DNA of 64,000 nt from Acidobacteriota bacterium. GTDB taxonomy: Bacteria; Acidobacteriota; Terriglobia; Bryobacterales; Bryobacteraceae. The position numbers and the translations under genes were made by a program. The first letter of the stretch is position 1. Each line of letters starts with the position of its first letter. The stretch lies in the NCBI GenBank assembly GCA_025350695.1, contig JANXXI010000005.1, forward strand, positions 1 to 64,000. The letters are read 5' to 3'. This document shows, piece after piece, positions 1 through 64,000 of this stretch. Below the pieces are notes generated by a model that saw only the letters and a list, made by a program, of their open reading frames with translations, was not told the origin of the DNA and made no database searches.

Positions 1-1611
1 CAACACACCTTCAAGTTTGGCTATCAATTGGCCCGCGTGGGAAACAGCGTTAAGGACGACTACACCAATGGTTTTTTCCGCATTTTCTGGGGAGATTCTT
101 TCTCCCGAGGCCCAATCAATAATGCCAAAGGAACCTACGGATATTACATCTGGGAAGATGGCGTGCGCCACGATAACAAGGTCAACAGCCGCAATCAAGG
201 ATTCTACTTCCAAGACACTTGGAGAGCAAGCCGGAAGCTGACATTGAATCTTGGCGTTCGATTTGAAAACGAATTCCTTCCTCCTTATACACCTGAAGTC
301 AACGGCAAAAAGATTGCCAATCCTGTTTCTTTCGGTTGGTCCGAAAAGATCGCTCCACGCATAGGCGCCGCCTATGACATCTTTGGCGACGGCAAATGGA
401 AACTGTCGGGCAGCTTCGGTCTCTTCTATGACGTGATGAAGTACGAATTGGCACGCGGATCTTTTGGCGGCGATTACTGGGTGAGCAACGTTTACAGGTT
501 GGACAATCCCAACGTGCTAGCTCTCGGTAAAGCTAATCCAGGCGCCGCTGGAACAAAAATCACGCAATACGACAACCGCAGCATTCCGATCAATGCCCAA
601 GGTGAATTAGAAGGTATTGATCCCAACATCAAGCCGATGTCCGAGCGCCGCTTCAACGTATCGTTGGAACATCAATTGGCAACCCGGCTTTCCGTCGGCG
701 TACGTTACACACACACGGATGTTCTGAAGGGAATTGAAGATATCGGCGTGTTGGACGCGGATGGTAACGAGAATTACTTGATTGGTAATCCAGGATTTGG
801 GGAAACAAGAAACACTAAGAGCATCTATGGCGCAAAGACACCTAACGGACAGGAATTCCTGGTTCCTAAGGCAACCCGCCAATACGATGCGGTTGAATTC
901 CGCCTCAACGGTCAGTTCAAGAAAACAAATATGATCGCATCCTATACATACAGCCGTCTCTACGGTAATTGGTCTGGGTTGGCGAATTCGGATGAATCCG
1001 GTCGTTCCGATCCAGGCGTTTCGCGCGCGTTTGACTTGCCCTACTACTACTTCGATCAAACAGGAAGCCAGAAGAATGTATTTGGCCGTTTGGCAACTGA
1101 TCGTCCTCACGAAATCAAGCTCTTCTTGAACCGTGAAGTAACAAGCAAGTTGGGAAGCACTAACTTCGGATTGAACCAGAGTGCCTTCAGTGGATCCTTG
1201 GATTCAACTTCGGTAATTTATCTCTCAGCTCCCACTTATTCGCTCGGTCGAGGTAATTTAGGCCGAACGCCTTTCTTGACTCAGACCGATCTGTCGATCG
1301 CACATTCTATTAAGCTGAACGATCGTGCTAGTATTCGTTTGGAAGCAAATGCCCTCAACATTTTCAACCAGGCCACGGTCATCGGGCGCGTCACGCAAAT
1401 CAACAGAGCCGGCGCAATTACAGAATCCGCCCTCCCTCTTAGCCAGTTCTTCAAGGGCTACGATGTGACTAAATTCGTTTTTCCTGGTAATGGTGGAGGT
1501 TCGCCTTACAATCCGATCTACGGTTTGCCTGGCGGAGACTACCGTGCGGGTGGCGCAGGCGCCTTCCAAGCTCCTCGCGACCTTCGTGTGGGAATCAGAT
1601 TGCTGTTCTAG
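1..1611 (+). CDS. TonB-dependent receptor, Oar-like, C-terminal part (5' end outside window)
   Basis: The frame is open from base 1 (His-Thr-Phe-Lys-Phe-Gly-Tyr) to the stop at 1609-1611, so this is the C-terminal ~536 residues of a longer protein. It reads as outer-membrane beta-barrel strands: alternating aromatic and polar residues, repeated 'NLGVRFENE', 'PRIGAAYD', 'FGLFYD' and 'SVGVRYTHTD' type segments, and a terminal strand ending RVGIRLLF with an aromatic last residue. This is the pattern of the Oar/carboxypeptidase-regulatory TonB receptors expanded in Solibacter-like Acidobacteriota. The role would be energy-dependent uptake of a large ligand across the outer membrane; the substrate cannot be told. 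A strong terminator follows, so transcription probably ends here. The plug and signal peptide lie upstream of the window. Confidence 0.9.
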   Translation, partial: QHTFKFGYQLARVGNSVKDDYTNGFFRIFWGDSFSRGPINNAKGTYGYYIWEDGVRHDNKVNSRNQGFYFQDTWRASRKLTLNLGVRFENEFLPPYTPEVNGKKIANPVSFGWSEKIAPRIGAAYDIFGDGKWKLSGSFGLFYDVMKYELARGSFGGDYWVSNVYRLDNPNVLALGKANPGAAGTKITQYDNRSIPINAQGELEGIDPNIKPMSERRFNVSLEHQLATRLSVGVRYTHTDVLKGIEDIGVLDADGNENYLIGNPGFGETRNTKSIYGAKTPNGQEFLVPKATRQYDAVEFRLNGQFKKTNMIASYTYSRLYGNWSGLANSDESGRSDPGVSRAFDLPYYYFDQTGSQKNVFGRLATDRPHEIKLFLNREVTSKLGSTNFGLNQSAFSGSLDSTSVIYLSAPTYSLGRGNLGRTPFLTQTDLSIAHSIKLNDRASIRLEANALNIFNQATVIGRVTQINRAGAITESALPLSQFFKGYDVTKFVFPGNGGGSPYNPIYGLPGGDYRAGGAGAFQAPRDLRVGIRLLF

Positions 1612-1631
1612 ACTTGCTGTTTTGTAGAAGG

Positions 1632-1664
1632 AAAAGGCCAACCGAAAGGTTGGCCTTTTCTTTT
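1632..1664 (+). terminator. Rho-independent terminator of the TonB receptor
   Basis: A perfect 12-bp stem (1632-1643 with 1648-1659) is closed by a GAAA tetraloop (1644-1647). The stem's own 3' arm ends in four T, followed by C and four more T. It starts 20 bases after the stop codon. Confidence 0.9.
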
Positions 1665-1901
1665 AGCCTGACTTTGGTTAATAAATGTTAATATTCGTTC
1701 CCGTGACCGCTTCCCGCTTGCAAAAACTCATAGATCGACGCTTACCATTCTGATTCTCCTCGATTTATTTATTCCGCTTTCTGGAACATACCTCCACAAG
1801 CAGTAGCCCACCCACCTTCATAGTTTCAAAAAACCCATCCTAATCAAGAACATGGAGCATTTTCTTAGATCCCATGCTAAGATCGGGTTAATTGTTGCTG
1901 C

Positions 1902-1915
1902 GACTCTTCGGAGTC
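1902..1915 (+). other. UUCG-capped hairpin in the leader of a decayed TonB receptor
   Basis: GACTC-TTCG-GAGTC forms a 5-bp stem with the very stable UUCG tetraloop, about 60 bases upstream of the ATG at 1978. The rest of 1665-1977 holds no gene I can recognise. It should contain the promoter and leader of the receptor remnant. A purine-rich run just before 1978 could be its ribosome-binding site. Confidence 0.4.
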
Positions 1916-1977
1916 CGCTGAGGGAAAGGTTCAATCCACCGACCTTCGTCCATACGGGCGGAAAAGGGAAAGGCTGT

Positions 1978-2425
1978 ATGAACCAAATAGTTAGTCTCAA
2001 ACCAGGCGCACGGGTACTGATCCCGTTCGCACTCACTCTCTCATTTTTGCCGTGCGCATTCGCCCAAGAAACCACGGCAGGTATTCAAGGCTTAGTTAAG
2101 GACCCCTCGGGAGCCGTCATTGCTGGAGCCAACGTTGAAGTTACGAGCCCAGCGCTGCTTGGAGCGCGCAAAGTCACAACCGATCAATCAGGTTGTGCTC
2201 GGATCCACTAGCCAGCTAATCAGCCCATCGCGCGCAAAACGGTTTGCCGACGATCCGGGAGTCGATTGGGGCAAAATCCTTAACGGCTATAATTACGTCG
2301 ATGCGTTAAACGGCAAGGGAGCCTTCGCCGGCTCAACTCCCCTAACGCTCGCCAGCCGCTACGGAATGTCTCAAGTATTCCAAGGCGCTCGGGTCATTCG
2401 TTTGGCAGTCCGCTTTACGTTCTAG
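1978..2425 (+). pseudogene. TonB-dependent receptor remnant: both ends kept, middle deleted
   Basis: From ATG 1978 the frame encodes a signal peptide ending in Ala-Phe-Ala-Gln and the beginning of a carboxypeptidase-regulatory domain (GIQGLVKDPSGAVIAGANVEV), stopping at 2211. A different frame, from about 2180 to 2425, encodes a normal Oar-type C-terminus (Leu-Ala-Ser-Arg-Tyr-Gly-Met ... RLAVRFTF). Intact relatives are about 1,000 residues, so nearly all of the plug and barrel is missing and the two ends are joined out of frame near 2190-2210. The remnant keeps its own leader and terminator. I infer one internal deletion. Function is lost unless the secreted N-terminal peptide has a role. Confidence 0.85.
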
Positions 2426-2442
2426 TAGTCTCGCGACACGCG

Positions 2443-2470
2443 AAAGGGGCCGGGCAACCGGTCCCTTTTT
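2443..2470 (+). terminator. Rho-independent terminator of the receptor remnant
   Basis: An 11-bp stem (2443-2453 with 2458-2468, one G-U pair) is closed by a GCAA tetraloop, and T residues follow. Like the terminator at 1632 it uses a GNRA loop. Confidence 0.85.
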
Positions 2471-2505
2471 GTATTCCTCCTCCACCTGCGCTACCATGTC
2501 CCGGA

Positions 2506-4716
2506 ATGCCCGTTTTCCGCAGAGCCGCAGCACCGTTCCTTCTCCTCCTCATCACCATTTGCTTTTACTGGAAACTCACCGGCACAACACAGTACAGCTG
2601 GCTCGATTCATCCGACCTGGCTAATCAAGTGCTTCCCTGGTGGAGCGAGCAGGCGCGGCAATGGCACGCCGGTTCATTCCCAGCCTGGGACCCTCACCTG
2701 TGGGGCGGTCAACCTCTTTTAGGGCAAGCGCAGCCCGGCGCGGCCTATCCCCTGAACTGGCTTTTGTTCTTGACTAAACTCAAGGACGGTCAACTGCGGC
2801 CGTTCTACTTAAGCGCCTACTTTGTTCTGATCCACTTCATCGCCGCGCTGAACTGCTTCCTCCTTTGCCGTTACCTGAAACGCTCAAGGACAGCTTCCCT
2901 CCTCGCCGGATGTCTCTTCGCCTTCGGTGGCTTCGTCGGCAATACCGATTGGCCGCAAATGCTCAATGGGGCCATCTGGGCTCCTCTGGTCTTCCTATTC
3001 CTGTTGCGCGCAAACGCCGGGGTGCAGCCGCTGTTCAGCGCCGCATGCTCCGGCTGCTTCCTGGGTCTTTCCTGGCTCTCCGGACATCATCAGGTTCCGA
3101 TCTTCATCACCTACGCCGCCGGGGCTTCCTGGCTTTATTTCCTCTTTCGGGAAAGGCGCCTGAACTGGACCGTCGCGAGACTGGCTGCTATATTCCTGCT
3201 GTTCTTCATCGCCTCGGCCGGCCCCCAAATCTTCCCGGCCTTTGAATACGGCAAGACTGCGAAGCGGTGGGTAGGCTCAGAGCAGGACCCAATCGATTGG
3301 ACCACGCCCGTGCCTTACTATGTGCATCGCACTTATAGCTTTGGTCCGGCCTCACTGCTCGGCATACTTATCCCCGGCATTCACCGTCATACTTCTCCTC
3401 TGCTGGGTGTCACCGGGTTCACGGCGGCGCTGCTAGGGCTGGCCCTTTGCTGGCGTTCCGACTTTCGCGTTCGTCTGTTCGCTTGCGTTGGCCTTGGCGG
3501 TATTCTGATGGCCCTTGGCGGCAACAGCCTGCTTCACGGAATGCTTTATTCTTGGGCGCCAATGTTCGAAAAAGCTCGTTCCCCGAACATGGCCGTTGTC
3601 TTGTTCGGATTTGCCGGCTCCGTTTTGGCGGCCTTCGGGTTTGACGCGGCCACCGGCGTCGAAAGCCCCTTGCGCGATCTGTGGACCCGCCGCGCTATCT
3701 GGAGCAACACCATCTTCGCAATACTGCTATTGCTGGCCTTCGGCGCTTGGGGAATGTTTCGAGGCTTCGATGCGGGCCCCGACGACCGACCCCTAATTTC
3801 CGCCATGATAGCTTTGCTGGTGGCGGCCGCGCTAGTTGGCTTCCGCAACGGGTCAATCGGCCGGGTTGCGCTGGGGGCCGGGTCGATCCTTTTTGCTCTA
3901 ACCGAGTTGGGCAATGAGGCGCCGTTTGGCATGCCCCACCAATCGGAACCCAAGCGTCAATCGCAACTGGCTCCGCTGTCCGCCCATAACGACATCGCTC
4001 AATTTCTGAAGAAAGAGCCGCAACCCGTTCGCATAAATGTGGACGATCAGCTCATTCCTTATAACTTCGGCGATTGGCACGGCATTGACCAAATGGGCGG
4101 ATATCTGGCCAGCATCACTAGCAACTTAACAAGGCTGGACCTCAACAGCCCCCACGCCCGCCAGCTTTTCGCGGTCACTCATTCCGTGGGAAAGGCGCCA
4201 ATCGAACCGGATTGGAAGCTTGTTTTCACAGGCTCGTCGGGCATCAATGTATATCGTAACCCGCATCGTAACCCTCGAGCTTGGACCGTGCACAAGGTCA
4301 TGCCCTTGGATAAAGAGGGAGATGCAAAGCATGTTCTGAACCATCCCGATATGGATGTTTCTACCCTTGCCTTTGTGATCGGTAAGCCTCTGAATGTTCC
4401 CCCAGGCGGCGTATGTGGTTTGGATACTACTACGATTGAAAACTACGAACCGACCCGGGTGGTGGTGGATGCTCAGCTGGGCTGTGGGGGGTTGTTGGTA
4501 TTAGCCGATACCTATTTCCCAGGTTGGGAGGTCAAGGTGGACGGGAAAAGCGAGCAGGTTCTGGAAGTTTACGGCGCAGTACGCGGAGTTGTCCTGGGGG
4601 CAGGCAAGCATCGAGTGGAATTCAGCTATCAAAGCAGTGCTATTCGCTTTGGCGCTATCAGTTGCGTCGGTTCCTGCCTTGCGCTTGTCGCACTCTTTCT
4701 ATTCTCAACAAAATAA
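2506..4716 (+). CDS. YfhO-family multispanning membrane protein
   Basis: 736 residues. The N-terminal ~500 are a series of about a dozen hydrophobic segments. The first extracytoplasmic loop has the layout usual for YfhO/GT-C proteins (Trp-Leu-Asp-Ser-Ser-Asp near 33-38, then Trp-Asp-Pro-His-Leu-Trp-Gly-Gly near 65-72). The last ~200 residues form a soluble domain ending in the YfhO-typical 'TYFPGWEVKVDG' and 'HRVEFSYQSS' segments before a final membrane helix. Family members are thought to move sugars from lipid carriers onto cell-surface polymers or proteins; the substrate here is unknown. The ATG at 2506 follows the preceding terminator closely and no strong Shine-Dalgarno is visible. Confidence 0.8.
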   Translation: MPVFRRAAAPFLLLLITICFYWKLTGTTQYSWLDSSDLANQVLPWWSEQARQWHAGSFPAWDPHLWGGQPLLGQAQPGAAYPLNWLLFLTKLKDGQLRPFYLSAYFVLIHFIAALNCFLLCRYLKRSRTASLLAGCLFAFGGFVGNTDWPQMLNGAIWAPLVFLFLLRANAGVQPLFSAACSGCFLGLSWLSGHHQVPIFITYAAGASWLYFLFRERRLNWTVARLAAIFLLFFIASAGPQIFPAFEYGKTAKRWVGSEQDPIDWTTPVPYYVHRTYSFGPASLLGILIPGIHRHTSPLLGVTGFTAALLGLALCWRSDFRVRLFACVGLGGILMALGGNSLLHGMLYSWAPMFEKARSPNMAVVLFGFAGSVLAAFGFDAATGVESPLRDLWTRRAIWSNTIFAILLLLAFGAWGMFRGFDAGPDDRPLISAMIALLVAAALVGFRNGSIGRVALGAGSILFALTELGNEAPFGMPHQSEPKRQSQLAPLSAHNDIAQFLKKEPQPVRINVDDQLIPYNFGDWHGIDQMGGYLASITSNLTRLDLNSPHARQLFAVTHSVGKAPIEPDWKLVFTGSSGINVYRNPHRNPRAWTVHKVMPLDKEGDAKHVLNHPDMDVSTLAFVIGKPLNVPPGGVCGLDTTTIENYEPTRVVVDAQLGCGGLLVLADTYFPGWEVKVDGKSEQVLEVYGAVRGVVLGAGKHRVEFSYQSSAIRFGAISCVGSCLALVALFLFSTK

Positions 4717-4732
4717 GGGGAAACTGCAAGTC

Positions 4733-4770
4733 TTGACATATAGACACATAAACTGGTATGTCTAGACATA
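4733..4770 (+). promoter_or_regulatory. Promoter and palindromic operator of the RHH/PIN toxin-antitoxin operon
   Basis: TTGACA at 4733-4738 is a consensus -35 box. A weak -10 (TATGTC, 4757-4762) lies 18 bases on. A perfect 14-bp palindrome, TATGTCTAGACATA (4757-4770), covers that -10 and ends six bases before the antitoxin ATG. A related half-site sequence, GACACATA, lies just upstream. The position fits autorepression by the ribbon-helix-helix antitoxin. The leader would be very short. Confidence 0.65.
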
Positions 4771-4776
4771 GTACGT

Positions 4777-5043
4777 ATGAAACCCGATGCGCAGAACAGA
4801 ACCACGGTCCGGCTTCCAGAATCGTTAATGATTCTGGTGAAATCCGAGGCTACCCGAACGGGCAAGACGGTCACCACCCTGATTGAGGAAGGCTTGCGCT
4901 TAGTGCTTGCGCAAACGCACAAAGGGTTGTCTGAGCGGTCTCGTTATACCTTCCACCGAAATACTGAAGGTGCTCTTCCGCAATCGGGCGTAAACATGAA
5001 CAACAGCGCCAACCTAGCCGAAGCTCTGGAACGGCAACGATGA
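4777..5043 (+). CDS. Ribbon-helix-helix (CopG-type) antitoxin
   Basis: 88 residues. Residues ~8-45 fit the RHH fold: a strand with Arg-Thr-Thr-Val-Arg-Leu, then two helices (ESLMILVKSEATRTGKTVTTLIEEGLRLVL). The C-terminal ~40 residues are polar, as in antitoxin tails that wrap a toxin. The stop overlaps the toxin start by ATGA at 5040-5043, indicating translational coupling. The DNA-binding strand probably recognises the palindrome just upstream of the gene. Expected role: neutralise the PIN toxin and repress the operon. RHH class is clear; pairing rests on the overlap. Confidence 0.8.
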   Translation: MKPDAQNRTTVRLPESLMILVKSEATRTGKTVTTLIEEGLRLVLAQTHKGLSERSRYTFHRNTEGALPQSGVNMNNSANLAEALERQR

Positions 5044-5465
5044 TTCTGCCGGATCTCCCCGTCCTGCTTTACGCTTTCAACGATACCGCGCCCGGATACG
5101 CCCGTTATGGAGCATGGCTCGATGGAGTATTGAACGGCGACCAACCTTATGGCATCTCGCCGGTAATTCTTAGCAATTTGGTGCGCACGGCCACTAGCAG
5201 GTCCATTTATTCGCGCCCCGCCCAGCTTGAGGAGGCGCTGCAATTCTGCAATGACGTGATGGCTCCGGAACGCTGCCAAATCGTAACGCCGGGGCCTCGT
5301 CATTGGTCAATTTTTCAGGATTTGTGCTTGAAGTCTCGCGCACAAGGCAATCAGGTTGCTGACGCTTGGCTTGCTGCCCTGGCTATCGAATGGGGATGTG
5401 AATGGGTAACCACAAATTCGGACTTCGGACGTTTCCCAGGCTTGCGTTGGCGTCCGCCGTTTTAA
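5040..5465 (+). CDS. PIN-domain ribonuclease toxin (VapC family)
   Basis: 141 residues, normal for VapC. It begins with Pro-Asp5 of the PIN fold. It keeps Asp108 (Gln-Val-Ala-Asp-Ala-Trp) and Asp128 (Thr-Asn-Ser-Asp-Phe), which with Asp5 would bind the catalytic Mg2+. The PIN acidic residue usually found in the second helix is Asn46 (Ile-Leu-Ser-Asn-Leu); some VapC subfamilies with the same 'PGPRHW' and 'FPGLRWR' motifs also lack it, so this need not mean inactivity. It would cleave RNA when free of the antitoxin encoded immediately upstream. A strong terminator follows. Confidence 0.85.
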   Translation: MILPDLPVLLYAFNDTAPGYARYGAWLDGVLNGDQPYGISPVILSNLVRTATSRSIYSRPAQLEEALQFCNDVMAPERCQIVTPGPRHWSIFQDLCLKSRAQGNQVADAWLAALAIEWGCEWVTTNSDFGRFPGLRWRPPF

Positions 5466-5471
5466 ATGAGG

Positions 5472-5512
5472 CGCGGCCCCGGTTCAAACTATCGAACTGG
5501 GGCCGCGTTTTT
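5472..5512 (+). terminator. Terminator between the toxin-antitoxin operon and the pyrophosphatase gene
   Basis: A 14-bp stem (5472-5485 with 5494-5507, one G-U pair) with an 8-base loop is followed by five T. It stops rightward transcription before the converging gene at 5520. It could also act partly from the other strand. Confidence 0.9.
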
Positions 5513-5519
5513 CGTAAAC

Positions 5520-8006
5520 CTACTTTTTGCCTGACTCGATCCTCATGCCGTAGAACGAACGGTGGACGAAGAACATCGAGATTGCCAGAAACAATACCGC
5601 AAGCCCCGTGCTGAACGATGCGCCTTGGTCCTCAGTCAACTTCACCGCGAGTTCAACCGCAAGCAAACCAAACAACGTGGTGAACTTGATGATCGGATTC
5701 AGCGCCACCGACGAAGTATCCTTGAACGGATCGCCCACCGTATCGCCAACTACCGTGGCGGCATGTAGATCGGTGCCTTTGGCCTTCAATTCGGTTTCCA
5801 CAATTTTCTTTGCGTTATCCCACGCCCCACCGGCATTGGCCATGAAGATGGCTTGATACAGACCGAACAACGCGATGGAGATTAAATAGCCAATGAAGAA
5901 GTACGGCTCAAGAAAGGCAAATCCAAGCGTTGAGAAGAACACCGTAAGGAAGATATTCACCATGCCCTTTTGGGCGTACTGCGTACAGATCTCCACCACC
6001 TTCTTTGAGTCTTCAATACTCGCCTTAGCCTCTCCGCCTTTATCCAATTTGATGTTGGCTTTGATGAACTCCACCGCCCGGTAGGCACCGGTTGTCACCG
6101 CTTGGATGGACGCGCCGGTGAACCAGTAGATCACCGCGCCGCCGGCGATCAGCCCCAACAAGAACGGCGGATACAGAATGGAAAGGTTGTTGATCAAGGT
6201 AGGATCCAAACCCTTGGTTAAATTCATCACGATCGAGAAAATCATGGTGGTTGCGCCCACCACCGCCGTTCCGATCAGTACCGGTTTAGCCGTGGCTTTG
6301 AACGTATTACCCGCTCCATCATTCTCCTCAAGATGCTGCTTCGCCAATTCAAACTTCGGCTCGAAGCCGAACTTTTCCTTGATCTCCTGCTTGATGTTCT
6401 TCACCGATTCGATCATCGAAAGTTCGTACACCGACTGCGCGTTATCCGTCACCGGTCCGTAGGAATCGACGGCGATAGTCACAGGGCCCATGCCAAGGAA
6501 TCCGAACGCCACCAGACCAAATGCGAACACCGCCGGAGCCTTCATCAAACCGCCCATGCCCATCGAAGAAATGTAATAGGCAACGCCCATCAACGACAGA
6601 ATCGCCATGCCCAACCAGTAGGCGCTGAAATTGCCGGCCACCAAGCCCGACAAGATATTCAGCGAAGCCCCGCCTTCCCTTGATGATGTAACCACTTCCC
6701 GCACGTGCGACGATTCGGTTGAGGTGAACACCTTCACTAGTTCGGGAATGATAGCGCCTGCCAGCGTTCCGCAAGTGATTACGGTCGATAGTTTCCACCA
6801 TAGCGTGGGATCGCCGCCAAGGTCGGGAATCATCACGCTGGAAAGTATGTAGGTTAAAACTACCGAGACAATCGAAGTCAGCCAAACCAGCGTGGTTAAA
6901 GGCGCTTCAAAATTCATCTTGTCCACGTTCTGATATTTAGCCTTGGCCATCGCTTCATTGACGAAGTAGGAAAGGCCGCTGGCCACCACCATCATCACGC
7001 GCATCATGAAAATCCAAACCAGCAACTGAATCTTCACCGCATCGCTGTTCACGGCTAACAGAATAAAGCTGATCAATGCAACACCCGTCACGCCGTAAGT
7101 TTCAAAACCATCAGCGGAAGGGCCAACCGAATCGCCGGCGTTATCGCCCACGCAATCGGCAATCACGCCAGGGTTGCGCGCGTCGTCTTCCTTGATGCCG
7201 AAGACAATTTTCATCAAGTCAGCGCCGATATCCGCAATCTTGGTGAAGATGCCGCCGGCCACGCGTAGCGCCGATGCGCCCAGCGATTCGCCAATAGCGA
7301 AACCGATGAAACAAGCGCCTGCGAAATCGCCAGGCACGAACAGCAGAATGAATAGCATCAGCAGCAATTCAACCGAGATCAGCAACATGCCGATGCTCAT
7401 ACCGGCTTGCAGCGGAATGGCGTAGCAAGGGAATGGCTTGCCTCGCAGGCTGGCGAATGCGCAGCGTGAATTGGCGAATGTGTTCACACGAATGCCAAAC
7501 CATGCAACGCCGAAGCTTCCGGCAATGCCGATCAGGCTGAACAACACGATGACGCAAACTTTCAACAGATCCATGCCTTGCAGAACCAGGAAATAGAAAA
7601 CAATAATGGACCCGATGAGCGCTTCAAGAACGAGCAAGAATCTGCCCTGAGTTAACAGATACGTCTTGCAGGTTTCGTAAATCAGTTCAGAGATTTCGAG
7701 CATCGAGCTGTGCACCGGCAAGTTTTCCAGGCGCTTATACATCATTAATCCAAACAGCAGACCAGCAGCGGCCACAACCAGACCAATCATCAATAGGGAC
7801 CGGCCATCCACGCCGCCAAAAAACTTAGCTTGGCTCAAATCAGGCAAGATCAGATTCGCTTCGCCGCCGCCGCGGTGTGCTTGGGCGGAGGCGGGTATCC
7901 CCGACAAGGCCAACATCACAGGCAGAATCAAGGTCAAAAGCACGCGTCGGAAAGGTAGAAACGCGGGTACCGTATTCCTGGCTTCGACGCGGAAGTTTTT
8001 ATTCAT
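5520..8006 (-). CDS. hppA: Membrane-bound ion-translocating pyrophosphatase
   Basis: 828 residues with about 16 membrane segments. Catalytic motifs are intact: DIGADLMK (259-266), EDDARNPG (273-280) and DCVGDNAGD (284-292). The enzyme hydrolyses cytosolic pyrophosphate and pumps H+ and/or Na+ outward. Lys570 in GNTFKA is the position where lysine marks the K+-independent subclass, while K+-dependent enzymes have alanine, so I infer K+ independence. H+ versus Na+ specificity cannot be read here. The N-terminus has an extra hydrophobic segment with Ala-Ser-Ala-Gln, like a signal peptide, and then a Gly/His-rich linker. GGAGG stands upstream of the ATG (plus-strand 8010-8014). Monocistronic, converging on the terminator at 5472. 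Confidence 0.95.
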   Translation of the reverse strand: MNKNFRVEARNTVPAFLPFRRVLLTLILPVMLALSGIPASAQAHRGGGEANLILPDLSQAKFFGGVDGRSLLMIGLVVAAAGLLFGLMMYKRLENLPVHSSMLEISELIYETCKTYLLTQGRFLLVLEALIGSIIVFYFLVLQGMDLLKVCVIVLFSLIGIAGSFGVAWFGIRVNTFANSRCAFASLRGKPFPCYAIPLQAGMSIGMLLISVELLLMLFILLFVPGDFAGACFIGFAIGESLGASALRVAGGIFTKIADIGADLMKIVFGIKEDDARNPGVIADCVGDNAGDSVGPSADGFETYGVTGVALISFILLAVNSDAVKIQLLVWIFMMRVMMVVASGLSYFVNEAMAKAKYQNVDKMNFEAPLTTLVWLTSIVSVVLTYILSSVMIPDLGGDPTLWWKLSTVITCGTLAGAIIPELVKVFTSTESSHVREVVTSSREGGASLNILSGLVAGNFSAYWLGMAILSLMGVAYYISSMGMGGLMKAPAVFAFGLVAFGFLGMGPVTIAVDSYGPVTDNAQSVYELSMIESVKNIKQEIKEKFGFEPKFELAKQHLEENDGAGNTFKATAKPVLIGTAVVGATTMIFSIVMNLTKGLDPTLINNLSILYPPFLLGLIAGGAVIYWFTGASIQAVTTGAYRAVEFIKANIKLDKGGEAKASIEDSKKVVEICTQYAQKGMVNIFLTVFFSTLGFAFLEPYFFIGYLISIALFGLYQAIFMANAGGAWDNAKKIVETELKAKGTDLHAATVVGDTVGDPFKDTSSVALNPIIKFTTLFGLLAVELAVKLTEDQGASFSTGLAVLFLAISMFFVHRSFYGMRIESGKK

Positions 8007-8742
8007 TCGGTAAATCCCTCCAAGGACAATCCGGCCCAGCTTGGTAAGGGGCCAACGCTATAAGGTATCAAGTTAACCTAGCCGTAATCAAATGCTGTTC
8101 CGGTTGATGTGGTCTGCGATTCCGTAACCAGAGAGCATGGCTAGATCAAATGACCTTTGGAGGAGAGTTTCAGATGTTCGTGGTGGAAATGAATGCAGCA
8201 GTGTGTCCCGTGAGCAAGGAAAGACTGGAATTTTGCGGAGGAAGTCGTTCAGGGTCCAACTTCTCCCTCTCTTCTTTCATTTCGCCATGCGTTGTTGCGC
8301 TAACGGATATGCCCCTTCATTTAAATAGGAACGTCGAGATATATTTCGCTTCAGCGAATCCATCTTGAACAGAAATCGCGAAAGGTGCGTAATATTTACG
8401 TGGTAACCAGACAACTACTTTATTATCGTGGTCGCCTTGCTAGTAAATTTTCCCGATTGGCTTCACGGACAGTACCCCTGAGCACTCACGAAAAAGGAAC
8501 GACTTAGAGATGCGATTATGACTCGCCAATGGCTTGGAGTAAACAGGGCACTTACCTTTTTCCGGTTCGGCTTCATAAGTAATTAGTTACTGTGATCTCC
8601 CAATAAATTGGTGCAGACCGAGTAAGTCAATGCCTTGGGAGCGCCAACCAATGAATTATTTGCAAAGCGAAGCGTTCGTTTGGCCAGCGGACTACTCTAA
8701 TACTCAGTATTAAAGTCGATCATCCGAGCTATCAGCCAGTGG

Positions 8743-8762
8743 AAGTAAGTAAGTAAGTAAGT
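8743..8762 (+). repeat. (AAGT)5 tetranucleotide microsatellite
   Basis: Five perfect tandem AAGT units in non-coding DNA. No adjacent gene depends on its length. Confidence 0.85.
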
Positions 8763-8790
8763 ACAAAAGTGGCCTATGATTCAATTAACA

Positions 8791-9000
8791 CTAACATTCC
8801 TTGTCTGAATCGGGTTTTACGGGAAGGATCAGCAGTGCCGGCGTTTCTGGGAGCGCGCGATGGAGTATCGCGACGGATTTCCAAGGAGCAGGCGCAATAA
8901 CCTCAACCGATCCTGGCGCCGACAGATAGAGTGCGAATCCGCCAATAGCATGCACGCTGCCTTGGGCGTTAGATAGGGTATACACAAACTCAACAGACTG
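8791..9000 (-). pseudogene. Possible C-terminal remnant of a secreted protein
   Basis: Just after an in-frame TGA at 9001-9003 the minus strand reads about 69 residues of plausible secreted beta-rich sequence (Val-Glu-Phe-Val-Tyr-Thr-Leu-Ser-Asn-Ala, then Gly-Gly-Phe-Ala-Leu-Tyr-Leu-Ser-Ala) to a stop. GTG at 8983-8985 could start translation, but there is no signal peptide or ribosome-binding site. I read it as the end of a decayed gene. The family is not recognised and it may be chance. Confidence 0.25.
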
Positions 9001-9015
9001 TCAGGCGGTAAGCAA

Positions 9016-9433
9016 GTGGGCCCAATCCGCATGAAGGCGGCTGCGCTGCCGGGACTGGTTCGAGTGGTGTTTCAGCCCGAAGTAGAACCGCCCACCCCCG
9101 GGGAACTAACCGAAGGTGATTTCTTCAACCTCGCATCCTCATGGACGAGGCAGCGCATCCTTGAGTTGGACACAAATGACCGGCGTGAGATCCGAGGCTG
9201 GCCCATAGGACCGAAGACCAAGTTCCACCACCGATACCATCGCAGCCATCCAGGTTGAGCTCCGTGAGGGTCAGCAGGTTCCGGAGTTCGCGGCGATTCT
9301 GCCCGACCTTCAGGCGGTCGTTTCGCTTACTAGTGCCGGAGCCATTGCCGACCGGCTGGTAAAGGTCGGGAATACGCCACTCCAACAGCAGTTCGTGGAG
9401 GCTCTTCGCTGGAGGCTTGCCAGAATCCGGTAA
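9016..9433 (+). pseudogene. Possible frameshifted remnant, unknown family
   Basis: Two adjoining frames look protein-like. The first, from 9016, includes GELTEGDFFNLAS and loses its character near 9215. The second, from about 9224 to the TAA at 9431-9433, reads DTIAAIQVELREG, a helix-rich middle, and ends ALRWRLARIR. A TAG at 9206-9208 blocks the second frame upstream. Together they could be one small protein broken by a frameshift at about 9210-9225. No domain is recognised. Confidence 0.25.
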
Positions 9434-9501
9434 CCAAGGTTTGTGTTAAAGATGCGGTTGGCAAGTAAAGCGCAATTCGCCGAGCAAGTCCTGCTGGAAA
9501 A

Positions 9502-10782
9502 TTACAGTTTTTCCGGAATCTCAAATGGTTTCCGGTAGTGCCTCTTCAGCATGGCGTTCGCTTCTGAATCGCCCACAAATTTCTCGGCTTTCGGATCAAA
9601 CGTCAAGTGACGCTCCAGCCGGAACGCAATGTTGCCAAGGTGCGCCAAGCCACTCGACAAATGCGCCGTCTCCACAGGTCCATTCTGGTCCGAAGTTTTG
9701 CGCGACAACACAGCTTTGATGAAGTTGGCGAAATGATCGCCGCCAGCCTTGCGCGCCGGGCCTTTTTCCCGCTTTTGACCCAAGTAGGTTTCGTAGGAAT
9801 CGTAATCCTTCACCACCATGTAGCCTTCCGAACCATAAAAGATGTTGCCCACTTCGGCGCCATCTTCCCGATTGGTGCACCACGGCCGGACCTCGAACTG
9901 AATCATTTTTTTCTGCCCTGGATAAAGGTACGTGCTTGTCAATTGCTCCGGAGTTTCCTTGTCGTCATCAAAAAGAAATTTGCCGCCCATCGACGTAATC
10001 TTTTCCGGCAAAGAATTCACACCCAAACCCCACATGCACATGTCGGCTTCGTGGCCGCCCTGGTTGCCCACATCGCCGTTTCCGTAATCCCAATGCCAAT
10101 GCCAGTTGTAATGCACCAACCGCTTTGAAAACGGCCTCATCTGCGCGGGCCCAGTCCAAAGGTTGTAATCAAAGTTGGTAGGCTTGGGAATTTCCGGCGA
10201 CTTTCCGATCGATGGCCTCCATCGATAGACGAGGCCCCGAGCCATATACACTTTCCCGATTACGCCGGATCGCAAATGCCTCACCGCTTCCCGCAGCGCC
10301 TCGGAACTTCGCAGTTGCACGCCGTGCTGCACAATGCGGTTATACTTGTGCGCCGCCTCCACCATTTTTCGGCCTTCCCAAATGCTGTGGCTGCCGGGCT
10401 TTTCAACGTAGACATCCTTGCCGGCCTGACAAGCCCAAATCGCCGCGAGCGCATGCCAGTGGTTGGGAGTTGCGATGGAAACGGCGTCCACTTCTTTGCT
10501 CTCAAAAACCCGCCGCAGGTCCTGAACGGTCTTAACTTTCTTACCGTGGGTTGCCTCAATTTGCGCGGCCCGCTTGTCTAGAAGGCTCTGGTCCGGATCG
10601 CACAGCATCACCACTTCGACGTTATCCAGAGCCATGAAAGCCTTGATGTGATCCTGCCCCCGTCCATTCAATCCAAGAACGGCGACACGGATCTTGCCGT
10701 TGGCCAGGGGACGGCTGGAGGCGACTTGAGTGACCGTCGCGGCGGCGCTGGTGGCGAAAACAAATGTTCTACGGGATGGCAT
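9502..10782 (-). CDS. Tat-exported Gfo/Idh/MocA-family oxidoreductase
   Basis: 426 residues. The N-terminus (Ser-Arg-Arg-Thr-Phe-Val, then Ala-rich) is a twin-arginine signal, so the protein is probably exported folded. The Rossmann region follows with a VAVLGLNGRG-type nucleotide loop (~33-42) and Glu-Lys-Pro near 128-130, the lysine conserved in this family. The C-terminal half is the large beta-sheet domain, with a His/Trp-rich stretch (Trp-His-Trp-His-Trp-Asp-Tyr-Gly) and 'GNQGGHEADMC' matching the secreted Planctomycetes/Acidobacteria subgroup. It would act on a sugar or sugar acid with bound NAD(P). The substrate is unknown. It is divergent from the BON gene at 10850. Confidence 0.88.
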   Translation of the reverse strand: MPSRRTFVFATSAAATVTQVASSRPLANGKIRVAVLGLNGRGQDHIKAFMALDNVEVVMLCDPDQSLLDKRAAQIEATHGKKVKTVQDLRRVFESKEVDAVSIATPNHWHALAAIWACQAGKDVYVEKPGSHSIWEGRKMVEAAHKYNRIVQHGVQLRSSEALREAVRHLRSGVIGKVYMARGLVYRWRPSIGKSPEIPKPTNFDYNLWTGPAQMRPFSKRLVHYNWHWHWDYGNGDVGNQGGHEADMCMWGLGVNSLPEKITSMGGKFLFDDDKETPEQLTSTYLYPGQKKMIQFEVRPWCTNREDGAEVGNIFYGSEGYMVVKDYDSYETYLGQKREKGPARKAGGDHFANFIKAVLSRKTSDQNGPVETAHLSSGLAHLGNIAFRLERHLTFDPKAEKFVGDSEANAMLKRHYRKPFEIPEKL

Positions 10783-10849
10783 GGTGCTTTGCTCGATTCT
10801 ATCGCAACATTCTCTGCGAATTTTTGCTTCGTAATCGCACTAATACAAC

Positions 10850-11263
10850 ATGAGGCTTTTTACGGCTAAACTTTTCCTGACTATCTGGATGGCATGCGGC
10901 ATGCTGGAAGCGGCGAATCCCCCGGCACAGGCAACCACCCATAAACGGGGAGTTGGGACAGCTCCCGCAATGACCGATACGGCGATCAACGCCTCCATCA
11001 AAGAACGCTTGGCTCGGTCGAAGATTGGTAAGAACGGCTTCAAATATAAGGTCAGCGGCGGCATTGTGACTTGGGAAGGTAAGACGGAGGTCATCCAACA
11101 CAAAGGCGCGGCAACCCGGATGGCCAAATCGGCAGGAGCCCGCGCAGTGGTGAACAACATCCAAATCAGTGATGCGGCGAGGGCCAAGGCGAAGGCGAAT
11201 TTAGAAACCGGTCGCCGTCGAGCGCAAGTGACAAGGAGCGATCCCAGGTCCACTGCCCGATGA
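10850..11263 (+). CDS. Secreted BON-domain protein
   Basis: 137 residues: a signal peptide of about 21 residues (cleavage near Leu-Glu-Ala-Ala-Asn), then one BON domain at ~40-110. Typical features are the start 'TDTAINASIKERLARSK', a central turn 'VSGGIVTWEGKT' and the end 'ARAVVNNIQI'. BON domains bind phospholipid or other envelope components and occur in periplasmic stress proteins such as OsmY. The C-terminal ~25 residues are Arg/Lys-rich. It lies 28 bases before the Uma2 gene in the same direction, but the two need not be functionally related. Confidence 0.75.
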   Translation: MRLFTAKLFLTIWMACGMLEAANPPAQATTHKRGVGTAPAMTDTAINASIKERLARSKIGKNGFKYKVSGGIVTWEGKTEVIQHKGAATRMAKSAGARAVVNNIQISDAARAKAKANLETGRRRAQVTRSDPRSTAR

Positions 11264-11291
11264 AATCGGCTTACAATGAAGCGAGACGACT

Positions 11292-11891
11292 ATGCCCACG
11301 GTGATCACCGAACATCCGCCAATCGCCGCTCCGTTCGACCCGCCGCGCAAGCGCTGGACCAGGGAGGAGTGCGAGCTGATGGTGAAGTCCGGGCTCGACC
11401 TCGAGCGCTTGGAATTGATCGATGGGGATCTGATTTCCAAGGTGAGTAAGAACCGGCCACATTCGAATACGGATTGGAAGCTGCTAGCTTGGTTGATCCA
11501 AGCCTTTGGCATGGACTACGTTCAACATGAGGCCGTCATTGATGTGGCCCATAATGACAACGCTACGAACGAACCGGTTCCGGATCTCTGCGTGCTGCGT
11601 CGTCCATTTACCGAATTCAACAAAAGCAATCCCGGTCCGGAGGATCTGCTGCTAGTGATCGAAGTGTCGGACTCTTCGTTAGCGTTTGACCTCCGCAAGA
11701 AATCCCAATTATACGCTCGCGCGGAGATCATCGAATACTGGGTGGTGGACGTGAACCGCCAACGACTGATCGTCCATCGTGACCCATCGGTGGGCGCCTA
11801 TCAATCCATAACAGAATATTCGGGAAGCGAACAGGTTGCGCCGCTGGCCGCTCCGCAATCGTCGCTGATCGTTGCATCCATCTTCGCCTAA
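11292..11891 (+). CDS. Uma2-family (DUF820) putative endonuclease
   Basis: 199 residues. It shows the PD-(D/E)XK-like core of Uma2 proteins: 'TREECELMVKSG', 'LERLELIDGDLI', 'PVPDLCVLR', 'LLLVIEVSDSSLAFDLRKKSQLYA', and 'IIEYWVVDVNRQRLIVHRDP'. The acidic residues in VPDL and the Glu-Val-Ser-Asp segment, plus Lys in RKKSQ, would be the metal site. Family members are common in cyanobacteria and Acidobacteriota; their biological role is unsettled. The 3' end overlaps the converging thiD gene by four bases. Confidence 0.85.
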   Translation: MPTVITEHPPIAAPFDPPRKRWTREECELMVKSGLDLERLELIDGDLISKVSKNRPHSNTDWKLLAWLIQAFGMDYVQHEAVIDVAHNDNATNEPVPDLCVLRRPFTEFNKSNPGPEDLLLVIEVSDSSLAFDLRKKSQLYARAEIIEYWVVDVNRQRLIVHRDPSVGAYQSITEYSGSEQVAPLAAPQSSLIVASIFA

Positions 11892-12676
11892 AAGCTCTCC
11901 GTCCTTACGAAGTGATTCACTGGACCTGACCCACCACCCAAACCCGGATTCGTCCGAATCGCGGCGGCGATGAACTTCTTCGCCCTTCTTACCGCGTCTT
12001 CAAGCGAAACTCCCGACGCCAGCAGCGCGGTGATCGCGGCCGAATACGTGCATCCTGTACCGTGGGTATGAATCGTATCGGTTCGTTCGGCATCGAGCAC
12101 TAGAAACTGCCCGTTGTTCAGCAGCACATCTGTCGCGCTGCCCGCCAAATGACCACCCTTCACCAGCACCGCGCCGCACCCGAACCCGAGTATTCGTTCC
12201 GCCGCCCGCTTCATGCGCTCGAGCGAATCCACGGTGAACCCAGCCAACGCTCCAGCTTCATGCAGGTTCGGAGTCACAAGAGCAGCCCGCGGGATCAGCA
12301 TTTTCACTAGCGCCGCCCTGGCATCCTCGGCTATCAACGATGCCCCATGCTTTGAGATCATCACCGGATCGACAACCAACGGGACGGACACGCCGCGCCA
12401 CAGCTTTGCCACCGCTTCGATGATGCCCACGTTGCCCAATGCCCCGGTCTTCGCCGCCGCTGGTGGAATGTCTTCCAACACGGCCTCCGCCTGCTGCCGA
12501 ATCAACTCCGGATCAAGGCATTCCACGCGGCTCACGCGTTGCGTATTCTGCACCGTTAGGAGCGTGATGACAGCCTCGCCATAGACGCCGAATTGGTGAA
12601 AGGTTTTGAGGTCGGCCTGAATGCCCGCCCCTCCGCTCGGGTCCGACCCGGCGATGGTTAGCGCAACGGGCATCAT
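11888..12676 (-). CDS. thiD: Hydroxymethylpyrimidine/phosphomethylpyrimidine kinase
   Basis: 262 residues, full length. Family motifs are the N-terminal 'TIAGSDPSGGAGIQADLKTF', Lys-Thr-Gly-Ala after the fourth strand, 'VVDPVMISKHG', 'LVTPNLHEAGALAG', 'GAVLVKGGHL' and the anion-hole/base motif His-Gly-Thr-Gly-Cys-Thr-Tyr-Ser. It phosphorylates HMP to HMP-P and HMP-PP for thiamin synthesis in the cytosol. Its start overlaps the upstream gene by four bases, so it appears to be the last gene of a leftward operon that otherwise encodes secreted proteins. No TPP riboswitch is seen before it. Confidence 0.95.
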   Translation of the reverse strand: MMPVALTIAGSDPSGGAGIQADLKTFHQFGVYGEAVITLLTVQNTQRVSRVECLDPELIRQQAEAVLEDIPPAAAKTGALGNVGIIEAVAKLWRGVSVPLVVDPVMISKHGASLIAEDARAALVKMLIPRAALVTPNLHEAGALAGFTVDSLERMKRAAERILGFGCGAVLVKGGHLAGSATDVLLNNGQFLVLDAERTDTIHTHGTGCTYSAAITALLASGVSLEDAVRRAKKFIAAAIRTNPGLGGGSGPVNHFVRTESF

Positions 12677-14007
12677 TGAATCTTGATCCGCTCTGTTTTG
12701 GTGGAAGCTAAGGTGTTGGCAATTTGCACTTCAACGGCGGAAATCGCAGACGGGTCGCCGGAGATGGGAAAGGTTGCCTTTACTTCAAAAACGCCGCCCG
12801 CGACACTTTGTGCGAAGAGCGTCTTGAACGCCGCCGCTAAATCGCCTTTGCTGTAGGGCCCTTCGGGAAGCGCAAGGCCATCGCGGCCATAAAATGTGAA
12901 ATAGACACTGCCGCCAACGGTGCGCGTGTTATCGAATCCAGTGATCACTACTTCCAGTGTAGACGCGGTGCGCGTTGCCCGGGCAGTGTCGATTTGGATT
13001 GGCGAAGGCGGGACAGTTAAGAAGGAACGAATCAGCTGATCCTTTACTTCGCAGTTCAAAAAAATGGACCCGGCAGTTGCGCCGGTTTGCAGGGTTACGG
13101 AATTCGCGCCGTTGAAGGATGCGGTCCGGATGCCCTTCTTTACCTGGAAAGGAATGGTCAGTTTTCCGGAAGGAAGGAACATGATTCCTTGATCCGCCGT
13201 ATCGGAGCTCAGACTCAAACTCCCGGTGGCATCGGCCGGGGGATCTGACGGAAAGACAACGGCGACCTTGGCTTGAATCCCGCTGCGAAGAGTGGACGGC
13301 TCAACGACCACACGGGCTGCCGGCAAAGGGGGTTCGAAAAATCTAGCCTCCAACGCGACGTTACGGCTGCCTAGCTTCAACACGCCGGAAATTGGGCCAG
13401 TAGTTTCTGAGAAGGCTTCCAAGCTAATTGTCATTGCCTCACCACCCTTCAATTCCTGAATAGTTACTGAAGATGGTTCAAGGAGACGGAAGCCAGAACC
13501 GCTAATACCGAGCGGTGGGACAGGAAGCGGGTGAGTTCCCGGGTTTTCCAAACTTAGGGTCCGCGGAATCGGCGCCCCAGCTGGGCCTGTTCCGAACAGG
13601 ATGCCGACGCTACCGCTGATGATCTGCTTGGTAGCGTCAACTAGGATGAGTTCTTCGACCACGGTGGCTCGCAGTAGCGTTGACCAATCGTTGATGCTTA
13701 GGGCGGCGCTATAACCACCAGGTCCGGATGCTTGGAATTTCACCATCACAATTTGCGACTGGTTTGGCGCAAGTTTGAAGGGCGCGCCGGTTAGGAAGTT
13801 AAAACTGAAACCACTTCCGGCTAACGAAGGAGTCACAGCGACGGAGGTTGCCCCGGCATTTCTGACGCTAAAAGACGCAGTCCTCGGTTCAGTAGGAGCT
13901 ACACTTCCCAGGTTGATCGTACCTGGCAGCGGCGCGTCATTGTAGGTGACCTGAAGCTGCGCTTCGAGCAAAGGGGCGAGCAGCAACGTAAGGGGAAGGA
14001 GGCGCAT
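12673..14007 (-). CDS. Secreted Ig-like (HYDIN/choice-of-anchor type) protein
   Basis: 444 residues with a signal peptide (Leu-Leu-Pro-Leu-Thr-Leu-Leu-Leu-Ala-Pro-Leu-Leu-Glu-Ala). Residues ~20-115 form an ASPM/SPD-2/HYDIN-like immunoglobulin domain ('NLGSVAPTEPRTASFSVRN', 'LAPNQSQIVMVKF'). A second similar domain covers ~130-210 ('RTLSLENPGTHPLPV'). The remainder is more beta-sandwich sequence with a final domain like those mediating cohesion in Acidobacteriota secreted proteins. No catalytic motif is visible; a surface or periplasmic structural role is inferred. Separated by one base from the gene upstream and overlapping thiD downstream. Confidence 0.6.
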   Translation of the reverse strand: MRLLPLTLLLAPLLEAQLQVTYNDAPLPGTINLGSVAPTEPRTASFSVRNAGATSVAVTPSLAGSGFSFNFLTGAPFKLAPNQSQIVMVKFQASGPGGYSAALSINDWSTLLRATVVEELILVDATKQIISGSVGILFGTGPAGAPIPRTLSLENPGTHPLPVPPLGISGSGFRLLEPSSVTIQELKGGEAMTISLEAFSETTGPISGVLKLGSRNVALEARFFEPPLPAARVVVEPSTLRSGIQAKVAVVFPSDPPADATGSLSLSSDTADQGIMFLPSGKLTIPFQVKKGIRTASFNGANSVTLQTGATAGSIFLNCEVKDQLIRSFLTVPPSPIQIDTARATRTASTLEVVITGFDNTRTVGGSVYFTFYGRDGLALPEGPYSKGDLAAAFKTLFAQSVAGGVFEVKATFPISGDPSAISAVEVQIANTLASTKTERIKIQ

Positions 14008-14008
14008 C

Positions 14009-14611
14009 TTAATTCGACTCCGGCAGAATAAACACGGCTTCGCGCCCTGGTGTGATGCGTAAGGCCGCCCCTCGAAAGTGTATCCATTCGGGGTTGATCC
14101 ACTCCATCACTTCAGGAACGCTGTCGAGCGGAAACGCCAGGTCTCCAATGTGGATTGCGCCTTCGGAATAGGTCACCATGCGTTGATCAGGTAGCCGCAT
14201 CGCAATGCCGCCGGTTTCTTGAAACGCATCCGCAAATTCACGCTTCAATAGCTTCGAGCCATCCCACTCAAACAACTCCTTGGTTGCCTGGAAATAAACA
14301 AACTCCGGCGAGCCGTTTGCTCGAAATGTAAACAGGGCGGGCCCTTCTGGCGCCTGCGTCTCAAGGCGTGAATCGCCATCCACGATAAGCATGGAAGTTT
14401 CGGTTTTCACCCATGCGCCGGTGCGGGAAAATCCAGCGCTGATTGCCTTTTGCTTACTCGGCGCGCCTAAGAAGAAACTGCCACTGACGCCGCAAAGTTC
14501 GCGAACAAATCCCTCACGATCAACGATCTTGCCGAGGCATGGAACTCCGACAGAATTCTGACCCGAAGCCGTTGTCGCGAGGAAAACCACAAGAAACCTG
14601 AGGATCATCAT
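14009..14611 (-). CDS. Secreted protein of unknown function
   Basis: 200 residues. An N-terminal hydrophobic stretch (Ile-Leu-Arg-Phe-Leu-Val-Val-Phe-Leu-Ala-Thr-Thr-Ala-Ser-Gly) is a likely signal peptide. Then come repeated short beta segments with aromatic residues ('LFTFRANGSPEFVYFQATKELFEWDG', 'MRLPDQRMVTYSEGAIHIGDLAFPL'), suggesting part of a beta-propeller or beta-helix. It abuts its neighbours with 0-1 base gaps, so it belongs to the PP2C-to-thiD operon. The family is not recognised. Confidence 0.6.
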   Translation of the reverse strand: MMILRFLVVFLATTASGQNSVGVPCLGKIVDREGFVRELCGVSGSFFLGAPSKQKAISAGFSRTGAWVKTETSMLIVDGDSRLETQAPEGPALFTFRANGSPEFVYFQATKELFEWDGSKLLKREFADAFQETGGIAMRLPDQRMVTYSEGAIHIGDLAFPLDSVPEVMEWINPEWIHFRGAALRITPGREAVFILPESN

Positions 14612-15280
14612 TTAAGGCTTCCCAACCGTAAGCACGGGGGCTCCAAGCGAAAAGGCAGGTTGCTGGGTGGTGGGTGATGCCGAAGGGAACGGCTGCTGAA
14701 AGGTAGGGGCCTTGCTTGCTCCTGTAAGAGCTGCAACGCCACCGGCTGCCGCGCCCGCCACCAACGCCGTCAACGCGATCCACTTCCAGTTTGGCTTGGC
14801 ACCAATGCGAGCTTCCCGGCTGTTTTCGGTCTGAGTCTTTTGCGCCAATTGACCCGCGGCCGCCGGCTCTCTCAGATAAAGGGACGTAATGGTTCCAGCT
14901 CTAGCTTCGCCTTTGGCCGCTGTGATGCGAATCTCCACTGGCCCTGTTGCTTTGTCCCATTGGATACCCCAGGCAATGGCCCGGCCCTCTTCGGACGAAG
15001 TCACCAATTCCGAGCGCAGGCCGTTGCCGAAATGGCCGGTTGCGCCTTGTTCGGGAAGACGGAAGCTGACGGTCGCGCCGTCGACCGGTTTGCCGGTTTC
15101 GTCCGTCACTTGAATGGTTAGAGGACGAATGGCGCGGGCCCCGGCTGTATGCACGACCGACTCACCTTCGAGCACACGAATTTGGAGGATAGAGGGATTC
15201 GATCCGGGCGCCGCCGGAAATGCCAGTAGACCGCACGATAACACGGCGGCGGAGGCCCTCACGTAGAGAGCGGCTGTCAT
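14612..15280 (-). CDS. Ig-like domain protein with one C-terminal membrane segment
   Basis: 222 residues. After a hydrophobic N-terminus comes a Big-1-like domain (~35-140) with the 'PLTIQVTDETGKPVDGATVSFRLP' signature found in bacterial Ig domains. A basic stretch and a hydrophobic helix follow (Trp-Ile-Ala-Leu-Thr-Ala-Leu-Val-Ala-Gly-Ala-Ala-Ala-Gly, ~168-185), then a Pro/Gln-rich tail. The domain probably sits outside the cytoplasm, tethered by the helix. Start ATG at 15280, 16 bases after the PP2C stop. Confidence 0.6.
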   Translation of the reverse strand: MTAALYVRASAAVLSCGLLAFPAAPGSNPSILQIRVLEGESVVHTAGARAIRPLTIQVTDETGKPVDGATVSFRLPEQGATGHFGNGLRSELVTSSEEGRAIAWGIQWDKATGPVEIRITAAKGEARAGTITSLYLREPAAAGQLAQKTQTENSREARIGAKPNWKWIALTALVAGAAAGGVAALTGASKAPTFQQPFPSASPTTQQPAFSLGAPVLTVGKP

Positions 15281-15296
15281 ATAGGTTAGAAAGTCG

Positions 15297-16010
15297 TTAG
15301 GCTACGCGCAGCAGCACGGTGGTAATGTTGTCCGGTCCGCCCGCCTGTTTGGCCTTCTCTATAAGAGTCGCTGCTTGGTGCTCTAATTCTCCACCTGATT
15401 GCAAAATATTTACAATATCGCTATCGGGGATCACGCCATGCAGGCCGTCGCTACAAAGCAGGAAGACCATGCCGGCTTCCAGTTCAACACTTGCGGAATG
15501 AATTCGCACTTGGTCGCCAACGCCGATGGCCATGGTCAAAACGTTGCGCAAAGGATGCTTCTTGAGTTGCTCTTCCGGTAAACCAAGCTTGCGGCCAATC
15601 TCATTTACCCAGGTTTGATCTTCACTCAACACGCGCAAGTGGCCTTGATGATAGAGGTATGCCCGCGAATCCCCGACGTTGGCAACGTAGGCTCTTTCCC
15701 CATTGCCGAGGATCGCTACAAGCGTGGTGCCCATGCCTTCCAACCGAAAATCACGGCGGGACGCTTGCAATACTTCAAGGTTCGCTTGTTCAAAGGCTTG
15801 CGGCAGGATGGCGTCGCTGGGTTCCTTCATATTGGAAATCATATTACCAACGGTCACGGCGGCCAACTGGGATGCATGCTCTCCGGCTTGGGCTCCACCC
15901 ATTCCGTCAGCAACCAGGTATAACTTGGCATCTTCCGCAATAAGGAAGCAATCTTCATTATTGGTTCGGGTGCAACCGGTATCTGTTAGTCCAAAAGATT
16001 CAAGCTTCAA
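15297..16010 (-). CDS. PP2C-family serine/threonine protein phosphatase
   Basis: I place the start at TTG 16010 because GGAG lies six bases before it (plus-strand 16016-16019) and homologous sequence begins there. An ATG at 16145 would add an unlikely 45-residue hydrophobic extension. This gives 237 residues, usual for bacterial stand-alone PP2C. Metal-binding and catalytic motifs are present: Asn-Asn-Glu-Asp-Cys near 17-21, Val-Ala-Asp-Gly-Met-Gly-Gly near 32-38, Asn-Val-Gly-Asp-Ser-Arg, Cys-Ser-Asp-Gly-Leu, and Gly-Gly-Pro-Asp-Asn-Ile-Thr near the end. It dephosphorylates Ser/Thr-phosphoproteins in the cytosol. No kinase is encoded nearby. Confidence 0.9.
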   Translation of the reverse strand: MKLESFGLTDTGCTRTNNEDCFLIAEDAKLYLVADGMGGAQAGEHASQLAAVTVGNMISNMKEPSDAILPQAFEQANLEVLQASRRDFRLEGMGTTLVAILGNGERAYVANVGDSRAYLYHQGHLRVLSEDQTWVNEIGRKLGLPEEQLKKHPLRNVLTMAIGVGDQVRIHSASVELEAGMVFLLCSDGLHGVIPDSDIVNILQSGGELEHQAATLIEKAKQAGGPDNITTVLLRVA

Positions 16011-16126
16011 GGCAACTCCATCATAAAACGAATTCGATGAGTAAGAGGTTAAAAAATAATCGAGAGCACATAATTGTATCGAATTGGCTAAGAAATATTG
16101 AAGGTCGGCAGTTAGGTAAACCTTAG

Positions 16127-17683
16127 CTAACGTAACAAACCACACTTACGCGTGGGTGAGGGGGAGAAATTTCTTGCGGCTAACAGGGTGTGCTTGGCCG
16201 AAACTACTACCTTCAGATGATTGCTCTGAAGGCTAAGTTTCAAAAAGTTTGTCGGAACCAGAAAATCAACTTCTGGATGCGATTGTATCATGTTGTAAAT
16301 CTCATCATCGTTCGAAACAACAATTGCCGTCCCGATAGGTTCAGACGAATCAAGACCGATGTTTCGCAGATTTTTCCTGAATGCCGGAGTTCTTTCTTGC
16401 AGGGTCTCAAAATCGGAGGCGGTGACGATGACTCCGAGGCCCCAGAGATCCAGCGGCGCTTGGCGAGTGGTGTGCGGGTCCATTCGGAAGCAGTATCGCA
16501 CATGCGGCAAGGGAAGGGCGGCGCTATAGAATTCGTCATCGGGATGAGTTAGTACTAGCTCGCTTGAAGTGCTGGAGGCGCAATACTTCTCCAAAGCCTC
16601 GATGGCGGGATCGTTTCGTAGCGGCCAAGCCATGGAAACGGTCTGATAGAAGGATATGGCTGCGCACAAAAGCGCAAAGACAACTGGATATGTTTCCGAT
16701 ATTCTAGCTGCGATCACACACAATAACGCCGAGAACCCCAGCAGATATGTTGCATTTTGATACTGAAACGTGAGCAGAGAGAGGCCGGCTAGGCCGACCG
16801 TAACCAGCGGCAGTTTTCGTTCCTGAGGGGATCTCCAGAGAGACACAATACCTATCGCGGCGCCAATGGGAATCCACGGCGAAATGCTGAGCAAGTTGTA
16901 GCCGTAGAAAAACAGGTTTGACATCGGCTGTGGCACTGGTGGTTCGATGCCCCATTGCAGATGCTCGTCCAAAACGTACTCGGCCCAAAACCATTTTGGG
17001 ACGGCCCACATTTGATAGGCGTGCCAGGGTGCGGCAATCAAGAAGGCGATACTGGCTGTGATCAACAGCGCGGGCAATTTACGGGTGCGAGGCGCCACGG
17101 CTAATAAGACCAAGAATGCCGGAAGGGCGGCAATGCTTTTCGTCATGATCGCCAAGCCTGTCAGAACGCCGAAACAAACGGCGTGGCGGCGATTCTCAAG
17201 GCCGGGGTCAATCGCCAATAGGTAGTAGGCGCCCATCATAAAAGCCAGTAGCAGGCTATCGGTCATCGCGACCATCCCTAGCACCAAAAACCAGTAACTG
17301 CTCAGTAAGAAAAACACTCCGGCCCAGCCCACTGCCGGCCTGTGAAAATGGGTCAGCCATAGGAATAGGAATAAAGCGGAGGTGGCGGCGGCAAGCAGCG
17401 AGGGGAGACGCAGGGCCATTTTGTTCGGCCCGAGAAGCTTCACTGAAAGCGCGGGGAGCCAGACGCCTAAGGGTGGTTTGTTGAAGGCGTAGCGGCCCAA
17501 GAATTTCGGCGACATCCATTCGCCGGTGGATGCCATTCGCAGGGCGATGCTGGAATAGAAGGCTTCATCTTGTGCTCGGACGTTCAGGTTTGGGTTCGTT
17601 TTTACGCCGGTGAGGGGATAGAACCAGGCTGGAACGGCGAGGACAACGAACGTTACTAGAAAAACACAAGACCCGTGACGCAC
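16127..17683 (-). CDS. Glycosyltransferase family 39-like (ArnT/PMT type) membrane protein
   Basis: 518 residues with a dozen membrane helices. The first periplasmic loop has Ala-Gln-Asp-Glu-Ala-Phe-Tyr (Asp39-Glu40), the acidic catalytic motif of GT-C enzymes, followed by 'YAFNKPPLGVWLPALSVKLLG', which is very typical of GT39/ArnT. The C-terminal ~130 residues are soluble. It probably transfers a sugar from a polyprenyl-phosphate carrier to lipid or protein at the outer face of the inner membrane. Substrate unknown. It is the first gene of the leftward run, 116 bases before the PP2C start. Confidence 0.88.
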   Translation of the reverse strand: MRHGSCVFLVTFVVLAVPAWFYPLTGVKTNPNLNVRAQDEAFYSSIALRMASTGEWMSPKFLGRYAFNKPPLGVWLPALSVKLLGPNKMALRLPSLLAAATSALFLFLWLTHFHRPAVGWAGVFFLLSSYWFLVLGMVAMTDSLLLAFMMGAYYLLAIDPGLENRRHAVCFGVLTGLAIMTKSIAALPAFLVLLAVAPRTRKLPALLITASIAFLIAAPWHAYQMWAVPKWFWAEYVLDEHLQWGIEPPVPQPMSNLFFYGYNLLSISPWIPIGAAIGIVSLWRSPQERKLPLVTVGLAGLSLLTFQYQNATYLLGFSALLCVIAARISETYPVVFALLCAAISFYQTVSMAWPLRNDPAIEALEKYCASSTSSELVLTHPDDEFYSAALPLPHVRYCFRMDPHTTRQAPLDLWGLGVIVTASDFETLQERTPAFRKNLRNIGLDSSEPIGTAIVVSNDDEIYNMIQSHPEVDFLVPTNFLKLSLQSNHLKVVVSAKHTLLAARNFSPSPTRKCGLLR

Positions 17684-17732
17684 TCCATAGAGTATAACCA
17701 GCGAAGCTGCTTCTGTTTCCTCGTATTGTTTC

Positions 17733-17988
17733 TCAGGTGGCCACCTGAGCTTGGGCCTTCTGGTCTAATTCCGCCACCTTTTGATCGATGAGTGCTTGGG
17801 CTGGGCCCTGTATTTCTTGCCGCACTAGGGCTTCCCGTTCGGTACTTTGGCGTCGCTCTAAAATCTAAATCGAGTTTTTCGACGGGAATCTCCTGTCCGC
17901 AGGAAGGGCAGACTTCACCGTCCAGTTGGGGCAGTTGACGTGATCGACCGGACTGAAAATCATTTGACGGCATGAACTGAGGGTTCAT
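17733..17988 (-). pseudogene. Truncated, frameshifted zinc-ribbon/coiled-coil protein gene
   Basis: From ATG 17988 about 40 residues are sensible and include a zinc-ribbon half (Val-Cys-Pro-Ser-Cys-Gly-Gln-Glu-Ile-Pro). Near 17865 this frame becomes Ser/Pro/Arg junk. Another frame then reads a typical coiled coil (Arg-Gln-Ser-Thr-Glu-Arg-Glu-Ala-Leu-Val-Arg-Gln-Glu-Ile-Gln, then 'ALIDQKVAELDQKAQAQVAT') to a TGA at 17733. Intact proteins of this layout are several hundred residues. I read it as a gene with one frameshift and loss of its 3' part. It marks the left edge of the scarred region. The exact family (possibly DUF2130-like) is uncertain. Confidence 0.65.
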
Positions 17989-18006
17989 TTAGACAACTCC
18001 AGTATA

Positions 18007-18034
18007 TTAGTCCTGGTTTGTCCTAGTTGGTCCT
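18007..18034 (-). promoter_or_regulatory. Three phased repeats upstream of the broken zinc-ribbon gene
   Basis: On the plus strand TTNGTCCT occurs three times at exactly 10-base spacing (18007, 18017, 18027). On the minus strand this reads AGGACNAA repeated, just upstream of the gene starting at 17988. One-turn phasing suggests a protein-binding array; the protein is unknown. Confidence 0.35.
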
Positions 18035-18174
18035 GTTTATTTTTGCCCTTGCCTTTAAGAACGATAAAATACATCATCATGTTGTTCACCGTGTGCGATA
18101 AAATCAGACACCGTGAGGCCATGGACAAGATAAGCGATTTCGGACTCGTACGGTTTTTCGACTCCCCACCGCCC

Positions 18175-18540
18175 TCACACCTCAATCTATCCCATTTTCA
18201 ACCACTTAACCACCAACCAAATCCCAAAACCCTTGCCCCCGCATACTATCCTTATCACAGAGAGCGAATCCGGGCCCGGTCTACTCTTCAAACCAAAACC
18301 CCTCCCGCACGGGAGGCGGTCTCAGGTCGATCTGGGTTGTTCGCAATACGCAAAGGTCGGGGTTGCCCCGCGTCGAATCACTTGAAAACGGCATTGGTTG
18401 GGGAGGCTTGTGGAAGGATGCAAATGGACGCAATTGTGCCTCAAGCGGGTGCGATGTTTTTTGGATGTTGCGCGGGTGGGGCTGCTTTGCGTTTCAACTT
18501 GATGATTGCCCGCCCAAGGCAACTGGCCTGATATGTCAGA
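18175..18540 (+). repeat. Copy 1 of a duplicated segment (upstream part)
   Basis: This stretch matches 19985-20340. Shared blocks include the Pro-codon-like 'cttgcccccgc', 'agagcgaatccgggcccgg', a hairpin region, and an identical 28-base block at 18376-18403 that recurs at 20158-20185. After that block, copy 1 continues in the opposite orientation relative to copy 2 as far as the word 'aaggcaactggcctgat' (18518-18534). The homology then runs on into a fragment of the cysteine-synthase coding sequence. Frames crossing it (e.g. 18043-18531) are not protein-like. Confidence 0.85.
18246..18402 (+). ncRNA. Candidate structured RNA, copy 1
   Basis: Three consecutive hairpins: CCTCCC-GCAC-GGGAGG (18301-18316), CTCAGGTCGATCTGGG (18321-18336) and CGGGG-TTG-CCCCG (18358-18370), then the conserved 28-base block. 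The stems differ in sequence from copy 2 at 20038-20186 yet still pair. Orientation as an RNA is assumed from the intact copy, which lies upstream of the cysteine operon. Known class not identified. Confidence 0.4.
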
Positions 18541-18696
18541 CTGGCGGCGGCCGCCATCGGCAACACCCCGCTGCTCAAGCTCGAACGGATTGCCGAGGAC
18601 CTCCCAGGCATCGAAATCTACGCTAAGGCCGAATACTTCAACCCTGGCGGCTCAGACATCGTCCCGCCCATTTACGACGATAATGCCTTAGTCTAG
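18541..18696 (+). pseudogene. Cysteine synthase fragment with internal deletion
   Basis: The reading frame gives Ile-Gly-Asn-Thr-Pro-Leu-Leu-Lys-Leu-Glu-Arg-Ile, then 'EDLPGIEIYAKAEYFNPGGS'. It is joined in frame to Asp-Ile-Val-Pro-Pro-Ile-Tyr-Asp and ends at TAG 18694-18696. The two parts match residues ~21-53 and ~233-239 of the intact synthase at 20417-21370, so about 180 codons including the PLP lysine are gone. There is no start codon in frame (TGA precedes it). It is an ancient, diverged partial copy and not functional. Confidence 0.9.
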
Positions 18697-18745
18697 CCAG
18701 CATCAGACTGCAAAGCCGGTGTAGCATGGTCTTCGGAGCCTTACG

Positions 18746-18952
18746 TTGAACGAAATCATATTCCTAGTCGAAGACGCACCCGAAGGCGGCCTTTCCGCGA
18801 GGGCGCTTGGGCACTCGATTTTCACTGCGGCTGACTCCGAACAGGAACTCCAAGCTATGGTGAAGGATGCGGTAGCCTGCCATTTTGATGAGGGCGAGGC
18901 CCCCAAGCTCATTAGGCTGCATTACGTTCGCGAAGAAGTGATTCAGGCATGA
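18746..18952 (+). CDS. hicB: HicB-like antitoxin (short form)
   Basis: 68 residues, started by TTG at 18746 with GGAG at 18735-18738. The sequence (Ile-Phe-Leu-Val-Glu-Asp-Ala-Pro-Glu-Gly-Gly-Leu-Ser-Ala-Arg-Ala-Leu, then 'HFDEGEAPKLIRLHYVREEV') is the degraded-RNase-H fold of the short HicB proteins that accompany HicA; it lacks a separate DNA-binding domain. It overlaps the toxin start by ATGA, the standard arrangement. The two genes sit between the two copies of the duplicated segment. Confidence 0.8.
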   Translation: MNEIIFLVEDAPEGGLSARALGHSIFTAADSEQELQAMVKDAVACHFDEGEAPKLIRLHYVREEVIQA

Positions 18953-19188
18953 AGCTTCCCAGGGACTTGAGCGGCGGCGACTTGGTCCGGGCGCTAAAAC
19001 GCCTCGGCTACAAACAGACGCGCCAAACAGGCAGCCACGTACGAATGACGATTTCCGCCCCTCGCCAAGCGCATCTGACCGTTCCTCTCACTCGGGCGAT
19101 ACCAGCGGGAACTCTTGCGGCCCTGATCAAGGACGCGGCAATCCACTTGGAGACGACCGTTGATGATATCTTGAGCAGGATCCGTTGA
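18949..19188 (+). CDS. hicA: HicA mRNA interferase toxin
   Basis: 79 residues, normal for HicA. It is a small dsRBD-like fold with 'SGGDLVRALKRLGYKQTRQTGSHVRM', where the Gly-Ser-His (His30) carries the catalytic histidine, followed by 'HLTVPLTRAIPAGTLAALIKDA'. It cleaves mRNA when not bound by the upstream HicB. The 4-base overlap with hicB implies coupled translation. No frameshift or stop is present, so the module is probably intact. Confidence 0.88.
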   Translation: MKLPRDLSGGDLVRALKRLGYKQTRQTGSHVRMTISAPRQAHLTVPLTRAIPAGTLAALIKDAAIHLETTVDDILSRIR

Positions 19189-19280
19189 CAGAAGCGCGCT
19201 GTTGCCCCCGAGCACCAGCGAACCATTGAAAAAGAGAGAATCGAACGTGGCTTAACAATTTCCAGGAACTACGCGCGAGG

Positions 19281-19556
19281 TTGTCCGCCACAGCTCGGGC
19301 GGCGAGCGAGACGGAGCATCGCGGATTGATCGAGGAGATGTCCCTGCATCAGTTGAGGAAGGCCCGTGAATTGACGCAGACCAAGATGGCCGAGGACCTC
19401 CACATGGGGCTGGGCGATGTGTCCAAACTGGAGCGCCGCAACGATGTGTATGTCAGCACGCTCGGCAGCTACCTTCAAGCCGTGGGCGCAGACCTCGATA
19501 TTCGCGCGGTATTTCCCGACGGGAGAGCCGTGAAGATCACGCAGTTCTCCGAATAG
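19281..19556 (+). CDS. XRE-family antitoxin-like regulator, start damaged or unusual
   Basis: The C-terminal ~75 residues form a HigA/XRE helix-turn-helix ('LHQLRKARELTQTKMAEDLHMGLGDVSKLERRNDVYVSTLGSYLQAVGADLDI'). Homologous character already begins at about 19254 with Asn-Asn-Phe-Gln-Glu-Leu-Arg-Ala-Arg-Leu, but that frame has no ATG or GTG after the TGA at 19227. The only usable start is TTG 19281, which would remove the N-terminal helix. The usual toxin partner is absent on both sides. It is either an orphan antitoxin or a gene that has lost its start codon and partner. Confidence 0.65.
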   Translation: MSATARAASETEHRGLIEEMSLHQLRKARELTQTKMAEDLHMGLGDVSKLERRNDVYVSTLGSYLQAVGADLDIRAVFPDGRAVKITQFSE

Positions 19557-19984
19557 GATTTTCGCAGGTACTTGGTCGCTCCGTGATGGATTGTTCTCTG
19601 GTCAACCGACATCGAGGCTCAAGGATTGCATGGGCTGAAACTTCTGCGCAGTTAGCCGGGAACGGTTTTATCTAGGCAGTCAAAGTTTGGAGGACAGTTG
19701 CGACAACTCGCCCCTCTGCAAAACGTGTAACATTGGACAAAGCACAAAATGGAATATTCTGAGGACCCAAAAAATCTGGTCTCCTTGCTCTCATTTTGAC
19801 ATGTTGGGAAAGAGTGTTCTCTGTAGGACGGCTAATGCAAGCGGCATTCAATCGCCCATCCTCCTGGATTCATGGTACCGAGACCACTTTGACTATGCCT
19901 TGACCTCAGGGGCGGATGCCACGTTTTACCTCACCGCCAAAACCCCCGTCCCCATCCACTCAAAAACTAAACCCATAACAATCT
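19557..19984. other. Non-coding stretch between the antitoxin and repeat copy 2
   Basis: No gene that I can support. A 102-codon open frame at 19687-19995 has no domain character or ribosome-binding site, and its end runs into the repeat. The base composition is more AT-rich than in neighbouring genes, as expected for decayed or foreign DNA. Confidence 0.5.
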
Positions 19985-20037
19985 CAACCACTTGAAATTC
20001 CCCACGTCTGAATCCCCTTGCCCCCACGCGCTACCTT

Positions 20038-20186
20038 AATTCCAGAGAGCGAATCCGGGCCCGGACTACTCTTCAAACGAAAACCGCACTCCGCAAGGAG
20101 TCCGGTCTCGAATCGATCCGAGTTATTACACACAGCAAAAGCGGGGGAGCCCGCGCAGAATCACTTGAAAACGGCATTGGTTGGGT
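20038..20186 (+). ncRNA. Candidate structured RNA, copy 2
   Basis: Hairpins ACTCC-GCAA-GGAGT (20088-20101), CTCGAATCGATCCGAG (20107-20122) and GCGGG-GGAG-CCCGC (20141-20154) precede the 28-base conserved block. In the second hairpin an A-U pair of copy 1 is a G-C pair here, and a U-G pair is U-A. The first hairpin shares little sequence with copy 1 but forms in both. It lies upstream of a separate strong promoter for the cysteine operon, so it may be an independent RNA or an upstream leader. Confidence 0.4.
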
Positions 20187-20340
20187 GAACCAGCGCCGTC
20201 AGCCTGACAAATCAGGCCAGTTGCCTTGGCCGGCAATCATCAAGTTGGAGCGCAAAACTCCCCCGCCAGCGCTAAATTTAGGAAAACGAATGCATCCGCT
20301 GGCGGCACAACTGCGCCCACTTGCATCCTTACCCAACCCA
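20177..20340. repeat. Segment bounded by 10-bp inverted repeats, inverted relative to copy 1
   Basis: The left repeat TTGGTTGGGT (20177-20186) and right repeat ACCCAACCCA (20331-20340) are inverted with one mismatch. The ~145 bp between them are in opposite orientation to the homologous part of copy 1, where the left repeat survives at 18394-18403. Inside are a perfect 9-bp inverted repeat (CCGCCAGCG 20263-20271 with CGCTGGCGG 20297-20305) and the palindrome CTAAATTTAG. No recombinase gene is in the window. Confidence 0.6.
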
Positions 20341-20380
20341 CTCTCATCTTAAAAAGGAAAAGGTCCTATACATACCATTC

Positions 20381-20409
20381 TTGACTGACATGCACCAGCT
20401 TCCTACAAT
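20381..20409 (+). promoter_or_regulatory. Promoter of the cysteine operon
   Basis: TTGACT (20381-20386), a 17-base spacer and TACAAT (20404-20409). The expected transcription start is at about 20416-20417, at or one base before the ATG at 20417, so the mRNA would be leaderless or nearly so. This also supports 20417 over the upstream in-frame ATGs. Confidence 0.65.
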
Positions 20410-20416
20410 CAAAACT

Positions 20417-21370
20417 ATGCACGCCTCCCTCACCAAGCCCCGAGCCACCCCCGCCGCCGGGTCCCTGCTTGCCTCCATCGGCAACACCCCGCTGCTCAAG
20501 CTCGAACGCATGGCCGAGGACCTCCCTGGCATCGAAATCTACGCCAAAGCCGAATACTTCAACCCCGGCGGCTCCGTCAAGGATCGCCCCGCCCTCAACA
20601 TGATCCTCAAAGGCGAACAGTCCGGCGCGCTCACGCCCGATAAAATCATCATCGACGCCACCAGCGGCAACACCGGCATCGCCTACGCTATGATCGCCGC
20701 CGCCAAGGGCTATAAGGTGAAGCTCTGCCTGCCTGAAAACGCCTCGCCCGAACGTAAGAAAATTCTCGCCGCTTACGGAGCCGAACTCGTCTTGACACCC
20801 GGTGGCGAAGGTTCCGACGGGGCCATTCGCACCGTCCAAAAAATAGTCGCCGCCGACCCTCACCGTTATTTCTACCCCGATCAATACGGCAACCCCGCCA
20901 ACTGGCAAGCTCATTACGAAGGAACAGGCCTTGAAATCTTGGCCCAAACCGAAGAGCGCATCACGCACTTCATCGCCGCCCTCGGCACCAGCGGCACCTT
21001 CATGGGATGCACCCGCCGCTTCAACGATAGCTTGCCCCACGTCACCTGCATCTCAGCCCAACCCGCAACTGGCTTCCACGGTCTTGAAGGGTTGAAGCAC
21101 ATGCCCACGGCCATCGTGCCGCCCATTTACGATGCCACTCTCGCCGACGAAAATTTGTGGATCGAAACCGAAGACGCCTATAAAATGGTCAAGCGGCTAG
21201 CCCGCGAAGAGGGCATCTTAGTCGGCATCTCCGCCGGAGCCAATGTCCACGCCTCGCTCAAAATCGGCAAGCGTCTGGCCGACCAAGGCAAGTCCGGGGT
21301 ACTGGTAACCATCCTCTGCGATGGCGCCGACAAATACTTGAGCGAGCACTTCTGGTCCGACCCCAGCTAA
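20417..21370 (+). CDS. cysM: PLP-dependent cysteine synthase (CysK/CysM family)
   Basis: 317 residues from ATG 20417, chosen from the promoter position and homology. Type-II PLP fold: Lys55 in Gly-Gly-Ser-Val-Lys-Asp is the PLP lysine, Ser-Gly-Asn-Thr-Gly (83-87) binds the substrate carboxylate, Gly-Thr-Ser-Gly-Thr (190-194) holds the phosphate, and Gly-Ile-Ser-Ala-Gly-Ala (270-275) is the C-terminal motif. The three following genes encode a JAMM protease, a ThiS-like sulfur carrier and an E1-rhodanese. This is the gene set of the CysO pathway of Mycobacterium, so the sulfur donor is probably the carrier thiocarboxylate and the substrate perhaps O-phosphoserine; that specificity is inferred. 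Fragments of a paralogue lie at 18541. Confidence 0.9.
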   Translation: MHASLTKPRATPAAGSLLASIGNTPLLKLERMAEDLPGIEIYAKAEYFNPGGSVKDRPALNMILKGEQSGALTPDKIIIDATSGNTGIAYAMIAAAKGYKVKLCLPENASPERKKILAAYGAELVLTPGGEGSDGAIRTVQKIVAADPHRYFYPDQYGNPANWQAHYEGTGLEILAQTEERITHFIAALGTSGTFMGCTRRFNDSLPHVTCISAQPATGFHGLEGLKHMPTAIVPPIYDATLADENLWIETEDAYKMVKRLAREEGILVGISAGANVHASLKIGKRLADQGKSGVLVTILCDGADKYLSEHFWSDPS

Positions 21371-21385
21371 AATAGAAGCTTACGA

Positions 21386-21802
21386 ATGATTCAAATCGAA
21401 CCCGAAGCTTGGCAAGTCATGGTCTCCCATGCCAAGTCCACCTATCCCAACGAGTGCTGCGGCGCTATGATCGGAACTGTCGATGGCGACGTCAAGACCG
21501 TCAAGATCGGCCTAGCCATCGAAAACGCCTTCACCGGCGTGCAACATGAACGCTACGAACTGCGCCCCGAAGACCTCATGAAGGCCGACAAAGAGGCCCG
21601 CGCCCGTGGCATGGACCTCATCGGAATCTTCCACTCGCACCCCGATTGCGATGCCTATTTTTCCGAAACCGATTTGAAGAATTCCTGCCCCTGGTATTCC
21701 TTCGTCGTCCTGTCAATCTATAAAGGAGAGTTCCACCACGCGAACTCGTTCCTTCCCAACGCCGAACAAACCGAGGCCCCCAAAGAGGAGTTGAAATACT
21801 GA
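21386..21802 (+). CDS. mec: JAMM/Mov34 metallopeptidase (Mec+-like)
   Basis: 138 residues. The complete JAMM zinc motif is visible: Glu23 (Pro-Asn-Glu-Cys-Cys-Gly), His83-Ser-His85-Pro, seven residues, Ser93, two residues, Asp96. In Mycobacterium the homologue releases cysteine from the C-terminus of CysO. Here the neighbouring carrier also ends in Gly-Gly-Leu, so the enzyme may first trim the leucine, as QbsD does for QbsE in Pseudomonas; this is inference. Gap of 15 bases after the synthase; one transcript likely. Cytosolic, no signal peptide. Confidence 0.9.
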   Translation: MIQIEPEAWQVMVSHAKSTYPNECCGAMIGTVDGDVKTVKIGLAIENAFTGVQHERYELRPEDLMKADKEARARGMDLIGIFHSHPDCDAYFSETDLKNSCPWYSFVVLSIYKGEFHHANSFLPNAEQTEAPKEELKY

Positions 21803-21806
21803 TTTT

Positions 21807-22082
21807 ATGGCGAAAATTTTGATCCCGACGCCCTTGCGTCAATACGTAGACAAGAAGGATTCCGTGGACGTCACCGGCGCAACCGTTGGCGAGGCGCTCA
21901 ATGCCCTAACCACTGCCCATCCCGACTTGAAGAAGAACCTGTACAACGATGAAGGCAAGCTGCGAAGCTTCGTCAACATCTACTTGAACGACGAAGATAT
22001 TCGTTACATGAAGAAGGAATCGACGCCGCTCGCGGACTCCGACACGATCTCCATCGTCCCCAGCATTGCCGGAGGCCTTTAA
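21807..22082 (+). CDS. cysO: ThiS/MoaD-like sulfur carrier (CysO-type) with masked C-terminus
   Basis: 91 residues with a beta-grasp fold: 'ILIPTPLRQYVDKKDSVDV', 'GEALNALTTAHPDLKKNLYNDEGKLRSFVNIYLNDEDIRYM', and the tail Val-Pro-Ser-Ile-Ala-Gly-Gly-Leu. Carriers activated by an E1 enzyme need a free Gly-Gly end. Here one leucine codon (CTT) follows before the TAA at 22080-22082, so the end must be trimmed or the family tolerates it. It would be adenylated and thiocarboxylated by the next gene's product and give sulfur to the synthase. Four bases separate it from the protease gene. Confidence 0.9.
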   Translation: MAKILIPTPLRQYVDKKDSVDVTGATVGEALNALTTAHPDLKKNLYNDEGKLRSFVNIYLNDEDIRYMKKESTPLADSDTISIVPSIAGGL

Positions 22083-22085
22083 CTC

Positions 22086-23243
22086 ATGGTCAAGCAGCTT
22101 CTGCCTGAAGAAATTCAACGCTACAGCCGCCATTTAATCCTGCCCGAAGTCGGCATGGAAGGCCAAATAAAACTGAAGAATTCCAGCGTGCTTCTGGTCG
22201 GTACCGGCGGCCTCGGCGCACCTCTCGGCTTGTACCTCGCCGCTGCCGGCATCGGCAAAATCGGCCTCGTAGATTTCGATGTCGTCGATTTCTCCAACCT
22301 CCAGCGCCAGATTATCCACGGCACCAAGGACGTCGGTCGCAAGAAGCTCGATTCAGCCGCCGACTCGATGCTCGACATCAATCCGCACCTGGAAATCGTC
22401 AAGTACGAAGTGGCGTTGACCAGCGACAATGCGCTGGACATCATCAAGGATTACGACGTAGTGGCCGACGGCACCGACAACTTCCCCACCCGCTACCTGG
22501 TGAACGATGCCTGCGTACTGCTCGGCAAACCGAACGCGTACGGTTCCATCTTCCGCTTCGAAGGCCAAGCCTCTGTCTTCGGTTACCAGGACGGCCCCTG
22601 CTACCGTTGCCTATATCCCGAACCACCGCCCCCCGGCCTCGTTCCCAGTTGCGCCGAAGGTGGCGTGCTCGGAATTCTACCCGGCATCATCGGCGTCATG
22701 CAAGCCACGGAAGTGGTGAAGCTGCTGCTCGGAATCGGCACAACGCTCAAGGGCCGCCTGCTACTCTACGACGCCTTGAACATGAAGTTCCGCGAATTGA
22801 AGCTCCGCCGGAACCCCGAATGCCCCATCTGCGGCGACCACCGTACGATCACCAAGCTGATCGATTACCAGCAATTCTGCGGCATAATGCCCGAAGCCCC
22901 ACCACCCAGCGCGGAGGAAAAGAAGATGACCGACATTTCACCAAAGCAGGTAAAGGAACGCATCGACCGGAAAGACAATTTCATCCTCATCGACGTTCGC
23001 GAACCACATGAGTACCAGATCTGCAGCATTCCAACAGCGAAGCTGATCCCGCTTGGCGAACTTCCCAAGCACTTAAGCGAACTCGACCCGAACGCCGATT
23101 ACGTAATGCATTGCAAAGGCGGAGGCCGCAGCGCCAAAGCCTGCGAACTGATGCGTGCATCAGGCTTCAAGACCGTACTGAACATGACCGGCGGAATCGG
23201 ATCGTGGAGTGATCAAGTAGATCCCTCAGTTCCAAAGTATTGA
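22086..23243 (+). CDS. moeZ: E1-like adenylyltransferase/sulfurtransferase (MoeZ/MoeB with rhodanese)
   Basis: 385 residues. Residues 1-265 form a ThiF/MoeB domain: ATP loop Gly-Thr-Gly-Gly-Leu-Gly (39-44), Asp63/Asp65 region, the Ser-Asn-Leu-Gln-Arg-Gln segment, zinc cysteines 172/175 and 246/249, and conserved Cys189 in Pro-Ser-Cys-Ala-Glu-Gly-Gly. Residues ~285-385 are a rhodanese domain with active Cys343 in the loop Cys-Lys-Gly-Gly-Gly-Arg-Ser. It adenylates the carrier's C-terminus and converts it to a thiocarboxylate. This fusion is what MoeZ does for CysO in Mycobacterium. It could also serve MoaD or ThiS elsewhere in the genome. Last gene of the operon, three bases after cysO. Confidence 0.93.
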   Translation: MVKQLLPEEIQRYSRHLILPEVGMEGQIKLKNSSVLLVGTGGLGAPLGLYLAAAGIGKIGLVDFDVVDFSNLQRQIIHGTKDVGRKKLDSAADSMLDINPHLEIVKYEVALTSDNALDIIKDYDVVADGTDNFPTRYLVNDACVLLGKPNAYGSIFRFEGQASVFGYQDGPCYRCLYPEPPPPGLVPSCAEGGVLGILPGIIGVMQATEVVKLLLGIGTTLKGRLLLYDALNMKFRELKLRRNPECPICGDHRTITKLIDYQQFCGIMPEAPPPSAEEKKMTDISPKQVKERIDRKDNFILIDVREPHEYQICSIPTAKLIPLGELPKHLSELDPNADYVMHCKGGGRSAKACELMRASGFKTVLNMTGGIGSWSDQVDPSVPKY

Positions 23244-23582
23244 GTAAAATGCCTCTCTGCCTTCTCTTAACTTGTCTTCGTCATCAGGACATTGATTCGC
23301 TAAGTAATGTTTGCGGTGGCGAGCCAAGCGTTGTCAGAACGCGTATTTGAACAGGCGAGGCGCCTTGGTACGGACCAGGAACTCCTGGTCGCGTACCCAT
23401 CACTGCGTGCCGAGGCTTGGTAAGCGCTCGAACTTACGCCCTCAAACATATAGCTGAGATTGAAGCTCAGATTGTGGATAACGAGTGTGGCTCGGTTCCA
23501 TTCCAACCAGTTGAAGAACTTCGGCGATTGGGGCGCAGACGCCAAGCGGGGGATGCAATTATTGGTCAGAAGCATCAAGCAA
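23244..23582. other. Spacer with a possible gene fragment
   Basis: No intact gene. A 38-codon frame, ATG 23307 to TAA 23421-23423, reads Ala-Arg-Arg-Leu-Gly-Thr-Asp-Gln-Glu-Leu-Leu-Val-Ala-Tyr-Pro-Ser-Leu-Arg-Ala-Glu. It resembles the end of a DUF433-type antitoxin but is too short to assign. The rest shows nothing I can name. Confidence 0.3.
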
Positions 23583-24114
23583 ATGTTTGGCAGGTTCGGC
23601 ATCGCCATCTATAATCTTCGGGGCAGGTACGCGCAGGACGGCCTACTAACCGCGCACTCCTGCTCGTTCCGAGAGGATCGGAGTTTCAGGGAGGCCTATG
23701 CGCGTGGGGTGCAGGCAAGTAAGGGTATCGATCCCGGTTTCGAGTGGCGCGTACACACTGCATTGTGGGCAGCGCAAACGAGTCTGCGCGTGGACGGTGA
23801 CTTCGTCGAGTGTGGTGTGAACGCCGGCTTCATCAGTTCGGCCATTATGCAGGGGCTTGCCTGGAACCGGGTCGGAAGACGCTTCTACTTGATAGACACC
23901 TTCGTCGGGCCAGTCATGGAGCAGTATTCGGCGCTAGAACGAACCGCACTTGAGTTTTTTTTGGGATCGGCTACCTCCCGGCGCTATTATCCTGCTCGAC
24001 GACTACGCGTATGCGGGCCACGATTGCCAACGCGAGGCTATCGACAGAGTGGCGCGTCGATTTCACACTTCCGTTCTGTCGCTTCCAACGGGACAGGGGA
24101 TGCTAATTCGATGA
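23583..24114 (+). pseudogene. TylF-like SAM methyltransferase, internally deleted and frameshifted
   Basis: From ATG 23583 the frame reads as a TylF/macrocin-type O-methyltransferase: 'DGLLTAHSCSFREDRSFREAYARGV', 'WRVHTALWAAQTSLRVDGDFVECGVNAGF' (SAM-binding) and 'RFYLIDTFVGP'. About 100 residues expected next are missing; 'QYSALER' runs straight into 'TALEFF'. There a run of eight T (near 23955) shifts the frame. Read with seven T the sequence gives Phe-Trp-Asp-Arg-Leu-Pro-Pro-Gly-Ala-Ile-Ile-Leu-Leu-Asp-Asp-Tyr-Ala-Tyr-Ala-Gly and a normal C-terminus to TGA 24112-24114. Both lesions destroy the enzyme. Upstream open frame back to 23460 is not homologous. Confidence 0.85.
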
Positions 24115-24161
24115 ATTGGGCTGCAGGCGTGGGTAATTCTCTGCTTTGCTGATTTCGAGTC

Positions 24162-24539
24162 TTATTCCGTAGAAGGTCTGACCGAACGGGCAAGAGCTTT
24201 TGGAGCGCAAAGCAGGTAACTGCCGAGCATTAGTTCTGACACTTCGTCCCAATCCACTTTGCCCTGGTCCAGGCGGAGGGCGACCCAGCCACGGGGGCCG
24301 ATGTATGCGGGTAGGTAGTAACGCGTGGGTTCGGCGGCTGCGAAAGATTTGTTGTCTCCGGGGAGAGCCTTACAGGCGATGGAAATTATGCCGTCGTTAT
24401 GATGGTTGTCGAGGAAGTAGGCGAATACCTTTTTACGAACCACGAAACTGGCGTGGGAGGCTTGGTCTTCGCGGATGGCTTCCGGGAATTTAGCCGCGAT
24501 TTTGGAGAGGCGGGTTAGGAGCGTTGAGGATTTTGGCAT
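24162..24539 (-). CDS. MmcQ/YjbR-family protein
   Basis: 125 residues spanning the single YjbR fold: 'FPEAIREDQASHASFVVRKKVFAYFL', 'ISIACKALPGDNKSF', 'YYLPAYIGPRGWVALRLDQGKVDWDEVSELMLGSYLLCAPKAL'. The fold resembles double-wing DNA-binding proteins, but the cellular role is not established. Shares direction with the nucleoside hydrolase and peptidase genes upstream, 18 bases after the hydrolase stop, so may be co-transcribed. Confidence 0.85.
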   Translation of the reverse strand: MPKSSTLLTRLSKIAAKFPEAIREDQASHASFVVRKKVFAYFLDNHHNDGIISIACKALPGDNKSFAAAEPTRYYLPAYIGPRGWVALRLDQGKVDWDEVSELMLGSYLLCAPKALARSVRPSTE

Positions 24540-24557
24540 GAACTGGATCTGATTTAC

Positions 24558-25514
24558 CTATTTAGCACGAAGGGGTTCGAAGAATAGGTCTTTGAACATT
24601 TCGGCTCGGGCTCCTACCCCTACCTTCGCATTGTGATTGAGCCCGGGCGAAAGCTGGGAGCGGCCTTCTTCGGGCTTCTCCATTTTAATGCGGATAGTCA
24701 GGTTTTCCCAGATTACGACGCGCGGGTCAACCAGAGCGACGGCGGCTAGAGGGTCCCAGGCCTGGTAGATGCCTTTGTCCACTAGATCCTTTTCCGTGCG
24801 CAGGATTGCCAGGACCGTGTCCCCTAATTTGTTGCGTTTCATTTGCTCTAATTCCTTGAGGAATTCGGGGCCGATCGGGACTCGGCTGGTGGCGTCGAGG
24901 GGGACTAATCGGATTGGGAGTCCGGCGTTGAAGACGCGATCGGCGGCTTGAGGGTCGATGAAGAAGTTCCACTCGGCGGTGATGTTGTCGGTCTTGAAGA
25001 ATTCGCCGTCAGGTAAGTTACCTTGGACACGCACGGCGCCGCCCATGATGACTAAGTTCTGAATGACTTTTGTGGCGGTCTTGGCGCCTTCGAGAGCTTC
25101 GGCCAAGTTAGTAAGTGGGCCAAGAGCAAGGATGATGACGGGGCGTTTTATTTCTTTCAGGCGTTGCTTTAAGAAGGCCGTGGCGGACTGTTTTTGGGGA
25201 GCGCCGCTGGCCGCTGCGAGCGGTGGATTATCGGAGGTGTCGCGCCAAGCTTTTGGGAATTCGGCGTTGCCGGATAGGGGTTTGTCGCGGCCGATGTAAA
25301 CGGGGATTTGGGGACGACCGGCTTGTTCGAGCAGGCGAATTACATTTTGGGCTCCTTTATCGACGTGGGCTAGTCCGTTGGAAATTGTTATGGCTTCGAT
25401 CTTGATCTCGGGCTGGGCGAGCAGGTAGGCGATTGCCATCATGTCGTCGACTCCGGAATCGGTGTCGATGATGACCGGAAGGGTTAGTGTGGCGGCTAGG
25501 AGTAGGGGCAGCAT
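24558..25514 (-). CDS. Nucleoside hydrolase, probably exported
   Basis: 318 residues. A short hydrophobic N-terminus (Leu-Pro-Leu-Leu-Leu-Ala-Ala-Thr-Leu-Thr-Leu-Pro) leads directly into the calcium-binding motif Asp-Thr-Asp-Ser-Gly-Val-Asp-Asp (~17-24). Further family blocks are 'ILALGPLTNLAEAL', 'LVIMGGAVRVQGN', 'AEWNFFIDPQAADRVFNAG' and an aspartate in 'AWDPLAAVALVDP'. It cleaves the N-glycosidic bond of nucleosides to base plus ribose, here perhaps to salvage extracellular nucleosides. The signal peptide is short, so export is likely but not certain. One base separates it from the peptidase gene upstream. Confidence 0.9.
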   Translation of the reverse strand: MLPLLLAATLTLPVIIDTDSGVDDMMAIAYLLAQPEIKIEAITISNGLAHVDKGAQNVIRLLEQAGRPQIPVYIGRDKPLSGNAEFPKAWRDTSDNPPLAAASGAPQKQSATAFLKQRLKEIKRPVIILALGPLTNLAEALEGAKTATKVIQNLVIMGGAVRVQGNLPDGEFFKTDNITAEWNFFIDPQAADRVFNAGLPIRLVPLDATSRVPIGPEFLKELEQMKRNKLGDTVLAILRTEKDLVDKGIYQAWDPLAAVALVDPRVVIWENLTIRIKMEKPEEGRSQLSPGLNHNAKVGVGARAEMFKDLFFEPLRAK

Positions 25515-25515
25515 T

Positions 25516-26811
25516 CTAACTTACTGTTTTCTTGTCTAGTAACACGGCGACTAAGTCTGGATCCGATGCGGCTAGCACGTTCTTTGGAATATAACAGTAG
25601 CCTGTGTCCCCCCATTCGCTTCCCCAGGAATTCTTCACTATATAAAAATTGCCGGTATAGCCGCACATTAGCATGGCGTGACGACCGTGCATTCCGCTGG
25701 GGTCCTCGGCGGCATTAACCTGACCATCGCGGCCTACCTGGCTAAACATGGGGCCGGTATTCATGGAGACCTGCACGGGGCAGCCCGCGGTTAGCACTTT
25801 TTTTGCGTCATCCAGAGTGATGGGCCAGGGCTTGGCCGGCAGCCGATGTTGTTCGGCATCGGCTTCCATTTGACGCTGGTCGACTAAAGGCTGCGGCGAA
25901 TCGTCGGGCCACAGTATCTGACGGCAGGTACCGGCTTGGGCGAGTACATGGCCTGGTTCGGGACCGGGAACCGTGCCGTCACCGCCTTGGTACGCGTAAC
26001 GGAAATTCTGGGCGTCTCCCTGCATTTGCTGGAATTGGAGCATGGTGTAATTGGGAGACAGGCGCGGGGCTTCGCCGCCGATGATGCTGTGGGCCATTTC
26101 GTTGGCATGGGTCCAGGCGAAGGCGGCGCAGCGCGAGGTTTGCTTTTGGTCGGAGACGGGGGTTGCGTATTTGCGAAGATCGACGGCGTCAGCGGGCTGA
26201 ATGCTCTCGAAGGCGGCGGGTAGAGGCTGTGGCTGGGTGCGTTCGCCGATGCCAGGGACGGACACGTCGAGGTTGCTAAAATCGACACCGGTATAGCGGG
26301 ATTGCAGGATGCTGAGTAGCGCCATGGGCAGGTAGCCATAGGCGAAGAGTTTCCCTCCCCTCTCGAAGAGTGTGACGGTTTGGGTGCTGCCCGGGGCGAG
26401 GTCTTCAAAGGTGCGTTCGAAAGTGGGGTCGGTGAACGGCTGGTAGCCTTGCTGCTCCATCTTCGTGTCTAAGGTGTCGCCGAAGAAGGGATGGTCGCCA
26501 AAGATGTTTTGCGCGGATTGGGTGTAGTCGGCGGTGCTCCACCCGCCTTCATCGTCCTCGAAGTCGACATCGGCGGCGTTAGGAAAATCTTCGGCGGAGG
26601 CGTAGACGTCGTTATCCACTTCGGGGAGGTCTTCGTCGGCGAAATCGTCGCCGTTTGGATCACCGGCGGCCTGTTGATTTGGTTCGTCGTCGTCCTGTTC
26701 CTGATCTTCCTCGTCGTCTTGATCGTCTTCTTGCTGGTCGTCGCCCTCGTCGCCGGGGTCACCGTCATCGAAGCCGAAGTCGTCATCATCTGGTGTGCAG
26801 AGGTAGCGCAT
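25516..26811 (-). CDS. C1 (papain-family) cysteine peptidase with acidic N-terminal region
   Basis: 431 residues. No signal peptide: it starts Met-Arg-Tyr-Leu-Cys-Thr-Pro and continues as a very acidic stretch rich in Asp, Glu and Gln to ~90. The peptidase domain spans ~205-430 with oxyanion Gln222, nucleophile Cys228 (Ser-Arg-Cys-Ala-Ala-Phe-Ala-Trp), His378 (Gly-Arg-His-Ala-Met) and Asn394 (Lys-Asn-Ser-Trp-Gly). The linker at ~90-200 may be a pro-region. All catalytic residues are present. It seems cytosolic or exported by an unconventional route; the target is unknown. Likely first gene of an operon with the nucleoside hydrolase and YjbR protein; divergent from the DinB gene. Confidence 0.88.
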   Translation of the reverse strand: MRYLCTPDDDDFGFDDGDPGDEGDDQQEDDQDDEEDQEQDDDEPNQQAAGDPNGDDFADEDLPEVDNDVYASAEDFPNAADVDFEDDEGGWSTADYTQSAQNIFGDHPFFGDTLDTKMEQQGYQPFTDPTFERTFEDLAPGSTQTVTLFERGGKLFAYGYLPMALLSILQSRYTGVDFSNLDVSVPGIGERTQPQPLPAAFESIQPADAVDLRKYATPVSDQKQTSRCAAFAWTHANEMAHSIIGGEAPRLSPNYTMLQFQQMQGDAQNFRYAYQGGDGTVPGPEPGHVLAQAGTCRQILWPDDSPQPLVDQRQMEADAEQHRLPAKPWPITLDDAKKVLTAGCPVQVSMNTGPMFSQVGRDGQVNAAEDPSGMHGRHAMLMCGYTGNFYIVKNSWGSEWGDTGYCYIPKNVLAASDPDLVAVLLDKKTVS

Positions 26812-26938
26812 ACTCTATCAAGATACTCGACGAAGGTGGCGCGGCGAAAGTTCCCTGGGATGTGGATTGTTGAAAATCCGAGTTGAAATAATGCTGAGCC
26901 GTTTTCCATTAGAGGCTTTGAGCAGTTACAATGCGAAT

Positions 26939-27445
26939 ATGGTTCGTCTTGAGACAGTTTTGGACTCATGGAAGTCTATTCGCGCCGATACGGTGCAGGC
27001 GCTGGAGGATTTTCCTTCGGGCGAGTTGGATTTCCGCCCAACGGCCGATTTAATGACGTTCCGTGAACTGGCGGTGCACATTCTGCAATCTGGGGAAGCG
27101 CTGGCTGGTATGGTGGCCGCTGGAGACGAATCGCTGCAGGGTCCGGAGGCTCGGAAAAGGATGGGAACTTTCGCCAGAATTTTGGGTGAAAATGTAGGCG
27201 CGGAAGAGCTTGCGAGGAATCTGCGGGAAAGCGTTGCGGCGCGGACAGCGGAGTTGGCGGAAAAGAATTCTGAGTTTTTTGCTCAGACGATAACCCGTTT
27301 TGACGGGGCAAAAGTAACGCGCTTGGAGATGTTGCAATTCGTGAAAGAACACGAATTAACGCATCGGGCGCAGATGTTTCTGTGTTTGAGGTTGAAGGGG
27401 ATCATTCCTCCGACCACGCGGCGCAAACTTGCCGCGCAAAAATAA
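26939..27445 (+). CDS. DinB-family protein
   Basis: 168 residues from ATG 26939; an in-frame extension back to 26867 adds unrelated residues. Four-helix DinB/YfiT fold: 'VLDSWKSIRADTVQALEDFPSGELDFRPTADLMTFRELAVHIL' with the first metal histidine, and His-Glu-Leu-Thr-His (two more) near 143-147. The three histidines would bind a divalent metal. Members act as thiol-dependent transferases or have unknown activity. Its role here is not evident from the neighbours. Confidence 0.85.
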   Translation: MVRLETVLDSWKSIRADTVQALEDFPSGELDFRPTADLMTFRELAVHILQSGEALAGMVAAGDESLQGPEARKRMGTFARILGENVGAEELARNLRESVAARTAELAEKNSEFFAQTITRFDGAKVTRLEMLQFVKEHELTHRAQMFLCLRLKGIIPPTTRRKLAAQK

Positions 27446-27514
27446 CTGCTGACTGGGCCTTGCAATTGGTATGGGGTTTTGTAGAATAACCCGTAGGCCG
27501 GGGAGAAAAACTAT

Positions 27515-27745
27515 ATGGTGAAATGTCCTCTTTGTGACGCGAATATTGATGTTGAAGAAGATGAGTTGGATGAAGGCGATGAGCTTAATTGCGACGAATG
27601 CGCCGCGCTTTTGCGCGTCAGCGACAAGGCGCCCTTAGAGCTTGAGTCGGCCGATGATGACGACGAAGACGATGAGGATGAAGATGACTTCGACGAGGAT
27701 GACGATGAGGAAGAAGTCGAAGAAGAGGAAGAAGACTATCGCTAG
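27515..27745 (+). CDS. Acidic zinc-ribbon protein resembling the LysW carrier
   Basis: 76 residues. The first 35 hold two Cys pairs (Cys-Pro-Leu-Cys and Cys-Asp-Glu-Cys) with the spacing of LysW ('VEEDELDEGDELNCDECAALL'), then Pro-Leu-Glu-Leu-Glu as in LysW. The C-terminal half is almost pure Asp/Glu and ends Asp-Tyr-Arg instead of the Glu-Asp-Trp-Gly-Glu end used by LysW to carry amino acids. No lysX or argX ligase is nearby, so a carrier role is doubtful. The gene overlaps the start of the next by 41 bases in another frame. Expressed function unknown. Confidence 0.65.
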   Translation: MVKCPLCDANIDVEEDELDEGDELNCDECAALLRVSDKAPLELESADDDDEDDEDEDDFDEDDDEEEVEEEEEDYR

Positions 27746-28124
27746 GACGCTTGTCTGGCAACTTTTTATTTTGCTTGTTGGGTTCTGCATCCCGGGTTTA
27801 GCGGCGGGGAATGCCGCCGAAAAAGATAAAGAGAAGGCAAAGAAGGTTGAATCTTACAGCGTGGTGGCGGGAACTGTGTTTCGGCCGCCTGGGTTTGCAC
27901 TTCCAGGCGCGGAAGTGACGCTGAAGCCGGAGAAAGGCAAAGGGCAACAGCACATGACGGCGAATACAAGGGGGGAGTTTGCCTTTCGGGTTCCTCCGGT
28001 TTTCGCACGCTATACTATAAGCGTTAAGGCTAGTGGCTTTCAGTCCGAAGAAAAGAGCACGGAAGTTGGGATTGAACAGCGCATAGATGTGGCATTTGAG
28101 CTGAAACCAAAGACCAAGCCCTGA
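27705..28124 (+). CDS. Secreted carboxypeptidase-regulatory-like domain protein
   Basis: I choose ATG 27705 because a standard signal peptide follows: a Lys/Arg-rich n-region, then Leu-Val-Trp-Gln-Leu-Phe-Ile-Leu-Leu-Val-Gly-Phe and Ala-Ala-Gly. The in-frame extension to 27642 is only read-through of the acidic gene. The mature ~100 residues are one CarboxypepD_reg/transthyretin-like domain ('VVAGTVFRPPGFALPGAEVTLKPEKG', 'NTRGEFAFRVPP', 'YTISVKASGFQ'). Stand-alone domains of this type are typical of Acidobacteriota and probably bind polymers in the periplasm. The basic n-region is encoded in the antisense-like frame of the Asp/Glu codons of the preceding gene. Confidence 0.8.
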   Translation: MRKKSKKRKKTIARTLVWQLFILLVGFCIPGLAAGNAAEKDKEKAKKVESYSVVAGTVFRPPGFALPGAEVTLKPEKGKGQQHMTANTRGEFAFRVPPVFARYTISVKASGFQSEEKSTEVGIEQRIDVAFELKPKTKP

Positions 28125-28145
28125 CATCCTAACTAGTGAGGCACT

Positions 28146-28535
28146 ATGCGTTTCCAGTTGATCAGTATGTTCCTGCTTGGGGCGCTATTGGCCCCAGCCC
28201 AGATTGAGTTTCCTCCAAAGAAGAAAGAGAAGGACGACCCGACAATTCGGATCGTGCAGGGTACCGTGCGCGATGCAAGCGACCAGTTCGCGCCAGCCGC
28301 CGTAGTGCAGATCAAGAACATGAAAACGCTGCAGATCCGTTCGTTTATCACGAAGGAAGACGGCAAGTTCATGTTCAACAATCTTGCGCGGGATGTGGAC
28401 TATGAAGTGAAGGCCGAGGGAAAGGGTTTTGTGTCCGCGGCAAAGACGGTTTCCACGTTTGACGACCGGAAAGTAGCGGTAGTCAACTTAAAACTGGATA
28501 CAGCCAAACCAGACAGCAAGAGCGAGAAAAAATGA
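28146..28535 (+). CDS. Secreted carboxypeptidase-regulatory-like domain protein
   Basis: 129 residues: a signal peptide (Leu-Ile-Ser-Met-Phe-Leu-Leu-Gly-Ala-Leu-Leu-Ala-Pro-Ala-Gln), a Lys-rich linker, and one CarboxypepD_reg domain ('VQGTVRDASDQFAPAAVVQIKN', 'ITKEDGKFMFNNLARDVDYEVKAEGKGF'). The same kind of protein as the gene before it, with low identity, so probably an old tandem duplication. The stop overlaps the next gene's start by four bases. Confidence 0.8.
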   Translation: MRFQLISMFLLGALLAPAQIEFPPKKKEKDDPTIRIVQGTVRDASDQFAPAAVVQIKNMKTLQIRSFITKEDGKFMFNNLARDVDYEVKAEGKGFVSAAKTVSTFDDRKVAVVNLKLDTAKPDSKSEKK

Positions 28536-29083
28536 CGCGGGGGTTGGCGGCATTCATGATACTGGCAGTTGCCTCTGAGGCAGCTACTCCAATATTGCGG
28601 CTGCACGACACGGCCAACCAGCCGGTTCAGATTTTGACGGCGAAAGCCGAGGCCACTGTGGTGATTTTCATTTCCGCGGTATGCCCGATATCGAATGCGT
28701 ACCATGACCGGTACCAGCTGATGACCTCCGACTATAGGGGCCGGGGCGTGCAGTTTGTGTTCGTCAATTCCAACGACAACGAAACGATGACGGAAGTGAA
28801 AGAGCACGTTCGCGCGGCGGAGTTTTCCTTTCCTGTTTATAAAGATTGGAAGAATGTGGTGGCGGATCAACTGCATGCCAGCATGACACCGGAATCATTT
28901 GTGCTGAACCACAAGGGCGAGGTTGTTTATCACGGCGCCGTGGATGATTCGAAGAATGAGGCGCGGGTGAAGGTGACGGCATTGCGGGATGCGATTGACG
29001 CCGCGTTGGCTGGCAAGGCTGCGCCACGCGCGGCGTTGAGGGCTTTTGGTTGTACGATTCATCGCTTTCGGAAGAGTTCCTAA
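28532..29083 (+). CDS. Secreted redoxin (AhpC/TSA-like thioredoxin fold)
   Basis: 183 residues with a signal peptide (Ala-Ala-Phe-Met-Ile-Leu-Ala-Val-Ala-Ser-Glu-Ala-Ala). Thioredoxin fold with a single active cysteine in 'FISAVCPISNAYHDRY', then 'VQFVFVNSNDN', 'MTPESFVLNHKGEVVYHGAVDD' (cis-Pro region). This Cys-Pro-Ile-Ser-Asn form is common in Planctomycetes and Acidobacteriota exported redoxins. Likely periplasmic thiol reductant or oxidase. Overlaps its upstream neighbour by ATGA and directly abuts the TlpA-like gene, so the three are coupled. Confidence 0.85.
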   Translation: MTRGLAAFMILAVASEAATPILRLHDTANQPVQILTAKAEATVVIFISAVCPISNAYHDRYQLMTSDYRGRGVQFVFVNSNDNETMTEVKEHVRAAEFSFPVYKDWKNVVADQLHASMTPESFVLNHKGEVVYHGAVDDSKNEARVKVTALRDAIDAALAGKAAPRAALRAFGCTIHRFRKSS

Positions 29084-29551
29084 ATGAAAATACTTTTCGG
29101 CTCATTAGTTCTTGCTTTGGTGGCTGGGGCGCAAACGCTGAGCCCTGTGAATGAGGGAAACTATGCCTCCACCGTGGCGGCGAGCAAAGGCAAAGTGGTG
29201 CTGGTGAATTTCTGGGCCACTTGGTGCGTGCCTTGCCGCAAGGAGATTCCGGCGCTGGCGAAGATGGCCGCGAGGCTGGAAGGCAAAGGGTTTTCGTTTG
29301 TCACAATTTCGGGGGACGATGGCGAGGCTGAGGGTCAGGCGAAGACGTTTTTGCAGACGAGTGGAGTGAAAGGCGCGACGTATATTCGGAAAGCTAAGGA
29401 CGAGGATAAGTTTATCGGCCTGGTGGATCCGAAGTGGAATGGGGCGCTGCCGGCTCTGTTTCTTTATGACCGCAAGGGCGTGAAGATTAAGGCTTGGTAC
29501 GGCGAGACGGCACTTACTGAGGTTGAGGCTGAGGTCAACAAGCGGCTGTAG
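29084..29551 (+). CDS. TlpA/ResA-like thioredoxin
   Basis: 155 residues with a signal peptide (Leu-Val-Leu-Ala-Leu-Val-Ala-Gly-Ala-Gln). Active site Trp-Cys-Val-Pro-Cys-Arg in 'VLVNFWATWCVPCRKEIPAL', cis-Pro near 'GALPALFLYDRKG'. TlpA and ResA proteins reduce periplasmic disulfides, for example in apocytochrome c before heme attachment; several c-type heme proteins are encoded in this window. End of the run that begins at 27515; converges on rlmH. Confidence 0.9.
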   Translation: MKILFGSLVLALVAGAQTLSPVNEGNYASTVAASKGKVVLVNFWATWCVPCRKEIPALAKMAARLEGKGFSFVTISGDDGEAEGQAKTFLQTSGVKGATYIRKAKDEDKFIGLVDPKWNGALPALFLYDRKGVKIKAWYGETALTEVEAEVNKRL

Positions 29552-29561
29552 TCGCGTTTGC

Positions 29562-29981
29562 CTACCTTGGGTATGGGTGGCCGCGCAAGGTGGCTAAGGC
29601 CCGGTAGATCTGTTCGGCTAGCATAGCTCTAGCCAATTCATGTGGCCAAGTCATGGCCGATAAACTTAAAAGTAAGTTGCCTTTGTCGCGCCAGGCTGGT
29701 GGCAGACCGTCGTGTCCGCCGATGATAAAGACCAGGTCGCGCGATTCGAGCTCCGTCTTCTCAAACCAGCGGGCGAATTGGGGTGAATCCATGGTCTTGC
29801 CAAGTGGATCGAGCAGGATCTTTGAGGCGCTGGGGTGCTGTTTCCAGGGGTCGAAGCGAGTGGGGACAATCTCGCGCGACTGGCAGGGGATGTAGCGCGA
29901 AGCCATCTTCAAGTATTCGGCGGCCATGGCGTTGGCTGCGGGGTTTTTGGGTTTGCCGATGAAATACAGATAGATGTTCAA
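29562..29981 (-). CDS. rlmH: 23S rRNA (pseudouridine1915-N3)-methyltransferase
   Basis: 139 residues, slightly shorter than the usual ~155. It is a SPOUT fold with the knot motifs 'LVFIIGGHDGLPP' and 'LLLSLSAMTWPHELARAMLAEQIYRALATLRGHPY' at the C-terminus, diagnostic for RlmH. It methylates pseudouridine 1915 in helix 69 of the large ribosomal subunit RNA. Six bases downstream of the CAAX-protease-related gene, so probably in its operon. Confidence 0.93.
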   Translation of the reverse strand: MNIYLYFIGKPKNPAANAMAAEYLKMASRYIPCQSREIVPTRFDPWKQHPSASKILLDPLGKTMDSPQFARWFEKTELESRDLVFIIGGHDGLPPAWRDKGNLLLSLSAMTWPHELARAMLAEQIYRALATLRGHPYPR

Positions 29982-29987
29982 GGCCGC

Positions 29988-30653
29988 CTACATCCAGTAT
30001 TCCCACTTACCCGTGGCGATGACGTAGAGCGACAGGCAGAGGTTGGTGACGCCGTGGGTGACGTAAAGATCGGGCAGCGATTTCGTGCGAATCATCCACC
30101 AGTTATAAATTGCGCCGGTGATCAAGCCGACTTCCCAATAGGGGCCATGTTCGGAGGCGAACAGGGCGGCGGTAATCCAGAACGCGCTAACCGCGTAGGT
30201 TCCTAGCGGCACTTTCTCAAAATCGTTGTCGATCAGCCAACGCATAAGCCAGCCACGCCAGAATAGCTCTTCGAGAATTGGCACGAGCAATGCGGCGCGG
30301 GCCATGCGGAGGATGAGTTGGAAATGGTCTTGTAGCAGACCCGGAGGCATGGAGACTTGGATTGTGCCGGTGATGGAATTCTGAAAGAGCCAATGGTTAC
30401 GGTAACCGGGGATAAGGGCGTTTGGGCCAATCCAGAGCAGAAAGACAGCGATACCAAGCCCTATGGAGGCAATGGGAGCCTTCATCTTTAGGCTGACCAG
30501 GTGGCGGCTAAAATACCAAATGGCGGCGGCGACCACCACGAAGCGGAGAATCTGTTCAGCTCCAGCTGGTATGGGTAGGTATTTTCCGCCTGCGAGAAAT
30601 GCGACAAAGACGATAAATGGCCCTATGTAGGCAGCGGCGGGGTGATTGATCAA
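29988..30653 (-). CDS. CAAX-prenyl-protease-related membrane protein (CPBP family)
   Basis: 221 residues, mostly hydrophobic with about six or seven helices. The CPBP motif is present: 'VPILEELFWRGWLMRWL' (Glu-Glu and Arg), a later Phe-Ala-Ser-Glu-His, and His in 'VTHGVTNL'. It matches the TIGR03008-type 'CAAX prenyl protease-related' group often found near exosortase or exopolysaccharide genes. Presumably an intramembrane metalloprotease; substrate unknown. It starts inside the last codons of the 1082-residue gene upstream (ATGA overlap), indicating coupled expression. Confidence 0.85.
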   Translation of the reverse strand: MINHPAAAYIGPFIVFVAFLAGGKYLPIPAGAEQILRFVVVAAAIWYFSRHLVSLKMKAPIASIGLGIAVFLLWIGPNALIPGYRNHWLFQNSITGTIQVSMPPGLLQDHFQLILRMARAALLVPILEELFWRGWLMRWLIDNDFEKVPLGTYAVSAFWITAALFASEHGPYWEVGLITGAIYNWWMIRTKSLPDLYVTHGVTNLCLSLYVIATGKWEYWM

Positions 30654-33600
30654 GGCTTCGTTCCTCTAATCCAATTGAGTATGGTGTTGTATTCGGGCGA
30701 ACCCGCCTCAAAGCGGATGCCGCCACCGTGGGAGAGTTTGTTGGCATTCACGACACCTTCGCTTTCGGCGTCGGTAATGGGTTTGCGCAGTATGAGACTC
30801 TCTTCGGGGTTTTCGAGATTGATCACTTTTTGAGCTGAACCCAGAGTGCCATCGAAGATCGCGTGCGAGGCATGGCAGTGAACGCAGGCGTAGCCGTCTT
30901 TGCCTCGGGTAGTGAGGATGGGTTCGACGTAACCGCGGAAGTAGGCGTCGTCGGGACGCGCGGCGCTGCTACCTGCGGCGCGACGGCCTGGACCGGCTGT
31001 TCCGGGGCGGCGCGGCTCAGCCGGCGCCAGGCCAACTGCACGGAGGGCGGCAAGAGTTTCGGGCATCCGTTCTTTCATCTTCGTGAAGATTTGTTCGCGT
31101 TCGCCGCCCGGCTTGCCGGCTTGTTTCACGACCGCGGCAAAGGGGGCGTCGCGCAGCAGGATGGCGGCGTTGTGGGCTAGACGCTTTGTATCGGAGTCAG
31201 CTGAATCGAGATAGGGCCTGAGGGCTTTGGCGAAGCGGTCATTTGAGGGGCCGAATAAGACGATTTGTTCAACGTCGTTACCGATTCGGTTGTAGGTGGG
31301 TTGAAAGGTTGAGTTGATATCGGCCTTCAAATCGTAAACGTCGGCGCGGCGGAGTTCGAACTCGGTTAGAGCCGCCAGCAGGACCCTGGCTTGGGCGGGG
31401 GAGCCCTTTTCAAGCACGGTTGAGAATTTTTCGGTTAGGCGCGATTCGTGGGCGAGTCTTCCGGCAATGGCTCTTGTGCGGCTTTCTTCGGTGGCGAGCA
31501 GCGGGATCCAATTGTTATAGAGGTAGCGAATATTCTCGTCGGCAATGTTGTAGATCGCTTCCTTTACATTACGTAGCACCCAGGGATGGCTGGCGTCATC
31601 CAGTTTGGTTAGCAGCGTGTCTTCGATGGCGGATTTGGCAGCTTCGCTGGGTGTCCAGAACCAGAATTGCCAAAGACCTTTCAGCGCCTGGGATTGGGTA
31701 GCGGGAGAGGCATCGGAGGCAAGGGCGCGCAAAGGGGCGGAGAGTTCGGGACGCTTGGCAAGGGCAGAAAAGTGCGTTGCGAAAACGCGGGATGCTCCCC
31801 AACGGGCGCGTTCGCGCGGGTCGTTCATGGCTGAAGTGAGTTGTGCCGAGTCAAGCGCCGGATAGCGGCTTAAAAGCTGCCTTACGGCCCATGCGGCGGT
31901 GCGGGAGACAAGCTTGCTGGGGTCGGCGAGGCGGGCGGCGACGACGGTAAGATCGGCCTGCGTCGAACCTGTGCGACCGAGAGCTTCAACTGCCTGTTGG
32001 CGCAAGAGCGTGTCTTCGTTTTCCACTTCTTTGACGAGCGTTGCCGGACGGGTGTCCCACGTTTCGTCCAGAGCTACGAGCTTCAATGCCGGGTTGGCGG
32101 GATAGGTTTTGGGGTTGGCTGCTCCCCAGCCAGGTTGACGCGGCGGCTTGGGGTAGTAGGAACTCAACCCAAGGATTGCCATCTGCGTTTCACGGAACGG
32201 GGTGCGAAAGTTTTCGAATGACTGAAGCGGGTCGAGCCAACCACCGAACTGTTGTTGACGGCCGAGCAGGTATTCGATGGACTTCTTCACTTGTTGATTA
32301 TCGCGAGGAACGCCAGCGGCGGAGAGAGCCCATAGAGCGTGGCCAGTTTGAAATTCCACTTCGTGTTCCTTCGCGGAAAAATGCATGGACCATTGTCCGG
32401 AGGGGCGTTGGAGCTCAAGGATGCGGGCGGCGTTTTTCTTGATCTTGTCCGCGTGCTTAGCGGGATCGATGGCGGCGAGGGCTAAGGTTTGGTAGCAGAG
32501 GTCGATCATGTTCTTGATCTCATCCTGCTCGATTAAGGCGGCAATTTTGGGGTCGTGCGTGTCTTCCCAGGCGTACCAAGCCACTTCGTAGGCGCTGACT
32601 AGCGGCGTATTGCCATTGGTCTCGTCGTTGGGCAACTTGGTGCGGCCATCGTAGTAAAGCTTCAGGTAGTTGGCGACGCCTTCGTGATAGGCGGGGCGTG
32701 GAGTTTTGGACACCTGCGATTCAAACACACTTAGCAGGTGGGACATGCGGCCCAGCACGTTGGCCGGGGCGGAAATGACGCGAGCCCAAACCGCGCCTTG
32801 TTCCTCGAATCCGTAAAAGGGCCGGGGATTGTTGTAAAAACGTTCGGCCAGGAACTGGAGTTGTGGACGGTAGTTGAGGTCGTATCCGTTTCTCAATCCA
32901 TAAAGCTGGGCGCGTTGTGTGAAGTGGGTGGCGTGGCAGGCGACGCACAGGGACGTTTCCTGATGGACGCTGGCTACCCGGTCGAATACTCCGCCACGAC
33001 GGGGCGTATTGGCGTGCCAGGAGTCGCCGGACGCGATGATGTAGTCGATGGCGGATTGGACGGCTTCTTGCGGTTTGGCGTAAGGCGGCGGATCGTAAGT
33101 ACGGGTGCGCAGTCTGTATTCGGGGTGATTGGCGACGACCCGTATGAAATAAGTTCCCGGTTTGGAGAGGACACGAACTGTGAACTTATTTCCGTTTAAG
33201 GCTTGAACTTCATGAGGGAGCGCAACGGGGTCTTCGCCGTCATGAAAGGGTTCGATTTTACCGGAAGAAGCGGCCCGCCAGATGCTGATATCGACGGGCA
33301 GGTTGTCGCGCTCCGTGAGGTCCAGAGCGAAGTGGACCAGCTTGGGTTTGGGATCGTTGAACTCGAAGCGGAACCAATCCTTATTGGGGTCGGCGGCGGA
33401 TTGGCGGGAGGTAGCGCCTGCGGGGTCGGGAAAATAGAGCGCCTCATCGCCGGAGGCAAAAATGGTTTGGTTCAACTGAATGGGGTTCGCGTCTTCAGGG
33501 CGATTGTTGGGTTCGTAGGCGATATTTGAGGGCTGGCCCAAATCGGTGACCTTCAATCGGTAGACGATGGCGGTAGAAGCGCCTGCAAGAGGTTCGATAA

Positions 33601-33898
33601 CGAGAGACTCGCCGCCCTGGCCGCGAATAATGCTGTAGAGATCGCCATCACCGGCGTGGAGCGCCTTCGAGACGAGGACGGAGGATGCGGACTTCAGTGT
33701 CACTTGAAGGCGACCGGCTCCTAGTTGGCTAGGAGAATCGATCGAGACCAGAATTCCATACAAAGCGCCGGGGACGAGTTTGGGCAACTGGGGCGGATTG
33801 TACCGCAGAGGGCCAGAGATTGAAAGGACCGCCGCCGCGGATAAGGCCGAAATACAAAAGGGCAGGAGCAATCCTACCCTTTTCAGCATGCTTACCAT
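30650..33898 (-). CDS. Large exported diheme protein with toroid and HEAT-repeat regions
   Basis: 1082 residues with an N-terminal signal peptide. Residues ~30-270 form two beta-sandwich, pre-peptidase-C-like modules. Cys-Val-Ala-Cys-His (318-322) is a first c-type heme site. Residues ~390-590 look like an alpha/alpha toroid ('NAARILELQRPSGQWSMHF', 'QTGHALWALSAAGVP', 'KSIEYLLGRQQQFGGWLDPLQSFENFRTPFRETQMAILGL', as in squalene-cyclase/prenyltransferase folds). Residues ~620-900 are HEAT-like. Cys-Val-His-Cys-His (1005-1009) is a second heme site in a cytochrome-like tail. Presumably a periplasmic electron-transfer scaffold. The partner is unknown. Directly coupled to the CAAX-protease-related gene. 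Confidence 0.8.
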   Translation of the reverse strand: MVSMLKRVGLLLPFCISALSAAAVLSISGPLRYNPPQLPKLVPGALYGILVSIDSPSQLGAGRLQVTLKSASSVLVSKALHAGDGDLYSIIRGQGGESLVIEPLAGASTAIVYRLKVTDLGQPSNIAYEPNNRPEDANPIQLNQTIFASGDEALYFPDPAGATSRQSAADPNKDWFRFEFNDPKPKLVHFALDLTERDNLPVDISIWRAASSGKIEPFHDGEDPVALPHEVQALNGNKFTVRVLSKPGTYFIRVVANHPEYRLRTRTYDPPPYAKPQEAVQSAIDYIIASGDSWHANTPRRGGVFDRVASVHQETSLCVACHATHFTQRAQLYGLRNGYDLNYRPQLQFLAERFYNNPRPFYGFEEQGAVWARVISAPANVLGRMSHLLSVFESQVSKTPRPAYHEGVANYLKLYYDGRTKLPNDETNGNTPLVSAYEVAWYAWEDTHDPKIAALIEQDEIKNMIDLCYQTLALAAIDPAKHADKIKKNAARILELQRPSGQWSMHFSAKEHEVEFQTGHALWALSAAGVPRDNQQVKKSIEYLLGRQQQFGGWLDPLQSFENFRTPFRETQMAILGLSSYYPKPPRQPGWGAANPKTYPANPALKLVALDETWDTRPATLVKEVENEDTLLRQQAVEALGRTGSTQADLTVVAARLADPSKLVSRTAAWAVRQLLSRYPALDSAQLTSAMNDPRERARWGASRVFATHFSALAKRPELSAPLRALASDASPATQSQALKGLWQFWFWTPSEAAKSAIEDTLLTKLDDASHPWVLRNVKEAIYNIADENIRYLYNNWIPLLATEESRTRAIAGRLAHESRLTEKFSTVLEKGSPAQARVLLAALTEFELRRADVYDLKADINSTFQPTYNRIGNDVEQIVLFGPSNDRFAKALRPYLDSADSDTKRLAHNAAILLRDAPFAAVVKQAGKPGGEREQIFTKMKERMPETLAALRAVGLAPAEPRRPGTAGPGRRAAGSSAARPDDAYFRGYVEPILTTRGKDGYACVHCHASHAIFDGTLGSAQKVINLENPEESLILRKPITDAESEGVVNANKLSHGGGIRFEAGSPEYNTILNWIRGTKP

Positions 33899-33909
33899 AT
33901 AAAGGAAGT

Positions 33910-36225
33910 TTAACCGAGCTTTTGGATTAACGCTTGGATTTCCTTCGCATCTTTCTCGCTGGGCTTGGACTTCATAGCATCGGCGAGAACCTTTTTAGCG
34001 GCATCCTTGTCGCCCTTTTCCACGTAAGCCAATCCAAGGTGATACTTGAAAGTAGCTGAATTGGGGTGCGTTGGAAACTTTTCCATAATTTCCTTCAACA
34101 CATTAATAGCGCTGTCCGGGAGCTTTTTCTTGATGTAGACCCAGCCCAGCGTGTCGGCGATATTGGGGTCGTTGGGGTTCTTTTGCTTGGCCCGTTGCGC
34201 GAGAGTCAACGCCTGATCAAGATCGGCGCCTTCTTCCGCCATCATATAAGCGAGATTATTGAGAGCTATCTCGTTATTAGGCTGCATCTTGAGGATCTTT
34301 TCGTATAGAGGCCGGGCTTGGTTAGCGTTGCCCCCGGTGTGGAGTAGCAGCGCAAGTTCGGCGTAAGGGTTAGGATCGTTGGGAAGCAGTTCTACCGCGC
34401 GGCGAAGGTATTCGATGGCGTTCTTCGAGTCGCCAAGCTGGCGGTAGGCAATCCCCATGCGAACAAACATTGTTCCGTCTTTGGGATTAGCGTCGATGAC
34501 CTGCTTATAAAGCTGCAGAGCTTCGGGAATCTGTTTGTTGCGGATGGCAATATTGCCCGCGGCGATCTTCAATGACGTACGTTCCGGGTGGAGGGCAATC
34601 TCCTTCTTGACGGCCGCCAGGGCAAGATCATACTTACCCTGAGTCATGTAGGTTTCCGTAATGCCCATCAATCCGCGGACATCGGGCGGATTGGAATGAT
34701 ACATTTCGGAGAAGATTTTTTCAGCTTCAGCATACTTTTTTTCCTGGAAGAAAATGAAAGCTAACTGATACTTAGCGTCGTTCGAACCGGGGTAAAGCGC
34801 AAGGGTTTGTTCGAGTTCCTTACGGGCTTGTTTGAGTTCTTGGGTACCCATCAGCGCGCTGGAAATGATCAAACGTCCGCCAACGTTGTTGGGGCTAACG
34901 GCAAGAATGTCCTTACCGGAATTCATGGCATTGGCCCACTCGCTGCGAGAGAGCTGGATTTGGGCCAGAGCCATGCGAGGTGGAATATAATCGGGCCTGA
35001 GCTTGATTGCGTCCTGAAACTGAGCCTTAGCGCCTTCCACGTCATCCTTTTGCATCAGTGCGCGCCCAAGGTTGAAACGGAGCACGAAATTATCAGGCAT
35101 CTTCTGGACAACCGACTGCAGGTCGGCGATGGCGGTAGCCTGCTGTTCCGGCTTGCCGCCGTAAAGCTGCAGTGTGGCGCGCATGGCGATTGAGTCAGGA
35201 TCCTTAGGATCATCCTTCAACAGTTGATCTACCAGGGCGATGGCTTCGGGTAGTTTGTTCTGGGCAACCTTTACTTCAATTAAGCGCTTCTGGAAATCGC
35301 GGCTCTTATCTTTCTGAGAAGCCATGCCTGTTTCGTAGGCTTTCAGGGCATTGTCAAAGTCGCGAATACGGTAGTGAAAATCGCCCACCATCTGGTATGC
35401 GGTGGGGAATGTTTTCGGATCGGACGTGAGACGGTTCAGCGTGGCCTTCATTTCCGGTTCTTTTCTTGAAAGGAAGTAGTGCGTGGCGAGGTTGATTAAG
35501 AGGGTGCCATCTTCGGGATTGTTGTTGGTCTTTTGATTGATGATCTGGTCGGCTGCGGCGAAGTTGTTGTCCCTGGCATACACCGAATACAAGAAGTCGT
35601 AGGCCGGATAGTAGGTTTTGTCTTTTTCAATCAAACCTTTGAGCTTGGTCAAACCCTCTTCCTGCCTTCCGGAATTATAGAGGGTATTCGAAAGGATGAG
35701 AACGAGTCCTGGTTGATCGGGTTTCGTGGCGTCGGCTTTCGTAAAGTAGTCAAGCGCCAGCGGAAGATCCTTGTCGGACAGCGCCAAATATCCGTTTAAC
35801 CTTAAGGAGTCATAGGATTTCGGATTTCGCTTAGCTAGGCGATTCGCAAGATCTTTCAGTTCGGGAAGGAGGAACTTAAACCGATTGGTATCGGCAAGAT
35901 ACGCCGTTAAGTAAAGGTCGGCCAGTTTACTGAATGCGTCATTGTTCTCCGGCTGTAATTCAACAGCGCGACGCAATGCGGTCGAAGCCTCGCTAGGACG
36001 GCCCCGTTTCAATTCCGACAAGCCAAGCCGATACCATGCTTCGCCAAATCGAGGATCAAGCTTGGTGGCATTGCGGTACATGATCGAGGCTTCGTTAAAC
36101 TTGCCGTTGTCATAGAACGCGTTGCCTTTAGTGAGGGCCTTTTTCTTACGCGATTCAGGATCGGTGCTACAACCAACGAAACTCGAGATGAGGGCTAAGG
36201 TGAGGAGAAGACGTAGTACTTTCAT
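33910..36225 (-). CDS. TPR-repeat lipoprotein
   Basis: 771 residues. A lipobox Phe-Val-Gly-Cys19 follows a short signal sequence, so it is probably anchored by lipid. Nearly all of the rest is TPR units (for example 'ASIMYRNATKLDPRFGEAWYRLGLSELKRG', 'ALQLYKQVIDANPKDGTMFVRMGIAYRQLG'), about 17-20 of them. The layout resembles PrsT/PEP-CTERM-system TPR lipoproteins that accompany exopolysaccharide export, and the CAAX-protease-related gene two positions on would fit, but no polysaccharide genes are in the window. Eleven bases before the diheme gene; same operon likely. Confidence 0.88.
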   Translation of the reverse strand: MKVLRLLLTLALISSFVGCSTDPESRKKKALTKGNAFYDNGKFNEASIMYRNATKLDPRFGEAWYRLGLSELKRGRPSEASTALRRAVELQPENNDAFSKLADLYLTAYLADTNRFKFLLPELKDLANRLAKRNPKSYDSLRLNGYLALSDKDLPLALDYFTKADATKPDQPGLVLILSNTLYNSGRQEEGLTKLKGLIEKDKTYYPAYDFLYSVYARDNNFAAADQIINQKTNNNPEDGTLLINLATHYFLSRKEPEMKATLNRLTSDPKTFPTAYQMVGDFHYRIRDFDNALKAYETGMASQKDKSRDFQKRLIEVKVAQNKLPEAIALVDQLLKDDPKDPDSIAMRATLQLYGGKPEQQATAIADLQSVVQKMPDNFVLRFNLGRALMQKDDVEGAKAQFQDAIKLRPDYIPPRMALAQIQLSRSEWANAMNSGKDILAVSPNNVGGRLIISSALMGTQELKQARKELEQTLALYPGSNDAKYQLAFIFFQEKKYAEAEKIFSEMYHSNPPDVRGLMGITETYMTQGKYDLALAAVKKEIALHPERTSLKIAAGNIAIRNKQIPEALQLYKQVIDANPKDGTMFVRMGIAYRQLGDSKNAIEYLRRAVELLPNDPNPYAELALLLHTGGNANQARPLYEKILKMQPNNEIALNNLAYMMAEEGADLDQALTLAQRAKQKNPNDPNIADTLGWVYIKKKLPDSAINVLKEIMEKFPTHPNSATFKYHLGLAYVEKGDKDAAKKVLADAMKSKPSEKDAKEIQALIQKLG

Positions 36226-36421
36226 GGTTTTTGTTTTAAATGCAATGTTTTCTAATAACTACTTCACCACAAAAAGCGCCCTGTTGCAATGCAGCATCGG
36301 ATGCATGACGTAAGAGATAGAGTACGGACTATGATTCAACCCGTCGCGATAACAACAGGGTCCAATCGCGACTGTTAGTCGATAAAGGCCTGTGAAGCTA
36401 CGGCCAAACCTCGCGAAGAAC

Positions 36422-39400
36422 CTAGTCGACAGCGATCGTTGGAACTACCGGTCCTTTTAGCGGGCTATCTACTGAACCGAGGCGGATCATGATCGGCAGG
36501 CTGTTGCCGCGAAGATGGGCGCCTGGAATTCTGAAATTGATTTGATAAACGCCTACAAGTCCAGGAGAGAAGGTGCTGGAATCAACGATAATTTCAGCCT
36601 CCTTATAGCGGTAATCGCCAAAGTAGAGCTTTATGGCGTCAGTTTTAATGACCTTGTCTGACGGAGCCGCGGCGCCAAGTGCGAGGGTAACTCCTTTAGG
36701 AATTCCTAGGCCGGTTGCGAACAGGGTGAGGCGTTCATCGCGTTTTGCGGGATTACTCTTCGAGATTTTTTCGCCGTTAGCCCGCATCACGATTGCCTCT
36801 GAGTTACCCTGATTCGTGATTACGCCTGGCGCCGTTTTTGCGATCGTGATGGGAATATTGGCCGAAGCCACTTTCTTATTCACGTTACGGATTACAAGAG
36901 TGTTGCGACCGACTGTGGCATCCGCGGGGATGAGCGCGTTGATCTGGGTGGCGGAGGTCAAGATCAAAGGCACGGGAGTTTGACCCAACGTGACGCACAA
37001 TCCGCCAAGAAACGTTGGTAGCGGATTGGCGGTTGAACTGGCGGAATCCCCCAGGTTCGTTCCGAAGATTGAAATCAACCCATTTTGAGAAATGGCGGGT
37101 TGAATTGTAGTCAAGTTGACCAAGCCATCGCGAGCCGGAAGAGGAGTGTCGGCCCGGTTCGGTAGATCAATGGGAACGACGCTGATACCACTGCTAGTGA
37201 CCGCGTAGGCGGTATTGTCGGCAAGATCGACAACCAAGGTGCGTCCATCGATGTTGACGCGTTGGGCGCCATTCACGGTGGACAGAGGACCTTCAAGCGC
37301 CTGAACACTGCGGAGTGTTTGACCGGTCACCGGGTCCAGCAGTTCAAGAGCCGCCACGTCCAACTGAGCGCCGGTGGTTGCCACCGGTATGGTGAGGCGA
37401 GCATAAGTTGTGCCGTTTCCGGCGGCCACGGCGGCAATGGGACGAGTGGTGGAAACCGTGGTCACGACGCCAGGAAAGCCAGGGAAGCCAGGGAAGCCAC
37501 CGCCGCCTTGCACGGGGGTTGTGGGAGTCAAACCGGTTCCGCTAATTGGCGAAAGGCTCTGATTCAGTACCAAGCCGTTGGCCACAAAGTATTGGCCACG
37601 AGGGCCGGCGGCGACTGGGCCGTAAAAGCCCTGAATGGGGTTAATAGCTACTTGCCGCGACTGGACGAAGTCATCGACGCTAGCGTCGTAGAGGTAGACA
37701 TTACCGTTACCGGCCATCAGCAAGGCGAATTCCCCGTTTGGTGTTGCAGCAAGCGAGCGAGGGCCGGGGATTGTAGCTGTGCCAATAATCTGGCTGGTCG
37801 TGCGCGGAACCATTTCATTGCCCACAACGCGCCAGAGTGTTCCATTGCTCATCACCACCAACAATCCCCGCTGGGTGGCGGCTATAATGCTGGGCTGAAT
37901 GGGGTTGTAGAAGCCATTGAAGGGGATGGGCGGCATGACGATCTTACTGATGACGGTCTGCTTGTCGAGATCGATGACGCTGATGTATTCCGAACCGGAA
38001 TTGGCGACGAAGAGGATCCCGCCATCGGGGCTCATGGCGAGTGAACGCGGCAGTTGGCCAACCTTGATGGTGCGGGAGATTTTTTTGGTTTTCTTGTCGA
38101 GCACTTCGACGCGGTTCATGCCGGAATTAGAAATATAGATGCGTTGGCGAACGGTATCGTCGACCATGTCGGTAAGCGCCTCATTAGGCGAGAGGCCGAC
38201 ATCGATGGGAACAATTGAGCCACGGGCTTCGCTGTTGCGGCTGTTTTGGTAAACCCGGATCCGCGGAGGCACGTTTACAGCCTGCGGTGACGTGAGCAAG
38301 AAGTCATGGGAAGGAACAGTGCCGAGGCTGCGGCCGGCTATGGCATTAAATGTGAACTCGAGGGCTGTGTCGGTTCCGACGCGTGTCACGCGGGCGGTGG
38401 GAGCGGTTTGAGAGGTTGTCGCCTGGGCGGTCGTCCGGCCCGCCTGGGCGGTCACTCCAACTGTGGGCAAGTTGATGACAATGCCTCCACCTCCAGGATT
38501 GCCTCCCCCTGGTGCGCCGCCGATACCGGGGAGTGTGATCCCACCTGGAAGGGCGCCCAATCCGGGAATCGCGGCTGCTCCGCCAAGAGATTGCAGCAAA
38601 GTCAAACTGGCTTGGATGGGAGTGGTGCTCCGCCCGTCATTCAACATGGCCGTCGTCGCTCTAGTTCCCTCGGGCGAGGTTTTGCATTGGTCGCTGGCGA
38701 GCAGCAACGTCTGCACGGAGGGACGGAGTAGCGTACTCTGGTTGACCGTATTTAGCGGAATGATGGTGAAACCAGATTCCGACAACGCATACAGAGTGCC
38801 GCCATCATTGGTGATGACCATTTTGCCGGCGAGATTTTCCGGTAATTGCAAGGCGGTATTAATGAAGAGATTATCGGGATCGTTGACCAGCAAATGGGTA
38901 ACGTTGGCGCGTGCTGCCGGACTCTGAATCGGGGCAATGTTGAAAGCGGCGTAGATCTGTTTTCCGTCAGGAGAGAAGATACTGCCGCCTTGGTTTTGCT
39001 GCAAATTAAACTGCTGTCCGACTTGAACGAACCCTTGTGCGTTAACGGTGGTGGAGAAAGGGAACATGGCGTTAGCGGCGTTTTCGGCGGCTTGAACGGC
39101 AAGTGTCTTCGTGTCAAACAGGCGCAGACCCAGCATGAACTTCGAGCCGTCGGCGGAAACAGAGATATTGGTGGAGACGTCGCCGATTTCGCGGCTACGT
39201 GGAACGGTTGCCGAAAACGCATCGTACACAAAAACTACGCGGTTGTTGGCTTGATAGGAGTTCACACCAATGATCTTTGCGCCATCGGGCGTAGCCAGCA
39301 GTTGACTACGATTGGCTAAGTAGATGCGGCCGGCCGTGGCAGGCAAAGTAGGTGGTAGCGGTGGAGGAGGAGCCACCGCTACCGGCGTCAAGGCTGTTCC

Positions 39401-39880
39401 CACATCAGCCACGGACGGATCGTAAATTAATAACGTGTTTAGGAGGTTGTTGGCGCCAGAGCCGATAGTGGTGATCAACACACGCCCATCGACACCGACT
39501 GCGATACCTTCAGGGCGGGCCGGCAAACTGATTTTGAGAACGATGACGAGGCGGTCCAAATCGATCACATTGATGGAGGTGCTGTTGTGGCAGGTGACGT
39601 ATAACCGCTTGCCGTCGCGCGAAAGGGCGGCGGCCAGAGGCAGGGAATCGGTTCTAATGGAGTTGGTTACGCGGCGCTGCGTCAGGGAATAGACGTCGAT
39701 CTGATCGTAGGGTGAGGGACGGACCAAATACAGGCGCTGGCGGGGTTCGTCAAGGATGACGTCCGAGGCGCCGCCGGTGACGTTTACGACCGTCCCGATG
39801 GTTGCTGCCTGAATCGGCGGAACGAGAGCAATCGAACCGAGAAATACGAAAGATAGGAGCGCGCGCGTGGTGAGACTCAT
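36422..39880 (-). CDS. Secreted beta-propeller protein with C-terminal TIGR03437 domain
   Basis: 1152 residues with a signal peptide (Leu-Val-Pro-Pro-Ile-Gln-Ala-Ala). Two groups of YVTN/YncE-like propeller repeats cover ~25-380 and ~560-770 (blades such as 'LAAALSRDGKRLYVTCHNSTSINVIDLD' and 'RSLAMSPDGGILFVANSGSEYISVIDLD'), separated by a Gly/Pro-rich linker (~440-480). The last ~210 residues ('PAISQNGLISIFGTNLGDSAS', 'LILTSATQINALIPADATVGRNTLVIRN', 'YQINFRIPG') are the Solibacter-specific TIGR03437 domain. Probably an extracellular binding protein. Separated by ~200 bases from the TPR gene downstream. Confidence 0.85.
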   Translation of the reverse strand: MSLTTRALLSFVFLGSIALVPPIQAATIGTVVNVTGGASDVILDEPRQRLYLVRPSPYDQIDVYSLTQRRVTNSIRTDSLPLAAALSRDGKRLYVTCHNSTSINVIDLDRLVIVLKISLPARPEGIAVGVDGRVLITTIGSGANNLLNTLLIYDPSVADVGTALTPVAVAPPPPLPPTLPATAGRIYLANRSQLLATPDGAKIIGVNSYQANNRVVFVYDAFSATVPRSREIGDVSTNISVSADGSKFMLGLRLFDTKTLAVQAAENAANAMFPFSTTVNAQGFVQVGQQFNLQQNQGGSIFSPDGKQIYAAFNIAPIQSPAARANVTHLLVNDPDNLFINTALQLPENLAGKMVITNDGGTLYALSESGFTIIPLNTVNQSTLLRPSVQTLLLASDQCKTSPEGTRATTAMLNDGRSTTPIQASLTLLQSLGGAAAIPGLGALPGGITLPGIGGAPGGGNPGGGGIVINLPTVGVTAQAGRTTAQATTSQTAPTARVTRVGTDTALEFTFNAIAGRSLGTVPSHDFLLTSPQAVNVPPRIRVYQNSRNSEARGSIVPIDVGLSPNEALTDMVDDTVRQRIYISNSGMNRVEVLDKKTKKISRTIKVGQLPRSLAMSPDGGILFVANSGSEYISVIDLDKQTVISKIVMPPIPFNGFYNPIQPSIIAATQRGLLVVMSNGTLWRVVGNEMVPRTTSQIIGTATIPGPRSLAATPNGEFALLMAGNGNVYLYDASVDDFVQSRQVAINPIQGFYGPVAAGPRGQYFVANGLVLNQSLSPISGTGLTPTTPVQGGGGFPGFPGFPGVVTTVSTTRPIAAVAAGNGTTYARLTIPVATTGAQLDVAALELLDPVTGQTLRSVQALEGPLSTVNGAQRVNIDGRTLVVDLADNTAYAVTSSGISVVPIDLPNRADTPLPARDGLVNLTTIQPAISQNGLISIFGTNLGDSASSTANPLPTFLGGLCVTLGQTPVPLILTSATQINALIPADATVGRNTLVIRNVNKKVASANIPITIAKTAPGVITNQGNSEAIVMRANGEKISKSNPAKRDERLTLFATGLGIPKGVTLALGAAAPSDKVIKTDAIKLYFGDYRYKEAEIIVDSSTFSPGLVGVYQINFRIPGAHLRGNSLPIMIRLGSVDSPLKGPVVPTIAVD

Positions 39881-39950
39881 TTTGTCACTAACTTATAACC
39901 CACTTTACCTCTTAAAGTCTCGTCGGTCCATGGGGGTGTAAACTGTCTTC

Positions 39951-40820
39951 GTGATAACGCGAAGAAGGGGTGTTGGAAGTTTGGCCGGCGGCGGATGGGC
40001 GGCGGCGCAATCTATGTGAATTTGCTACGGATATCCGTGATCAGCGGCAGGACCTTTGGACTCCGCCGCTGCTAGGGATTCTTCCTGCTGCTGGGAGGCG
40101 AGTGAGATGGCAAGCCAATGGTTGGAGGCTGACCGACGTTCACCATAGCCTTTATTTGCCTCCGGAATGGAAGTCTAGCGCCAATTTTCCGGTGATAGTG
40201 GAATATGCAGGCAACGGCGGATACGCGAGCCGGTTTGGGGATATCTGCACGGGGAAAGCGCTGGGCTGCTCCCTAAGGTTTGGGTTGTCGGAAGGGAGAG
40301 GCTACATTTGGGCGTGCTTGCCGTTTGTGAATCCTGCCGAGGGGCGAACCAACTTAATTGGTGGGGGGACGCTGAAGCGACGGCGGCCCATGCGGTTGAG
40401 GCCGTGGAGCAAATTTGCACTCAGTTTGGCGGGGACAGGGAACGGGTGGTGCTGACCGGATTTTCGCGAGGGGCAATTGCACGCGGCTATGTAGGATTGC
40501 GTAATGACCGTGTGGCGCGATTGTGACGCGGGATGCTGGCCGCGACGCACTTTGATGGAGTGCGCACGAATTGGCCGTATGCGGATTGCGACCGGGTATC
40601 GGCGGGGACGAGGTTGCTAAGGTTGAATGGACGGCCCGTATTCGTGGCGCATGAGGGGTCGGTGGCGGAGACGAAGGATTATGTGATGGCGAGCGGAGCT
40701 GGGGCATCGTTCACGTTTGAGACTCTGCCATACCGGAACCATACGGACAGTTGGGTATTGAGAGATGTGCCGGCACGCGAGCAAGCCAGGGACTGGTTAC
40801 GGCGCGTCGTGTCCATTTGA
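39951..40820 (+). pseudogene. Exported alpha/beta-hydrolase, multiply disrupted
   Basis: GTG 39951 begins a Tat-like signal (Thr-Arg-Arg-Arg-Gly-Val-Gly-Ser-Leu-Ala-Gly-Gly-Gly-Trp-Ala-Ala-Ala) that stops at about 40018. The next frame (to about 40350) encodes 'SLYLPPEWKSSANFPVIVEYAGNGGY' and 'GYIWACLPFVNPAEGR'. A third gives Gln-Leu-Asn-Trp-Trp-Gly-Asp and the nucleophile elbow 'RVVLTGFSRGAIARGYVGLRND', ending at TGA 40524-40526. After that stop the same frame continues to 40820 with 'VFVAHEGSVAETKDYVM' and a His-Thr-Asp near the end. Two frameshifts and one stop disable it. Intact relatives are PHB-depolymerase-like esterases. Confidence 0.85.
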
Positions 40821-40822
40821 CT

Positions 40823-42112
40823 TTAACGAATGAGCGCCAAGTGAAAGTTCTTTTTGCCGGACCGCAGCAGGATCGCGCCAGGCCATTTCACATCTTCCGC
40901 CGACACAATTTTTTGCGGCTGATTATGGCGTTCGTTATTGACGTAAACGCCGCCGCTTTCGATTAGCTTGCGGGCTGCGCCTTTGCTATCGGCTAACTTG
41001 CTCCGCACCAGTAAATCGACTAACGTAATGCCGGCAGTCAAGTCGGCGGAGGGAATTTCAGTAACTGGGACTTCGCCGGCGAGCATCGCAACGGTTTCGG
41101 CAGTGGGAATTTCGCTTGAGCCAGAAAACAGAATGCGGCTGGCGGCTTCCACCGCGGCGACCGATTCAGCGCCATGAACCACACCGGCGCATTCAGCGGC
41201 TAACGTGCGCTGGGCCTCCCGTTTTTCAGGATGCGCCGCCGCTTCGGCAGCTATTTCCTCAATGCGGGCCTGACTGAGAAACGTGAAGAGTTTCAGGTAA
41301 CGAACAACGTCGGCGTCGGCCGTCTGCAGCCAATACTGGTACATCTGATAGGGACTGGTGCGCTTAGCGTCGAGCCACACTGCGCCCTCTTCGGTCTTCC
41401 CGAATTTCTTGCCAGTTGAGGTGGTCAGCAGCGGGAACGTAATCCCTTCGCCGCGCTTGCCAAGCACGCGCCGGATCAGTTCCTTACCGGAAAGAATATT
41501 ACCCCATTGATCGCTGCCGCCCATCTGAATGGCGCAGTCATGATGCTGGCAGAGGTAGTAGAAGTCGTAGGCCTGCAGCAGCATGTAGCTGAACTCGGTG
41601 AAGGAGATGCCGTGATCCCGCTCTTCAAGGCGAGTGCGCACCGAATCACGCTTGATCATTTCATTCACGGAAAAATGCTTGCCGATGTCACGCAGGAATT
41701 CGAGCAGGTTCAAAGGAACCAGCCATTCGGCATTGTTCAACATTAGGGCTTTGTCGTCGGAGGAGATGTCGAAGAAGCGGCTCAGTTGCAGTCGAACGGC
41801 AGCGGCGTTTTCGGCCGTCTTTTCGGCGGTGAGCAATGTACGTTCGTCGGACTTGCCGCTGGGATCGCCAATTAACCCGGTGCCTCCGCCGACCAACACA
41901 AGGGGACGATGACCGTGGCGCTGTGCATGGGCGAGGGCCATGACGGGGATTAGACTGCCGAGGTGGAGACTATCGGCTGTGGGGTCGAAGCCAACATACA
42001 TGGTTCGCTTTTCTTCGGACAGATAGGTGTCCAAATCATCGCTGGTGACGGCTTCAAGAAATCCACGCCAGCGGAGTTCTTCTAAAAAAGTGCTCTTTGT
42101 ATCGGTTGCCAT
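40823..42112 (-). CDS. tyrS: Tyrosyl-tRNA synthetase
   Basis: 429 residues, full length. Class I motifs: His50-Leu-Gly ('DPTADSLHLGSLIP') and the KMSKS equivalent Lys-Phe-Gly-Lys-Thr (236-240). Tyrosine-binding segments include 'YMLLQAYDFYYL' and 'QMGGSDQWGNI'. The C-terminal ~70 residues are an S4 RNA-binding domain ('LVDLLVRSKLADSKGAARKLIESGGVYVNNER'). It charges tRNA-Tyr in the cytosol. It lies three bases from the end of the broken hydrolase, converging; no T-box or other leader is seen at its start. Confidence 0.96.
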   Translation of the reverse strand: MATDTKSTFLEELRWRGFLEAVTSDDLDTYLSEEKRTMYVGFDPTADSLHLGSLIPVMALAHAQRHGHRPLVLVGGGTGLIGDPSGKSDERTLLTAEKTAENAAAVRLQLSRFFDISSDDKALMLNNAEWLVPLNLLEFLRDIGKHFSVNEMIKRDSVRTRLEERDHGISFTEFSYMLLQAYDFYYLCQHHDCAIQMGGSDQWGNILSGKELIRRVLGKRGEGITFPLLTTSTGKKFGKTEEGAVWLDAKRTSPYQMYQYWLQTADADVVRYLKLFTFLSQARIEEIAAEAAAHPEKREAQRTLAAECAGVVHGAESVAAVEAASRILFSGSSEIPTAETVAMLAGEVPVTEIPSADLTAGITLVDLLVRSKLADSKGAARKLIESGGVYVNNERHNQPQKIVSAEDVKWPGAILLRSGKKNFHLALIR

Positions 42113-42163
42113 TTATGAGTCCGGACGCGATGGCGCGACCGGACCTTTATTTTCCCACAGTGG

Positions 42164-44908
42164 TTATTGAAGGACGTTGCCATCGGCATCGACCTTTTGC
42201 ACCTCGCCCAGTTTCAGCGCGCGAATCTGTGCTTCCACTTTCGACATGTCTCCGACGATCACCCAACTCATTTGTTCCGGACGGAGCAGCGTTTCGCCGG
42301 CCGCGTTTATGTCCTTTAACGTCAAACTTTGGATGCGGGGACCGTAGGTATCGTAATAATTGTCGGGAAACTGAAAGCGAACGATATCTTCCATCGCCTG
42401 CAGCACTCCGTTCGATGTTTCACGGCTGCCTGCTTGGCTCCGCACTTCGCTCTGCTGAATTTTAGAAAGCTCTTCGGCCGTTGCCGGATTCGCCTTTGCG
42501 ATGCCGCGGAGTTCCTTTTGGATCTCCTCAATGGCTTCCTTGGTCTTATCGGTCTGCACTGGGGCAAGCACCATGAAGGGGCGCTGGCCACGGGTGCTGG
42601 GGTAGACGGTCTGCGATCCATAGGACCAGTGCTTGTCTTCGCGCAAGTTCATGTTGATGCGCGAGGTGAAGGATCCGCCCAGAATCTGATCGAACGTGTA
42701 AAGGCTCAAATCGGCCGGATGGCTTTTGGGTGGAGCGATGTGGCCGGCGAGAATATTCGACTGTTGCGCGCCGGGCTGATCGATCAAATAGACCATCGCC
42801 TTTTCCTTTTGCTTCACTTCGCCGAGGTTCTTTTTGGGGACTGCCCCGCCCTTCCATCCGGCAAACAACTTCTCCAACTTCGGGGTGATTTCGGCGAGCG
42901 TTGTGTCACCGACAATCAAGATCGTGGCGTTACCCGGCTTGAACCAGGTAGCGTGAAACTTCGCCAGAATTTCGCGGTTGAGCTTGCCGATGCTGGCTTC
43001 CGTGCCGGAGCCGCGAAAGGGCTGGCTATAGGCGTGGCCCGCATCGTATATTTTCTGTGGTAGAACGCGAAGGGCAGCTTCGGTGGGCGACATTTTCTCG
43101 CGCTGAACAGCGGCGATTTGCTGCTTCTTTTGGCGTTCCACATCGGCTGAAGGATAGGCGGGATTCAGAATGACGTCGGCCCACAGTTCAAGGGTGGGAT
43201 CGAGATTCGATTTCAGCGCGGAGACATTGACCCTTGTGATGTCAAGGTTGGAATTTGCGCTGAGAGCGGCGCCGAGGCGCGCGGTTTCTTCACTGATTTG
43301 CAGAGCAGTCCGTTTGGCTGTGCCGTCGAGCAGCATTTTTGTGGCGAGGTTGGTAGTGCCCGGCAGCCCGGACTGATCGGCCGCGTATCCGGCATCGATC
43401 ACCATGTTCAAGGCGACGAGTGGCAGCGAATGGCGCTCGGCCAGAATCACTTGGACTCCGTTTGAGAGTTTGCTGCGTTCCAGCTTCGGCATCTTGTAGG
43501 CGGGCGTGGGTCCGGGTTCAGGGAGCTTAGAGCGGTCAGTATCCTTGGGAGCGGCCGTGTATTGTGGGAAGGGGTGAATTTCCAGATTGTAGACGCCGTC
43601 GGAGAGCCACTTATTGGCGGCGGATTTCACTTGGTCGGGTGTGGCGGCTTGAGTCAATGCCAGTTGCTTCTGGAAGAAGCTCGCATCGCCGGTATAGACT
43701 TGGCTGATCGCCAAAATGTCACTCTTCCCGCCGAAGCCGCCGATACGCTCAGCGCCACGCAGGAAACCTGCAAATGACCGGGTCTTGGCAATTTGTAACT
43801 CGTCGGCAGTGGGGCCTTCCTTAAGGAAGCGCGCCAACTCTTCCTCGATGGCCTTTTCCACTTTATCCAGAGCGATTCCATTCCGGGCTGTGGCGTGGAT
43901 GGAAAACATGCCGGCAATTTCCAGCGTCTCGTTTTGGACCTGAACTTCGGTGGCGATTTGGTCCTGGAAGACGAGCCTCTTATAGAGTCGTGACGTACGG
44001 CCTTGGCCTAAGATAGTGGCCGCAAGATCCAGATACTCATTTTCTTCGGCGCCGAATTGGGGCGCATTCCACACCTTGTATATACGCGGAGCAGGCACAC
44101 GATCCTGCGCGATCTGCCGTTGCGAACCGGTGCGCTTGGCAATCCAGGCGCGTTGATGGGCCACGGGCGGGCCAGAAGGGATGGCTCCGAAATATTTCTC
44201 AACCTTCTCCTTGGCGATTTTGGCATCGATGTCGCCGGCGATAACCAGAGTGGCGTTGGCGGCGCCGTAGTAGGTTCTGAACCATTCCTTTACATCTTCG
44301 AGCGAAGCAGCGCTGAGATCGTCCATGGAGCCGATGACGGTCCACGAATAAGGATGAGAGGAAGGCCAGATGCTCTTGGTGATCAGCTCTTCGCTGATAG
44401 CGTAGGGTTGATTTTCGCTTTGGCGCTTTTCGTTCTGCACCACGCCGCGCTGTTCATCGAGCCTGGCTTTGTCGATGGCGCCGAGCATGAAGCCCATGCG
44501 ATCCGATTCAAGCCACAAGACTTGGTCGAGTCCGGATGTGGGCACATTCTCGAAATAGTTGGTCCGATCGTTGCTGGTGGTGCCGTTCAAGTCGGTGGCG
44601 CCCAATCGATCAAAAGCTTTGAAGATGTCGGTATTGTAGTGCTCGCTGCCATTAAACATCAGATGCTCATAAAGATGGGCGAAGCCGGTTTTGCCAAGTT
44701 TTTCGTTCTTTGAACCCACGTGATACCAGACGTTGACGGCAACAATAGGAGCTTTGTGATCTTCGTGAACGATGAGCGTCAGGCCGTTGGGCAGAACGAA
44801 CTTTTGGTAAGGGATCTCGATGTTAATCTTCGGGGCTGTTTGGGCTTGAGCAAGCGCGGCCGCAGCCACGCACAAGGGTAGGAAGAGGGAAAGGTGGCGA
44901 AACTTCAT
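42164..44908 (-). CDS. Exported M16-family zinc peptidase, two-domain
   Basis: 914 residues with a signal peptide (Leu-Cys-Val-Ala-Ala-Ala-Ala-Leu-Ala-Gln-Ala). The N-terminal half has the inverted zinc motif His78-Leu-Tyr-Glu-His82 and the downstream glutamate in 'DEQRGVVQNEK'. The C-terminal half (from ~480) is a second M16 fold without the motif ('LPLVALNMVIDAGYAADQSGLPGTTNLATKMLLDGT'). Fusion of active and inactive halves is the pitrilysin/PqqL-like arrangement; it degrades peptides in a closed chamber in the periplasm. Start ATG at 44908, divergent from YdcF. Confidence 0.93.
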   Translation of the reverse strand: MKFRHLSLFLPLCVAAAALAQAQTAPKINIEIPYQKFVLPNGLTLIVHEDHKAPIVAVNVWYHVGSKNEKLGKTGFAHLYEHLMFNGSEHYNTDIFKAFDRLGATDLNGTTSNDRTNYFENVPTSGLDQVLWLESDRMGFMLGAIDKARLDEQRGVVQNEKRQSENQPYAISEELITKSIWPSSHPYSWTVIGSMDDLSAASLEDVKEWFRTYYGAANATLVIAGDIDAKIAKEKVEKYFGAIPSGPPVAHQRAWIAKRTGSQRQIAQDRVPAPRIYKVWNAPQFGAEENEYLDLAATILGQGRTSRLYKRLVFQDQIATEVQVQNETLEIAGMFSIHATARNGIALDKVEKAIEEELARFLKEGPTADELQIAKTRSFAGFLRGAERIGGFGGKSDILAISQVYTGDASFFQKQLALTQAATPDQVKSAANKWLSDGVYNLEIHPFPQYTAAPKDTDRSKLPEPGPTPAYKMPKLERSKLSNGVQVILAERHSLPLVALNMVIDAGYAADQSGLPGTTNLATKMLLDGTAKRTALQISEETARLGAALSANSNLDITRVNVSALKSNLDPTLELWADVILNPAYPSADVERQKKQQIAAVQREKMSPTEAALRVLPQKIYDAGHAYSQPFRGSGTEASIGKLNREILAKFHATWFKPGNATILIVGDTTLAEITPKLEKLFAGWKGGAVPKKNLGEVKQKEKAMVYLIDQPGAQQSNILAGHIAPPKSHPADLSLYTFDQILGGSFTSRINMNLREDKHWSYGSQTVYPSTRGQRPFMVLAPVQTDKTKEAIEEIQKELRGIAKANPATAEELSKIQQSEVRSQAGSRETSNGVLQAMEDIVRFQFPDNYYDTYGPRIQSLTLKDINAAGETLLRPEQMSWVIVGDMSKVEAQIRALKLGEVQKVDADGNVLQ

Positions 44909-44983
44909 ATTCCCATTTGTAACACGACATAATTGGTGGATGAAGGCAATTCCTTCTAGACTGGAATTGGGCCGGGGCCGAGC

Positions 44984-45571
44984 ATGTTACGCAAGCTACT
45001 TTACATTACGGGTGTGTTACTGGTTGGTTGGTGCGTGTGGCTGGCGCGCCTGGTCGGAGATATTCGCGACCAATCCATGCTGGATGAAGCGAAGCCCAGC
45101 GACTTGATAGTGGTGCTGGGAGCGGCGGAGTATCGGGGACGGCCGTCGCCTGTATTGAAAGCCCGACTGGACCACGCTTTGACGCTCTACGGCAAAGGCT
45201 ATGCGGGCCTGGTGATGACCACGGGCGGCGCTGGTGGCGATCCTGATTTTACCGAGGGCGGCGTGGCTCGCAATTACCTGGTGAAGAAAGGTGTGCCGAG
45301 CGAGCAGATCATTCTTGAGGCGGAGGGATTGAGCACGATTCACTCAGTGGTGGCGGCGGCGGAGATCATGAAGCGGATGAATTTGAAGACATGCATAGCG
45401 GTGAGCGACGGGTACCATCTGTTTCGGGCGAAGAAAATGCTGGAGGCGCATGGTGTGGTGGCGTTTGGGTCTCCCAGGCCGGGAACGGAGAAGGGTTCGT
45501 GGCGCGATTGGTGGCTGTATTTGAGGCAGGCGGTGGGGTATACGTTTTGGCTGGCTGGGTTGACGATTTAG
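44984..45571 (+). CDS. YdcF/DUF218-family membrane-anchored protein
   Basis: 195 residues: one N-terminal hydrophobic helix (Leu-Leu-Tyr-Ile-Thr-Gly-Val-Leu-Leu-Val-Gly-Trp), then the DUF218 domain with 'DLIVVLGAAEYRGRPSPVLKARLDHALTLY', 'VMTTGGAGGD', 'EGLSTIHSVVAAAEIM' and 'VSDGYHLFRAKKML'. Related proteins include SanA and ElyC, which affect cell-envelope polysaccharide steps. The 3' end overlaps the converging toxin gene by four bases. Confidence 0.9.
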   Translation: MLRKLLYITGVLLVGWCVWLARLVGDIRDQSMLDEAKPSDLIVVLGAAEYRGRPSPVLKARLDHALTLYGKGYAGLVMTTGGAGGDPDFTEGGVARNYLVKKGVPSEQIILEAEGLSTIHSVVAAAEIMKRMNLKTCIAVSDGYHLFRAKKMLEAHGVVAFGSPRPGTEKGSWRDWWLYLRQAVGYTFWLAGLTI

Positions 45572-46026
45572 GTCACAGGGGTAAGTATCGCCAGTCCGTG
45601 ATATGGGTTTCGTTCAAAATGCTTGGCATTCCAGGTTACCAAAGCGTGCATGCCTCCAACATGCGCCGTTCTCGCGATCCATACGTCGTAGCTTCGGCCC
45701 CCTCCAACTGAAGCTCCTGCCATACCCGACAGATAATCCCAACAATCAGAGGCAGGCGGGTGTTCAAGAATTGGATATTTACGTAAACTGTCGGACATCA
45801 ACTCGAAGGCGAGCGATGGCGCCACGCGGTAGGGTTCAGGCATCCGGGTCATCACGGAATAGGTTTCAGTCAACGTATGAGGAATCAGGTGAAACTGTTC
45901 TGCTCGCGCGAGCCTTTGTCCGAAGTCTTTGACAGTCGCTTCGTGGTCACTGTGCCAGGTTTGCAGATACGCAATAAGGTAATTAGAATCGACAGTAAAT
46001 TTGAATCCTATCGACTGCTTCCTCAC
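45568..46026 (-). CDS. PIN-domain toxin (VapC-like)
   Basis: 152 residues from GTG 46026, whose GTGA overlaps the antitoxin stop. PIN elements: Asp13 in Thr-Val-Asp-Ser-Asn-Tyr-Leu, Glu in Leu-Thr-Glu-Thr-Tyr-Ser, Asp in Ser-Tyr-Asp-Val-Trp-Ile-Ala, and 'LVTWNAKHF' where the fourth acidic residue is usually found but is Asn here. A probable ribonuclease. The AbrB-type partner and overlap support a type II toxin-antitoxin pair distinct from that at 4.8-5.5 kb. Confidence 0.85.
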   Translation of the reverse strand: MRKQSIGFKFTVDSNYLIAYLQTWHSDHEATVKDFGQRLARAEQFHLIPHTLTETYSVMTRMPEPYRVAPSLAFELMSDSLRKYPILEHPPASDCWDYLSGMAGASVGGGRSYDVWIARTAHVGGMHALVTWNAKHFERNPYHGLAILTPVT

Positions 46027-46277
46027 CGAGTGCGGCCCTCGCGCAAGTCGTTCAACGTTTTCTCAACCAGATCAGCCGGCATTGGCGGTGTGCCTTCGGG
46101 GAGCACCGCTACCAGGCGACCACCTCTGCGCTCCAGCCGCACTTTAGATATAGGTTCCAATTCCAGTCGTCCGTCTTTGAGATGGATTTCCAGTTCACTA
46201 CCTGCGGTTAGTCCGATTTGGTCCCGCATGGTCTTGGGAATGACAACGCGCCCGGCAGAATCAATGGTAAGTGTCAT
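46023..46277 (-). CDS. AbrB/MazE-like antitoxin (SpoVT-AbrB domain)
   Basis: 84 residues. The N-terminal ~45 are a swapped-hairpin domain: 'LTIDSAGRVVIPKTMRDQIGLTAGSELEI' and 'GRLELEPI'. The tail 'MPADLVEKTLNDLREGRTR' would contact the toxin. It overlaps the PIN gene by four bases. The start ATG lies within a pair of direct repeats likely to be its binding site. Confidence 0.88.
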   Translation of the reverse strand: MTLTIDSAGRVVIPKTMRDQIGLTAGSELEIHLKDGRLELEPISKVRLERRGGRLVAVLPEGTPPMPADLVEKTLNDLREGRTR

Positions 46278-46294
46278 ACCATTTAATATACCAT
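46276..46294 (-). promoter_or_regulatory. Direct repeats at the start of the AbrB/PIN operon
   Basis: ATACCAT occurs at 46276-46282 and 46288-46294 (12 bases apart), with AT-rich TTAAT between. On the minus strand this is ATGGTAT-ATTAA-ATGGTAT, and the second copy contains the antitoxin's ATG. Such paired sites are plausible for AbrB autoregulation. Confidence 0.4.
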
Positions 46295-46298
46295 CTCT

Positions 46299-46343
46299 CT
46301 ACAGCTTCAACAGCGTCTTCTCGTCTGCACCCTGTTCAATGAC
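46299..46343. repeat. Partial copy of the 3' end of the LytTR gene
   Basis: 'acagcttcaacagcgtc' followed, after a 7-base gap, by 'tcgtctgcaccctg' matches 46561-46606, the last ~15 codons of the LytTR regulator. The copy has a few substitutions and that gap. Together with the true gene end it brackets the TIGR03437 fragment. Confidence 0.65.
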
Positions 46344-46540
46344 TTATTTAATCGCCAGGGTAACTGTGCTGCTATAAGACCCGTCGAGATTCGAGATGAC
46401 CGGGACCGAAGATCCTTTGGGTGCAGTCGTAGGAATCTCGATGTTGAGTTGGTACAGTCCAACGAATCCAGGCGCAAGACCGGGAAATAAAACCTTCGCT
46501 TGTGCCAATCCTACTAGTACGGTGGGTCGATGAGACGCTT
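46344..46540 (-). pseudogene. C-terminal fragment of a TIGR03437-domain protein
   Basis: On the minus strand, ending at TAA 46344-46346, about 60 codons read Ala-Lys-Val-Leu-Phe-Pro-Gly-Leu-Ala-Pro-Gly-Phe-Val-Gly-Leu-Tyr-Gln-Leu-Asn-Ile and then a typical end. This matches the close of the TIGR03437 domain, compare 'FSPGLVGVYQINFRIPGA' in the protein at 36422-39880. There is no start, and no more of the domain upstream. A non-functional remnant. Confidence 0.8.
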
Positions 46541-46559
46541 GAGGATATCCGCAGTAAAG

Positions 46560-47351
46560 CTAAAGCTTCAACAGCGTCCGCAACCGCTTCGTCTGTACCC
46601 TGCTCACAGGCACTTCCGTCTGCTTCTTGTCGTCCATCTTCAATTGAAACGTGCTCTTAAACCAGGGAATTACTTCCCGGATCTTGTTAATGTTCACCAG
46701 CCACGAACGATGCACGCGCCAGAACTGGTCTGGGTCAAGCGTCGATTGCAGTTCCTCCATGGTGTCGTAATTCGTCTCGCCCTCAACGCTCGAAGCAATC
46801 ACGGAAATCACGCCGTCGTCAATCGTCGCGAAAATAATTTCCTGCGAATCCACTATGTAGTGCCGGCCTGCCTTGCGAACTAGAATTTTCGCGTTCACAG
46901 GGGCCGAGGTTCTGGGTGAGGCGGGAGTCAGACTAATCGCTTCTGCAATTCGGGTCCGCTCAGCAACGATGCGCCGCGCCCGCTCAATGGTTTCGGCCAA
47001 CCGCGCCTTTTCCACTGGCTTCAGAATGTAATCGGTAGCTTCCAGACGAAAAGCCTCCAACGCATAATTTTCATACGCGGTGGCCATCACAAAATAGGGA
47101 AGGGGTATTTTTTTCTCGCGAAGATTGCGAATGACGCCTATGCCGTCAAGGCCGGGCATTTCCACGTCAAGAAAAACCAGATCGGGCTCTATGTTCTCGA
47201 TAAGCTTCGCCGCTTCGATGCCGTTGCTCGCGGTGGCAATGATCTCTATGTCCGGAAAGTCCTTCAAAAGGAACGACAGTTCGTCACGCGCCAGTTGTTC
47301 GTCATCTACAACGATCGTGGAAATCGTCGAAATTGTCGCGCGACCTTGCAT
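46560..47351 (-). CDS. LytTR-family response regulator
   Basis: 263 residues from ATG 47351; an in-frame extension to 47504 is not homologous. Receiver domain ~12-125: Asp-Asp at 16-17, phospho-acceptor Asp62 in Phe-Leu-Asp-Val-Glu-Met-Pro-Gly, Thr in 'VMATAYENYALEAF', Lys in Tyr-Ile-Leu-Lys-Pro. LytTR DNA-binding domain ~155-263: 'ILVRKAGRHYIVDSQEIIFATIDDGVISV', 'QFWRVHRSWLVNINKI', 'VPVSRVQTKRLRTLL'. LytTR regulators bind direct repeats; no histidine kinase is adjacent. It lies beside decayed DNA at its 3' end. Confidence 0.93.
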   Translation of the reverse strand: MQGRATISTISTIVVDDEQLARDELSFLLKDFPDIEIIATASNGIEAAKLIENIEPDLVFLDVEMPGLDGIGVIRNLREKKIPLPYFVMATAYENYALEAFRLEATDYILKPVEKARLAETIERARRIVAERTRIAEAISLTPASPRTSAPVNAKILVRKAGRHYIVDSQEIIFATIDDGVISVIASSVEGETNYDTMEELQSTLDPDQFWRVHRSWLVNINKIREVIPWFKSTFQLKMDDKKQTEVPVSRVQTKRLRTLLKL

Positions 47352-47599
47352 GACAGTGATAGTATAACATTGAGCCTGTTTTTTAACCGAATTGTCGCGA
47401 TGCGAGAATTTTTTCGACTTTGCCCAAAGTGTCAACCGTGCAAATTGCGTCAACCAAAGGAAAAATCGGGATCTTGATGCCAGAAATCGGCACTGCAAGC
47501 ACAACAGTCTTGACCGATGCTGGGACCGGAGCCGAGGCTGCGGGAGATGATGATTTCACCTCGGTACTCGATTGCTTGAATAGGACACTTTTTTCGTAA

Positions 47600-48610
47600 A
47601 TGAAAGTATTGGTAATTGGCGGCACGCTCTTCATAGGACGAAATCTGGTTCAGGAATTACTGAAAGCCGGACATGACGTGACCGTGCTTCATCGCAAACC
47701 CGAGCATGAGTTTGGCAAGAAGGTTCACAATCTGCAGGCGGATCGTAATGATCCCAACCAGATGAAGACCGCTCTAACGGGCAAGGGCTTTGAGGTTGTG
47801 TTTGACAACGTTTATGATTGGGAGCGCGGGACCACAGCCGCCCAAGTGGAAGGCTCAGCCCGCGCGGCGATGGGCGAATCTCTAAAACGCTATATCTTCA
47901 TTTCGAGCGTGGCTGCCTATTCAGACGGCTTGAACCATTACGAGGGCGATGCACTCGCCGACGACAATCATCCCGAAGCTTACATGCGTAACAAGGCGAT
48001 GAGCGAGCGCATGCTGTTCAGGTTGCACCAACGCCACAATTTTCCAGCCGTCACCCTCCGCCCCCCTTACATTTATGGCCCAGGGAATCCTTTCTATCGC
48101 GAAGCATTTTTTTGGGATCGAATTCGGGACGGGCGTCAAGTGATTGTGCCCAGCGATGGCCGCCGGTTGATGCAATTTGTGTTTGTGAAGGATTTGGTAC
48201 AGGCCTGTTTGCGCGCCATGGAAGAACCGGCGGCAATCGGGCATGCGTTCAACATCGCCAGCCCCAAACCGCAAACGCAGAACGACATGGTGCAAGCCTT
48301 AGCGGATGCGGCGGGCAAGAAAGTGGAAATCATCCGCATTCCGCGAGAGAGGATTCTTCGCGCCGGCGGTCATCCAATGGGTCCGCAACTTTACTTCGGC
48401 ATGTATTTCGATATGCCACCGATCACGATGCTTGTGACCAAGGCGCAGCGTGTGCTGAAGTTCAAGCCAACCGACTTTGCCACTGGAATGAAAGAAACCT
48501 ATAAGTGGTACAAAACCAATAGCCCGTTCCCCGCTCCGAATTACGCGTTCGAGGATGCATTGTTAGCCCGTCTGGCGTCGCCTCCGGTTACCCGGCCTGC
48601 CCACGCGTAA
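47600..48610 (+). CDS. NAD-dependent epimerase/reductase (extended SDR)
   Basis: 336 residues. NAD(P)-binding start 'VLVIGGTLFIGRNLVQELLKAGHDVTVLHR' with Gly-Gly-Thr-Leu-Phe-Ile-Gly, Asn-Val-Tyr-Asp-Trp, catalytic region 'FISSVAAYSDG' and a degenerate Tyr-x3-Lys (Tyr-Met-Arg-Asn-Lys). C-terminal substrate domain 'RPPYIYGPGNPFYREAFFWDRI'. It resembles the CSP41/sugar-nucleotide epimerase branch, some of which bind RNA and have lost enzyme activity. The substrate is not evident. Followed by a strong hairpin. Confidence 0.85.
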   Translation: MKVLVIGGTLFIGRNLVQELLKAGHDVTVLHRKPEHEFGKKVHNLQADRNDPNQMKTALTGKGFEVVFDNVYDWERGTTAAQVEGSARAAMGESLKRYIFISSVAAYSDGLNHYEGDALADDNHPEAYMRNKAMSERMLFRLHQRHNFPAVTLRPPYIYGPGNPFYREAFFWDRIRDGRQVIVPSDGRRLMQFVFVKDLVQACLRAMEEPAAIGHAFNIASPKPQTQNDMVQALADAAGKKVEIIRIPRERILRAGGHPMGPQLYFGMYFDMPPITMLVTKAQRVLKFKPTDFATGMKETYKWYKTNSPFPAPNYAFEDALLARLASPPVTRPAHA

Positions 48611-48620
48611 CTAGGAAACA

Positions 48621-48648
48621 CGGACGAGACGCCTTTTGCGTTCGTCCG
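48621..48648 (+). terminator. Hairpin after the SDR gene
   Basis: CGGACGAGACGC (48621-48632) pairs with GCGTTCGTCCG (48638-48648) with one bulge and a five-base loop (CTTTT). It lies ten bases after the stop. There is no T-tract downstream, so it may be a processing or weak terminator hairpin. Confidence 0.5.
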
Positions 48649-48729
48649 GGCAGCCATCTTCCCGGCATTGCCTACTGGATTCCCTCCGTGTTGCGGGTGG
48701 TAATGCTCTGGTCTGGGTCGAATGTTACC

Positions 48730-48758
48730 AGTGGGGCAGAGCCGTGCTCGGCCCCACT
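48730..48758. other. Long GC-rich hairpin upstream of the TPR-thioredoxin gene
   Basis: AGTGGGGC (48730-48737) pairs perfectly with GCCCCACT (48751-48758), and inside GAGC (48739-48742) pairs with GCTC (48746-48749) around a three-base loop, leaving one A-G mismatch. No T-tract on either side; it lies 32 bases before the ATG at 48791. Role unknown. Confidence 0.5.
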
Positions 48759-48790
48759 ACCGTTCGCCAGCAAGAAGCTATCATTGAAAA

Positions 48791-50962
48791 ATGATCCCAT
48801 TCCGGCATACCCTCGCAGCCTGTATATTCGCCTGCGCGGCGCTCGCCCAAGACAGCAAAACGTACAAGCAAGGCCACTCGCACATCGGTACGGCCTTCGA
48901 TGAAGGCCCGCGCCAGAAGCCTTGGGTTATCGAAGGCATCGGCCAATCGCACTTTCCGATCACGACCAAAAATCCCGAAGTACAAAAATGGTTTGACCAG
49001 GGCGTAGCACTCCTACATTCGTTCTGGTATTACGAAGCGGAACGCTCGTTCCGCTGGTGCCTCAAACTGGAACCGGAAAACGCCATGGCGTACTGGGGGC
49101 TCGCTCTCTCCGCAATGAATCCAGACCGCGCGACAGACTTCGTTACCGAAGCTGTGAAACGCAAGGCTACCGTCACCGGCCGCGAGCGCCTCTACATTGA
49201 ATGGCTGGCCGCGGGACGGTTACCGGATCCGTTTCAAGACAAGCCTGAAGACAACGAAAGGGGCGACGACAATGCTCGTAAGGTGCTTGAGACGCTGTGC
49301 ATCAAGTATCCGGACGACATGGAAGCCAAAGCCTTTCTCGCGCTTGCCAGCATGGGTTCTAATCGCTATGGCGCCGAGTTGATGATTCGCGAAGTACTGG
49401 CGAAACAACCCGACCATCCCGGCGCGCATCACTATCGCATCCACAACTGGGACTATCACGAACCAGAGCAAGCACTGTTCAGCGCCGGGCGTTATGGAAA
49501 GATTGTCCCGGGCATTGGCCATGCATTGCATATGCCAGGCCATATCTACAGTATTGTTGGCATGTGGCGCGAAGCCGCCATTTCGATGGACGCCGCTACA
49601 CGCGCGGAAAAGCAATACATGCGCGATAGCCTGACCTTCCCTTTCAACAACTGGAATTACGCGCATAACCGCTACTATCTTTCCTATATTCAGGAGCAGT
49701 TAGGAATGCCGGCGGCCGCCATCGCCGGAGCCCGTCAATTGATCGATGCGCCGAAAGATCCGAAAGACAACACAGACCACTGGCGGAGCACTCGCTCCTT
49801 TGGGTTGGCAGCCTTAGCCCGAGCCCTGTTGCGGTTCGGTCGGTTTGAAGAGCTCGCCGATGGCAAGACTGTGCCTTGGCGCGAGAAGGTGTTCTACGAC
49901 AAAATGAGCAAAGCCTACTTCGAGGCACGGGCGCATTTCGCGATGGGCAAGACGGACAAGGCCGTCAAATCCATTTCCGCGCATACCGCGTTGAAGCCCG
50001 AGCTGGAAAAGAATAAAGAGGTGGAGCAGGTCTGGCAGATTCAATCGCAGGAACTAAAGGCGCGGCTGGCGTTCGCGCGTGGCGACACATTGAGGGGCCT
50101 CGCATTAATGGGGGAAGCCGCAGAACGGGAGTTTAAGCTGCAATTGAAGTACGCGGATCCGCCGACTTATCCCGAGGCGTTGTACAACAGCCTGGGGGAA
50201 ATGTATCTGGAAGCAAAAAGCCCCGCGCTTGCCGCGAAGGCCTTCGAGAAGGGGCTGGAGCTTACCAAGATGGACCTGTTCGCGTTGTCCGGATTGGTTC
50301 GCGCGCATCACGCCTTGGGGCATAGCGAAGAAGCAAAAAAGTATGCCGATATGCTGGCCTTCGCCACCTCAGGCAGCGAACCGGACCTACGCGCAGTTCG
50401 ATTGGCGGCGGAAACCGGAATCAAGGGCGAGCCGCGCGATGGCGCTCCAGCCCAGCAACGTGACTACAGTAAGATGTCTCTAGACCAATATGGGCCTTCC
50501 GTTTGGGAACCATACACGGCCCCTGCGTTTGATGTTCGCGACGCCTCAGCTAAGGCAGTGAATCTTGCAGACTTTAGCGGCAAGAACGTTGTGTTGGTGT
50601 TTTATCTTGGCCAAGAATGCCCGCACTGCATGTTGCAATTGCATAAGCTAGGCAAGATGGCGGACGATTGGAAGAAGCTGGACACAGTGCTGTTGGCCGT
50701 CAGCAGCCAGACGCCGGAGAAGAACAAGGAAACACTGAAAGCCCTAGGCGCGCTGCCCTGGCAACTGCTTTCTGATCGCGATCATGCGGTGGCGCGGCGC
50801 TGGCATTCTTATGATGATTTCGAAGAGATGGAGTTGCACTCAACCGTACTGATCGACAAAAAAGGGCGTGTCTATTGGGGCCGCTTCGGTGGCGATCCAT
50901 TCAACGACACGGAATTTTTAACGGCGCAAATCGAGCAGATGAACACTCTAAGGGAGAAGTAA
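48791..50962 (+). CDS. Exported TPR-repeat protein with C-terminal thioredoxin-fold domain
   Basis: 723 residues with a signal peptide (Leu-Ala-Ala-Cys-Ile-Phe-Ala-Cys-Ala-Ala-Leu-Ala-Gln). Residues ~60-560 are TPR-like ('HSFWYYEAERSFRWCLKLEPENAMAYWGLALS', 'GHALHMPGHIYSIVGMWREAAISMDAATRAE'), followed from ~575 by a TlpA/AhpC-type domain with Cys610-Pro-His-Cys613 in 'VLVFYLGQECPHCMLQLHKLG' and 'STVLIDKKGRVYWGRFGGDPF'. Probably a periplasmic thiol oxidoreductase with a peptide-binding scaffold. Transcribed just before the sulfatase gene (37-base gap). Confidence 0.85.
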   Translation: MIPFRHTLAACIFACAALAQDSKTYKQGHSHIGTAFDEGPRQKPWVIEGIGQSHFPITTKNPEVQKWFDQGVALLHSFWYYEAERSFRWCLKLEPENAMAYWGLALSAMNPDRATDFVTEAVKRKATVTGRERLYIEWLAAGRLPDPFQDKPEDNERGDDNARKVLETLCIKYPDDMEAKAFLALASMGSNRYGAELMIREVLAKQPDHPGAHHYRIHNWDYHEPEQALFSAGRYGKIVPGIGHALHMPGHIYSIVGMWREAAISMDAATRAEKQYMRDSLTFPFNNWNYAHNRYYLSYIQEQLGMPAAAIAGARQLIDAPKDPKDNTDHWRSTRSFGLAALARALLRFGRFEELADGKTVPWREKVFYDKMSKAYFEARAHFAMGKTDKAVKSISAHTALKPELEKNKEVEQVWQIQSQELKARLAFARGDTLRGLALMGEAAEREFKLQLKYADPPTYPEALYNSLGEMYLEAKSPALAAKAFEKGLELTKMDLFALSGLVRAHHALGHSEEAKKYADMLAFATSGSEPDLRAVRLAAETGIKGEPRDGAPAQQRDYSKMSLDQYGPSVWEPYTAPAFDVRDASAKAVNLADFSGKNVVLVFYLGQECPHCMLQLHKLGKMADDWKKLDTVLLAVSSQTPEKNKETLKALGALPWQLLSDRDHAVARRWHSYDDFEEMELHSTVLIDKKGRVYWGRFGGDPFNDTEFLTAQIEQMNTLREK

Positions 50963-50999
50963 TCCAACACCTGGGCGAACCCGTTATACTGCTTAGTGA

Positions 51000-52328
51000 A
51001 TGATTTCATCCCGACGCGCTTTCTTGAAGTCCGCATGTACCGCAGCCTTCGCTTCCGCGCTTCCCGCACAGCAGCCTAAGCGTCCCAACATTGTTTTGAT
51101 CCTGGCGGATGACATGGGCCAGGAATGCCTTGGCTGCTATGGCGGCATGGACTACGCCACGCCGAATCTCGACGCGCTGGCCAAAGGCGGCATCCGTTTC
51201 ACACATGCCTACGCACAGCCCCTCTGCACGCCTACGCGCATGCAGCTGATGACCGGCCAATACAACTTCCGCAATTGGAAAGCGTTTGGCGTGATGGATC
51301 CCGACGAGAGAACCTTCGGCCACATTATGAAAACGGAAGGCTACAAAACCTGCATCGCCGGCAAGTGGCAACTCTACAGTTACAACCCACCCGATTTCAA
51401 AGCCGAATGGCGAGGCAAGGGGAAACAGGCCAAGGACGCCGGCTTCGATGAATACTGCCTGTGGCACGCTTGGCAAACCGAGGACAAAGGTTCCCGCTAC
51501 GCCGACCCTACGTTCGACGAAAACGGAATCCTCAAAACCTTTAAGGGCAAGTATGGCGAGGACGTCTTCAGCTACTACATCAACAACTTCATGGAACGGC
51601 ATCGCAATCAGCCCTTCTTCGTTTACTATCCAATGGTGCTGACCCATCCACCGTACATGCCAACCCCACGCAGCGACGAATGGGCCTCCGGCGATCGCCT
51701 AAAGGCCGATCCAAAACACTATGGAGCCATGGTGGAATACATGGACGAAGTAGTTGGGCGCGTGCTCGCAACGCTTGACCGGTTGGGCCTTCGCGAACAG
51801 ACACTAGTGCTTTTCTACAGTGACAACGGCACGCCGCAAGGCATCAAGACCCGAACCAAAATCGGCGTGGTGGAAGGAGGCAAGGGACTAACCACCGATG
51901 CCGGAATGCATGTGCCCTTGATCGCCGATTGGCAAGGCGTGACTCCGCGCGGCGCTGTATTGGACGATTTAGTGGATTCAACCGATTTCCTCCCGACCAT
52001 GCTCGAAGCAGTCAAGGCCAGGTATGCCTCGCGTTTGAAACTTGACGGGCATAGCTTTCTGCCGCAATTGCGCGGCGAGGAAGGCAAGCCCCGCGAATGG
52101 ATCTATAGTCACTATGATCCGCAGCCCGGCCACGACAAAGAGCACTTCAAGCTGACAAAATTCGCCCGCGATCAGCGATACAAACTCTATAGCGACGGCC
52201 GCTTTTTTGACGTCGAGAAGGATGTGCTGGAGCAGCACCCGCTAAAGAAGAATGAAGGTGGCAAGGAGGCGGCGCGGGTGAGGAAGAAGCTGCAGCGCGT
52301 GATTGCCGAGATGACGGGTAAGCTTTAG
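51000..52328 (+). CDS. Tat-exported sulfatase
   Basis: 442 residues. Twin-arginine signal (Ser-Ser-Arg-Arg-Ala-Phe-Leu-Lys). Type I sulfatase core: Asp37-Asp38 in 'VLILADDMG', and the formylglycine site Cys76-Thr-Pro-Thr-Arg80. Downstream 'AGKWQLYSYNPP', 'FFVYYPMVLTHPPYMP' and 'TLVLFYSDNGTP' give the remaining metal-binding residues. Cys76 must be converted to formylglycine. It probably removes sulfate from a polysaccharide or ester. The stop overlaps the converging apbE stop by four bases. Confidence 0.93.
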   Translation: MISSRRAFLKSACTAAFASALPAQQPKRPNIVLILADDMGQECLGCYGGMDYATPNLDALAKGGIRFTHAYAQPLCTPTRMQLMTGQYNFRNWKAFGVMDPDERTFGHIMKTEGYKTCIAGKWQLYSYNPPDFKAEWRGKGKQAKDAGFDEYCLWHAWQTEDKGSRYADPTFDENGILKTFKGKYGEDVFSYYINNFMERHRNQPFFVYYPMVLTHPPYMPTPRSDEWASGDRLKADPKHYGAMVEYMDEVVGRVLATLDRLGLREQTLVLFYSDNGTPQGIKTRTKIGVVEGGKGLTTDAGMHVPLIADWQGVTPRGAVLDDLVDSTDFLPTMLEAVKARYASRLKLDGHSFLPQLRGEEGKPREWIYSHYDPQPGHDKEHFKLTKFARDQRYKLYSDGRFFDVEKDVLEQHPLKKNEGGKEAARVRKKLQRVIAEMTGKL

Positions 52329-53239
52329 CGAAAGATCACTCGACCAGCAGGAACCGCTTTCCTAAACCGCGCCCTGCCGCGTTCACCGATCACACACAAA
52401 GCAGTATCCCAGCCATCCGCCAGCAAGCCGGTAGACGCGATCGCGCTTACGGTGAGCCCGTTGGTCAACCCGACCCCCGTGCTGGGGTCCAGTATGTGCG
52501 AATAGCGAATGCCGTTCACCTCAATGAATTGCTCCGCCGCGCCCGCGGTGGAAACCGCCTGATTCACAAGCTGCAACTTCTCGCCCCCATCCAGTTCAAT
52601 CGTCCAACCCTTCCGGCCCGGTGGCGCGTCACCCACTCGAATGTCGCCCGAGGCGGCCACTAAAGATTGGCGAAATCCTGCCGCCGACAATATTGCCAAC
52701 ATCTGATCCGCGGCGTACCCCTTTGCAATGCCACCCAGATCCAGTTGCATGCCCGGCTGCTTCAGCGTGATCGTTTTCCTGCCTGCCTCAATGCTGACTT
52801 TCTTATAGGATGTTTTGGCGCGCGCCTCCGCTATTTGATCCACCGACGGTAGCCGCCCAGCTTTGCGCGCCTCGCGCCATTGATGCGTCAACGGTCCCAG
52901 TGTGATATCGAACGCGCCTTTTGTGCTGCGTGCGATTTCAAGAGAAGCCGCGACCACTTGGAACAAGTCATTGGACACGCGAACCGGTTTCCCCGCTGGC
53001 GCGTGGCACAGCCGGTTCAACTCACTATCAGGTTTGTAGTCGGAAAGTTTTTGGTCAAGGTCCGCAGCCCGTGCAAAAGCCCGTTTAATGGCGGCTCGCG
53101 CTGCCGCTTCGTCCGCTGAGTAAACAACCAAGCGAAACAAAGTACCCATGTGGGGCTCAGTTGCCTCCACGCGATGCAACTCCTGCGCCGGCGCAAGCGC
53201 CAACACAAGCGCGCTAGTTGCTATCCACTTGAACGCCAT
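52325..53239 (-). CDS. apbE: FAD:protein FMN transferase
   Basis: 304 residues with a signal peptide (Ala-Leu-Val-Leu-Ala-Leu-Ala-Pro-Ala-Gln). ApbE features: 'EPHMGTLFRLVVYS', 'DQKLSDYKPDSELNRL', 'LDLGGIAKGYAADQM', 'LVAASGDIRVG' and the catalytic block 'RYSHILDPSTGVGL' with Thr in 'VSAIASTGLLAD'. It attaches FMN covalently to Thr or Ser of target proteins, such as Rnf/Nqr subunits, outside the inner membrane. No target gene is in the window. The start lies inside the 3' end of the SUMF1-like gene (26-base overlap). Confidence 0.93.
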   Translation of the reverse strand: MAFKWIATSALVLALAPAQELHRVEATEPHMGTLFRLVVYSADEAAARAAIKRAFARAADLDQKLSDYKPDSELNRLCHAPAGKPVRVSNDLFQVVAASLEIARSTKGAFDITLGPLTHQWREARKAGRLPSVDQIAEARAKTSYKKVSIEAGRKTITLKQPGMQLDLGGIAKGYAADQMLAILSAAGFRQSLVAASGDIRVGDAPPGRKGWTIELDGGEKLQLVNQAVSTAGAAEQFIEVNGIRYSHILDPSTGVGLTNGLTVSAIASTGLLADGWDTALCVIGERGRARFRKAVPAGRVIFR

Positions 53240-54509
53240 TGTTCCAATATTGGAACATATCCTTCGCCGCCGGAACCTTTAGCGGCCGCACCAACCGGAA
53301 TCCAAGGAATTGCGCGTCGGTCAAGTACCAAATGCTCTTGGGCAGTTGCGGATCCTGCATCTTCCAAGAGGAATCGCTTCCGACCCGGGCGCTGCAACTA
53401 AGCTTCAAGGCCGGATCGTTCCATGAACCACCGCGCGCGGCGTGCGGATAAGATTCCTTCGACTTCACCCAGGGATTGGTCTGGGCTTCCGCTCTGTATG
53501 GCTCATACTGATCCAGCGTCCACTCCATCACATTCCCTTGCATATCGAACAGACCCCAAGGGTTCGGTTTCTTCGTGCCCACCTTCTCATACTTGCCGTT
53601 CGCGTTCTTTGAAAACCAGGCGTACTCGTTCAGCTTCGCGATATCTTCTCCGAACGAATAAACGGTGTCCGTTCCAGCGCGGCAAGCATACTCCCACTCT
53701 GCTTCAGTCGGCAGACGATAGAAATGTCCAGTTTTCGCGCTCAACCACTCTGCGTACTTGTTCGCGGCATGTTGCGTCATGCTAATCGCCGGATAACCAT
53801 TCAACCCCATGCCGAAGCTCATCTCAACATAAGGCCGCGTTGGCCGGCTAACAGCATCCACGTTCGGATCAGCGCCACGCGTTTCCCGGGCCTGATCTGG
53901 AAACATGAACAATCGGTATTCGTCCCAAGTGACTTCAAACTTGCCCATCCAAAATGGATCTATCTTAACTTTGTGGCGGGGCCCTTCATCCTTACTTCTA
54001 ACCGACCCCATGGTGAACTCCCCGCCGGGAATCGGAACCATCTCAAAGGAGACATCCGCTCCAGGAACGGTCGTCCTGTACGGCTTCATATCGGCGCCTC
54101 TTGTCTCTTTCGACGCAGCCATGATCTGTTGATGCAGACGCTCCACCAACGCTGCATCATCCGGCATTCGACTCGCCCTCGATCCCACAACCACCGATTC
54201 CGGCCATGGAGCACCCATCGCCACCCAACTTCGTAACGCGGCGCGATCGTCGGAGGACAGATGTGCTCCGGCCGGAGGCATCGCGCCCGGTTGGCCCGGG
54301 TCACGATCAATCGTTAAGAGCAATACACTCTGGTCCGGTTTACCAGGGTTCAACACCTTTAACGCGTTCGCACGCTTGTCCAAACGGAGTCCGCCAGCCG
54401 CTTTCTCGTTAGAATGGCAGGGCATGCAACTCCTTTCTAGAATCGGCCGCACCGCCGTAAAATCAGCGGAGAACACTGGCAACGTCAATAGGAAAAAGGC
54501 CGTGCGCAT
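53214..54509 (-). CDS. Exported SUMF1-like protein with N-terminal cytochrome-type CxxCH
   Basis: 431 residues from ATG 54509 (a longer open frame to 54620 lacks a signal peptide). A signal peptide ends Val-Phe-Ser-Ala. Cys28-Met-Pro-Cys-His32 lies in a planctomycete-type cytochrome c segment ('GGLRLDKRANALKVLNPGKPDQSVLLLTIDRDPGQPGAMPP'). Residues ~170-420 are a formylglycine-generating-enzyme/SUMF1 fold ('IPGGEFTMGS', 'YRLPTEAEWEYACRAGTDTVYSFGED', 'GLFDMQGNVMEWTLDQY', 'AARGGSW'). After Gly-Gly-Ser-Trp only one Cys (Leu-Ser-Cys-Ser-Ala-Arg) is present; true FGE has two. It may not make formylglycine. Overlaps apbE by 26 bases and the upstream gene by one. Confidence 0.85.
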   Translation of the reverse strand: MRTAFFLLTLPVFSADFTAVRPILERSCMPCHSNEKAAGGLRLDKRANALKVLNPGKPDQSVLLLTIDRDPGQPGAMPPAGAHLSSDDRAALRSWVAMGAPWPESVVVGSRASRMPDDAALVERLHQQIMAASKETRGADMKPYRTTVPGADVSFEMVPIPGGEFTMGSVRSKDEGPRHKVKIDPFWMGKFEVTWDEYRLFMFPDQARETRGADPNVDAVSRPTRPYVEMSFGMGLNGYPAISMTQHAANKYAEWLSAKTGHFYRLPTEAEWEYACRAGTDTVYSFGEDIAKLNEYAWFSKNANGKYEKVGTKKPNPWGLFDMQGNVMEWTLDQYEPYRAEAQTNPWVKSKESYPHAARGGSWNDPALKLSCSARVGSDSSWKMQDPQLPKSIWYLTDAQFLGFRLVRPLKVPAAKDMFQYWNNGVQVDSN

Positions 54510-55783
54510 TAAACGAATTTGGTGATGCCAGGACGTGGAGTGGCTGGAACTTCCCACTTCATGTTCCAATCCATTTTTTCCGGAATCAGCCTTTCCTGCG
54601 AATTCATCGCTTGCTCCCATGTGATTTGCTGTCCAGTATACGCAGCCATACGCCCCATAATGGCCAGCATAGTGGACGTTGCTAAACGTTCGCCGTTATT
54701 GATCACAGTGCCCTTGCGGATGGAAGCAAACAGCACGTCGTGCTCGCGCTGATACATGTCGTACTTCTGGCCTTCGTAGCTCCAACTGGTTTCGCCTTCG
54801 ATGCGCGGATTCGGACCGCGCCCGATGATGGCTGTGCCCTTCGTGCCTTGAATATAATCAGCATTTTCGTTGTAGCAGCCAACGATTTGCCGGTTAGCGA
54901 CAGTGGCCCGCGCATTGTTCGGGTAAAGGTAATTCACCTCGAAGTGATCGTAAATGTTGCCGCCTTCCGCTGGAATCTGGCGTCCACCAACGGCCACGCA
55001 ACTGATGGGCGGTTGGTCATTGAATGCCCATGCCACTTTATCCACCGTGTGCACCGCCTGTTCCACTAAACTATCGCCGCACAGCCAGGAGAAGTTGTAC
55101 CAATTACGAACCTGCCACTCCATATCGCTCATCCCCGCCGGCCGTTCGGAGGCGGGAGGCATCGGCTTTACAGGCGTTGTATAGTAAGTGCCATAGTAAT
55201 TGACGATGTTGCCGATCGCGCCATTCTGGATCTTGTCGAACGTTTCGACAATGTGGTTCGCATAACGCCAACAGAAGCCAGCCACCAGGTTCAGGTTTTT
55301 CTCCTTCGCCATCTTCACGCTTTCCAAAACGTGGCGGACTCCAGGTGCATCTGTAGAAACGGGCTTTTCAACGAATAGGTGCTTCTTGGCCTCAACGGCG
55401 GCTCGAAGATGCAGTGGACGGAAGCCGGGCGGCGTTGCAAGCAGAACCACGTCTACTCCACTATTCACCAGTTTTTCGTAGCCATCAAGCCCGGTGAACT
55501 TCTTGGCTTTTTCCACCTTCAGGCGCGTGCGCACTTCCGGCTTCAAGAATTTTTCCAGCGAACCGAGGCTTTCATCAATGCGCTCGATCGTAATGTCAGC
55601 CATGGAGACCAATTCGGCCCCGTCATCAGCTTTAATCGCTTGGGCCGTCGCGCCAGTGCCTCGCCCACCACAGCCGACTATGCCGACCTTAATAGCGTTG
55701 GTCACGGATGCGCCCTTCAGCAGGGCAGGCACTCCGAAAGCGGAGGCGGTTTTAATAAAAGTGCGGCGTGTGTTCTCGCTCAT
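54509..55783 (-). CDS. Tat-exported Gfo/Idh/MocA-family oxidoreductase
   Basis: 424 residues. Tat signal Asn-Thr-Arg-Arg-Thr-Phe-Ile-Lys. Nucleotide loop 'VGIVGCGGRGTG' (~33-44), Glu-Lys-Pro in 'HLFVEKPVSTDAPGV', then 'GFCWRYANHIVETF', a variable insert with Pro/Trp ('ERPAGMSDMEWQVRNWYNFSWLCGDSLVEQAVHTVDKVAWAF') and a beta-sheet domain. Same family as the protein at 9502 but a different branch. Substrate unknown. The TAATG overlap couples it with the SUMF1-like gene. Confidence 0.9.
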   Translation of the reverse strand: MSENTRRTFIKTASAFGVPALLKGASVTNAIKVGIVGCGGRGTGATAQAIKADDGAELVSMADITIERIDESLGSLEKFLKPEVRTRLKVEKAKKFTGLDGYEKLVNSGVDVVLLATPPGFRPLHLRAAVEAKKHLFVEKPVSTDAPGVRHVLESVKMAKEKNLNLVAGFCWRYANHIVETFDKIQNGAIGNIVNYYGTYYTTPVKPMPPASERPAGMSDMEWQVRNWYNFSWLCGDSLVEQAVHTVDKVAWAFNDQPPISCVAVGGRQIPAEGGNIYDHFEVNYLYPNNARATVANRQIVGCYNENADYIQGTKGTAIIGRGPNPRIEGETSWSYEGQKYDMYQREHDVLFASIRKGTVINNGERLATSTMLAIMGRMAAYTGQQITWEQAMNSQERLIPEKMDWNMKWEVPATPRPGITKFV

Positions 55784-55989
55784 ATTATTTTCAGCATATC
55801 ACTGGCTGACAATACGAAGTGGGATCTTTCAGTCTTTTCAGAATGAGCACGCTGACTATGCTGATTTCCCTCTGCGTCACCCAAACGGATTTTTTGCAAA
55901 CAAATCAACAACTGAGCGACGAAATTCCCCGACGTAGTGGCGCGAAAGAAAGAAGCGCCCTGAGTCTGCAGTTCTTAACGAACGTTCGG

Positions 55990-56568
55990 CTACTTCTTCG
56001 GCGGGCTCATCATGATGTGCGCCCCAGCTTTTCCTGGATACATCAACCATGGCTCAGTCCCGGATTTCGTGGTCAATCCAGTCGATTCCGGCGTGGCGTA
56101 AGGCGTGTAGATCACCCAACGCAAATAGGAATCCACCACCTTGTCCGACGCCATATCGTAGCTCTTGCCCGTCAGCACATACAGCATGCGAGGCAGCTTT
56201 GGCAGCGCCAATTTACCCTCATCCACTTCCTTCCAGCGCATTTCGTGACGGGCATTGCCCTTGACTCCTTGCGTCGCAAGCTCACGCCCACGGGCCATGA
56301 AAGGCTCCAATTCCTTGTGATAGCAATCCACCTCGAAGCCTTCGGTGGCGGGGTTGTCCGCAAGGCAAATTAAATCATTTGTGCCCTTGCGCAGCGTGAT
56401 CTGTTTGCCTTCGGGTGAATAGCCCAGAACTTCGGCTCCTTCGCGCCGGTCCTTCGGGGCCGCCTGCACAGCACCGGCGATTTGTTCAGCGACAGGGGGA
56501 ACAGGTTGCGCGGCGATGGCGCTAAGCGCGCACAGGGCAGCGGAAGCTAGTAACGTTATTGATCTCAT
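55990..56568 (-). CDS. Secreted protein of unknown function
   Basis: 192 residues with a signal peptide (Leu-Leu-Ala-Ser-Ala-Ala-Leu-Cys-Ala-Leu-Ser-Ala-Ile-Ala-Ala). The mature part begins with a Pro/Ala stretch ('PVPPVAEQIAGAVQAAPKDRREGAEVLGYSPEGK') and includes 'LRKGTNDLICLADNPATEGFEVDCYHKELEPFMARGREL', giving two cysteines that could pair. No domain recognised. A near-identical pattern occurs as a stand-alone protein in other Acidobacteriota, to my recollection, without a known role. It lies between the Gfo/Idh gene and PSD1 gene, same direction. Confidence 0.6.
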   Translation of the reverse strand: MRSITLLASAALCALSAIAAQPVPPVAEQIAGAVQAAPKDRREGAEVLGYSPEGKQITLRKGTNDLICLADNPATEGFEVDCYHKELEPFMARGRELATQGVKGNARHEMRWKEVDEGKLALPKLPRMLYVLTGKSYDMASDKVVDSYLRWVIYTPYATPESTGLTTKSGTEPWLMYPGKAGAHIMMSPPKK

Positions 56569-56600
56569 GGCACTATCTTATAACTGCCGGCGCAAGTTTG

Positions 56601-59264
56601 CTACGGCAGAAAGACAAACTCATTCGACGACATCAGCACATGACAAAAGCTTTGCCACGCTTTCGCCCGCGCATCGTTCCCACCAAGTTTCTGCGCCATG
56701 CTCGCAATATAGCTCAATGCCCTATCCACTTCCTGCGGCTCGGCCTTGCGCGTCAACGCCAACAGATACGCCCGATCAATGCGCGAGGAATCCGTAAGCG
56801 ATTCGTCCGTCAGCAACCGGTCCGCAAACCCCTTGGCATGCTCCACCACATACTTGCTGTTCATCATGAACAACGCCTGCGGAGCCACATTCGTTCGCGG
56901 CCGCCCGTCGCTTGAAGTTGTCGCATCGCCATAATCAAACGTCGCCAGCACGGTAGGAATGCTGCCACGCCGCACTGGAATATACAATGTCCGACGCGTC
57001 ATATCATCGGGCTCAACCTTCGGACGCTTCATTTTGCCGCTAGGAAGCATGGGGCCTCCTAAAGCGCCGTCCAGGCTTCCATCCAACACCAGAAAACTGT
57101 CGCGAATCTGTTCCACGCTCATGCGGGCCCTCGGGAAGCGACTCAACAATCGGTTGGAAGGGTCAGCCTGCTTGGCCTCCGGCGCGACCGTCGTCGACAT
57201 CCGATAGGCGTTCGACAAAAGGATCGTCCGATGCAGCGCCTTCACCGACCAACCTTGCTCAACAAACTGCGTCGCCAAATAATCCAGTAATTCGGGATGC
57301 GATGGCTTCTCACCAGTCGTGCCCCAGTTGTTAGCCGTGCGCACCAACGCCTCCCCGAAATGGCCCTGCCAAACCCGGTTCACAAAAACGCGGGCCGTCA
57401 ACGGGTTCGATCGATCCGTCAGCCAGGCAGCCAACTCCATCCGGCCGCTACCTTTAATATCGTGCGGTTGCTTGGGTGTCATCACCGTAAGGAACTGTTT
57501 GCCCACCGGTTCCCCCGGATTCAAATGGTCGCCCCGCGTGAAAATCCGCTGCTGTATCGAAGGCCCGTCGGTAACAGCGCTGGCCATCGCCGGTTCGGCC
57601 GGCATGGTGCGTTCCAGTTCAGCATATTCCGCCCGAAGCTGAGCCACACGGGGGCTATCGGTCAGTTCCATCGGCCCACCAAACGTCGTCGCCGCGAAAA
57701 ACGAATTGTCCTTACCATCAAACTTGGGCCGCTCCGGCAAGTCACGATCCGCCGCCACTTCCTGCGCGTACCGCCGGCGCCAGTTACTAAGTTGCGTGTC
57801 CCACTTGGTCGCTGTTGCGTCGTAAGTTATCTGATAGTTTTTCGCGACAGCGGCGATCGTTTCCTCCGTCGCTTCCCGCCATGTCCTCCAGTAGTCGGCG
57901 TCTTTCTTAGCTAGGTCCACCCATCGATCAAGCAGTCTCCGCTCCAAGCCCAACTCCTCAGCCAAAGCCGCCGTGGGCTTCTTCAAATGCTGCGCTTTCC
58001 AGGCAGCCACCAAGTATTCGGCGATCTTCGGACGCAGCAGCAGGTTCTCGCGAGTGGCATCCTCGGCAGCGGCATCTTCCAGCTCAATGCGCTTTGAATA
58101 AGTCCGCCAACGATGGGCTTGATACATGCCATATTCACCAGCATCGAGCGGCGCGTTGTACAAGTAGGAAACCGAGCCAGGACGGCCAAGATTGCGGAAG
58201 CTTTGCGTGCTGGCGAAGATCGAAGCCAATCCGTAATAGTCCTTGGTGAGGATCGGATCGAACTTGTGATCGTGACATCGAGCGCAGGAAACAGTCAGTC
58301 CTAACAGCGCCTTCGACACGGTGTCGATCTGCTCGTCCACCACGTCATAGATCATCTTGATTCGATCCTGTTGCGCCAGCGGCTTGGGCCCAAGCGCTAG
58401 AAATCCAGTGGCTACGGTGCGCTCCTGTTTACGTTCCGGGCCTGTCATCAGGTCGCCCGCAATCTGCTCCTGAACAAACTGGTTGAACGGAAGATCAGCA
58501 TTAAAAGCATTCACCACGTAATCGCGGTAACGCCAAGCGTAAGGATAGATGTGGTCTTCATCCATGCCCGTGGAATCCGCATACCGGGCGACGTCAAGCC
58601 AATGGCGTCCCCAACGTTCCCCATAACGCGGCGAGGCCAGCAGCTTATCCACCACCTTCGCATACGCTTGCTTCGATTCATCTTTGAGAAACGCATCGAT
58701 CTCTTCAAGCGAAGGCGGCAGACCCGTAAGGTCATACGTCACCCGCCGCAACAACGCTAGCTTCGATACGGCTCCAGCAGGCTTCAGCCCTTGCGCTTCC
58801 AACTTAGCCAGCACAAACCGGTCCACATTCGTTTGCACCCATGCTTCGTTTTTCACTTTTGGAGGAACTACGTTCCGCACCGGTTGAAACGCCCAATGAT
58901 TGGTGGTCAATTTCTTTTCAGCGGTAACCGGAGCGTTTGGCCAATCAGCGCCAAGCCCGATCCATTCACGAATAGAAGCGATTGCCTCAGCCCCGAGTTT
59001 CCCCGAAGGCGGCATCTTCACTTTTTCGCCGTAAGTGACAGCGGAATACAGGCGGCTCTGCTGCGGATCACCTCTTACCACAAAGGAACTTACGTTCACC
59101 CCTGTCTGTAGATCGAGCCCGCCCATCTTCACGTTGCCGCTATGGCAGGCGTAGCAATGCTGCGCCAACACGGGCCTAACCTTCTTTTCAAAGTGTTCCA
59201 AACCCGCGTCCTGCGCGAGCAACGGAAGCGTCAACAGAAAGAGACAACTACGCAATGATGCCAT
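56601..59264 (-). CDS. PSD1-type protein (cytochrome c + DUF1549 + DUF1553)
   Basis: 887 residues with a signal peptide (Leu-Phe-Leu-Leu-Thr-Leu-Pro-Leu-Leu-Ala-Gln). The N-terminal heme segment has Cys37-Tyr-Ala-Cys-His41 and 'KMPPSGKLGAEAIASIREWIGLGADWP'. DUF1549 covers ~120-330 ('NVDRFVLAKLEAQGL', 'RYGERWGRHWLDVARYADSTGMDEDHIYPYAWRYRDYVV') and DUF1553 ~600-860 ('RMELAAWLTDRSNPLTARVFVNRVWQGHFGEALVRTANNWGTTGEKPSHPELLDYLA', 'VPRGSIP' type ends). A second Cys-Ala-Arg-Cys-His lies in the middle, a further possible heme site. These pair with DUF1501 proteins in Planctomycetes and Acidobacteriota, probably for exported oxidation of complex sugars. Confidence 0.93.
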   Translation of the reverse strand: MASLRSCLFLLTLPLLAQDAGLEHFEKKVRPVLAQHCYACHSGNVKMGGLDLQTGVNVSSFVVRGDPQQSRLYSAVTYGEKVKMPPSGKLGAEAIASIREWIGLGADWPNAPVTAEKKLTTNHWAFQPVRNVVPPKVKNEAWVQTNVDRFVLAKLEAQGLKPAGAVSKLALLRRVTYDLTGLPPSLEEIDAFLKDESKQAYAKVVDKLLASPRYGERWGRHWLDVARYADSTGMDEDHIYPYAWRYRDYVVNAFNADLPFNQFVQEQIAGDLMTGPERKQERTVATGFLALGPKPLAQQDRIKMIYDVVDEQIDTVSKALLGLTVSCARCHDHKFDPILTKDYYGLASIFASTQSFRNLGRPGSVSYLYNAPLDAGEYGMYQAHRWRTYSKRIELEDAAAEDATRENLLLRPKIAEYLVAAWKAQHLKKPTAALAEELGLERRLLDRWVDLAKKDADYWRTWREATEETIAAVAKNYQITYDATATKWDTQLSNWRRRYAQEVAADRDLPERPKFDGKDNSFFAATTFGGPMELTDSPRVAQLRAEYAELERTMPAEPAMASAVTDGPSIQQRIFTRGDHLNPGEPVGKQFLTVMTPKQPHDIKGSGRMELAAWLTDRSNPLTARVFVNRVWQGHFGEALVRTANNWGTTGEKPSHPELLDYLATQFVEQGWSVKALHRTILLSNAYRMSTTVAPEAKQADPSNRLLSRFPRARMSVEQIRDSFLVLDGSLDGALGGPMLPSGKMKRPKVEPDDMTRRTLYIPVRRGSIPTVLATFDYGDATTSSDGRPRTNVAPQALFMMNSKYVVEHAKGFADRLLTDESLTDSSRIDRAYLLALTRKAEPQEVDRALSYIASMAQKLGGNDARAKAWQSFCHVLMSSNEFVFLP

Positions 59265-60654
59265 GGGCCACCGATCCTGCTATATCCGTCAACCGGAAAT
59301 TCCGTCCCGCGAAGGGATAAGTCAATTTTTCGTGATTGAGCCCCATAAGGTGCAGCACTGTGGCATGCAGGTCGTGAAGGTGCATGCGATTTTCCACGGC
59401 GTGATAACCGAACTCGTCAGTCGCCCCATAAACGAATCCCGGCTTCACGCCCGCCCCGGCCATCCACATCGTGTAGCCGTAAGGATTATGGTCGCGGCCA
59501 TCGTTGCCTTGCGCCCACGGAGTACGCCCAAACTCGCCGCCCCAAATCACCAGCGTATCCTGTAACAAACCCCTCGCCTTCAAATCCTTCAACAATCCAG
59601 CAATTGGCTTATCCACTTCCGCCGCATTTTTCGTGTGCAGCTTCTGCAGTTCGCTGTGCTGATCCCATTTGTAACTGTGGGAGCACTGCACAAACCGCAC
59701 GCCCCGTTCACTCAGCCGCCTAGCCAGCAAACACTGCCAACCAAAATCACGAGTAACCTCGTCATCCATGCCATACAACTTCTTGGTGGCTTCCGATTCC
59801 CGATCCACTTCAAACGCCTCCGGGGCCTTCACCTGCATCCGGAACGCCAGCTCAAAAGCCCCGATCCGCGCTTCCAGTTCCGGATCATGATCGTTCGCTG
59901 ATGCATGCTTGCGATTCATGTTTTGCAACATGTCCAGCTCGTAGCGCTGATGCTCCGCAGGCAGTCCCTTCGAGATTAAATAGGGTACGGGCTCTTTCGC
60001 AATCTCCTCCACCTTCATGCCCGAGTTGCCGATAGCGGTGCCTTGATAATCGCTCGGAAGGAAGCTGGAGCTCCAATTGTTCTGCCCGCCGTGACCCAGC
60101 GATGGCTTAATAGTAATGAAGCCCGGCAGATTCTGGTTTTCAGTACCCAGGCCGTAAAGCATCCACGAACCCATGCTGGGCCGCTTAAACGAAAACACGC
60201 CGGTATGCAGTTGCAGCAGCGCCGCCCCGTGATCGACGCCATCGCCGACCATGGATCGCAGAACGCACAGGTCGTCGGCGCAAGTAGCCACGTTCGGAAA
60301 AAGGCTGCTGACCGGAATACCGCTCTGGCCATGTTGTTTGAAATCCCATAACGGTTTCATCAGCCCACGCACAGCATCCTCGCCAAACGTCAATCCACGT
60401 TTGAATGGCACAGGCTTGCCATTGTCCGTCACTAGCCGTGGCTTCGGATCGAACGTGTCGATGCTCGAAGGCCCGCCATGCATGAAAAGAAAAATAACGC
60501 GTTTGGCCTTCGGTGCAAAATGCGGATTCTTCAGCCCCAGGGGATTAGTGGCTTCCGCCCCAAACAATCCTCGAAGTCCCAAGAGGCCAAAGCCAGCCCC
60601 CGATTGACGCAATAGGGCGCGGCGAGGAATTTTGCGTGGTAACGGCATGACCAC
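59248..60654 (-). CDS. Tat-exported DUF1501 protein
   Basis: 468 residues. Twin-arginine signal (Pro-Arg-Arg-Ala-Leu-Leu-Arg-Gln-Ser). DUF1501 is an alkaline-phosphatase/sulfatase-like fold, here with 'VIFLFMHGGPSSIDTFDPKPRL' at the start, 'GGQNNWSSSFLPSDYQGTAIG', 'VIWGGEFGRTPWAQGNDGRDHNPYGYTMWMAGAGVKPG' and 'LHATVLHLMGLNHEKLTY' with the His/Asp metal ligands. Catalysis has not been shown in this family. It overlaps the following PSD1 gene by 17 bases, the standard two-gene unit. Confidence 0.93.
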   Translation of the reverse strand: MVMPLPRKIPRRALLRQSGAGFGLLGLRGLFGAEATNPLGLKNPHFAPKAKRVIFLFMHGGPSSIDTFDPKPRLVTDNGKPVPFKRGLTFGEDAVRGLMKPLWDFKQHGQSGIPVSSLFPNVATCADDLCVLRSMVGDGVDHGAALLQLHTGVFSFKRPSMGSWMLYGLGTENQNLPGFITIKPSLGHGGQNNWSSSFLPSDYQGTAIGNSGMKVEEIAKEPVPYLISKGLPAEHQRYELDMLQNMNRKHASANDHDPELEARIGAFELAFRMQVKAPEAFEVDRESEATKKLYGMDDEVTRDFGWQCLLARRLSERGVRFVQCSHSYKWDQHSELQKLHTKNAAEVDKPIAGLLKDLKARGLLQDTLVIWGGEFGRTPWAQGNDGRDHNPYGYTMWMAGAGVKPGFVYGATDEFGYHAVENRMHLHDLHATVLHLMGLNHEKLTYPFAGRNFRLTDIAGSVAHGIIA

Positions 60655-61048
60655 ATTCTATCTAAATCCTTCTATCTGTTCGTTTGGCGCCCGAGGTGCC
60701 CCTATGCAACTCGGAAAATACGCCGTTCCCTACGTCAATTTCACGAGCCTCATTGGACGGTAGTGATGCTTCCATAGCCTCGACCTTTCAAGTTGGCCGC
60801 CCCATTCACGCCAACATATCTAATGTCCGACAGCATGGATGGATTCAACTCTCCCTCGCAGATTCGCTCTCTCGTTACAAACTACGACGGAGGCCCGCGT
60901 AGTTGTCCTTTTACAAAACACCAAGTGCTGAACTCAAGAAGGATGATTTTATTCCACGCGTGATGTGTCGCCGACCCCGTGCAGGTTCAGTAAGTCGGGG
61001 TCTAGCTGTGATAAAGTTAATGCAAATTGGTCCTGTTTGGAGGTCGAA
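60655..61048. other. Intergenic region with a hairpin, before the last TonB receptor
   Basis: No gene seen. It carries the divergent promoters of the DUF1501 gene and the receptor. GACCCCG (60973-60979) pairs with CGGGGTC (60996-61002) across a 16-base loop. GGAGG lies 5-6 bases before the receptor ATG at 61049. Confidence 0.5.
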
Positions 61049-64000
61049 ATGCGTCTCTCGTTCTTGCTCACAATAGCCTTCGTGCTCACCCTGGAAGCAC
61101 AACAGTCCACGGCCAGACTCCTGGGAACCGTGCTCGATCCCGGCTCCGCCTCCATCAGCGGCGCAACCATAACAGTCGTAAACATCGCTACGTCGCAACG
61201 GCGTTCCGTCCAGACAAACGCCGAAGGCGAATATTCCATTTCGCTGCTCCCTATCGGCGAGTACACAATGCTGGTCGAGGCTGCCGGCTTTCCTTCTAAA
61301 TCCATCCGCGGCATCGTGCTGCAAGTCGATCAGGAAGCCCGCATCGACGTTAGTATGAAGCTCGGCTCCACTAACGAGACCATTACCGTTCAGGCCGAGG
61401 CGCCTTTGCTCGTCACCGACACATCGTCCGTTGGTCAAGTGATCGAAAATAAAGCCATCGTGAACATGCCCTTGAACGGCCGTGCATTCTGGCAGCTGGC
61501 GCAACTCACCCCCGGCGTGGTCTTTACCCCCGGCGGTTCCGATATTACTTCAGGCGGCCAAGGCATTCGGGCCACGCGAGTGGGCCTGCGAATCAGCGGA
61601 AGCAGCCGCCTCGCTGGTGGCTGGTTCCTGGACGGCTTCGATATCACGGAGTACGAATTGGGCGCCACCTCGATCACTCCTTCCACCGACGCCATTCAGG
61701 AGTTCAAAGTTCTTGCCGGTGGCATGAGCGCCGAGTACGCCCTTCCATCGGTGATAAACGCGGCGCTCAAAAGCGGATCGAATGCATTCCACGGTGGGCT
61801 CTACGAATACCTGCGCAATGAAAAGCTACAAGCCCGCAACTTTTTTGCCGCCACAATTCCGCCTCTTAAACGAAACCAGTTCGGCGCTACTTTTGGCGGC
61901 CCTATCCTGAAGGACAAGATCTTTTTCTTCACCGACTATGAGGGCGGAAGGACTCGCCAGGGAACCACCTTCAATACCGTAGTTCCCACACAAGCCCAAC
62001 TCAACGGCGATTTCTTCGGGGCCAGGCCCATCTACGATCCGCTTTCCACCAGGTCCAATCCCGCCAATCCGAGCCAGTTCATCCGCGACGTGTTCCCGGG
62101 CAATATTCTCCCCCCGGGGAGAATCGCCAGCCAGGCAGCCTACTTCAAACCGTTTTTCCCCGTCCCAAACAGCGGCTTGAACCGTTTTACATCTTCACCG
62201 GCATTAGCCATCGATACCGACAAGTTCGACATCAAAGTGTCGCCGCGGCTATCCGCCAAGGACAGTATCGTCAGCCGTTACTCCTTCGTCAATAACAATG
62301 AGACTGATCCCGCCGCCTATCCCGCTCTTGGCGCGTATCCCCTGCGCAGCCGGTCGCAGAACGTTGGGCTCAGCTTCCTGCATGTCTTCACACCCAACGT
62401 CACCTGGGAGCTTGCGGGCAATTACTACCGAACCTTCTTTTACTTCCTGAACGCCAGCGCGTTCAATGGCAAAGACGTGGTTTCGCAAGCGGGCATCACC
62501 GGCTTTGAAGGGATCTCCAGCCTGCAACCGGCCGCTCCTCTTCTCAATCTATCCGGCTACCAGGCATGGGCCGGCAGCACCGACAACCGCCCGAAAGCCA
62601 ATCGCATCCGAACCTATCAATATCGCAGCGCCATCACTTGGTCGCACGGCAATCACGATATGAAGTTCGGCATTCAGCTCTCGCACCAGGCCCACGCGTT
62701 CTTAAACGGCAACGCCTCTCAAGGCACATTCAATTTCGATGGCCGCTACACGCAGAATCCGCAGAGCACCGGAAACACGGGCGACTCGTTTGCCGACTTC
62801 CTCCTCGGCTATCCGTTCAGCGTGCAGCGCGCCACTCCCATCCAGATTTTCGGCGATAGCGGAAACTTCCTCCACATGTACGGGCAGGACAACTATCGCT
62901 TGACTAAAAACCTGACCGTGAACGTTGGCGTTCGATGGGAAGTGAACTCGATGTTGGTGGGCATACGCGGGCAATCGAACGCGTTTGATTTCGCTACCGG
63001 CAAGATCATCATACCCACTCGAAACGGTTCCCCGGACCTCACCGCCCAGCCAGGATCGGCCAAGGCTTGGGAGGTTTTCCGTCCGCTCCTTGAGACATCG
63101 GAGGAGAAGAATCTGCCGTGGTCGTTGCGGCATCCGAATCCGCACGATATTGCGCCAAGAATTGGCTTTGCATGGCGTCCTAACGGCAGCAATCGCTGGG
63201 TGGTTCGCTCCGCTTACGGCATCTTCTATGTCTATCCGGATTCGAACATTTTGTTAGGTCAAGTCCGCACGCCTCCGTTCGTAATCCTGCAGGTGATAAA
63301 TAATGATGTGCCCACCGCGGCCACTCCGGTCCCCAGGCGCAATCTCGCTAATTATTTTCTTGGCCAATCGTTGGTGGACATAAACGCCACCCCCTCACCC
63401 ACCACGGGCGGCACGGACTACGCGACCACTTACACACAGACCTGGAACTTCAATGTGCAGCGGGAATTCGCCAACAGTATCGCGATGGAGGTGGGCTACG
63501 TGGCCAATAAGGGCACGCATCTTCAAACCTCATCTCAGTACAACGTTCCTTTTCCCGGCCCCGGCAATGTGCAGGCGCGCCGTCCCTATCCGCAGTGGGG
63601 CGTTCTGGATTACAAAATCTGGGGCGGATCGAGCACCTACCATAGCCTTCAAGCGAAGATAGAAAAACGCTTCTCTTCCGGATTCTCTTTCCTTGGCGCT
63701 TATACCTGGTCAAAATGCATTGATGGGCCAGGCAGCGAGGAGGGCGGGGCTCCCGCATACTACCTCGACAATCTCTACAAGGGCCGCTGCGATTATGACG
63801 TGCCCCACAACTTCGTGACCAGTTACATCTGGGAATTGCCGTTCGGAAAAGGCAGACGATTTTTATCCGGCGCACCCAAGGCGCTTGATTTCGTCGTGGG
63901 CGGCTGGCAGTGGCAAGGGATTAACACTCTGCAATCGGGCGTGCCCTATAACGTCAGCATTAACGTTGATCGCGCAAACACCGGCGTCGGCCAGCGTCCT
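61049..64000 (+). CDS. TonB-dependent receptor, Oar-like (3' end outside window)
   Basis: Open from ATG 61049 to the window end, 984 codons. Signal peptide ends Thr-Leu-Glu-Ala-Gln. A CarboxypepD_reg domain follows (~20-110: 'ARLLGTVLDPGSASISGATITVVN', 'GEYSISLLPIGEYTMLVEAAGF'), then the plug ('NMPLNGRAFWQLAQLTPGVVFTPGG', 'WFLDGFDITEYELGATSITPSTDAIQEFKVLAG') and the barrel ('NQFGATFGGPILKDKIFFFTDYEGGR', 'TWSKCIDGPGSE', 'FVTSYIWELPFGKGRRF'). The Oar-type fold is clear. The expected length is about 1,050-1,150, so only the last strands are missing. GGAGG before the ATG fixes the start. Substrate unknown. Confidence 0.93.
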   Translation, partial: MRLSFLLTIAFVLTLEAQQSTARLLGTVLDPGSASISGATITVVNIATSQRRSVQTNAEGEYSISLLPIGEYTMLVEAAGFPSKSIRGIVLQVDQEARIDVSMKLGSTNETITVQAEAPLLVTDTSSVGQVIENKAIVNMPLNGRAFWQLAQLTPGVVFTPGGSDITSGGQGIRATRVGLRISGSSRLAGGWFLDGFDITEYELGATSITPSTDAIQEFKVLAGGMSAEYALPSVINAALKSGSNAFHGGLYEYLRNEKLQARNFFAATIPPLKRNQFGATFGGPILKDKIFFFTDYEGGRTRQGTTFNTVVPTQAQLNGDFFGARPIYDPLSTRSNPANPSQFIRDVFPGNILPPGRIASQAAYFKPFFPVPNSGLNRFTSSPALAIDTDKFDIKVSPRLSAKDSIVSRYSFVNNNETDPAAYPALGAYPLRSRSQNVGLSFLHVFTPNVTWELAGNYYRTFFYFLNASAFNGKDVVSQAGITGFEGISSLQPAAPLLNLSGYQAWAGSTDNRPKANRIRTYQYRSAITWSHGNHDMKFGIQLSHQAHAFLNGNASQGTFNFDGRYTQNPQSTGNTGDSFADFLLGYPFSVQRATPIQIFGDSGNFLHMYGQDNYRLTKNLTVNVGVRWEVNSMLVGIRGQSNAFDFATGKIIIPTRNGSPDLTAQPGSAKAWEVFRPLLETSEEKNLPWSLRHPNPHDIAPRIGFAWRPNGSNRWVVRSAYGIFYVYPDSNILLGQVRTPPFVILQVINNDVPTAATPVPRRNLANYFLGQSLVDINATPSPTTGGTDYATTYTQTWNFNVQREFANSIAMEVGYVANKGTHLQTSSQYNVPFPGPGNVQARRPYPQWGVLDYKIWGGSSTYHSLQAKIEKRFSSGFSFLGAYTWSKCIDGPGSEEGGAPAYYLDNLYKGRCDYDVPHNFVTSYIWELPFGKGRRFLSGAPKALDFVVGGWQWQGINTLQSGVPYNVSINVDRANTGVGQRP

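Follow-up and report, generated by a model that had tools for sequence, protein, structure and literature searches.

The window, a stretch of 64,000 nucleotides from an Acidobacteriota genome of the Bryobacteraceae, encodes cysM, a JAB protease, a ThiS-like protein and a ThiF-rhodanese in consecutive genes at 20417-23243. This gene row resembles the CysO/Mec+ sulphur-carrier cysteine pathway of Actinobacteria. Ahead of it on the plus strand is the cysM promoter (TTGACT-N17-TACAAT, 20381..20409), which is conserved in a congener (G001) and lies outside the nearby segment 20177-20340. A structured RNA gene of about 285 nt has that segment as its 3′ domain, in the normal orientation. The gene, here copy 2, is intact and occupies 20044..20325 of the plus strand, the 3′ end being approximate. 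It scores 90.7 bits with a covariance model of the 5′ domain (R1) and 101 bits with one of the junction (R2), with a fold z-score of -3.5 and covariation. Hairpins P1 to P3 are followed by a four-way junction (P4 to P7) and a 3′ hairpin, P8. A perfect 12-nt palindrome, TCCGGGCCCGGA, forms the tip of P1 at 20054..20065 on the plus strand. The family alignment places a promoter-like region at 19984..20043 on the same strand, with a CTCAACCACTTGA box and then CTTGCCCCC..GCTACCTTAA immediately ahead of the RNA start; we regard it as a putative promoter.

A second copy of the RNA, copy 1, lies upstream and is rearranged. Its 5′ domain, comprising P1 to P3 and the 5′ strands of P4 and P5, is in the normal orientation at 18259..18404 on the plus strand (R1, 80.7 bits). 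The 3′ domain is inverted, at 18405..18549 on the minus strand, as seen from its match to copy 2 and from an R2 match to the minus strand at 18470-18577. Joined to copy 1 is a truncated cysM fragment at 18550..18677 on the plus strand (families D1 and D7). The stretch 18550-18658 is 92% identical to 20471-20579, and an extra piece matches 21112-21132. Between the two RNA copies, at 18746-19188, is a small pair of genes resembling a toxin-antitoxin system; its second frame matches HicA, and its first codes for a short, acidic product, possibly the HicB-type partner.

A sequence-only reading of this DNA had described 20177-20340 as a segment bounded by inverted repeats and flipped relative to its second copy. 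The arms are there: TTGGTTGGGT at 20177..20186 and ACCCAACCCA at 20331..20340, both given on the plus strand, are complementary with one mismatch. Between them the DNA matches copy 1 in reverse complement (18405-18549 against 20194-20339, 79% identity, E 2e-27), as that reading had claimed. The two 12-mers it cited lie one or two bases from the positions given (18516-18527 and 20216-20227). One segment was inverted once, as proposed, but the flipped copy is copy 1 (18405-18549) and not 20177-20340, since the other full-length copies read share the order of copy 2.

The left arm forms the 5′ strand of hairpin P5, where its native partner is GAACCAGCGCCG and not the right arm. The right arm lies directly past the 3′ hairpin of the RNA, and no counterpart of it was seen in the other copies aligned. 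Arm-like pairs (10 bp, at most one mismatch, span 120-200) number 238 in the window and 176 in a single mononucleotide shuffle. Arms of such quality and distance are common by chance; the flip itself is not a chance match. Copy 1 lacks the right arm, entering the cysM fragment at 18550, and with that repeat lost it cannot flip back. About 10 extra bases are present at the left junction of copy 1, so the inversion was not a clean arm-to-arm exchange. The flip in copy 1 is a one-off scar in a broken duplicate and in itself ordinary.

The two copies share a common ancestry. When copy 1 is turned back in silico, the two copies group as sisters (support 100/99), on branches of equal length, 0.15. 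In stem P4, copy 1 pairs GGGGTTGC with GCAGCCCC while copy 2 pairs differently, CGGGGGAG with CTCCCCCG. As the two P4 strands of copy 1 pair with each other in a fashion unlike that of copy 2, both halves derive from one RNA, which stayed intact for some time after the duplication. We therefore think it very probable that a multi-copy structured RNA gene is present here twice in tandem, copy 2 being intact and copy 1 having been duplicated, inverted once and fused by deletion. A tandem duplication together with cysM would have produced copy 1, which would then have gone on evolving for a time as an RNA, acquiring compensatory changes of its own. Its 3′ domain would have inverted a single time, after the divergence from copy 2, probably through an ordinary mistake of repair or replication at short inverted repeats and not through a recombinase. 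A deletion would have fused copy 1 to the cysM fragment, removing the right arm and the start of cysM. The copies differ by about 21% in their RNA parts and by 8% in the cysM fragment, so a single duplication needs either an RNA evolving faster than cysM or a cysM constrained for longer.

Searching the same genome (G000) with 20030-20420 returned about 17 dispersed relatives. Aligned, these share a conserved upstream block and a folding region of about 285 nt. In the consensus fold, hairpins P1 to P3 precede a long P4 stem bearing P5 to P7 around the four-way junction, and P8 is short. Compensatory double changes occur at 31 of the 68 pairs in an alignment of 15 copies, in which 94% of the cells are paired against 31-43% with the partners slid. 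With 64 copies, both sides change in 27 of 29 pairs and 91% of the cells are paired against 29-47% when slid (0 of 500 shuffles); the sequences were here fitted to the model, which biases the alignment in its favour, so the independent test is the 15-copy one. G-U cells outnumber A-C cells by 148 to 18 and by 276 to 39 (about 8:1 and 7:1), pointing to the plus strand as the RNA strand. Covariation at the RNA level is overwhelming. No shared reading frame was found among the copies, and a coding function was rejected.

In 54 of the 63 copies displayed, P1 carries at its tip a perfect palindrome of at least 8 nt (8-14 nt), with sequences that differ from copy to copy and centres that vary among GGCC, GCGC and GCGCGCGC. 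Copies without it are mostly decayed, or the tip is cut off in the stretch displayed. The 5′ hairpin is of another kind in two loci (L097 and L078), whose tip, GCGCGCGC, is palindromic too. In a monomer the middle of the tip would be an unpaired loop with nothing to keep it palindromic, which makes pairing of two RNA molecules a reasonable interpretation. Predicted P1 dimers are far more stable than two monomers, as any palindrome would give. The palindromic tip suggests that the RNA may form homodimers, two molecules pairing through P1.

Transcription would start from the conserved upstream box, a putative promoter judged by its conservation: most copies have a TAnnnT-like motif about 10 bases ahead of the RNA start, and further boxes extend to about -115. 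By inspection, the upstream box resembles the -24/-12 geometry of a sigma-54 promoter, but the spacing is 9 and not 10, and this assignment was rejected. A CsrB-like GGA sponge was likewise set aside by inspection, the GGA motifs being too few and not universal.

R1 and R2 were used with matches accepted at E up to 0.1, and a further model, R3, was built on 64 copies. R1 matched 40 times and R2 56 times in the 7.2-Mb genome, and each matched 11 times in the congener. The genome has 60 loci: 34 have both domains in the expected place, 20 have R2 only, 4 have R1 only, and 2 have their halves on opposite strands. The congener has about 11 loci. Of the other genomes of the family, 235 were searched with R2 and none matched. 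Over 257 genomes of the order, R3 gave credible matches only in the two members of the genus, and over 396 genomes drawn from the phylum it matched only the genome studied here, although searches so large score no more than 8-13 candidates in each genome and may overlook weak relatives. R3 also hit a genome of another genus (G091, E 6e-4), a match that was discarded because it lies in other sequence, has neither the 5′ domain nor an R1 match, and shows many broken pairs. Viral contigs, plasmids and phages gave no match to the family. With the Rfam covariance models, the window region and 12 family loci gave nothing above the gathering score, only chance matches. The structured RNA family looks new: it is absent from Rfam, unusually large and restricted to one genus.

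The second locus with halves on opposite strands is L056 (C212:15127-15550), where a gap of about 220 bp separates the 5′ and 3′ halves in a geometry different from that of copy 1. Its P4 strands, GGACCGGT and ACCGGTTCC, still match, so L056 was once one RNA, and the rearrangement of decayed copies is not unique to the site of copy 1.

Genes within 700 bp downstream of the copies are on the same strand in 27 cases and on the opposite strand in 25. Without a fixed orientation to its neighbours the RNA acts in trans, if at all; we suppose that it would do so probably bound to protein. The functions of 99 neighbour genes vary widely, the commonest family being outer-membrane beta-barrel proteins (8 of 99). 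Neither a recombinase nor a transposase, integrase, nuclease, reverse transcriptase or other mobility family was seen among the 25 commonest families shown for these genes, and no shared terminal inverted repeats are visible in the family alignments. At all four RNA loci tested, the flanking genes are not adjacent in the congener. Against that genome, a 20-kb control stretch of the window is likewise broken into several blocks, one of them collinear over about 13 kb, so the four synteny breaks are suggestive and not conclusive. An asd neighbour common to L051 and to L030 of the congener could mark orthologous loci; about 0.4 shared neighbours are estimated by chance, and the pair was not used.

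Six 5′-truncated copies keep their 3′ end (L051, L086, L087, L091, L099 and L107). One pair, L033 and L035, is 99% identical in the transcribed part with unrelated far flanks. Three loci (L048, L049 and L050, on contigs C380, C138 and C212) have sequence in common downstream of the RNA also, from GGAGGCTCAACATGCACAA, and the unit shared by L049 and L050 runs from about -120 to about +560. Reverse-transcriptase matches number 11 in the genome, several of them fragments. The congener has the RNA but no RVT_1 match, and a reverse transcriptase was therefore rejected as the cause of the spread. Copying at the RNA level is possible as a source of turnover; ordinary duplication and gene conversion are enough to explain it.

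The sequence-only reading had likened the segment upstream of cysM to a phase-variable switch. In that model a recombinase would flip the DNA between the arms and alter expression of the operon. The inverted arms and the opposite orientation of the paralogous copy fit such a switch, but the flip is in the other, decayed copy, which has no right arm, and arms like these are frequent in the window. The segment contains no promoter and is an RNA domain under structural selection, while the cysM promoter outside it is kept in the congener, where cysM has another upstream gene and no RNA. Save for the two decayed loci, every copy in which both domains were found has the same orientation, and we consider a switch very unlikely. 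Equally hard to credit is a cis-acting leader or riboswitch of the cysteine operon: copy 2 is directly upstream of cysM, but the RNA ends ahead of cysM's own promoter, and the even split of downstream strands and the variety of neighbour functions do not suit a leader. Copy 1 could instead consist of two copies that were truncated independently and came to lie head to head on opposite strands, with no inversion, as 5′-truncated copies exist elsewhere and L056 has its halves so arranged. The halves of copy 1, however, meet within a few bases and sum to almost exactly one RNA, its P4 strands are complementary where they differ from copy 2, and the turned-back copy is sister to copy 2 with the support given above, making this origin improbable.

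A more substantial rival concerns the whole family, which might be mainly a mobile or selfish repeat, either MITE-like DNA or reverse-transcribed RNA, whose structure serves its own spread and which is no cellular RNA gene. Its roughly 60 loci without fixed orientation, the separated flanking genes at the four loci, the six 5′-truncated copies, the L033/L035 pair and the 11 reverse-transcriptase matches are consistent with this. Full-length copies, however, conserve the upstream region, which retrocopying would not carry, and there is no transposase or reverse transcriptase among the commonest families of neighbouring genes. The congener maintains the RNA with no reverse-transcriptase match, and the copies are old and diverged with pairing kept and a G-U bias indicating RNA-level selection. 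We regard a mainly selfish repeat as a minority possibility, at about one chance in four. A bolder reading of the family, less likely than not, is put forward tentatively: a new class of dimer-forming structured RNA that may have radiated to about 60 diverged paralogous loci in one genus, with fast turnover, possibly RNA-level copying, and copies at synteny breakpoints that are sometimes rearranged. Many diverged paralogues with one architecture and a palindromic tip make it a testable question why dozens of copies of a probably dimerising RNA are kept and how they spread.

The invertible element fimS is a phase-variable promoter. Like it, the segment studied here is short and lies between inverted repeats; unlike it, the segment has no promoter, no recombinase was seen nearby, one copy is without a repeat and no repeated flipping was seen. 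The LhrC1-7 RNAs of Listeria and the Qrr sRNAs of Vibrio have far fewer copies than the family described here, lack a four-way junction and have known mRNA targets. Both are multi-copy regulatory RNA genes (cited in PMC11697453), and the genes here are multi-copy too. A survey of ncRNAs in 50 genomes reported candidates that are mobile or repeat sequences (PMC11109978); our family is similar in being a structured motif with many copies and inconsistent orientation to genes, but its neighbour-family tally has no transposase, integrase or nuclease association. OLE, ROOL and GOLLD are large ornate structured bacterial RNAs that form homo-oligomers (PMC12286853), a habit that the palindromic P1 tip suggests may be found here also. 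They are unrelated to our family by the Rfam covariance models, and the RNA here is smaller and has many copies per genome. FopS, a multicopy sRNA family of Bacteroides with 12-15 copies per genome and the largest such family in the literature consulted, is alike in that paralogous RNA genes with common sequence and structure are scattered in one genome (PMC11697453). The family described here differs in its RNA of about 285 nt with a four-way junction, in its restriction to one genus, and in its number of loci, about 60 in one 7-Mb genome, roughly four times that of FopS.

Follow-up and report, generated by a model that had tools for sequence, protein, structure and literature searches.

The group that E1 enzymes adenylate is the C-terminal glycine carboxylate of the carrier (accessible text of PMC3227635), and a sulfur carrier masked by further residues should therefore be inert until it is cut. 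Capped carriers of this kind are described for Streptomyces platensis, in which PtmS2 and PtmS3 have MV or C after Gly-Gly, and in which deletion of the JAMM gene, PtmS1, or of the E1-like gene abolishes thioacid formation (available part of PMC6006322). Iyer et al. (2006) list a type 4c operon for the Acidobacteria under the label 'Susi', and propose JAB cleavage of other fused ThiS/MoaD proteins (available part of PMC1779556). The principle of a capped carrier with a dedicated JAMM protease is already known, both from QbsE/QbsD and from Streptomyces PtmS1. QbsD of Pseudomonas reportedly removes two residues from QbsE. The initial annotation of the locus described here had proposed that a single JAMM could both mature a carrier and release cysteine from it, in a combined use of two known JAMM roles; such a combination is not wholly new, given the capped carriers and single JAMM, PtmS1, of S. 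platensis (accessible text of PMC6006322).

The carrier gene and its neighbours

Within the window (the whole stretch of acidobacterial DNA analysed, 64,000 nucleotides), a sulfur carrier gene lies in the gene order cysM, JAMM protease, carrier, MoeZ-like E1-rhodanese (Table 1). The carrier C-terminus reads ...SIVPSIAGG-L-stop, encoded by GGA GGC CTT TAA at 22071-22082 (stop codon at 22080-22082), which bears out the earlier claim that it ends in Gly-Gly-Leu. The carrier also scores 62.2 bits against the NCBIfam SAMP1 model (cut-off 60), and its best PDB match is the 90-residue ThiS/MoaD chain 4n6e, covering carrier residues 4-90, followed by M. tuberculosis CysO (3dwg chain C); both PDB chains stop at the second Gly. 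A sequencing error was considered as the source of Leu91 and rejected, as GGR-stop is read in a genome of the same genus (G072) and one-residue tails occur in 41 unique loci.

Table 1 Features of the carrier operon in the window, and of a related element found elsewhere
Feature	Position	Strand	Evidence
cysM-like PLP cysteine synthase	20417..21370	+	PALP 231 bits; start uncertain (ATG 20417 or 20390)
JAMM/MPN+ metalloprotease (Mec-, QbsD-, PtmS1-like)	21386..21802	+	PF14464 (Prok-JAB) 83.9 bits
JAMM motif H83-S-H85-x7-S93-x2-D96	21632..21673	+	read from sequence
CysO-like sulfur carrier, 91 aa, ThiS/ubiquitin-like fold	21807..22082	+	PF02597 (ThiS family) 52.4 bits, cut-off 22.5; PDB 4n6e, 3dwg_C
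Gly89-Gly90, predicted working C-terminus	22071..22076	+	GGA 22071-22073, GGC 22074-22076; AGG invariant, 257/257 JAMM-adjacent readable loci
Leu91 codon (CTT), putative masking residue	22077..22079	+	read from sequence
MoeZ/MoeB-like E1 (ThiF) with C-terminal rhodanese	22086..23243	+	ThiF 276.5 bits, Rhodanese 65.8 bits
RCIC[S/R/T]-stop + hairpin	outside window: loci L330, L334, L339, L348, L349, L355, L410-L439		

The JAMM protease that had been named as the carrier's neighbour was likewise confirmed, with a Prok-JAB match and a complete E and H-S-H-x7-S-x2-D motif, in which the catalytic Glu would be E23. Its best PDB match is 2kcq, among uncharacterised JAMM structures, and of 211 aligned JAMM rows 210 have the complete motif, the remaining row ending at a contig end. 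The window carrier resembles the capped carriers with a JAMM in having a residue after Gly-Gly and a motif-intact JAMM clustered with it. Upstream, the cysM-like gene scores 350.1 bits with TIGR01136 cysKM (above its cut-off of 344.15) and 353.8 with TIGR01138 cysM (below its cut-off of 394.2), with E. coli CysM as the best of its CysM/CysK matches in the PDB. Downstream, the E1 opens with an ATG at 22086, just past the carrier stop, and comprises ThiF at residues 13-247 and Rhodanese at 285-376; MoeZ/MoeB models also match, as do Uba4 and E. coli MoeB in the PDB, and the protein is predicted to activate and thiolate the carrier. ThiS/MoaD, E1 with rhodanese, JAB and cysteine synthase together complete the type 4c set in the window; the 'Susi' of that listing we take to be Solibacter usitatus.

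These same matches could be read as a ubiquitin-like protein modification system, in which E1 conjugates the carrier to proteins, the JAMM both matures it and later strips it off again, and cysteine synthesis is secondary. The carrier is above the SAMP1 cut-off, the JAMM resembles desampylase (58.8 bits, below the model's cut-off of 130), and in the prediction of Iyer et al. E1-JAB operons work through a thioester and lysine transfer (available part of PMC1779556). However, a cysM match adjoins the carrier in 135 of the 150 order loci described below, and the E1 has a rhodanese domain, a feature of sulfur relay; we regard protein modification as highly improbable.

Rfam had no match in the whole window, nor separately in 18000-20500, and an nhmmer search of the region upstream of the operon (window 19990-20420) against the collected loci returned only a second cut of the same genome. 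Part of the cysM start, with the sequence upstream of it, recurs in decayed form at window positions 18217-18690, where 109 nt are 92% identical to 20471-20579 and further stretches of 84 nt (80%) and 36 nt (94%) match.

The source genome (G000, 7.19 Mb) encodes four ThiS-family proteins, the window carrier included. Its ThiS ends GGG-stop and its separate MoaD GG-stop, so neither has a non-Gly residue after Gly-Gly, while a MoaD-MoaE fusion reads ...PPVSGG-SGPW.... This fusion, present here and in most relatives examined, is another Gly-Gly-Xaa junction needing cutting. A single Prok-JAB match in the genome exceeds the cut-off, and it is the window JAMM. DRJAMM of Deinococcus radiodurans cleaves a MoaD-MoaE fusion (available part of PMC8832034) and, by analogy, the window JAMM may also free MoaD from MoaE.

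Residues beyond Gly-Gly in Bryobacterales and other bacteria

Across 200 genomes of the order Bryobacterales (part of Terriglobia), a carrier homologue was found in 177 and Prok-JAB in 191; comparison of the two lists placed a Prok-JAB match in 176 of the 177 carrier-bearing genomes, the exception (G193) having a weak carrier match (E 5.8e-4). We examined the 150 best matches of the 177 matching genomes, leaving L078, whose sequence stops before Gly-Gly, out of the end counts. All 149 readable carriers have at least one residue past Gly-Gly, and none reads GG-stop: 88 have short tails (R, L, GR, RC and AHVG, for example) and 61 are in-frame E1 fusions. A sample of named genomes gave the same picture, with residues past Gly-Gly in 80 of 80 carriers (the best 80 of 580 confirmed relatives); most of its titles name Bryobacterales or other Acidobacteria, and some MAG titles naming other groups may be wrong.

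We then compared carriers with and without a neighbouring JAMM, adjacency being defined as same strand and within about 1.6 kb, in 304 unique loci, mostly from Acidobacteriota, that remained once 35 duplicate rows had been removed from 339; L156 and L157 were likewise dropped as duplicates. Beside a JAMM (258 loci) there are 0 GG-stop carriers, 146 tails, 111 fusions and 1 carrier ending at a contig end; among the 46 loci with no adjacent JAMM there are 14 GG-stop carriers, 19 tails and 13 fusions (32 masked). As the phylum loci were partly hand-picked (top matches, paralogues), these proportions are not those of a random sample. The association between adjacency and GG-stop has a Fisher p of 5e-13 over related rows; the number of supported independent pairs is only three, which makes the independent-pairs sign test uninformative. 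As the JAMM profile was built from the window JAMM, it could overlook divergent JAMMs next to GG-stop carriers.

Some of the masked carriers lacking a nearby JAMM have identifiable settings. In five order genomes (G013, G029, G037, G098, G027; 5 masked) the JAMM is elsewhere in the genome, and some others sit near contig ends. A further 12 are paralogues in Acidobacteriaceae-like genomes: these second carriers (L243, L245-L255) are tailed, often with Cys first, and have no JAMM or E1 nearby.

Outside the phylum, eight loci from a plasmid collection were compared. JAMM and tail occur together in Aliarcobacter (GGI-stop) and Burkholderia multivorans (GGRS-stop), whereas Nonomuraea and Tsukamurella, both Actinomycetota, have a plain GG-stop beside an adjacent JAMM. 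In Piscinibacter and B. cenocepacia the carrier has a plain GG end, and a search for a JAMM found none; nor was one found in Streptomyces clavuligerus or Arthrobacter, whose carrier ends were not readable by the tail script. The Nonomuraea and Tsukamurella loci mean that a tail cannot be deduced from a neighbouring JAMM alone. The unmasking that the initial annotation had proposed is well supported by comparison of the mostly acidobacterial loci (0 of 258 JAMM-adjacent carriers GG-stop, 111 fusions). Homologues lacking the extra residue in an otherwise identical operon, which that annotation had set out as evidence against unmasking, are absent from the order (0 of 149 readable) but do occur outside the phylum, in these same two genera. 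Our counts suggest that making a sulfur carrier as a precursor can be the norm in much of a bacterial phylum. A literature search returned no earlier description of carrier-E1-rhodanese fusions of type 4c or of phylum-wide capping, which is no proof of absence.

Junction residues, E1 fusions and the origin of the tail

Fused and tailed carriers alike preserve P-x-x-A-G-G in 257 of 257 JAMM-adjacent readable loci, followed by many different residues at position +1. There is no obvious reason for Gly-Gly to be kept exactly inside fusions if the fused domain worked uncut. Proline at +1 would hinder cutting. It is found there in 0 of 124 fusions and 0 of 165 tails, yet makes up 18% of fusion linker positions +2 to +8 (counts over related rows, kinship included as is). 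In an AlphaFold2 model of one fused protein (L296; mean pLDDT 81), residues 87-97, comprising Gly-Gly and the linker, fall below 50, and the modelled carrier-E1 junction is flexible and accessible.

Fusion to E1 has arisen or been lost repeatedly: parsimony requires at least 31 switches between fused and tailed forms on a FastTree phylogeny of 262 rows, from which rows having no E1 within 700 bases or an E1 piece of <150 residues were left out. Fusions come in two domain orders, carrier-E1-rhodanese and, in five loci (L235, L240, L241, L263, L264), carrier-rhodanese-E1. Three further loci (L200 of G465, L063, L372) have JAMM and carrier in one open frame with no intervening stop; in L200 a single frame of 619 codons spans JAMM, carrier, E1 and rhodanese, and has internal ATGs, making single-protein translation uncertain.

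The fusions also bear on which enzyme would remove the tail. Tails of one and two residues are the commonest (41 and 46 of 146), and an exopeptidase could clip them, leaving the JAMM only to release cysteine from the carrier while a general carboxypeptidase or other protease does the trimming. However, in 111 of the 258 JAMM-adjacent unique loci Gly-Gly is followed by E1 and rhodanese sequence of more than 100 residues, whose removal is beyond an exopeptidase; these loci need an endoprotease, which rules out simple carboxypeptidase trimming, and the frequent interchange of fused and tailed forms on the tree counts against it as well. We consider trimming by such another protease very unlikely, and unmasking by the JAMM very likely, judging from gene neighbourhood and junction conservation.

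Tail sequence varies freely, with 88 distinct tails among the 146 unique JAMM-adjacent unfused loci, and this variety fits a reading in which the tail is a by-product of translational coupling. Where the E1 is a separate gene close by, the Gly-Gly codons contain GGAGG in 31 of 66 loci, compared with 22 of 124 among the fusions (Fisher p 3.5e-5); the Gly-Gly codons therefore probably double as the E1 ribosome-binding site, and in the window, where GGAGG lies at 22071-22075, they may do so too. This double use would loosen the position of the carrier stop codon: the Gly-Gly codons would act as Shine-Dalgarno sequence for E1, the stop would drift, the JAMM would tolerate the result, and masking would have no role of its own. 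Yet a stop directly past Gly-Gly gives the same spacing, and we have set aside the idea that Shine-Dalgarno spacing forces the tail. Tail length 0 is moreover seen in 0 of 146 loci, though in 35 of these the +1 codon is one substitution from a stop; with lengths 1 and 2 the most frequent, this gap hints that keeping one residue or more serves a purpose. An origin by coupling is possible, if on the doubtful side, and it still needs the tail to be removed; it concerns origin more than mechanism and is compatible with unmasking by the JAMM.

Proposed cycle, cysteine-rich tails and relation to known systems

We propose that translation yields an inactive carrier precursor with Leu91 after Gly-Gly, and that the JAMM encoded just upstream would cleave Gly90-Leu91, removing the single leucine and freeing the Gly-Gly carboxylate. 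The E1-rhodanese would adenylate and then thiolate the trimmed carrier, CysM would couple the carrier thiocarboxylate to activated serine, and the same JAMM would then release cysteine from the carrier, again at a Gly90-Xaa bond. We hold this scheme as a whole with good confidence. As both bonds are Gly-Xaa, one JAMM for both steps would be economical; cysteine release by the same JAMM is plausible, being consistent with the adjacent cysM, the single Prok-JAB of the genome and the shared type of bond. The scheme predicts that one small protease gates cysteine supply. If masking by E1 is true, the activating enzyme itself can be the mask, as ubiquitin is made fused to ribosomal proteins, and the carrier-E1 fusions offer natural substrates for studies of JAMM specificity.

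In some acidobacterial clades the tails are rich in cysteine where E1 is distant, with 60 Cys among 341 tail residues when the E1 start is >80 bases on, as compared to 9 among 197 when it is <=40. Against 200 dinucleotide shuffles of the carrier-E1 spacers, TGYTGY sites number 22 in 37 loci with long spacers (shuffled mean 7.5, maximum 15) and 0 in 100 loci with short spacers (shuffled mean 4.8). Poly-cysteine tails such as CCCCCCL precede a distant E1 in L203, L204, L205, L211, L216, L220, L331, L342 and L363; in L329 a separate short ORF, MHSLPSTTDRCCCCPACA, read by eye, lies directly 3' of the carrier instead.

In one Terriglobia family the carrier tail ends RCIC[S/R/T]-stop with a hairpin directly 3' (Table 1). 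A covariance model built from six loci matches 28 of 299 class genomes, all of this one family and 0 of them Bryobacterales. The alignment of matches has 31 rows, one of which is the hairpin of L411 matched in antisense. Of its 371 cells 96.2% pair, and 43 have changes on both sides as against a shuffled mean of 12.9 (0/500), a signal destroyed by sliding the partners; this alignment was fitted by the model and is hence biased towards the modelled structure. Free short ORFs ending RCIC[S/T] or RCTCS are also followed by this element, before cysteine synthase genes in L421, L432 and L439 and before a second carrier in L438. Rfam at the gathering threshold had no match in eight loci, five of them with the element, and the exact pattern TGTATCTGTAGNTAGCCTGG occurs in 0 of 297 phylum genomes, the covariance model having found the element in other genomes of the class. 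RCIC-stop and hairpin look like a candidate new cysteine-responsive leader or attenuator, grafted onto the carrier's removable tail; if so, translation of the mask senses the product of the cysteine pathway. That masking is selected and not just tolerated, with a zymogen-like carrier, one JAMM gating both ends of cysteine synthesis and, in this family, a leader tail of cysteine codons sensing the product, is an idea we advance only tentatively.

Among related systems, PtmS2/PtmS3 with PtmS1 share one or two residues past Gly-Gly and a JAMM gene clustered with PtmS2; there, sulfur goes to thioplatensimycin and thioplatencin, and the accessible text of PMC6006322 mentions no carrier-E1 fusion. 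QbsE/QbsD of thioquinolobactin synthesis also has a protease that exposes a Gly-Gly end (as cited by the available part of PMC6006322), but belongs to a siderophore pathway. The type 4c operon has the same ThiS/MoaD, E1 with rhodanese, JAB and cysteine synthase, whereas neither tails nor carrier-E1 fusions are described in the available part of PMC1779556. DRJAMM likewise frees a sulfur carrier from a fusion and leaves it with a C-terminal Gly, the partner being MoaE rather than E1 and the product molybdenum cofactor rather than cysteine (available part of PMC8832034). In gene content, CysO-Mec-CysM of M. tuberculosis is alike in its carrier, JAMM, CysM and MoeZ-type E1, and in a protease that releases cysteine (accessible text of PMC3227635). 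Because the CysO chain already ends in Gly-Gly, unmasking is unnecessary in M. tuberculosis, whereas the window carrier has Leu91 after it; once trimmed, the window carrier may work like CysO, though the two are not identical in form.
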